Shown here in pieces: positions 1-20,360 of a stretch of DNA of 20,360 nt. The stretch is taken from positions 1-20,360 of IMG/VR virus record IMGVR_UViG_3300035670_001473, one strand, 5' to 3'. A program made the translations under genes and the position numbers. The first letter of the stretch is position 1. Every line of letters starts with the position of its first letter. The DNA comes from a virus. The notes under the pieces were generated by a model. That model did not search any database. It was not told the origin of the DNA and saw only the letters and a program-made list of their open reading frames with translations.

Positions 1-20
1 CTAAAAGAGTAAGGAAAACG
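1..20 (+). promoter_or_regulatory. Truncated copy of the repeated early promoter and its leader
   Basis: The first bases match the sequence that follows the -10 box in the promoter copies at 649, 1275 and 1906 (CTAAAAGAGTAAGGAAAACG). The -35 and most of the -10 lie outside the window. It contains an AAGGA Shine-Dalgarno sequence for the gene starting at 26. Its identity rests on sequence similarity to the three complete copies. Confidence 0.55.
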
Positions 21-25
21 AACAC

Positions 26-226
26 ATGAACCAAATCTACGTTGTACTCAAGACTTATCACCCCGATTATTATTCGGATAAAACTTTCACTGATCCGGTT
101 GCTTCATTTGCTTCGTTTGAAGCAGCCCAAGCTCACGCTAAAGAGCTATCCGAGAAGGCTCGAAAGAAGAATTCTTACACCGAAACCCAGTACGAAGTCG
201 AATCGGTAAGCTTCGAGAATATTTAA
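26..226 (+). CDS. Small hypothetical phage protein, 66 aa
   Basis: No function recognised. ATG follows AAGGA by about ten bases, downstream of the truncated promoter copy. The sequence has an N-terminal hydrophobic strand (IYVVLKTY), then an acidic/aromatic stretch, an Ala-rich helix with FASFEAAQAHAKEL near the middle, and a C-terminal YEVESVSF. The same plan (strand, S/T-x-x-x-A helix, YEVE strand) recurs in the protein at 2142-2342, so the two look like diverged paralogues. It is followed after 9 bases by the gene at 236, so the two are probably co-transcribed. Confidence 0.7.
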   Translation: MNQIYVVLKTYHPDYYSDKTFTDPVASFASFEAAQAHAKELSEKARKKNSYTETQYEVESVSFENI

Positions 227-235
227 AGGAATCTC

Positions 236-535
236 ATGTCATTCAACGAATTCGCAGAAACCCTAACTTATAAGTCGATTGATTCTCTACCCTGGATTCT
301 ACCAGAAGATGGTATATCTATTTTCGATGAACCCGAACTGCCTCTGGGTCTTGTCTTGAAAATTCAAAAGGAAGATAATATTGAATATATGCTGGTCGGT
401 TCAACTCTAGTAGATCGTACTCGTGGATGTGGGTGTTGTTCTGAAGATTATTTTGAGTATGATGACGACGCAAACCGCATTCCTTTTCTTCCAATCAAGA
501 ATGTAGTTGGATGGGCGATGGTTTTCGGTGATTGA
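236..535 (+). CDS. Hypothetical acidic protein, 99 aa
   Basis: No family recognised. ATG is preceded by AAAGGA at good spacing. The protein is acidic, with a cysteine cluster (RGCGCCSEDYFEYDDD, around residues 63-78) that might bind a metal; the C-terminal end is hydrophobic (VVGWAMVFGD). It is the second gene of the operon from the promoter at the window start. The next small ORF begins one base after its stop, suggesting translational coupling. Confidence 0.7.
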   Translation: MSFNEFAETLTYKSIDSLPWILPEDGISIFDEPELPLGLVLKIQKEDNIEYMLVGSTLVDRTRGCGCCSEDYFEYDDDANRIPFLPIKNVVGWAMVFGD

Positions 536-536
536 A

Positions 537-647
537 ATGATCCAATGGTTAAATGATTGGGGAGATTTGTTGGTTGTTATTGTCATGCCTGTTCTAATGT
601 TGTCGTTTATTTTTTCGGTTTTTTTGAATATCGATGACCCCAAATGA
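537..647 (+). CDS. Tiny single-span membrane protein, 36 aa
   Basis: A short ORF immediately after the preceding stop (one base between TGA and ATG) encodes 36 residues. Residues about 11-30 (LLVVIVMPVLMLSFIFSVFL) form one uninterrupted hydrophobic segment, flanked by a polar N-terminus (MIQWLNDWGD) and an acidic tail (NIDDPK). That is what a small phage membrane protein looks like. No Shine-Dalgarno is evident, so translation would rely on coupling. The strong promoter at 649 starts right after its stop. Function unknown; the reality of the gene is inferred from tight packing and the membrane-like composition. Confidence 0.5.
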   Translation: MIQWLNDWGDLLVVIVMPVLMLSFIFSVFLNIDDPK

Positions 648-648
648 C

Positions 649-684
649 TTGACTTCCTGATCCGAAGTTGCTATACTAAAAGAG
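649..684 (+). promoter_or_regulatory. Strong sigma70-type promoter, repeat copy 1
   Basis: TTGACT at 649-654 and TATACT at 672-677 with a 17-base spacer; predicted start near 684. The spacer and downstream bases are nearly identical to copies at 1275 and 1906. It directly precedes the structured non-coding segment at 697-827. Confidence 0.8.
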
Positions 685-696
685 TCGAGGAAATAC

Positions 697-827
697 AACA
701 AAGAACGGTTAACGCCCCGGCAGACACCGTTTGAACATAGGATAGGGTGAAGAGCGAGTCCGAAATCGAGATCATAATGAGTCGCCGCCATATGTGAATC
801 GTATGGTCCAGTTCAAGGTTCTTTGTT
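697..827 (+). ncRNA. Structured RNA segment closed by a perfect 10-bp stem
   Basis: No ORF covers 684-859. AACAAAGAAC (697-706) is perfectly complementary to GTTCTTTGTT (818-827). Inside, 730-736 pairs with 811-817 (7 bp, one G-T), stacking directly on the outer stem; 788-794 pairs with 800-806 around a 5-base loop; GCGA at 754-757 can pair with TCGC at 782-785. The RNA starts a few bases after the predicted start of the 649 promoter, so it is either a stand-alone small RNA or the 5' leader of the 57-aa gene at 860. It matches no RNA family I recognise, and there is no classical terminator after it. Confidence 0.5.
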
Positions 828-859
828 TTCTTCGATAAAATTCCAATGGATATTTAATA

Positions 860-1033
860 ATGACACTTGAAACTCTAAATTCTTGTTTTTCTGGAAATAC
901 TGAGTCTGTGAAGAACGCTCGTAATCGTCAAATTTTGGTCTTGCTTGATGGTGAACACTTTCCTCAGTTAAAAGTAACCGACTTCACTATCACAACCGCT
1001 GGTGATATTGTACTCATCACCAAACGAACCTGA
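860..1033 (+). CDS. Hypothetical protein, 57 aa
   Basis: A short ORF starting ATG ACA CTT GAA at 860 and ending TGA at 1031-1033. It has ordinary coding character (NRQILVLLDGEHFPQLKV, then a beta-like C-terminus TTAGDIVLITKRT). No strong Shine-Dalgarno precedes it; the leader is the structured segment at 697-827. The next gene follows after 11 bases with a good ribosome-binding site. Function unknown. Confidence 0.6.
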   Translation: MTLETLNSCFSGNTESVKNARNRQILVLLDGEHFPQLKVTDFTITTAGDIVLITKRT

Positions 1034-1044
1034 AAGGGAATCGA

Positions 1045-1278
1045 ATGCAAGATTTCTTAAATCAAGAACTGAAGATCGGTGATAAAGTCATTATGATTGT
1101 GCAAGGATATCGATCATTTCAGATATCCGAAGTTGTCGGCTTCACACCGAAAAATGTGAGAGTGGAATATGAAGATGTTCAATACCGTAAAGGATATTTC
1201 GCTTCAATAATTCAACCTCCACAACAATTGATTAAAATTTCCCCTGAACTACTGAATAAAAATCAGCAACCGAGTTGA
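1045..1278 (+). CDS. Hypothetical protein, 77 aa, possible SH3-like fold
   Basis: ATG is preceded by AAAGGGAA. The N-terminal half (LKIGDKVIMIVQGYRSFQ, then VVGFTPKNVRVEY) alternates short strands with Gly/Asp turns, like the small SH3/KOW-like proteins common in phages; this is a weak resemblance only. The stop codon TGA lies inside the -35 hexamer of the promoter at 1275. Function unknown. Confidence 0.65.
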   Translation: MQDFLNQELKIGDKVIMIVQGYRSFQISEVVGFTPKNVRVEYEDVQYRKGYFASIIQPPQQLIKISPELLNKNQQPS

Positions 1279-1310
1279 CAACCTGTTCCGAAGTTGCTAT
1301 ACTAAAAGAG
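1275..1310 (+). promoter_or_regulatory. Strong sigma70-type promoter, repeat copy 2
   Basis: TTGACA at 1275-1280 and TATACT at 1298-1303, 17-base spacer. The -35 overlaps the stop of the upstream gene. The leader contains AAGGA and precedes the ATG at 1330. The sequence matches the copies at 649 and 1906 through the spacer and about 10 bases beyond the -10. Confidence 0.85.
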
Positions 1311-1329
1311 TAAGGAAAACGGCCACACA

Positions 1330-1674
1330 ATGACAAACATTAAAGTTGGTGATGAAATTGCTTTCGGTCGGTTCCACATGGGAACTCTGATTAGTCACGG
1401 ATTTTCTGTTGTTGCTGGAGTTAATGGACATGGGCATGTCCGGTTGGAAAATGGTTTGGTGTTCGATAAGCATGGAATCGAACGCAATGTCAAGTACTCG
1501 GCACGGAGGCTGATGCCAGTTGCTGAACGCCAACAATATTTGGATGCCCAACAGTCTCGCATTGAAAGGCTGAACAAGATCAGCAACATTAAACGCCTTG
1601 TTGATAACCTGAACTCCAATGGTGTTGATGTCAGTTCCAAGGAACAACTCATCAAACTCATTAATTCGCTCTAA
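1330..1674 (+). CDS. Hypothetical protein, 114 aa, basic C-terminal helix
   Basis: Driven by the promoter at 1275 with a leader of about 20 bases. The N-terminal half begins with KVGDEIAFGRFHMGTLISHG and continues with beta/turn-like sequence rich in Gly and His. The C-terminal half, from about residue 60, is helical and charged (RQQYLDAQQSRIERLNKISN, then VDVSSKEQLIKLINSL). This suggests a small beta domain followed by a helical tail. No family recognised. Its stop abuts the structured segment at 1675-1900. Confidence 0.7.
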   Translation: MTNIKVGDEIAFGRFHMGTLISHGFSVVAGVNGHGHVRLENGLVFDKHGIERNVKYSARRLMPVAERQQYLDAQQSRIERLNKISNIKRLVDNLNSNGVDVSSKEQLIKLINSL

Positions 1675-1900
1675 AGATTCGAACGTCCGAATAAACCAGG
1701 ATGTATGACAACCCGACACCCCTCGCAGTGATCGAAAGGTTAGAGGCTTCTCGGCACGTGATCCTGACAGTATCGGAAAGTATAGTAAGCGGTTAATTAT
1801 ACAGAGCAGGGACGATAGGTAGCCAATCCTGTTGAATAGGCGCTTGAAACCCGTTGAAAATCAGTGCTTGGTATCAAAGGCCACCGAGACGTTTGAATTT
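1675..1900 (+). ncRNA. Large structured non-coding segment, about 226 nt
   Basis: No ORF occupies 1675-1943. ATTCGAACGTC (1677-1687) pairs with GACGTTTGAAT (1888-1898) with one G-T, and flanking bases extend this to about 14 bp. Within it is a long nested hairpin: 1697-1702 with 1761-1766, 1713-1716 with 1751-1754, 1721-1724 with 1743-1746. A second hairpin pairs 1780-1784 with 1798-1802 and 1786-1788 with 1793-1795. It starts at the stop codon of the upstream gene and ends five bases before the -35 of the next promoter, so it is a 3'-end RNA of the 1275 transcript. No known RNA family recognised. Confidence 0.5.
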
Positions 1901-1905
1901 TCTTC

Positions 1906-1941
1906 TTGACAACCTGATCCGAAGTTGCTATACTAAAAGAG
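1906..1941 (+). promoter_or_regulatory. Strong sigma70-type promoter, repeat copy 3
   Basis: TTGACA at 1906-1911 and TATACT at 1929-1934, 17-base spacer. The predicted start (about 1941) lies only 2-4 bases before the ATG at 1944, so the transcript would be essentially leaderless. Confidence 0.85.
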
Positions 1942-1943
1942 TA

Positions 1944-2096
1944 ATGGAAATAAACGAAAACAAATCACACACGAATGAATGCGACCATGATTGGAAAGAA
2001 GTCGAATCTCAATTTGAAGGTGATGTTCGTTGTTCTGTTTGTGGAATGCATGGATGTCTAGAAGACGATGGTAATGTTTTCTATCCAGCGTCATAA
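1944..2096 (+). CDS. Small zinc-ribbon-like protein, 50 aa
   Basis: The start at 1944 (MEINENKSH) is chosen because it lies just after the 1906 promoter; the frame is open further upstream, but that stretch is the structured RNA and the promoter. The protein has C and H in NECDHDW (residues 11-17) and CSVCGMHGC (around residues 31-39), a candidate zinc-binding arrangement. The C-terminus is acidic. No family recognised. The mRNA is predicted to be leaderless or to have a leader of two or three bases. Confidence 0.65.
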   Translation: MEINENKSHTNECDHDWKEVESQFEGDVRCSVCGMHGCLEDDGNVFYPAS

Positions 2097-2141
2097 ACGA
2101 CTTCACTATTCAGAACAACGATAGTGAAATGGGAGATAATA

Positions 2142-2342
2142 ATGAACGCTTGGGTTGTTATTGAATATATTGATGATATGTATTCAGAATACAAAGATAT
2201 TCGTAAGAATGTCGATAAGGTATTTCTAAGTGAACATAAAGCCAAGCAATATGCCGCCGAACAACAGCATATAGCGAATCAGGGACTGAGGGGATATTCG
2301 TATGAGGTTGAATGGTGTTCTCTCGATGATTCTGTAGATTAA
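2142..2342 (+). CDS. Small hypothetical protein, 66 aa, paralogue of the 26-226 product
   Basis: The ATG at 2142 is chosen over an upstream GTG (2124) because GGGAGAT lies just before it. The sequence (NAWVVIEYIDD, then VFLSEHKAKQYAAEQQ, ending YSYEVEWCSLDD) follows the same plan as the 66-aa protein at 26-226. After its TAA stop the same frame stays open for 47 more codons that resemble the same family (see 2343-2486). Function unknown. Confidence 0.7.
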   Translation: MNAWVVIEYIDDMYSEYKDIRKNVDKVFLSEHKAKQYAAEQQHIANQGLRGYSYEVEWCSLDDSVD

Positions 2343-2486
2343 GAGATTGTAAAGAAGTTAGAAGAATGTTCCTGGTGTCACGATTATTCTGTAGGTGTTG
2401 TAGAAGCCGTATTCGCCACCGAAAAAGATGCAATCGCCTTCGCATCATCCATTAAGGGATGGGTTGAGGCTTGGGTGGTTCGATAA
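2343..2486 (+). pseudogene. In-frame coding remnant after a stop codon, no canonical start
   Basis: Directly after the TAA of the previous gene, the same frame runs 47 codons to TAA at 2484-2486. The translation looks coding: EIVKKLEECSWCHDYSVG, then VVEAVFATEKDAIAFASS, then IKGWVEAWVVR. The FATEKDAIAFAS helix matches the FLSEHKAKQYAAE helix of the upstream protein and FASFEAAQAHAKE of the 26-226 product. There is no ATG, GTG or TTG in frame; an ATT at 2346 after TAAGAG is the only start-like codon. It may be the second half of a former longer protein, a gene that lost its ATG, or a readthrough product. Confidence 0.45.
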
Positions 2487-2502
2487 ATAATATTTGAGTT
2501 TT

Positions 2503-2587
2503 GCTCCTTGATCCCGACATCGGTCTTCTAAACCGATCCTTAGAGTTGGGTGGACGGCAACTGGTTCAAATCCAGCAGGGAGCCCCA
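2503..2587 (+). tRNA. tRNA-Arg(TCT)-like gene lacking a D-arm
   Basis: The acceptor GCTCCTT (2503-2509) pairs with AGGGAGC, followed by C and an encoded CCA. The anticodon arm is perfect: TCGGT, loop CTTCTAA (anticodon TCT at 2527-2529), ACCGA. The T-arm is CTGG-TTCAAAT-CCAG. Between acceptor and anticodon stem there are only 10 bases, so no D-stem can form. The variable region is long (about 24 nt) and holds GTTG/CAAC around a 9-base loop. It may be a defective tRNA or an unusual class-II-like one. Confidence 0.65.
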
Positions 2588-2589
2588 TT

Positions 2590-2675
2590 TTAGAGTAACC
2601 TATAAACGATGCATAGTCGAGCCGAGCTAGTCGGTATAAAAGAAAAATAAATTTTTCGGTTACTAGTTACTCTAA
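2590..2675 (+). ncRNA. Cloverleaf-like non-coding element between tRNAs
   Basis: TTAGAGTAAC (2590-2599) is perfectly complementary to GTTACTCTAA (2666-2675). Inside are three small hairpins: CTAT/ATAG with a 9-base loop, CCGA/TCGG with a 5-base loop, and GAAAAA/TTTTTC with a 4-base loop. The result is a tRNA-like outline without tRNA consensus bases. GGTTACT at 2659-2665 can alternatively pair with AGTAACC at 2594-2600, so two structures compete. A T-rich tract follows at 2679-2691, so a terminator or processing role is possible. Confidence 0.4.
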
Positions 2676-2693
2676 TTCGTTTTTATTTTTTAT

Positions 2694-2781
2694 GGAAGAG
2701 TGCGTGAGTGGTTTAAACGAACAGTCTTGAAAACTGTAGGCGTGAAAGCGTCCAAGAGTTCGAATCTCTTCTCTTCCTCCA
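2694..2781 (+). tRNA. tRNA-Ser(TGA)
   Basis: The acceptor GGAAGAG pairs with CTCTTCC, followed by T and encoded CCA. The anticodon arm is ACAGT-CTTGAAA-ACTGT with anticodon TGA at 2728-2730. A class II long variable arm is present (GGCG...CGTCC), and the T-arm is AAGAG-TTCGAAT-CTCTT. It is a normal serine tRNA, reading UCA and related codons. Confidence 0.92.
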
Positions 2782-2786
2782 TTTTT

Positions 2787-2911
2787 GCGTCTGTAACTCA
2801 GTTGGTAGAGTATCTGGCTTATTGCGTGTGGAGATGAACGTGACATCTTCCACACCACAAAAAGATTCAGTTAACCAGATAGCCCCAGTTCGAACCTGGG
2901 CAGGCGCACCA
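2787..2911 (+). tRNA. Interrupted tRNA with a 50-nt insert in the anticodon loop
   Basis: The acceptor GCGTCTG pairs with CAGGCGC, followed by A and CCA. D-arm ACTC/GAGT, T-arm CCCAG-TTCGAAC-CTGGG and anticodon stem TCTGG (2813-2817)/CCAGA (2875-2879) are all intact. The anticodon loop is 57 nt instead of 7. The insert contains a strong hairpin: 2826-2836 with 2844-2855 (11 bp, one bulge) around AACGTGA. Removing 50 nt could leave CT-GTT-AA, which would be tRNA-Asn(GTT), but the junction and therefore the anticodon are uncertain. The arms are too well kept for random decay. Confidence 0.7.
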
Positions 2912-2926
2912 AATATTCAAAAATAG

Positions 2927-2969
2927 TCGAACTCCTTATGAATAAATATGTTCGAGAATAGGAGTTCGA
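2927..2969 (+). promoter_or_regulatory. Hairpin masking the HNH ribosome-binding site, late-promoter-like loop
   Basis: TCGAACTCCT (2927-2936) is perfectly complementary to AGGAGTTCGA (2960-2969), and the second arm contains the AGGAG Shine-Dalgarno of the HNH gene at 2972. The loop holds AATAAATA (2941-2948), one base from the T4 late promoter TATAAATA. A transcript started just downstream would lack the first arm and expose the ribosome-binding site. This arrangement is known for T4 homing endonucleases such as I-TevI; its use here is inferred. Confidence 0.5.
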
Positions 2970-2971
2970 TT

Positions 2972-3532
2972 ATGATTACAAATTGTAAGAAATGTGGCGA
3001 AGAATTTGATAATTACAGCAAATGGGGTGAAAAACAGTTTTGCTCACGTAAATGTGCTAACAGTAGAACATTTAGTGATGAAGCAAAGCTCAAAAAAAGC
3101 GTAGCCCTTAAAGGTAGAGTAGTTGGTGAAAAATGTGGCTTAACTGATGAAAAGTATCAAGCTAAAATTGAAAAGTATAAAAAAACTAGAAAAGAAAGAC
3201 AGAACTCTATTCCGTTTGATAAACTTGGAGTACCAGGAAAACGAAATCGAGTGTTTGAAGAGCAAAACTATGCTTGCAATAACTGTGGGCTATCTAATTG
3301 GATGAATCAGCCGATAACGTTAGAGCTTGAACACAAAGACGGAGATAGAGAAAACAATACTCGTGAAAATTTAGAAGGTTTGTGCCCTAACTGTCATAGC
3401 TTAACGGAAACATGGCGTGGACGAAAAATTAGAAAAAATAAGATAGATAATAACACATTGTTGAAGTGTTTAATTGAATCAAAAAATATCAAACAGGCTC
3501 TGGCAATTCACAATATAACACTATATGGATAA
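2972..3532 (+). CDS. HNH homing endonuclease with N-terminal zinc finger
   Basis: Free-standing phage HNH homing endonuclease of 186 aa, predicted to nick or cut DNA at a tRNA-cluster target and spread its own gene. Residues 5-28 carry CKKC...FCSRKC, a zinc ribbon. A basic linker follows, with the HNH core at 102-142: CNNC, LELEHKDGD, N in TRENLEGL, CPNCHS. ATG 2972 is chosen over 2948 because AGGAG precedes it. Base composition is more A-rich than the neighbours, as for an invading element. Shortly before its stop there is a possible slippery A-AAA-AAT (3481-3487), and the missing C-terminal part continues in the -1 frame (3487-3807). Confidence 0.85.
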   Translation: MITNCKKCGEEFDNYSKWGEKQFCSRKCANSRTFSDEAKLKKSVALKGRVVGEKCGLTDEKYQAKIEKYKKTRKERQNSIPFDKLGVPGKRNRVFEEQNYACNNCGLSNWMNQPITLELEHKDGDRENNTRENLEGLCPNCHSLTETWRGRKIRKNKIDNNTLLKCLIESKNIKQALAIHNITLYG

Positions 3533-3807
3533 CAAATGGAATAGAAGTTAAAAAAATATCCAAAACTGATGATCTTCCTACCGGATGGTTTAGGGGAAGA
3601 TCAATAAAACCAGAAAAGACAGTAAGAGAAAAATATAAAATCTCTGAAACTGATGCTTTATTGTTATTGAATGATTATGAATCTGGTATGCCTATGTCAG
3701 AAATTTTAATAAAATACAATAGAAAAACAGAACAAAGCGTAACAACCTTTCTAAGAAAAAGATTTCCAAATAGGAAAACATTTCTACCAAAAGGTAGAAA
3801 TAAATAA
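3487..3807 (+). pseudogene. C-terminal part of the HNH endonuclease in the -1 frame
   Basis: This frame is open from 3487 to TAA at 3805-3807 and has no start codon near its beginning. It reads WITNGIEVKKISKTDDLPTG followed by WFRGRS, a module I know from the C-termini of phage HNH proteins (WITNG...P.GW..GR), and then a basic helical DNA-binding-like region (FLRKRFPNRKTF). It belongs to the same gene as the preceding HNH ORF, shifted by -1. Either a one-base indel broke the gene or a -1 frameshift at A-AAA-AAT yields a full-length protein of about 278 aa. It ends four bases before tRNA-Trp. Confidence 0.7.
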
Positions 3808-3811
3808 TAAT

Positions 3812-3888
3812 ATTCCCGTAGTTTAATTGTTGAAAACAGCAGTCTCCAAAACTGCAAGATCTCGGTTAGAATCCGAGCGGGAGTGCCA
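3812..3888 (+). tRNA. tRNA-Trp(CCA)
   Basis: The acceptor ATTCCCG pairs with CGGGAGT, followed by G and encoded CCA. D-stem GTTT/AAAC, anticodon arm GCAGT-CTCCAAA-ACTGC (anticodon CCA at 3846-3848) and T-arm CTCGG-TTAGAAT-CCGAG. All arms are normal. Confidence 0.92.
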
Positions 3889-3895
3889 AAAATAT

Positions 3896-3986
3896 GCTCA
3901 GATAGTGTAATGCAGCACGACGGGTCTTATAAACCCGAACTCCAGATCAGAGGTTAGTGTGGGTTAAAGTCCCACTCTGAGCACCA
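3896..3986 (+). tRNA. tRNA with anticodon TAT and a long variable arm
   Basis: The acceptor GCTCAGA pairs with TCTGAGC, followed by A and CCA. The anticodon arm is perfect: CGGGT-CTTATAA-ACCCG, with anticodon TAT (3928-3930), which would read AUA (Ile). The T-arm is GTGGG-TTAAAGT-CCCAC. The variable region is 21 nt and can form a short stem (AACTC/GAGGTT with one bulge), a class II feature not expected for isoleucine. The identity is by anticodon only. Confidence 0.8.
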
Positions 3987-4010
3987 AAATTTGAAAGTGA
4001 GTGATATATT

Positions 4011-4136
4011 ATGTTTGGACCAACTAAGAACGACATTTACACCCTAATGAGTTTTCTACTAATTATCGGTGCTGTTCTCGGTATTTGTTTGTTCAGTATA
4101 TTCGTATGGATATTTTCGCACTTAACTTGGATTTGA
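4011..4136 (+). CDS. Small single-span membrane protein, 41 aa
   Basis: The ORF starts ATG TTT GGA and ends TGA at 4134-4136. After a short polar start (MFGPTKNDIYTL), residues about 13-35 are strongly hydrophobic (SFLLIIGAVLGICLFSIFVW), giving one transmembrane helix and a short tail. The preceding GTGAGTGAT is a weak ribosome-binding site. It sits directly downstream of a tRNA and 11 bases upstream of the next gene. Function unknown; small membrane proteins like this are common in T4-type early regions. Confidence 0.6.
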   Translation: MFGPTKNDIYTLMSFLLIIGAVLGICLFSIFVWIFSHLTWI

Positions 4137-4147
4137 AATGAGGAATT

Positions 4148-4372
4148 GTGGCAGAATACAAAATATATACATGTGATGTTTGTGGGTGTAGAGGGGCGAA
4201 GCGTTTTACGATATCCAAGGTAGACGTTATTGACGATAAAGTGATTGATGGATATGTTGATTTGTGTTGGGATCACATAGACCCTATTATGGATGTATTT
4301 TTTGATGTTTTCGATGATTCGACTGTAGCACAGCGCAGAACTATATGGAAGCAACTTTGTAAAAAAGGATAA
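4148..4372 (+). CDS. Hypothetical protein with CxxC, 74 aa, GTG start
   Basis: GTG at 4148 follows GAGGAATT at ideal spacing, so GTG is the likely start (MAEYKIYTCDVCGCRG). The cysteines at residues 9, 12 and 14, with LCWDH further on (C40, H43), could bind zinc. The rest is acidic and hydrophobic. It shares an operon with the 41-aa membrane protein before it and the lipoprotein two bases after. No family recognised. Confidence 0.7.
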   Translation: MAEYKIYTCDVCGCRGAKRFTISKVDVIDDKVIDGYVDLCWDHIDPIMDVFFDVFDDSTVAQRRTIWKQLCKKG

Positions 4373-4374
4373 GT

Positions 4375-4653
4375 ATGAAGAAATATATTATGATTGGTTT
4401 GATTTGTATTGCAACGTTTCTTTCTGGTTGTACACAGAACGAGAGAGTCATGAATTACGGTGGTAATATGACTATCGATTTACCTGTGGGTGAACGATTC
4501 GAAAATGCCACATGGAAGGCAACTCAATCAAGTACATCTTTGTGGTATATCACTCGAAAGCGTGAAGTCGGAGAGAAACCAACAACTCATATATTTCGTG
4601 AGAAATCTACGTTTGGTGGTCTAGAAGGTTCTGTTACATTCGTGGAGCATTAA
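4375..4653 (+). CDS. Phage lipoprotein, 92 aa
   Basis: The N-terminus is a lipoprotein signal: MKK, a hydrophobic stretch, and lipobox LSGC with C19 as the predicted lipidated residue, so the mature protein would be anchored in an envelope membrane. The mature part is short (NYGGNMTIDLPVGERFENATWK, split by a Thr/Ser-rich region, then LWYITRK and FREKSTFGGLEGSVTF). It resembles a conserved small lipoprotein family seen in many T4-like phages whose role is not established; superinfection exclusion is one possibility, not shown here. AAGGATAAGT precedes the ATG. Confidence 0.75.
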   Translation: MKKYIMIGLICIATFLSGCTQNERVMNYGGNMTIDLPVGERFENATWKATQSSTSLWYITRKREVGEKPTTHIFREKSTFGGLEGSVTFVEH

Positions 4654-4654
4654 A

Positions 4655-4903
4655 ATGTTTAACTGGTTAAAACCCAAACGACTTGGTATCTGGAAAGACG
4701 ATAAATTATTCGATTTCGAAACTGGTGTTCTTCTGGCAGAAGTTCTGAAAAACGATAAGAATTTGTTTTACAATCTTCATCATGAAATGGAGTTCAGCTT
4801 TGAATATCATCACGGAAATGGGAAAAAAATTTTCTACCTATCCAAAGAAAATGCGATGATCGCAGCAGAGAAAAAATATAAAATCCAATTCGTACAATCT
4901 TGA
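4655..4903 (+). CDS. Hypothetical protein, 82 aa
   Basis: The ATG at 4655 comes one base after the lipoprotein stop, with no separate Shine-Dalgarno, so coupling is likely. The C-terminal half (KIFYLSKENAMIAAEKKYKI) resembles the S/T-x-x-x-A helix of the small proteins at 26-226 and 2142-2342. Its stop codon TGA (4901-4903) lies inside the -35 of the next promoter. Function unknown. Confidence 0.7.
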   Translation: MFNWLKPKRLGIWKDDKLFDFETGVLLAEVLKNDKNLFYNLHHEMEFSFEYHHGNGKKIFYLSKENAMIAAEKKYKIQFVQS

Positions 4904-4935
4904 CATTGAAGAGAGAATCCGCTATACTGGTTACA
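4900..4935 (+). promoter_or_regulatory. Sigma70-type promoter giving a near-leaderless mRNA
   Basis: TTGACA at 4900-4905, TATACT at 4923-4928, 17-base spacer. The ATG at 4937 starts 8 bases after the -10, at about +3, with no Shine-Dalgarno. Confidence 0.85.
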
Positions 4936-4936
4936 T

Positions 4937-5485
4937 ATGGCGATCATCAACTTCACCTTCAGCGAATCTGGAATTCCTGCTAACGCTCATAATGTAAAGC
5001 AGACGACTTCTCAGAACATGCCGATGTGGACGTGGGAAACTTACGTTGGATTGTGTATCCGGGATCGTGAGTATAACGGTTATCATGATTCCGATTTCTA
5101 CATGACCGTATGGAACGTAGAGAAGGGTCAACCTGAAGAAATTGAATTTGCATCTACTCGTGGTTGGTGCTATCCTTCGTTCGGTTCGTATGTGGATGCG
5201 ACTCCCGAAGTTCTGGAAGCCTATGAAAAATGGGTGAGTGCCAAGCGTGAAGTCGCTCGTTTGGCTGCAATCGAAGAAGAAAAGCGAACTCCTAAGGTTC
5301 GTAAGGAAGTCAAGGTTGTTCGTGGCCGGAAGGTTCCGATTGGAACGCTTGGTCGGGTTTTCTGGATTGGATCGAATCATTGGGGGACCAGCGTCGGAAT
5401 CGAAACTGCCTCTGGTGATCGACACTTTACTTCGATTAAAAATGTCGAAGTTATCCTTGACATTAACGAAACGGTTGAGGTATAA
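4937..5485 (+). CDS. Hypothetical protein, 182 aa, C-terminal SH3/KOW-like segment
   Basis: The N-terminal half is rich in aromatic residues and acidic turns (WTWETYVGLCIRDREYNGYH). A charged helix follows at about 95-120 (YEKWVSAKREVARLAAIEEE), then a beta-rich C-terminus beginning VVRGRKVPIGTLGRVFWIG and ending TSIKNVEVILD. The last part has the G-x-x-G-x-V pattern of small SH3/KOW-like domains; this is a fold guess only. It has its own promoter at 4900 and is predicted leaderless. The last codons overlap the next promoter, and the TAA stop is part of its TATAAT box. Confidence 0.75.
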   Translation: MAIINFTFSESGIPANAHNVKQTTSQNMPMWTWETYVGLCIRDREYNGYHDSDFYMTVWNVEKGQPEEIEFASTRGWCYPSFGSYVDATPEVLEAYEKWVSAKREVARLAAIEEEKRTPKVRKEVKVVRGRKVPIGTLGRVFWIGSNHWGTSVGIETASGDRHFTSIKNVEVILDINETVEV

Positions 5486-5493
5486 TAATTATA
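5457..5493 (+). promoter_or_regulatory. Sigma70-type promoter inside the end of a gene, leaderless output
   Basis: TTGACA at 5457-5462 and TATAAT at 5481-5486, 18-base spacer. The -10 contains the stop codon of the upstream gene. The ATG at 5493 sits exactly at the predicted +1. Confidence 0.75.
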
Positions 5494-5732
5494 TGGTAAC
5501 AAACAACACTCCAAAAAACGGTTGGCTTCCGATTGATAGTTGTCCAAAATTCACTTACTCCAATTATGATATTTGGACTTCGGCTGGTAGATATGCCGAC
5601 GTAATCTGGAAAGAGAACGACATTTACGGTGGTGCCTTCTATGCATGGAACACGAGCACTGGATGGTGGGATGACAAGATAGATCTTATCGTCACACACT
5701 GGATGCCAGTACCTCTAGGACCGGAAAACTAA
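5493..5732 (+). CDS. DUF551-like protein, 79 aa
   Basis: The ATG at 5493 is placed by the promoter just upstream; the longer open frame from 5238 lies inside the previous gene. The pattern NGWLPIDSCP near the start, a central W/Y-rich strand region and the end IVTHWMPVPLGPEN match DUF551, a short domain (W-I-x-x-x-x-P ... THW-x-P-x-P) found in many phages and prophages with no known activity. The mRNA is predicted to be leaderless. Confidence 0.75.
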   Translation: MVTNNTPKNGWLPIDSCPKFTYSNYDIWTSAGRYADVIWKENDIYGGAFYAWNTSTGWWDDKIDLIVTHWMPVPLGPEN

Positions 5733-5735
5733 TTT

Positions 5736-6044
5736 ATGAGCAAAAAACAATACGACATATTTTTGGCGATTCAGATGTACAAGTCGAAGTTCGCTCCTAC
5801 GACCGAAGGATGCCGTATCTTTTCCTACTTGTTCGATCCTGAAGGTGATCGATCTTGTCTAGGTATATATCTGACTGATATCCCTTACCAAGAATTCATC
5901 TGGAATATTGCTTCCTTGACTGCATTAAATTGTTTAGATTGGTGTGTTGATTCTTATCTTTCCCAGATACCCAATTACGGTATCGTCGAATTGGGAAATA
6001 ATTCAATCGTTTTCTTTCCGGATATATCAGGAACGGAGTTTTAA
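5736..6044 (+). CDS. Hypothetical protein, 102 aa
   Basis: Begins three bases after the previous stop; only a weak GGAAAA precedes it. It is a mixed alpha/beta-looking sequence with several cysteines (C26, C41, C64, C69) and a hydrophobic, aromatic-rich middle. No family recognised. It is directly abutted by the paralogue array that starts at 6045. Confidence 0.7.
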   Translation: MSKKQYDIFLAIQMYKSKFAPTTEGCRIFSYLFDPEGDRSCLGIYLTDIPYQEFIWNIASLTALNCLDWCVDSYLSQIPNYGIVELGNNSIVFFPDISGTEF

Positions 6045-6407
6045 ATGAAATCAAAAAATCATCCACCCAAGCCTAAGAGAAGAACAATCGAAACAGAAGT
6101 TGCATCTGCTGATTATGTATTTGATGTCGTGGATGGGTATTCTCCGGAAGAAGCCTGTAATAATTTGAGAGAATTGTTTAAATCAAAACTTGTAAATTAC
6201 AAACCAACAACCGAATCCAGTGAACTGAAATTCCGCATTCGTGCATATTATGACTCAGACCCTTTGATTAGTATTATCGAAGTGAGACCACAAACCGATG
6301 AAGAGTATCAAAAAGATCTGGATGAGTGGAAGACAACAAAGAAGAAGATAACTGATAAAGAATACCAACAGTATCTTGATCTGAAGAGGAAATTTGAGAA
6401 TGCATAA
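6045..6407 (+). CDS. Paralogue array member 1, acidic hypothetical protein, 120 aa
   Basis: First member of a tandem family with 6593-6856 and 6861-7259. Shared plan: basic N-terminus (PKPKRRTIETEV), a helix with P-E/K-x-A-C (YSPEEACNNLRELF), a central strand, then EVRPQTDEEYQ, and a C-terminal charged helix (ITDKEYQQYLDLKRKFEN). GGAG precedes the ATG, which follows the previous stop directly. Function unknown; the size and expression context suggest an early host-interaction protein, which is inference. Confidence 0.7.
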   Translation: MKSKNHPPKPKRRTIETEVASADYVFDVVDGYSPEEACNNLRELFKSKLVNYKPTTESSELKFRIRAYYDSDPLISIIEVRPQTDEEYQKDLDEWKTTKKKITDKEYQQYLDLKRKFENA

Positions 6408-6603
6408 ACCAGAACATTCCGCACATAAGTTACTTTGGGAAATTGATATTTGCGAAATGGATGGTTGGTCGTTGAGTGAATTCATTGACCATTTCTATGA
6501 GTTAAAGTTCAAACTTAGGGAAAAGAATGTCGGAATCAAATACATTGATACTGAAGGCACAAAACTAAGAATCATGAGTACATTGGAGTCATATGACATC
6601 TAA
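6400..6603 (+). CDS. Hypothetical protein, 67 aa, possibly a diverged array member
   Basis: The ATG at 6400 overlaps the end of the previous gene by 8 bases and follows GAGGAAA; this is preferred to a TTG at 6394. The sequence MDGWSLSEFIDHFYELKFKL, then a strand (GTKLRIMSTLE), resembles the central helix-strand part of its neighbours (YSPEEACNNLRELFKSKL), so it may be a shortened, diverged copy. Its end overlaps the start of the next gene by 11 bases. Confidence 0.65.
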   Translation: MHKPEHSAHKLLWEIDICEMDGWSLSEFIDHFYELKFKLREKNVGIKYIDTEGTKLRIMSTLESYDI

Positions 6604-6856
6604 GAAACCAACAAAGCGTGTTATTTCGAACATAATTACGTCAATCGATCATTTTGACGATTTATTGTTTTCCTCTCTAAACGGAGAACATCCGAAAAAA
6701 GCTTGCGAACTATTATATAACAAGTTAATGGAAGCAGCCGAAGGAAGCAAACACAAAGAATCTCTCATTGTAGCATTATATTATGATGAGGGCGATTTGG
6801 TAGTTGATCTTGTGGAAAAGCGAATACAAACAGATGAGGAATCGGAAAGGGTGTAA
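6593..6856 (+). CDS. Paralogue array member, truncated, 87 aa
   Basis: Aligns by eye with the proteins at 6045 and 6861: basic start (KKPTKRVISNIITSI), HPKKACELLYNKLMEAAEGS, SLIVALYYDEGDL, VEKRIQTDEE. It stops seven residues after QTDEE, just where the relatives continue with a 30-40 residue charged helix, so the C-terminal helix has been lost. GGAG precedes the ATG. Confidence 0.7.
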   Translation: MTSKKPTKRVISNIITSIDHFDDLLFSSLNGEHPKKACELLYNKLMEAAEGSKHKESLIVALYYDEGDLVVDLVEKRIQTDEESERV

Positions 6857-6860
6857 ATGA

Positions 6861-7259
6861 ATGAGCAATCTACGGGCAAAGCCGCAACGTCGAATGATTG
6901 ATGATTATATAGTCGAAATTCAAGATTATGAATTGCAACCAATAATTGACCTGAAGCACCCGAAGAAGGCGTGTGAAGATTTGTATGCTTTTTTTATGGA
7001 AGCGGCTCACGGTTGTCAGAACCCAGATTCTTTGGTTCTGACAACACATTGTTGCGAAGGCGATGTATTCAGTATAGACATTATCGAACGAAGACTTCAG
7101 ACAGACGAAGAATTCGAATACGAGCTTAAAGAGTGGGAAAAAGTAACCTCGATGATTGAGGAGAATAGAAAGAAACAGCAATTAGAAGAGTATCAACAAT
7201 ATCTTCTTCTGAAAAAGAAATATGAAGAAGACATGAAGAATCTTTCGCTTGACATCTGA
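6861..7259 (+). CDS. Paralogue array member, full length, 132 aa
   Basis: The closest relative of the preceding gene: HPKKACEDLYAFFMEAAHG versus HPKKACELLYNKLMEAAEG, then SLVLTTHCCEGDV and IIERRLQTDEEFEYELKEWE. The C-terminus is a long charged helix (QLEEYQQYLLLKKKYEEDMK), similar to that of the 6045 protein. GGAAAGGGTG precedes the ATG. The stop (7257-7259) overlaps the promoter region starting at 7249. Function unknown. Confidence 0.75.
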   Translation: MSNLRAKPQRRMIDDYIVEIQDYELQPIIDLKHPKKACEDLYAFFMEAAHGCQNPDSLVLTTHCCEGDVFSIDIIERRLQTDEEFEYELKEWEKVTSMIEENRKKQQLEEYQQYLLLKKKYEEDMKNLSLDI

Positions 7260-7284
7260 TTCGATTTAAGATATAATAGAAATA
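7249..7284 (+). promoter_or_regulatory. Sigma70-type promoter with consensus -10, leaderless output
   Basis: TTGACA at 7249-7254, TATAAT at 7272-7277, 17-base spacer. The ATG at 7284 begins 6 bases after the -10, at the predicted +1, with no Shine-Dalgarno. Confidence 0.88.
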
Positions 7285-8015
7285 TGGAAAACTACTACAT
7301 CGTCATTCCGGATATTCATCTTCAGTATGACAGAGTTATTTCAATTGTTCGATCTTCTCTAGTGCAAGATGCCGAGAAAGTTATCTTCCTGGGTGATTAT
7401 TTCGACTCGTTTGATTATGGACACGAGGTTCAGAGAATCTGTAATTTCTTGAATGCGAATGTAGATAATCCTGATTGGGTTTTCTTGATTGGTAATCACG
7501 ACGTACATTACTTCTCACCTAATTGCAAATATCGCTGTTCTGGTTGGAACGAAAAATCTCAGATTATTATCGATTATAATTTGAAGTTTGATCCACGAGA
7601 TAAGATGAAATACATTCATCATGAGAGAATTTCGAGTCAGGATGTTATCTTCTCTCATGCTGGTTTGCACCCCAGTCTTGCTCCATTGAATCTAGATTCT
7701 GATCCAGAAACGGCAGTCTCGGACATTAATGCAAAGATCGATACGTATTCATCAGATGAAAATCCATACATTGCGGCAGGGCGAGATCGTGGTGGTAATG
7801 CTCTGGTTGGTGGATTGACCTGGATGGATTTCTATTCGTTCGAGCCAATTTCCGGGATTAATCAAATTGTTGGTCATTCTACTTTCTCTACCCCTGCTTG
7901 GAACAACATCGAAGGTTCTAAGAACATATGTATCGATACTAACTTAAATCATATTCTCCGGATTAATCTTGAGACAAATGCCTGGACGGTACACCATATA
8001 AATTTGTTTATTTGA
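7284..8015 (+). CDS. Calcineurin-like metallophosphoesterase, 243 aa
   Basis: All signature motifs of the metallophosphoesterase superfamily are visible: PDIH (9-12), GDYFD (37-41), GNHD (70-73), SHAG (124-127) and GHS (197-199). These coordinate two metal ions to hydrolyse phosphomonoesters or diesters. The length and GDYFD/GNHD spacing fit phage serine/threonine phosphatase-like enzymes of the lambda PP type, though a nucleotide substrate cannot be excluded. It has its own near-consensus promoter, and the start codon is at the predicted transcription start, so the mRNA should be leaderless. Confidence 0.9.
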   Translation: MENYYIVIPDIHLQYDRVISIVRSSLVQDAEKVIFLGDYFDSFDYGHEVQRICNFLNANVDNPDWVFLIGNHDVHYFSPNCKYRCSGWNEKSQIIIDYNLKFDPRDKMKYIHHERISSQDVIFSHAGLHPSLAPLNLDSDPETAVSDINAKIDTYSSDENPYIAAGRDRGGNALVGGLTWMDFYSFEPISGINQIVGHSTFSTPAWNNIEGSKNICIDTNLNHILRINLETNAWTVHHINLFI

Positions 8016-8130
8016 TTTTGGCAGTATATACAGGAACAGACAAAGTCTGACACAAATCGTTCGCCTTTGATTCTTTGTCAGAGAGAATCTATAGGAAAGC
8101 GGGGACAAAAAGTTTCCTCGCCTGCCAAAA
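8016..8130 (+). ncRNA. Structured RNA segment closed by a 9-bp stem
   Basis: There is no gene between the stop at 8015 and the ATG at 8163. TTTTGGCAG (8016-8024) is perfectly complementary to CTGCCAAAA (8122-8130). Inside are CAGAC/GTCTG (8037-8049, 3-base loop), GATTCT/AGAATC (8069-8089) and AGGAAA/TTTCCT (8093-8118), the last competing with 8099-8104/8116-8121. Three hairpins within a closing stem give a cloverleaf outline, but no tRNA consensus bases are present. It would be the 3' end of the phosphoesterase transcript and stops just before the next promoter. Confidence 0.5.
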
Positions 8131-8133
8131 AAC

Positions 8134-8162
8134 TTGACATTCGACGAAAGGTGCGCTATACT
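8134..8162 (+). promoter_or_regulatory. Sigma70-type promoter abutting an ATG
   Basis: TTGACA at 8134-8139, TATACT at 8157-8162, 17-base spacer. The next base begins the ATG of the following gene, so initiation at the usual distance would fall inside the coding sequence at about 8169. Confidence 0.75.
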
Positions 8163-8519
8163 ATGAATATAAAATGGTTTAAAAAAACGGAAACAAAAAC
8201 TATCTACTCCAATACCGTAGAAGTTGAGCATCAACTAAAAAATGGTCAAAAAGTATCCGATGCCTTCTGGCCATCATCATATAACATAATGAATGATGTG
8301 TATGTAATGAGTGGAAAGGATAGATTTGAATCGTTCTTATCCAGGAACAACGTATTCGTTTCTTTCGTAAATTGGTATGTACACTCCTCGGAAATCGAGA
8401 GGGTTGAGATTGTGTCCAATAAAAGTTGTTCACAGGAGTGGAAGAGGAGCGTTTGGTTCTGGCTTTTTAAGGGTGAGTGGGAAAAAGTTAGTGAGTGGGA
8501 AGTCGTAGACACACCATGA
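8163..8519 (+). CDS. Hypothetical protein, 118 aa
   Basis: The start is taken as MNIKWFKK at 8163; the frame is open back to 8067, but that part is the structured RNA and promoter. The same opening MNIKW occurs in the next small gene at 8516, supporting this start. The protein has KTIYSNTVEVEHQLKNGQKV near the start and a Trp-rich C-terminus (WKRSVWFWLFKGEWEKVSEW). No family recognised. The promoter directly upstream cannot easily produce an mRNA containing this ATG, so readthrough from upstream may supply it. It ends in an ATGA overlap with the next gene. Confidence 0.65.
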   Translation: MNIKWFKKTETKTIYSNTVEVEHQLKNGQKVSDAFWPSSYNIMNDVYVMSGKDRFESFLSRNNVFVSFVNWYVHSSEIERVEIVSNKSCSQEWKRSVWFWLFKGEWEKVSEWEVVDTP

Positions 8520-8632
8520 ATATAAAATGGTGTTTCTTAGAAAGAACAAATAAGATCTATCCTATTTTTGATGTGACACAAACATCGACGAATACGGTAG
8601 TGATCTGCTTGGAAATGTACATCTATGTTTAA
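8516..8632 (+). CDS. Short ORF, 38 aa, N-terminus like the preceding gene
   Basis: ATG in an ATGA overlap with the upstream stop; it ends TAA at 8630-8632, overlapping the start of the next gene at 8625. The first 15 bases repeat those of the 8163 gene (MNIKW), and TNKIYPIFDVTQ echoes TKTIYSNTVEVE, so it may be a shrunken duplicate. The overlapping start and stop on both sides argue that it is translated. Confidence 0.5.
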   Translation: MNIKWCFLERTNKIYPIFDVTQTSTNTVVICLEMYIYV

Positions 8633-8849
8633 GAAAAATGATCGTGTTTTAGTTCGTTCATTGCATGATGGTATGACCCATGAAGGAACTATTCGATGTA
8701 TCTCTGTTAATATGGCTCCTGTGACTGATGCAATCTATATTGTGGAATTGGACCAAAACAATCCTTGGAATTCTGAGTTTGAATTCGTCGCAGTTTCACT
8801 ACAAGCCACACATTATCATACAACCTCGTCTTGTCTAACACTAATTTAG
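8625..8849 (+). CDS. Tandem duplicate A, SH3-like small protein, 74 aa
   Basis: Nearly identical in plan to the next gene: KKNDRVLVRSLHDGMTHEGTI, then RCISVNMAPV, IYIVELDQNNPW and a C-terminal SCLTLI. Alternating short strands and the KNDRVLV...G.I pattern suggest a small SH3/KOW-like beta barrel; function unknown. Compared with its copy it has about 10 extra residues (QATHYHTTSS) before the last strand. The ATG overlaps the end of the 38-aa ORF. Confidence 0.75.
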   Translation: MFKKNDRVLVRSLHDGMTHEGTIRCISVNMAPVTDAIYIVELDQNNPWNSEFEFVAVSLQATHYHTTSSCLTLI

Positions 8850-8861
8850 GATAGAAATCAT

Positions 8862-9062
8862 ATGTTTAATAAAAATGATCGTGTGCTAATTCATTCTTTC
8901 GGTGATGGTAAATCTCATAAGGGAACTATCCGGGGAATTTCTGTCAATATGGCTCCTGTGGTTGTGATTTATATTGTAGAATTAGATCCAAACAATCCCT
9001 GGGAATCTGAGTTTGATTTTATCACAGTTCCTACTGCTTGTTTGACACTGATCGGAGAATGA
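8862..9062 (+). CDS. Tandem duplicate B, SH3-like small protein, 66 aa
   Basis: Duplicate of the gene at 8625: KNDRVLIHSFGDGKSHKGTI, then RGISVNMAPV, IYIVELDPNNPW and ACLTLIGE. More than half the residues match by eye, with identical blocks (ISVNMAPV, YIVELD). AGGATAGAA precedes the ATG. It ends 10 bases before a tRNA. Confidence 0.75.
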   Translation: MFNKNDRVLIHSFGDGKSHKGTIRGISVNMAPVVVIYIVELDPNNPWESEFDFITVPTACLTLIGE

Positions 9063-9072
9063 AAAAGAAATT

Positions 9073-9151
9073 GCTCCTATAGCTCAATTGGTTAGCAGCG
9101 CCCTGCTCATAACAGGTGAGGTTCTAGGTTCAAGTCCTAGTGGGAGCACCA
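9073..9151 (+). tRNA. tRNA with anticodon CAT (Met or Ile2)
   Basis: The acceptor GCTCCTA pairs with TGGGAGC (one G-T and A-T pairs), followed by A and CCA. The anticodon loop is CTCATAA with CAT at 9108-9110; the stem CCCTG/CAGGT has one mismatch at its base. T-arm CTAGG-TTCAAGT-CCTAG. The gene could be elongator Met or an Ile tRNA whose C34 becomes lysidine; the sequence alone does not decide. The first acceptor pair is G-C, which argues against initiator Met. Confidence 0.85.
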
Positions 9152-9158
9152 AAAATAT

Positions 9159-9285
9159 AGCGAGGTAGCTCAATTGGACAGAGCGCCGTCCACGAAGGCG
9201 GGGCGTCGAAGGGTCGAAATCAGAACCATGGATAACTGACTAGATGAATAGACTGGTGTTGGTTCAAATCCAACCCTCGCAACCA
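9159..9285 (+). tRNA. tRNA-like gene with about 50 extra nucleotides
   Basis: GCGAGG (9160-9165) pairs with CCTCGC (9275-9280), followed by AA and CCA; the outermost 1-72 position is A-A. D-arm GCTC/GAGC and T-arm GTTGG-TTCAAAT-CCAAC (9258-9274) are perfect. The anticodon-arm position offers CCGTC/GGCGG (9186-9201) with a 6-base loop CACGAA, lacking U33. Between it and the T-stem lie 56 nt instead of about 5. Either the variable region carries an insert or an intron interrupts the anticodon region; the amino acid cannot be assigned (ACG, Arg, is one reading). Confidence 0.6.
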
Positions 9286-9301
9286 AAAAAGAAAGGTTCA
9301 T

Positions 9302-9538
9302 ATGAGTCGTAGACGAATTAGACGTAGTGTTGCAATTGATGTAATTCTTCAAGTGATTAAGTCAAGAGGATTTTTCTGGTGCGACTGGATTAGTGATGGA
9401 CCGACACGTTCTAAATGTAAAGAATTAATTGATCGTGGTTTGATCGTGGAAAGTTTCCGAAATAAACACGGTGTTGAATACAAATTAGCAAAAGACAACA
9501 AACCCAAGAAAGAAAACCATGGAACACAAACTATATAA
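9302..9538 (+). CDS. Possible winged-helix DNA-binding protein, 78 aa
   Basis: AAAGGT precedes the ATG. The sequence opens with a basic stretch (MSRRRIRRSVAIDVILQVIK), followed by a helix, TRSKCKELIDRGLIVESF, and GVEYKLAK. The helix-turn-helix-wing look (recognition-like helix with K-x-L-I-x-x-G-L-I, then a beta hairpin) suggests a small winged-helix protein, but this is a fold impression. The end overlaps the next gene by 20 bases. Confidence 0.6.
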   Translation: MSRRRIRRSVAIDVILQVIKSRGFFWCDWISDGPTRSKCKELIDRGLIVESFRNKHGVEYKLAKDNKPKKENHGTQTI

Positions 9539-9854
9539 TCACCCACATCATCAACAAACACGTAATATCGTATCTAATTTTGATGCGGCCGTCACTGAGT
9601 TATTGGCTAGAAAGCACGATCTCATACGGGAACAGAGGCGGACCGTTCTGGATAAATTGGTGAGAACTTTGTATGAAATTCGGGATTCTTGTGAACATTC
9701 AATTACCGGAACCCCTGGATATGGGGCACACTGTATTGGTTGTGGAGAACGGTTTGGTTGGTATTGTGAAGAATCTCCATCGCTAATGTGTGAATATGAT
9801 GATGAATATCCAGAATATTGTATCTATTGTGGAGAACCAGAAGAAAGAAAATAA
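9519..9854 (+). CDS. Zinc-finger-like hypothetical protein, 111 aa
   Basis: The N-terminal half is helical and basic (LLARKHDLIREQRRTVLDKL). The C-terminal half carries CEHS, CIGC (about 73-76) and CIYC (about 102-105), a CxxC...CxxC zinc-binding arrangement inside a very acidic region (CEYDDEYPEYCIYCGEPEE). The start overlaps the preceding gene by 20 bases in another frame. No family recognised. Confidence 0.7.
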   Translation: MEHKLYNHPHHQQTRNIVSNFDAAVTELLARKHDLIREQRRTVLDKLVRTLYEIRDSCEHSITGTPGYGAHCIGCGERFGWYCEESPSLMCEYDDEYPEYCIYCGEPEERK

Positions 9855-9866
9855 CATACTCTCTTC

Positions 9867-9902
9867 TTGACTTTTAAGAAAAAATGCGTTAGAATAAATT
9901 AA
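9867..9902 (+). promoter_or_regulatory. Sigma70-type promoter upstream of a tRNA
   Basis: TTGACT at 9867-9872 and TAGAAT at 9890-9895, 17-base spacer. The predicted start at about 9902 is at the first base of the tRNA (9903), so this promoter would give a tRNA transcript with little or no 5' leader. Confidence 0.7.
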
Positions 9903-9979
9903 GCCCACGTAGTCCAATTGGCAGAGGCGGCAGGCTCAAACCCTGTATAGTGTGAGTTCGAATCTCACCGTGGGCACCA
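9903..9979 (+). tRNA. tRNA with anticodon CAA (Leu) but a short variable loop
   Basis: The acceptor GCCCACG pairs with CGTGGGC, followed by A and CCA. Anticodon arm GCAGG-CTCAAAC-CCTGT with CAA at 9937-9939, and T-arm GTGAG-TTCGAAT-CTCAC. CAA reads UUG (Leu), yet the variable loop is only 5 nt (ATAGT), whereas leucine tRNAs normally have a long variable arm. Identity is by anticodon only. Confidence 0.85.
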
Positions 9980-10006
9980 AAAATTAAACCACCTAGGAAT
10001 TATATT

Positions 10007-11128
10007 ATGTCATATTTTGTGCGTTCGGGTAATGGGTATTCAGTAGCATCTAAGACTTCTTTTGTGTATGAAAACAATCTTCCAGCAGGAACTTATGTAA
10101 TTAAACAAGATCTTATGTCTCGTCAATTCCGGTTGGAGATCGTAGATGATTTCTCAGTAACCCATAAGTTATATGGTAATACGATTAGTAATGCCGAGCG
10201 AATTATCAATACATTCAATTCCCGCCCCAATTCGACTGGTATCATGCTCTGCGGAGAAAAGGGATCTGGTAAGACTCTTTTAGCGAAGATGATCTCTATT
10301 ATGTGTCGAGAATCGAATATTCCGACAATCATCATTAATGAGCCTCATTGTGGCGATGATTTCAATACTTTTCTCCAAACCATCGACCAGGAATGTGTCG
10401 TAATCTTCGATGAATTTGAGAAGGAATATGGTGATCGTAAGGCACAGGAAGCGGTCTTAACTCTACTTGATGGTGTTTATCCTTCGAAGAAGATGTTTAT
10501 CTTAACCGTGAACGATAAGTTTCGAATCGATACGAATATGAAGAATCGTCCGGGTAGAATTTATTACATGTTAGATTTTAATGGACTTGAATTGGATTTC
10601 ATTCGTGAATATTGCATGGAGAACTTGAATAACAAGAACCATATTGAATCTATCTGTAAGGTTTCGCAGATCTTTGATTCGTTCAATTTCGATATGCTGA
10701 AGGCAGTTGTTGAAGAAATGAATCGTTATAACGAATCAGTAAATGAAGTTATGAAATTCATCAACACGAAACCAGAGTTTAATAATGGCACTGAATATGA
10801 TGTTGAAATTAAACTAGCGAAGACACAATCCAGGATTGATGGGATTATCGGAGATTATTCTCTTGATCCGGAAGAAGTGTTTGCAGATAACATGAAATAT
10901 ACGAGAAAGCGAACTATTAATCCGCTGTCTTTGGGTGATGATGGTATCGATTTCTCGGTATATTTCCAAAATGGACGTTTCGATAATTTGGGTTATCACA
11001 TTACATTCGTGGATAATGATTTGATTGATATAAATCAGCACGAGAATTCTTTCACTTATCTCAATGGCGATGGTGACAAGCTCATCTTAAAGAAGGCGAA
11101 GAAAACACATTTCGCCTATGCATTCTGA
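10007..11128 (+). CDS. AAA+ family ATPase, 373 aa
   Basis: The Walker A motif GEKGSGKT lies at residues 83-90 and Walker B VVIFDEFE at 131-138; a conserved Asn-like sensor sits in ILTVNDKFRID and an arginine in KNRPGRIYY. About 80 N-terminal residues of beta character precede the ATPase core, and the C-terminus (about 270-373) holds a second beta-rich domain. It resembles phage AAA ATPases of unknown target, possibly a remodelling or DNA-metabolism factor. AGGAATT precedes the ATG. It leads an operon with an exonuclease six bases downstream. Confidence 0.85.
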   Translation: MSYFVRSGNGYSVASKTSFVYENNLPAGTYVIKQDLMSRQFRLEIVDDFSVTHKLYGNTISNAERIINTFNSRPNSTGIMLCGEKGSGKTLLAKMISIMCRESNIPTIIINEPHCGDDFNTFLQTIDQECVVIFDEFEKEYGDRKAQEAVLTLLDGVYPSKKMFILTVNDKFRIDTNMKNRPGRIYYMLDFNGLELDFIREYCMENLNNKNHIESICKVSQIFDSFNFDMLKAVVEEMNRYNESVNEVMKFINTKPEFNNGTEYDVEIKLAKTQSRIDGIIGDYSLDPEEVFADNMKYTRKRTINPLSLGDDGIDFSVYFQNGRFDNLGYHITFVDNDLIDINQHENSFTYLNGDGDKLILKKAKKTHFAYAF

Positions 11129-11134
11129 GGATAA

Positions 11135-11737
11135 ATGAAACACACATACTGCGATTTATCTGAGGTTAATATGAAATATATATTCTGTGATTTAGAGACA
11201 ACCGGAACAAATCCGGAGAAACATGGAATCATTCAACTGTCCGGGATTGTTGAAGTTAATGGTGAAGTAGTTGATGAATTCAATCACAAGATTCAACCTT
11301 TTCCTGGTCAGATGATTTCACCTGAAGCATTAACCGTAAATGGTATTACCGTAGAACAAATCAAAACATTCGCAAAACCTACTGTAGTATATGATGAATT
11401 CATCACTATGTTGGGAAAGTATGTAGATAAGTTCAATAGGAAAGATAAGTTCTTTCTTGTCGGATATAACTCGGGTGCGTTCGATGATCCTTTTCTGAGA
11501 CAGTTCTTTGTTAATAATGAAGATACTTATTACGGTTCTTGGTTCTGGTGGCCAACAATTGATATTGCACCATTTGCATCAGAATTCTTGAAAGAACACA
11601 GGTCTTCATTTCCTGATTTCAAGTTGAGTACTGTCGCAAAGGCAATTGGAATTGAAATTGATGGTGACTTACATGATGCAATGTATGATGCTAAGTTAGT
11701 ACGAAGTGTTTATAAGAAATTGATTTTGGGAGAATGA
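11135..11737 (+). CDS. DEDD-family 3'-5' exonuclease (DnaQ-like), 200 aa
   Basis: The exonuclease motifs are present: Exo I FCDLETTG (D19, E21), Exo II GYNSGAFDDPFL (around 110-121) and Exo III HDAMYDAKLV (H180, D185), so this is a DEDDh exonuclease acting on single-stranded DNA or RNA ends. GAGGATAA precedes ATG 11135. An internal ATG at 11171 (MKYIFCDLETTG) is the start expected from the family and follows GAGGTTAAT, so the first 12 residues may be an extension. Interestingly, residues 1-8 (MKHTYCDL) echo MKYIFCDL, as if the start had been duplicated. The stop overlaps the next ATG (ATGA). Confidence 0.88.
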   Translation: MKHTYCDLSEVNMKYIFCDLETTGTNPEKHGIIQLSGIVEVNGEVVDEFNHKIQPFPGQMISPEALTVNGITVEQIKTFAKPTVVYDEFITMLGKYVDKFNRKDKFFLVGYNSGAFDDPFLRQFFVNNEDTYYGSWFWWPTIDIAPFASEFLKEHRSSFPDFKLSTVAKAIGIEIDGDLHDAMYDAKLVRSVYKKLILGE

Positions 11738-12024
11738 ATATGATTCGATTTGATATGAATGGTAAGAATATGGCGATTGACTTCACTTACGATAAGATCA
11801 ATGGTTGCCGAATTACTATAGCGAAGATCCTGGATGAATCCGAAGTTAAGTTTTTTGGATTAGCAACCCAGGACTCTCGTGATCGTGATGTAAAGGAAGT
11901 TGGACGGAAGTCCGCCCTCCGCCGACTAATGACCGATTCGAATATGAGTCGTTCGGAGCGAACGAAGATCTGGTCTGCATATCACAACCGTGGTAAGGTT
12001 CGAACAATGAACACCACGGCATAA
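11734..12024 (+). CDS. Hypothetical phage protein, 96 aa
   Basis: ATG in an ATGA overlap with the exonuclease stop, so translation is coupled. The N-terminal half is beta-like (IRFDMNGKNMAIDFTYDK), and the C-terminal half is basic and helical (VGRKSALRRLMTDSNMSRSE, then RTKIWSAYHNRGKV). It reminds me of small conserved proteins in T4-like genomes without assigned function. The basic tail may bind nucleic acid; this is inference. Confidence 0.75.
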   Translation: MNMIRFDMNGKNMAIDFTYDKINGCRITIAKILDESEVKFFGLATQDSRDRDVKEVGRKSALRRLMTDSNMSRSERTKIWSAYHNRGKVRTMNTTA

Positions 12025-12052
12025 TAAATAAATCAAATTGGAGAGAGATAGA

Positions 12053-12556
12053 ATGTCCGTACTTGTCTTGAATAGTCAATACTTACCTATACAAACTACA
12101 TCGATTAAGAAAGCCATTAAGTTAATTTATCGTGGCGTTGCTGTTGCCGAGAAGTATACCGACAAGATGTGGCATTCTATCTCCACCGAAATTATTCTTC
12201 CTTCTGTGATCAGGTTGATTAATTTCCATAAGATTCCTGTCAAAACTTACAAGTTATCCAAGAAGAATATTCTTATCAGAGACAGATACACCTGTCAATA
12301 TTGTAAACAAACTGTATCAGATAGATCACTTACAATAGATCATATTATCCCGAAATCTAGAGGAGGATCTTCTAGGTGGGAGAATTTGGTTACTGCTTGT
12401 AAAAGATGTAATTCTATTAAAGCCGACAGAACTCCAGAAGAAGCTGGTATGTTACTGTTGTCTAAACCGTCCAAGATCGGTATCCATACACATACAACAA
12501 TCTTGCGAAATAGAGGCGAGATTTATCCTGATTGGTCTGAATTTTTGTATAACTGA
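12053..12556 (+). CDS. HNH endonuclease, 167 aa
   Basis: The ATG at 12053 follows GGAGAGAG. The N-terminal half (VLNSQYLPIQTTSIKKAI) and the core, CQYC (81-84), TIDHIIPKSRGG (94-105), N111, CKRCN (116-120), match the McrA-like HNH family common in bacteria and phages; the DH and N/H residues form the metal-binding nuclease site. It may be a homing or DNA-processing nuclease. It has no zinc-ribbon N-terminus and is of a different type from the HNH enzyme at 2972. AATAAATA at about 12024-12031 upstream resembles the late-promoter octamer. Confidence 0.88.
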   Translation: MSVLVLNSQYLPIQTTSIKKAIKLIYRGVAVAEKYTDKMWHSISTEIILPSVIRLINFHKIPVKTYKLSKKNILIRDRYTCQYCKQTVSDRSLTIDHIIPKSRGGSSRWENLVTACKRCNSIKADRTPEEAGMLLLSKPSKIGIHTHTTILRNRGEIYPDWSEFLYN

Positions 12557-12562
12557 GGTCCT

Positions 12563-12859
12563 ATGAAGAATCTAGATGATATTTTGCTCGTAATCGTAAC
12601 TGCTATAGTCATATGGGTTTCTATTGTATGTATTTTTGCTTCGGGGAAAACGGAATCATATTACATGCGAAGGGCCAATAGCGTTGGAGTTCCGGTTCCG
12701 GTTTATTGTGTATATGCAGATATGGATTGGAGACTCGATGAGACTGTATATTGTTCGGAAAACCCATCTGACGTTTTCAATATGACTACTGCGTTGAACG
12801 AACAATTGAAATCATATTCGATCAAACCGCCACAGAAAATTACACGGAGAATGTTTTGA
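12563..12859 (+). CDS. Signal-anchored membrane protein, 98 aa
   Basis: GAGGT precedes the ATG. After MKNLDD a hydrophobic segment (ILLVIVTAIVIWVSIVCIFA, residues about 7-26) forms a signal anchor, followed by a soluble domain containing two cysteines (C49 in PVYCVYAD, C64 in TVYCSENP) that could form a disulfide outside the cytoplasm. No family recognised. It lies between the HNH gene and a short hydrophobic ORF. Confidence 0.7.
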   Translation: MKNLDDILLVIVTAIVIWVSIVCIFASGKTESYYMRRANSVGVPVPVYCVYADMDWRLDETVYCSENPSDVFNMTTALNEQLKSYSIKPPQKITRRMF

Positions 12860-12923
12860 TTAACATAATGATCGTTTTACTCGTTCTTTTTCTCATTAAA
12901 GAATATCAATTGTCAGATTGAAC

Positions 12924-12959
12924 TTGACATTCCACGAGAATCTAGCTATACTTAAATCA
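12924..12959 (+). promoter_or_regulatory. Sigma70-type promoter giving a leaderless mRNA
   Basis: TTGACA at 12924-12929, TATACT at 12947-12952, 17-base spacer. The ATG at 12959 starts 6 bases after the -10, at the predicted +1, with no Shine-Dalgarno. Confidence 0.87.
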
Positions 12960-13186
12960 TGAAGAAGATCCTCACTGTCAAGATGTACGATCTCGAAAAT
13001 AATCTCATCGTAGTTTACACCTACCCCAACATCCCATCGATGGAAGCCGCCGAGGATAAGATCGATGGGATTAAAGAAGCACTTTATTCGAACTTCTATG
13101 TCCCAGAAGTATATTATGTAACGATGGTGTATTTTTGGGATGAGAAGAACTTCATCTCCGATTCTTGGGAATATGGATTGATTTAG
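12959..13186 (+). CDS. Hypothetical protein, 75 aa, leaderless
   Basis: It has its own promoter and a start codon at the predicted transcription start. The sequence is alpha/beta-like: KKILTVKMYDLENNLIVVYT, then PSMEAAEDKIDGIKEALYS and PEVYYVTMVYFWDEKNF. The central helix with spaced Ala/Ile may be part of a ferredoxin-like fold, a guess. It is followed by a clear terminator at 13207, so this is a monocistronic unit. Confidence 0.7.
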   Translation: MKKILTVKMYDLENNLIVVYTYPNIPSMEAAEDKIDGIKEALYSNFYVPEVYYVTMVYFWDEKNFISDSWEYGLI

Positions 13187-13206
13187 TATCAAATTGAGTT
13201 TAGATG

Positions 13207-13233
13207 AATGGGTGCTCCGGCACCCATTTTTTG
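13207..13233 (+). terminator. Rho-independent terminator
   Basis: AATGGGTGC (13207-13215) pairs perfectly with GCACCCATT (13220-13228) around a TCCG loop and runs into a T-tract to 13232. It ends the transcript of the 75-aa gene before the RNase H gene. Confidence 0.92.
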
Positions 13234-13259
13234 TTTAATAAGTACACTAGGTAATCAAA

Positions 13260-14111
13260 ATGATTTTAATCGACTTGAATCAAATAGTTGTTGCTAATAT
13301 TATGCAACAAATAAACATATCGAAAAATGACGAACTCGATGAGGGGTTCCTACGTCATATGATACTCAATTCTATTCGGTCGATCAAAACTAAGTTCGGG
13401 GAAGAATACGGTGAATTGATTATCTGTTCTGATTCACATAATTATTGGCGAAAGAAAATATTCCCGAATTACAAGGCGAATAGAAAGAAGACCAGAGATA
13501 CATCTATCTTTGATTGGTCTTTGATATTCAAATCAATCAATAAAATCAAGACTGAGATAAAAGATAACTTCCCATATAAATTCATAGAGATACCTACGTG
13601 CGAAGCCGATGACATTATCGCCGCAATAACAAAAGAGAATCAGGATCAAAAAATTCTGATTGTATCAGGCGATAAAGACTTCGTTCAGTTACAAAAATAT
13701 AAGAACGTGAAGCAGTATTCGACTATCACGAAGTCTTGGATAAGAGACGAAGATCCTCAGAAATATTTACTTCATAAGATTTTAATTGGTGATACGGGTG
13801 ACGGTATTCCTAACTTTCTATCCGACGATGATACTTTTGTCGTAGACGGAAAAAGACAAAGAAGAGTCACGCAGAAAAAATTGAGTCAGATAATGTCTTG
13901 TAAGAATCCTGATTCCCTAATGACCGAATCGGAATATCGTGGATACATTCGGAATAAGTATCTAATAGATTTCGAACATATTCCAGAAGATTTAACTAAG
14001 ATTATTCTGGAAGAAGTATCTAAGCCAATCAAGGCAACATCAACCGAAGTATATCGATATTTGATTCGTAATGGATTGAAGTCACTTATTAATAATATTG
14101 GAGATTTTTAA
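13260..14111 (+). CDS. rnh: RNase H / 5' flap nuclease (T4 Rnh-like)
   Basis: The FEN-family 5' nuclease that removes RNA primers from Okazaki fragments in T4-type replication. At 283 aa it is close to T4 RNase H (305 aa). The acidic metal-binding motifs are in order: D5 (ILIDLNQI), D58 (IICSDSHNYWRK), EADD (115-118), SGDKDFVQL (136-144) and GDTGDGIPN (177-185), followed by TESEYRGYIRNKYLIDFEHI, very like T4. AGGT precedes the ATG weakly. Its TAA overlaps the next ATG (TAATG). It sits just before the clamp and clamp-loader genes. Confidence 0.93.
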   Translation: MILIDLNQIVVANIMQQINISKNDELDEGFLRHMILNSIRSIKTKFGEEYGELIICSDSHNYWRKKIFPNYKANRKKTRDTSIFDWSLIFKSINKIKTEIKDNFPYKFIEIPTCEADDIIAAITKENQDQKILIVSGDKDFVQLQKYKNVKQYSTITKSWIRDEDPQKYLLHKILIGDTGDGIPNFLSDDDTFVVDGKRQRRVTQKKLSQIMSCKNPDSLMTESEYRGYIRNKYLIDFEHIPEDLTKIILEEVSKPIKATSTEVYRYLIRNGLKSLINNIGDF

Positions 14112-14545
14112 TGTATCAGAAAAACATCCCGGACGTACTAAGAATTGCGAATGAAATCGAAGACCCTGAACTGAGAGCCAAATTCTTGAATGAGAATATG
14201 CGTGACGCTTTAGTGAAGGTTCTGGCTGCGATTCATAATCCAGAAATCGTCTTTGATAAATTCAAGGGAGTTTCTTATTCTACGAAATACAACAAAGCAG
14301 GTATTTCGGATTCTTCGTTAGATCATGAAATGAAGCGATTGTATATTTTCGAGAAATCAAATGCGACTCAATATGAACGCAAGAGGCAGCGGCTGATTCA
14401 GATATTAGAATCTCTATATGACGAAGAGGCAAAGTTGTTGTATGAATCTATCATAGGTAAATCGAATCCATATAAGAACATCAACAAGAACTTCATCAAG
14501 AAGTATTTTCCATCCATACTAACGACAAAAATCGAACGTAAGTGA
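14111..14545 (+). CDS. DUF6433-like protein, 144 aa
   Basis: Starts in a TAATG overlap with the RNase H stop. The pattern ALVKVLAAIHNPEIVF near residue 36, HEMKRLYIFEKS near the middle, then RQRLIQILESLYDEEAKLLY and a C-terminal FIKKYFPSIL resembles DUF6433, a family of small T4-like phage proteins usually found near replication genes. Its biochemical role is unknown; neighbours suggest a replication accessory function. The stop is followed directly by the gp45 promoter. Confidence 0.75.
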   Translation: MYQKNIPDVLRIANEIEDPELRAKFLNENMRDALVKVLAAIHNPEIVFDKFKGVSYSTKYNKAGISDSSLDHEMKRLYIFEKSNATQYERKRQRLIQILESLYDEEAKLLYESIIGKSNPYKNINKNFIKKYFPSILTTKIERK

Positions 14546-14581
14546 TTGACTTATTAACTCAGATAAGGTATAATTAAAAAA
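14546..14581 (+). promoter_or_regulatory. Sigma70-type promoter for the sliding clamp gene
   Basis: TTGACT at 14546-14551 and TATAAT at 14569-14574, 17-base spacer. Unlike the leaderless promoters, it is followed by AAGGTGAT, a good ribosome-binding site, before the ATG at 14593. Confidence 0.85.
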
Positions 14582-14592
14582 GGTGATATATT

Positions 14593-15279
14593 ATGACTAC
14601 ACAAACTCAAACTAGTTTACAACTAGATCCATTTACTCTTAAAGTACTTTCGAATTTTACTTCGATCAATAATGGGATTGTTATCAAGGCTGGATCTGAA
14701 ATCCGAACAATGACCGAAGGTAAAACTGTACTTGCCGAAGCTATTGTCCCGGATACATTCCCGGTTGATTTTGCTATCTATGATCTGCGTCAAATGTTGA
14801 ATTTCGTTTCGTCATTGTTCACGAATCCTACGATTGAATTCTCGGATAAGTACATGACTCTTACATCTGGTAATGATTTGACAAAGATTTTCTATTGCAA
14901 TGCGGATTTAATCTCGACTCCATCGAAGCGTATTACAATGCCGTCAGAAGATATTGTATTCGAGTTATCACAAGACACAATCCACAAGATCACTAAGTCT
15001 TCTTCGATTCTTGGAGTTGATGATCTCCTATTCACTTCTAATGGATCTTCGGTTGATATCAGTGTTCTGGATAAGACAAATTCATCGACAAATACTTGGT
15101 CAACTACGACTACCGGGACGTTCGACGATCAATTTTCAGTTTATCTCAAGATCAGTAATTTGAAGATGTTAGATGGAGATTATTCTGTCAGTATCTCTAA
15201 AAAAGGTATCACTAGATTCAAGCATATGCGTAATGATTTGAAGTATTTCATTGCGACGGAAGCTGACTCGAAGATTTAG
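14593..15279 (+). CDS. 45: DNA polymerase sliding clamp (T4 gp45-like)
   Basis: Processivity clamp of 228 aa, the same length as T4 gp45. It trimerises around DNA, tethers the polymerase and, in T4, activates late transcription. Matching blocks: LKVLSNFTSINNGIVIKAG at the start, VDFAIYDLRQMLNFVSSL, the central AAxE/DDLLFTSNGSSVDISV region, ISNLKMLDGDYSVSISKKG, and the terminal YFIATEADS (T4: YVVALEADS). It lies directly upstream of the clamp-loader genes, with a terminator between it and gp44. Confidence 0.93.
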   Translation: MTTQTQTSLQLDPFTLKVLSNFTSINNGIVIKAGSEIRTMTEGKTVLAEAIVPDTFPVDFAIYDLRQMLNFVSSLFTNPTIEFSDKYMTLTSGNDLTKIFYCNADLISTPSKRITMPSEDIVFELSQDTIHKITKSSSILGVDDLLFTSNGSSVDISVLDKTNSSTNTWSTTTTGTFDDQFSVYLKISNLKMLDGDYSVSISKKGITRFKHMRNDLKYFIATEADSKI

Positions 15280-15282
15280 TCC

Positions 15283-15318
15283 TTGACTAATTAAGATCCA
15301 GGTGGTATACTAAGGTGT
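15283..15318 (+). promoter_or_regulatory. Promoter for the clamp-loader operon, overlapping a terminator
   Basis: TTGACT at 15283-15288 and TATACT at 15306-15311, 17-base spacer. The -10 hexamer lies inside the stem of the terminator at 15300-15330. The transcript would begin near 15318 and reach gp44, which has GGGGAG before its ATG. Confidence 0.75.
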
Positions 15319-15330
15319 ACCACCTTTTTT
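15300..15330 (+). terminator. Rho-independent terminator after gp45
   Basis: AGGTGGTATAC (15300-15310) pairs with GTGTACCACCT (15315-15325; one G-T) around a TAAG loop and continues into TTTTT to 15330. It ends gp45 transcription, while its ascending arm contains the -10 of the next promoter. Confidence 0.88.
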
Positions 15331-15342
15331 ATTGGGGAGAAT

Positions 15343-16287
15343 ATGATTAAAGAAAATACATTATGGGTTGAAAAGTGGCGTCCGAAAACGATTGATGAAT
15401 GTATCTTGACGGATGATATCAAGAAGGCATTCAAGAGCTTTGTTGCAAACAAAGATATTCCGAATATGTTATTGACTGGTAAACCAGGAATCGGAAAAAC
15501 TACGATTGCTAAAGCCGCCTGTTCAGAAATGGGTGTTGATTGTATGGTAATCAATGCGTCGGATGAAAACGGTATCGATACACTCCGAAATAAGATTAAG
15601 ACATTCGCTTCTTCTGTTTCTCTTTCCGGTGGTCAGAAGGTAGTTATTCTGGATGAAGCCGATTATCTGCAACAGAATTCGGTTCAACCTGCCTTGAGGA
15701 ATTTCCTTGAAGAATTCTCAGGTAACTGTAGATTTATCTTGACTTGTAATTACAAACGCAGGATTATTGAACCACTTCTTTCTAGATTGACTGTGTTTGA
15801 GTTTGCTATCCCATCGACACAGAAAGCTAAGGTTGCTGCCGGATTCATGAAGAGAGTTCAGATGATTCTCGCATCGGAAGGTATCGATTATGATAACAAA
15901 GTTCTAGCCGAAGTTATCATGAAATTCTTCCCGGACTTTCGAAAGTGTCTATCAGAATTACAGCGATATCATAACACGAATGGAAAAATTGATGTCGGGA
16001 TACTTTCGTATATTCAAGACGCTTCGATTAAGGATCTGATGAAAGATATCAAGGAAAAGAATTTCGGTGGTATGCGTAAGTGGGTTGCGGAAAATCTAGA
16101 TTCTGATCCGAATACCGTTATTCGTTTGTTATTCGATTCACTCGAAGATTATTTAATTCCGGCATCCATTCCACAGGCAATTCTTATCTTGGCTGATTTT
16201 CAGTACAAGGCTGCGTTTGTTGCCGATCAAGAAATCAACATGACTGCAATGCTGACAAATATCATGGCAGAGTGTACATTCCGATGA
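15343..16287 (+). CDS. 44: Clamp-loader large subunit ATPase (T4 gp44-like)
   Basis: AAA+ ATPase of 314 aa (T4 gp44 has 319) that, with gp62, opens and loads the gp45 clamp. Visible are LWVEKWRPKTIDEC at the N-terminus, Walker A GKPGIGKT (46-53), Walker B VVILDEAD (100-107) with the DEAD-like form typical of clamp loaders, a sensor I-type TCN (about 134-136), and the arginine finger in LLSRLT (SR at 147-148). GGGGAG precedes the ATG. The stop overlaps the gp62 ATG (ATGA). Confidence 0.95.
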   Translation: MIKENTLWVEKWRPKTIDECILTDDIKKAFKSFVANKDIPNMLLTGKPGIGKTTIAKAACSEMGVDCMVINASDENGIDTLRNKIKTFASSVSLSGGQKVVILDEADYLQQNSVQPALRNFLEEFSGNCRFILTCNYKRRIIEPLLSRLTVFEFAIPSTQKAKVAAGFMKRVQMILASEGIDYDNKVLAEVIMKFFPDFRKCLSELQRYHNTNGKIDVGILSYIQDASIKDLMKDIKEKNFGGMRKWVAENLDSDPNTVIRLLFDSLEDYLIPASIPQAILILADFQYKAAFVADQEINMTAMLTNIMAECTFR

Positions 16288-16685
16288 GTAAAACCACTTC
16301 ACCACTCTTCACAATAATCAATTCTATTAATTGGGACAAAGACGCCGATCTGATTCATGAATATAATGAAACGGATTATGTTCCTTTCTTAGTTAATAGA
16401 GGCATGTCCATGAATCCGGATACTGTTTTGTATGCTCAAGACATGAATCTAGTACCTAATCTAGATAGAATATTACAATATAAATATTATCTGTATAGCG
16501 TCAGAAAGAAGAAGCGATACTCATCTTGGGCAAAGAAAATTAAAGTAGATGATAATATAAAGATTATTTCTGAGTATTATGGAATCTCGATTAAAAAAGC
16601 TAAAGAATGTTCAGATATGATTTCTTCCGAAGACCTAGATCATATGAAATCATACTTAGAAAAAGGTGGTGTCAAGAAGAAATAG
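16284..16685 (+). CDS. 62: Clamp-loader small subunit (T4 gp62-like, short form)
   Basis: Start at 16284 in an ATGA overlap with gp44. The 133-aa protein is shorter than T4 gp62 (187 aa) but has the shape of the short cyanophage-type version: LFTIINSINWDKD at the start, FLVNRGMSMNPDTVLYAQDM, LDRILQYKYYLYSVRKKKRY with SSWAKK, and a C-terminal GGVKKK. It forms the single-copy subunit of the 4:1 gp44:gp62 loader. The gene end lies in a hairpin with the regA leader. Confidence 0.88.
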   Translation: MSKTTSPLFTIINSINWDKDADLIHEYNETDYVPFLVNRGMSMNPDTVLYAQDMNLVPNLDRILQYKYYLYSVRKKKRYSSWAKKIKVDDNIKIISEYYGISIKKAKECSDMISSEDLDHMKSYLEKGGVKKK

Positions 16686-16692
16686 CGACACC
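16668..16692 (+). promoter_or_regulatory. Hairpin spanning the gp62 stop, upstream of regA
   Basis: GGTGTC (16668-16673) pairs with GACACC (16687-16692), with the gp62 stop codon in the loop, 12 bases before the regA ATG. The regA start lacks a clear Shine-Dalgarno, so the hairpin may act in coupling or translational control. The stem is short. Confidence 0.35.
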
Positions 16693-16704
16693 TTGGGTTT
16701 TAAA

Positions 16705-17166
16705 ATGACTGACAGAATACAAAATTTGGTTAATACTTTTATCGAGATCAGATTATCGTCCGACGATGCTTTCTTACTATGCAAAGAAACACTTACACGC
16801 ATCGGCATTCCTTCACATAAAGATAAGAGATTATATCAATCCTGCCATATCTTACATAAGAAGGGTAAGTATTATCTAGTTCATTTCAAAGAATTATTTG
16901 CTCTCGATAATAAGGCAAATCATTTGGATGAAGATGATCTAGGTCGAAGAAATACAATTGCTAAACTACTGCATGATTGGGGTTTATGTGAAGTTGTTGG
17001 GGCGGAATATGTAGGTGAGGATGTCGAAACCGGAAAGAAAATTTTCAAGTATCCTGAGAAGATGGCTTTATTCTGTCCGATTAATAAGATTAAGATTATT
17101 CCATTTTCCGATAAGGGTAATTGGGATCTTATTGCCAAGTATTCAATCGGGAAGAAATCCTACTAA
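16705..17166 (+). CDS. regA: Translational repressor RegA
   Basis: RegA binds the ribosome-binding regions of T4 early mRNAs, including its own and gp44 and gp45, and blocks translation. The central block matches T4 RegA closely: KETLTRIGIPSHKDKRLYQS, then CHILHKKGKYYLVHFKE (T4: KETLTRMGIANNKDKVLYQS). Later DLGRRNTIAKLLHDWGLCEV and the terminal WDLIAKYSIGKK also match. The 153-aa protein is longer than T4 RegA (122 aa), with about 15 extra residues at the N-terminus. The start at 16705 (MTDRIQ) is preferred to 16666, which would overlap gp62. The stop overlaps that of the convergent gene. Confidence 0.93.
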   Translation: MTDRIQNLVNTFIEIRLSSDDAFLLCKETLTRIGIPSHKDKRLYQSCHILHKKGKYYLVHFKELFALDNKANHLDEDDLGRRNTIAKLLHDWGLCEVVGAEYVGEDVETGKKIFKYPEKMALFCPINKIKIIPFSDKGNWDLIAKYSIGKKSY

Positions 17167-17678
17167 AGCGATTCTATCTTGTAATACGAGTAATTTAAAG
17201 TTACGTCAGTTGTGATTGGTGTGACATCTGATATTGATGAATCGTATGTCAGAGGCGAAAGGGATAGGGGCCAAGTATCGATAAATGTTACTTTAACGAT
17301 TGGATTGAATTTTGTACTCAAGATAATCAATTGGGCATCTGAATACTTATTCTGTTTCTCTGTCAAAGACGGATTTTCTCTTACCTTTGTTCTATACTGA
17401 CTCAAATCCATTGGATGTCCTATCGCAAATAGCCAATTATATAACTCAATATAATTGGCTAAATTTTCTTGTACGATGAAATTCAAGATCAGAGGATCGT
17501 ATGTTAATTTGTCTCCAGGTAATTTCAAATCAAGAATCGGAGTAGGTTGAATAACTTCTCCAATCGTGACACCTGGAAGATTGACAGAGTATGACCAAAA
17601 TTCTACATTAGGAAATTTATTGAATGACAACTTAAAGAGTGCTGGATTTGATTGATCGATTGAGGATATATTAGTCAT
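17163..17678 (-). CDS. Tail-tube-like virion protein, 171 aa
   Basis: First gene met on the minus strand. The sequence (LFKLSFNKFPNVEFWSYSVN, then LPGVTIGEV, GDKLTYDPLILNFIVQENL, NYIELYNWLFAIGHP, and a C-terminal VTLNYSYYKI) has the beta-rich layout of T4 gp19-type tail tube and related tail/baseplate proteins: inner strand, LPG turn, NY...W helix, and late strands. It is about the size of gp19 (163 aa). Which tail component it is cannot be fixed. Its ATG overlaps the end of the cupin gene by 8 bases, so the two are co-translated. Confidence 0.65.
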   Translation of the reverse strand: MTNISSIDQSNPALFKLSFNKFPNVEFWSYSVNLPGVTIGEVIQPTPILDLKLPGDKLTYDPLILNFIVQENLANYIELYNWLFAIGHPMDLSQYRTKVRENPSLTEKQNKYSDAQLIILSTKFNPIVKVTFIDTWPLSLSPLTYDSSISDVTPITTDVTLNYSYYKIESL

Positions 17679-17940
17679 GTTCGGTTATCTCTATCTTGAG
17701 TTTATCGGAACCTTTCCAGATTCTATGAAAAACCATCTTTGGTATGCGTATGGTTTTGCCGGGAATTAGATCCTGCGGAAGTTCATTATCAAATTGTATC
17801 TTCCATCCAGAACCTTCTATTACAGTAACTATCCTATGATTCAGATCCCTATGCCATACTAATTCAGAAGGATCTACGTCAGGAGAAAATTCCCTGACGA
17901 AAGTTCTATCCGATAGTTTGTTTTGGGTATATGGTTCCAT
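17671..17940 (-). CDS. Small single-domain cupin protein, 89 aa
   Basis: Cupin motif 1 is seen as VWHRDLNHRIVTVIEGSGW (H29, H34, E42) and motif 2 as PGKTIRIPKMVFHRIWKG (P67, H72), so it should fold as a small beta barrel, perhaps metal-binding. Similar WH.D...R.I.VI.G.GW proteins occur in T4-like phages next to virion genes; no activity is known. The downstream gene starts inside its last codons. Confidence 0.75.
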   Translation of the reverse strand: MEPYTQNKLSDRTFVREFSPDVDPSELVWHRDLNHRIVTVIEGSGWKIQFDNELPQDLIPGKTIRIPKMVFHRIWKGSDKLKIEITEHD

Positions 17941-17994
17941 TAATTAGACTTAGTAATTCTCAGGAATAATTCAATCTTTTGGATGATAGTCATT

Positions 17995-18414
17995 TTATGA
18001 GGGGTCGTAGCCGAATTCATGTGGGGAATCTCCATTAGTATATAATTCACTTGCTTTAACTTTTTTAGTTAATATCTGACAAGGTACATCTAATACCTTG
18101 CAATGTTCAGTTGCATAATGCTTATTTACAGTAACCCAATCACCAGGATTTATTGTTTTTTCACCTAGAGATTTTGGGATTGCCCGGTAGATAGTAATCT
18201 CTGCATCCAGTTTATTTCTGATCTTGGATAGAATCTTGTGTGTGTGATTATCAATGAATTTCGACATATGACTATAATACTCTGGGTGTTCGTAATAATC
18301 CGGCATAACCAAATCAACATCAGAAGCCATTGCATTTGATTCATTCTTCATTGGTGCTCTGTGCGAACCACGATAAGTCTCTTGTTCTTTTATGAATTTT
18401 TTGAATGATTTCAT
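17995..18414 (-). CDS. Putative packaged ADP-ribosyltransferase-like protein, 139 aa
   Basis: The C-terminal two thirds match the compact phage/toxin ADP-ribosyltransferase pattern: ITIYRAIPKS with R77, PGDWVTVNKHYATEH (90-104), a strand ending KKVKASELYTNGDS, and HEFGYDP with E133, i.e. an R-S/T-E-like order. The N-terminus MKSFKKFIKE resembles the capsid-targeting peptide of T4 internal head proteins, with a possible gp21-type protease site after I-K-E10. The next gene has the same MKSFK start. Together they suggest a small protein packaged in the head and injected to modify host proteins, like T4 Alt. Activity and packaging are inferred; the motif reading is by eye. Confidence 0.6.
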   Translation of the reverse strand: MKSFKKFIKEQETYRGSHRAPMKNESNAMASDVDLVMPDYYEHPEYYSHMSKFIDNHTHKILSKIRNKLDAEITIYRAIPKSLGEKTINPGDWVTVNKHYATEHCKVLDVPCQILTKKVKASELYTNGDSPHEFGYDPS

Positions 18415-18434
18415 TCTACAAAAATACCTCTTTA

Positions 18435-19496
18435 TTAATCAGAAATTGGATAAATGTTATAATACATTTTTGTATTCATAAATATCTCATCTTTTTCCAA
18501 TTCACCTTTCCAAAAATTAAGGAAATCTTTTGTATTAAATCTTACATTAAATAAAGTATCTAAATCTATAGAATCATTATTCTCATCTCTATATTCATCA
18601 TTAATTAATGATATCTGGTATTTCTCGCCTGGATATTTTTGTTTTTTTGGAATCAATATGTATATTTCATTATTCGAAGATGTGTATTGACAGAAGCTAT
18701 TTTTTCCCTGTTCAGAATCAGCAGAGGTACACCATTTAGCAAATACTGTATCGGTGACCAATTTACCACCTTCTATTTTCGATCTACCTAATTTTCTTGC
18801 GGAGAAGTAATTTGATGGTGTAAATATAATCACATCTTTATTATTCAATACTGCGTCTTTCATCGGATCAACATTCTTCTCTTCATCACCAATAACACTG
18901 GATCTATACAACTTAACTAAGCTGATTATGAAATCATCCTCATCACCATTCTCAAATAATTCCAATACATTTCTGAAATCTTTATATTCTTTTGGTAAAT
19001 TATTCTTAGATGACAAGTAATTGTGTGCATCGATAATGTCAGACATCTTTAGAAATGATTGATCTTTATATCTATAATTCATATTACTTATGATATATCT
19101 TTTCTCGATTAGCCTGTTCAATGATATTGACTTATTTTTAAGTATAGAATCGATCAATAATGATGTATATTTATCAGTGGGAGTTCTATCTACATTTTTA
19201 CTAACAGAAGCAACTATATCAGTCAATATATCTTCTATTAATCCGGTTGGTGAATCTGGATCTTGAAGTTCTGATTCATATTCATCTATATTGTGTTTTG
19301 TTGGGTTAAAAGTTTTTAAGAATTTTTTTTGTGGATAATTATCCGAATATTCTGGATATAATACATTAGCAATAAATCTCAGTTTAGCAGAACTATCCGG
19401 GTTTTGTTTTTCGATAAATTTCTTGAATCTTGATAATTTATTCTTTACTTCAACACCAGCATTGAATTCTAAGATGTAATTTTTGAATGATTTCAT
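18435..19496 (-). CDS. Putative internal head protein with WCT domain, 353 aa
   Basis: The ATG at 19496 (MKSFKNYILEFNAG) is chosen over one at 19523, which would overlap the upstream gene; GGAGGGGAAT and GGTAAG lie upstream. The start mirrors MKSFKKFIKE of the neighbouring gene, and I-L-E10 is a candidate prohead-protease site. The middle is helical and polar. The C-terminal third carries FAKWCTSADSEQGKNSFCQY and EIYILIPKKQ, matching a domain of unknown function seen in phage proteins (K-W-C-T ... Y ... Y-I-I). The gene is AT-rich compared with the replication genes. It is probably a virion or injected protein; its biochemical role is unknown. Confidence 0.65.
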   Translation of the reverse strand: MKSFKNYILEFNAGVEVKNKLSRFKKFIEKQNPDSSAKLRFIANVLYPEYSDNYPQKKFLKTFNPTKHNIDEYESELQDPDSPTGLIEDILTDIVASVSKNVDRTPTDKYTSLLIDSILKNKSISLNRLIEKRYIISNMNYRYKDQSFLKMSDIIDAHNYLSSKNNLPKEYKDFRNVLELFENGDEDDFIISLVKLYRSSVIGDEEKNVDPMKDAVLNNKDVIIFTPSNYFSARKLGRSKIEGGKLVTDTVFAKWCTSADSEQGKNSFCQYTSSNNEIYILIPKKQKYPGEKYQISLINDEYRDENNDSIDLDTLFNVRFNTKDFLNFWKGELEKDEIFMNTKMYYNIYPISD

Positions 19497-19500
19497 ATTC

Positions 19501-20360
19501 TTACCAGAAAAATTCCCCTCCACCAGTTAATCCTAATACCTTTGCATATCTCGGGATTCGACACGCCCAGTAACCAGGAGTTGTTTTATCTTTCTTTTCC
19601 GCACATCTGTGTCTTGCAGCAAAAGATTTTCTAGCTTCTGGATTATTAATCTTTGCATTCAAACCAGTAGTATCACCGAATTCGACTTTGATTACATTGC
19701 CTCTTTGATTTCTGACATAGACATAGAATTTCTTGTTTCCGCCACGTTTGGGTGAATTTAACTCTGGTTCTTTGGCTTCATCGATATGATCCAATAGGTA
19801 CGATCTTAGTTTATTAATGAATTGAAATCTCGTCAATTCGGCGTCCGGCAGAACCTTTTCTAATTTACCATTAGGAAAGAATTCCCATCGTACTGTTTCA
19901 TAATTCATTACCATATCATCATCATACACAAACGCCAAAACATTTTCTACCATTTTTTTGGTTGGGGCCGAAGAATCTAACCATAATTGTTTGGTCGAAT
20001 CGATGTACCATCGGATATGTTCATTACCCCTTTTATATAATTCATCGACAAAATTATCCGAGTCCCAATCAATTCTATCGGTTTCTGGGTTGATATCTTT
20101 TAATTTTCCGCTCTTTGGGTAAGTATAGGCTTCATATCTATCACCAAATTTTCCGTCAATATCGATATAAATTCCTTTGAATCTGGCATACAAAGCCATG
20201 TGATCTTTTTCTATTGTGTATTTCTTATTTGTTAGTGCATCAATAATCTTACCGTCGGGAAGTATGAATCCCCAGTTCGTGTAATTGAGTAGATGTTTTC
20301 CTTCCATCAACATAGGTAAATCAAGAGGCACTTCTTTGCCTTCATATACACCGAAAGATC
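19501..20360 (-). CDS. Large virion-region protein, 5' end outside window
   Basis: The frame stays open to the window edge (SFGVYEGKEVPLDLPM precedes the first GTG at 20331), so the true start lies beyond 20360 and at least 286 residues are present. The C-terminus, SPKRGGNKKFYVYVRN, GNVIKVEFGD, then ARKSFAARHRCAEK and GYWACRIPRY, matches a conserved module (KKFxVYVKN...RxxFxARHxC...YWxC) found in many T4-like phage proteins. The EVPLDLP start of that module appears some 190 residues earlier and again as EPELNSPKRGG, as if the module were split or repeated around an inserted segment. Role unknown; possibly structural. Confidence 0.7.
   Translation of the reverse strand, partial: SFGVYEGKEVPLDLPMLMEGKHLLNYTNWGFILPDGKIIDALTNKKYTIEKDHMALYARFKGIYIDIDGKFGDRYEAYTYPKSGKLKDINPETDRIDWDSDNFVDELYKRGNEHIRWYIDSTKQLWLDSSAPTKKMVENVLAFVYDDDMVMNYETVRWEFFPNGKLEKVLPDAELTRFQFINKLRSYLLDHIDEAKEPELNSPKRGGNKKFYVYVRNQRGNVIKVEFGDTTGLNAKINNPEARKSFAARHRCAEKKDKTTPGYWACRIPRYAKVLGLTGGGEFFW

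Follow-up and report, generated by a model that had tools for sequence, protein, structure and literature searches.

A 50-nt hairpin insert in the anticodon of a tRNA-Lys(UUU) gene of a T4-like phage: a probable small intron, with proposed excision by nucleases and exon joining by an RNA ligase

The tRNA gene described here is interrupted within its anticodon by a 50-nt insert containing a hairpin. We consider it rather probable that this is a working phage tRNA-Lys(UUU) gene with an intron between positions 34 and 35; nucleases would excise this intron and an RNA ligase would join the exons. The window, i.e. the whole stretch of DNA analysed, is an IMG/VR record of 20,360 nt representing only part of a phage genome. 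It contains, among others, ORFs for clamp, clamp loader, RegA, RNase H and tail tube proteins, which assigns it to a T4-like phage.

The preliminary description of a tRNA with all arms perfect, a 57-nt anticodon loop and an 11-bp hairpin therein was confirmed by direct reading, by Rfam, by folding and by ARAGORN (Table 1). The gene matches the Rfam tRNA model with 54.4 bits (E 7e-10), the anticodon-loop stretch thereby being skipped as an insert, and the predicted fold of the full tRNA including the insert is better than that of every one of 200 dinucleotide shuffles (z -3.2). With the intron option switched off ARAGORN missed the gene; with the option switched on it reported Lys(ttt) with a 50-nt intron.

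The position of the insert was derived from homologues. With the anticodon masked, the best matches among GenBank phages were the tRNA-Lys genes of S-PM2, S-CREM1 and S-SKS1 (E 2e-6), marine T4-like cyanophages in which these genes are annotated as ordinary, uninterrupted tRNA-Lys(UUU) of 73-74 nt. The exons of the window gene agree with them to 81-82% over 56-59 nt. In a MAFFT alignment with the three cyanophage genes all extra sequence falls between CTT and TTAA, and this gap sets the insert at 2821-2870, the junction at 34/35 and the mature loop as CUUUUAA. Both A73 and the homology to the cyanophage genes point to tRNA-Lys(UUU) as the identity of the gene. The earlier expectation that precise removal would restore a functional tRNA is supported, but the anticodon GTT considered at that time has to be replaced by UUU. 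Asn with the anticodon GTT presupposes a different junction and is at odds with A73, and the best homologues are tRNA-Lys. Ile(UAU), resulting from a junction at 35/36, was rejected in view of A73, the tRNA-Lys homologues and a tRNA-Ile(UAU) already present at position 3896 of the window. The variable region of the latter is 18 nt longer, which is unusual for tRNA-Ile.

The proposed search for uninterrupted relatives led to the cyanophage tRNA-Lys genes; a nearer empty site was not found. Exact and near patterns of the insert gave no match in IMG/VR, where no relative of the insert was found, and a search with the neighbouring AAA-ATPase yielded a single relative (L001), which stops short of the tRNA-Lys gene.

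The insert consists of ATTGC, the hairpin and CACAAAAAGATTCAG. The hairpin carries a loop of 7 nt (AACGTGA) and scores higher than shuffled sequences for a shape like that of an acceptor/T helix (stacked 7 + 4 bp, 7-nt loop; p=0.004). It has neither the T-loop consensus nor CCA, and its helix begins 5 nt inside the 34/35 junction. We rejected the hairpin as a repeated mobile element, as it is present in a single copy in the window. With 50 nt the insert is indeed too small for a group I intron, as had been noted before, and it matches no ribozyme family.

Table 1. Positions of the features in the window and in the other records compared
Feature	Record	Position	Strand	Remarks
5' exon, tRNA-Lys(UUU) nt 1-34	window	2787..2820	+	acceptor 5' strand, D arm, anticodon-stem 5' strand, C32 U33 U34; Rfam, cyanophage tRNA-Lys alignment
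Insert (inferred intron) between U34 and U35	window	2821..2870	+	50 nt; MAFFT gap, ARAGORN intron option
Insert hairpin	window	2826..2855	+	arms 2826-2836/2844-2855; 7 bp + 4 bp, 1-nt bulge
3' exon	window	2871..2911	+	U35 U36 A37 A38, anticodon-stem 3' strand, T arm, acceptor 3' strand, A73, CCA
Acceptor stem	window	2787-2793/2901-2907	+	7/7 bp, one G-U
D stem	window	2796-2799/2808-2811	+	4/4 paired
Anticodon stem	window	2813-2817/2875-2879	+	5/5 paired
Anticodon loop	window	2818-2874	+	57 nt, contains 11-bp hairpin
T stem	window	2884-2888/2896-2900	+	5/5 paired; loop TTCGAAC
A73	window	2908	+	
Encoded CCA	window	2909-2911	+	
HNH endonuclease ORF, candidate homing endonuclease	window	2948..3532 (start possibly 2972)	+	PHROG HNH families, E 4e-22
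Inverted repeat across HNH start	window	2912-2984		
tRNA-Arg(UCU)-like	window	2502-2588	+	tRNA-Sec model 26 bits
tRNA-Ile(UAU)	window	3896-3986	+	
Tandem duplication of a small gene	window	8624-9029		two blocks, 79% and 81% identical
Second tRNA with extra sequence	window	9159..9285	+	about 45-60 nt extra in anticodon domain; Rfam tRNA 37.7 bits
Nested tRNA	L051	2025-2177		complete tRNA-Phe(GAA) + CCA exactly between U34 and C35 of tRNA-Arg(UCU)
Nested tRNA	L004	4972-5124		tRNA-Phe(GAA) in tRNA-Arg(UCU) as in L051, CCA imperfect
Nested tRNA	L007	6109-6259		tRNA-Asn + CCA inside tRNA-Lys at 36/37
Nested tRNA	L026	4191-4349		complete or nearly complete tRNA in anticodon loop of another tRNA
Mini-tRNAs with CCA	L002, L071, L005, L030			7-bp acceptor stacked on T arm + NCCA, exactly 34/35
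Mini-tRNAs without CCA	L025, L080, L085, L092, L181			at 35/36 in tRNA-Asn(GUU)
Plain hairpins	window (Lys), L067 (Lys), L043 (Asn)			start A-N3-C, end AG before UUAA
Polynucleotide-kinase-like ORF and phosphoesterase ORF	L067	1526-2510		
Second-class inserts (28/29)	L194	1010-1131		
Second-class inserts (28/29)	L195-L199			
Second-class inserts (28/29)	L200	1313-1434		
Second-class inserts (28/29)	L094, L013, L045, L066			
Re-formed anticodon stem	BF			CG+ACA/TGTCG
Re-formed anticodon stem	CBB			CG+AGC/GCTCG
Re-formed anticodon stem	SNUABM_50			GG+GCA/TGCCC
Re-formed anticodon stem	L094, L013			CG+GTC/GACCG
Re-formed anticodon stem	L045			GG+CCA/TGGCC

A second tRNA-like gene of the window also contains extra sequence in its anticodon domain. 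For this gene ARAGORN with introns allowed predicted a 45-nt intron and Val GAC; the counterpart in L001 would read GAT. The 86 nt at its 3' end are identical to L001 at 84 positions, compared to 89% in the flanking 618 nt. The tRNA-Arg(UCU)-like sequence upstream of the tRNA-Lys gene is perfectly paired in its acceptor and anticodon stems; it lacks a D arm, and its variable region is long. Furthermore, a small gene is duplicated in tandem in the window.

Anticodon-loop inserts were found in many other phage tRNAs. We scanned 2.9 million viral contigs of IMG/VR with a tRNA pattern which fixes the D arm and the T loop and leaves the insert content free, and the raw matches were put through a strict cloverleaf check for loops of 20-110 nt. 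In 0.83 Mb of loci this check yielded 33 genes, 31 of them distinct and a few doubtful (AT-rich or overlapping) and not relied on, and none in the reversed sequences. Many raw matches represented ordinary tRNAs followed by another sequence resembling a T arm, or tandem tRNAs that were incomplete; these were sorted by hand and reused as controls. The scan provided more than 20 phage tRNAs with inserts of 31-85 nt, ranging from complete tRNAs and mini-tRNAs with or without CCA to plain hairpins (Table 1). The nested mini-tRNA of L002 was scored as a tRNA by Rfam itself (48-102, 34.6 bits), and an acceptor + T-helix shape was detected at p<0.05 in 11 of 24 inserts. The inserts share little sequence. 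Removal of those located at 34/35 or 35/36 would give exact known anticodon loops. In the Asn insert family the helices covary: both partners have changed in 12 of 16 pairs, and the covariation score is 0.87 versus 0.25 after shuffling (0/500).

A pattern of A-N3-C, a hairpin and AG directly before TTAA retrieved only L043 and L067, besides chance matches in protein-coding sequence. The closest analogue of the window gene is L067, with a simple hairpin at 34/35 of a tRNA-Lys. The best explanation for the window insert is that of a reduced, hairpin-only form within this heterogeneous set of small inserts in phage tRNAs.

The tRNA pattern of the IMG/VR scan, here with CCA, was matched by at least 80 stretches in bacterial and archaeal genomes. 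The 25 cloverleaf matches among the stretches listed were archaeal introns (37/38), runs of N, partial tandem duplications and one or two ambiguous cases; the archaeal introns recovered serve as positive control for the insert search. In this sample, anticodon-loop inserts are not a general bacterial feature among the matches listed.

For the cultured Agrobacterium phage Atu_ph07, 33 tRNAs have been published, covering every amino acid but Asn and Thr (PMC6102473). We found two interrupted tRNA genes in this phage, Asn(GUU) (L080) and Thr(UGU) (L068). The former lies within about 323.9-324.0 kb and the latter at about 335.1-335.2 kb of its record, both on the minus strand, and there is no annotation of either gene. 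As precisely these two are absent from the published list, we take the interrupted tRNAs to be working genes. tRNA finders without an intron option miss insert-bearing genes or call them pseudogenes, so that phage tRNA sets are under-counted, as is the case for Asn and Thr in Atu_ph07. The preliminary suggestion of an isolated recent disruption is not supported: many phages contain comparable inserts in tRNAs whose cloverleaf is intact, covariation is seen in one insert family, and the interrupted genes of Atu_ph07 coincide with the gap in its tRNA set.

Genes for RNA ligases are enriched in phages carrying such inserts. In records of at least about 75 kb we compared 15 insert carriers with 13 controls, a control being a record whose pattern match was an ordinary tRNA arrangement, with its status judged at that match only; ambiguous records were set aside. 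The T4 RNA ligase 1 family PF09511 was present in 10/15 carriers compared to 1/13 controls (p=0.002), and any ATP-dependent RNA ligase above the cut-off in 13/15 and 4/13, respectively (p=0.006). Genome size is a partial confounder: in records of 140 kb and above the values are 8/11 and 1/8 for PF09511 (p=0.02) and 9/11 and 4/8, not significant, for any ligase. RtcB was detected only in three non-class-1 records. A search for Rnl in the records of the plain-hairpin subclass and in L001, mostly tiny fragments, gave none, and no RNA ligase was recognised among the ORFs searched in the window, itself a genome fragment. A polynucleotide-kinase-like ORF and a phosphoesterase ORF are located directly downstream of the insert-bearing tRNA-Lys of L067 (Table 1).

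With moderate confidence we infer the removal of the insert and the joining by a ligase, which was not seen in the 20-kb fragment; the cutting enzymes are a proposal. Host tRNA-maturation nucleases may excise the inserts. In tRNA-like inserts RNase P would cut at the 5' side and RNase Z/E together with exonucleases at the 3' side; plain hairpins would be cut by a double-strand-specific or another endonuclease. The tRNA body would keep the halves together and a phage T4-type RNA ligase would join them, where needed after healing of the ends by polynucleotide kinase/phosphatase. Cleavage by RNase P should leave a 3'-OH on the 5' exon and the 3' nuclease a 5'-phosphate on the 3' exon. T4-type ligases seal 3'-OH/5'-phosphate ends in anticodon loops. 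Bacterial RNase P cleaves minihelices of acceptor and T stem and needs little more (PMC11143913, PMC11221534). The scheme of RNase P and a 3' nuclease fits the CCA-type inserts to the nucleotide. In the window RNase P alone would give a wrong exon end owing to the start of the helix inside the junction, and an additional nuclease or trimming would be needed. The RNase P step is therefore claimed for mini-tRNA inserts only.

In a wider and more tentative hypothesis, possible but held with less than even confidence, these phages would perform a protein-dependent tRNA splicing in bacteria, in which introns derived from nested tRNAs are cut by end-maturation enzymes of the host and ligated by the phage, the hairpins being reduced descendants. 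To our knowledge, enzyme-made tRNA introns have not been described in bacteria, where only self-splicing ones are established. If the inserts are removed, phages would possess a second splicing pathway that depends on proteins, and the many RNA ligases, kinases and phosphatases of phages would gain a housekeeping substrate in addition to repairing toxin damage. The nested series of whole tRNA, mini-tRNA and hairpin suggests how a tRNA could become an intron.

The HNH endonuclease ORF of the window starts 36-60 nt downstream of the tRNA-Lys gene. Its nearest database relative, in Erwinia phage pEa_SNUABM_50, is located directly downstream of an insert-bearing tRNA-Lys(ttt), too, and in Atu_ph07 an HNH gene of the same family is found at a distance of 83 nt from the tRNA-Thr with the insert. 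Furthermore, several other carriers have homing endonuclease genes (HNH or GIY-YIG) no more than about 1 kb away. Recorded around insert-bearing tRNAs, this proximity is a lead only with respect to mobility. The ribosome-binding site of the HNH gene could be masked by the inverted repeat that spans the gene start; a late-promoter-like sequence, AATAAATA, is present near this repeat, recalling T4 homing endonuclease genes.

The tRNA-Lys of pEa_SNUABM_50 belongs to a second class, found in Erwinia, Serratia and Pectobacterium phages, in which the insert splits the anticodon stem between nt 28 and 29 and consists of a hairpin followed by CAGCAA. In GenBank these genes are annotated as 122-125-nt tRNA-Lys, tRNA-Phe or pseudogene. 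The exons re-form the split anticodon stem in each case compared (Table 1). This class is related in spirit, but it is not the class of the window insert. In the phages pEa_SNUABM_49/50 the HNH gene is accompanied by an insert-bearing tRNA-Lys that is divergent, whereas pEa_SNUABM_47/12/44 and Serratia phage BF have a different insert-bearing tRNA-Lys and no HNH gene. By sequence comparison, this pattern looks like homing with co-conversion.

Alternatively the gene might be a pseudogene, broken in recent times by a mobile element (hairpin or tRNA-like) that the adjacent HNH endonuclease spread through homing. The endonuclease ORF next to the window gene, the HNH or GIY-YIG genes near several other insert-bearing tRNAs and the co-occurrence of HNH and divergent tRNA-Lys in SNUABM_49/50, with HNH absent in four sequenced relatives, would be in line with this. 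We nevertheless regard it as unlikely, since every stem of the window gene is intact, related inserts have been kept over long divergence with covariation, and the insert-bearing tRNA-Lys genes of the Erwinia, Serratia and Pectobacterium phages are retained with or without HNH. Mobility and splicing are compatible and not mutually exclusive. It also seems improbable to us that the insert is retained and the product is a 125-nt tRNA-like RNA whose giant anticodon loop would lure or trap anticodon nucleases, or which would serve as a stable non-coding RNA. In favour of this, the hairpin is stable, the fold of the complete RNA is good, and phage tRNAs are known to counter tRNA-cutting defences, e.g. 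PARIS and retrons (PMC12409363, PMC11555353). The tRNA body, however, keeps a full decoding anticodon stem, U33, A37, A73 and CCA; exact known anticodon loops would be restored on removal of inserts at 34/35 or 35/36, and the interrupted genes of Atu_ph07 are those absent from its published tRNA set.

An unrecognised tiny self-splicing or self-cleaving ribozyme appears very improbable. The group I introns of cyanobacterial tRNA-Leu also use position 34/35, and the second insert class shows a conserved hairpin with CAGCAA, but neither the window nor any of 15 insert-bearing loci gave a match to an Rfam ribozyme or group I intron, the inserts have little sequence in common, and 50 nt with a single hairpin leave no space for a known splicing core. 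An intron of the archaeal/eukaryal type, cut by a splicing endonuclease at a bulge-helix-bulge, is hardly to be expected: genuine archaeal introns recovered by the same search demonstrate that inserts this small exist there, but they are located at 37/38 instead of 34/35, and the predicted fold of the window RNA lacks the arrangement of 3-nt bulge, 4-bp helix and 3-nt bulge. An assembly artefact would be conceivable for a single metagenomic contig of which no second copy is available. We consider its probability negligible, as the finished genomes of isolates (Atu_ph07; Erwinia, Serratia and Pectobacterium phages) and numerous independent contigs contain comparable inserts, and a chimera would not leave a perfect cloverleaf. 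Removal as an intron at 34/35 remains our preferred reading.

Conserved 'enigmatic introns', one of which possibly encodes a tRNA, have been reported in the tRNAs of Lak phages by Devoto et al. 2019, no mechanism being given in the text searched (PMC6784885). The window insert, a short non-ribozyme insert in an otherwise normal phage tRNA gene, resembles these small introns; it differs in being a hairpin only, in a tRNA-Lys of a T4-like phage, with its position fixed at 34/35. Neither the series from full tRNA through mini-tRNA to hairpin nor the enrichment of ligases is described in the text searched (PMC6784885). In the open-access papers searched the range of inserts, the mini-tRNA structure at 34/35 and the link to ligases were not found, by which novelty is not proven. 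The proposal of a new kind of small tRNA intron thus has to be restricted: small phage tRNA introns have been reported once, in the Lak phages (PMC6784885), but make-up and range of the present ones are undescribed in the papers searched.

The RNase P minihelices AT1 and pATSer (PMC11143913, PMC11221534) have the architecture seen in the mini-tRNA inserts, and the window helix shows 7 + 4 bp with a 7-nt loop. Those minihelices are laboratory constructs with the helix at the 5' end; here the helix is located inside another tRNA and, in the window, is devoid of T-loop sequence and CCA. Group I introns in bacterial tRNAs are self-splicing ribozymes of more than 200 nt with a conserved core. Those of cyanobacterial tRNA-Leu UAA interrupt the anticodon, including position 34/35, as does the window insert, which however has 50 nt, no such core and no Rfam match. 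Archaeal and eukaryal tRNA introns (BHB, EndA) are short, lie in the anticodon loop, usually at 37/38, and depend on cutting and ligation by proteins. This resembles the route proposed here, although the window insert shows neither the position 37/38 nor a BHB in its predicted fold. In the T4 tRNA-Lys anticodon repair (PrrC / Pnkp / Rnl1) a phage ligase seals the cut anticodon loop of tRNA-Lys; there a host toxin cuts once, whereas here an encoded insert would be excised.
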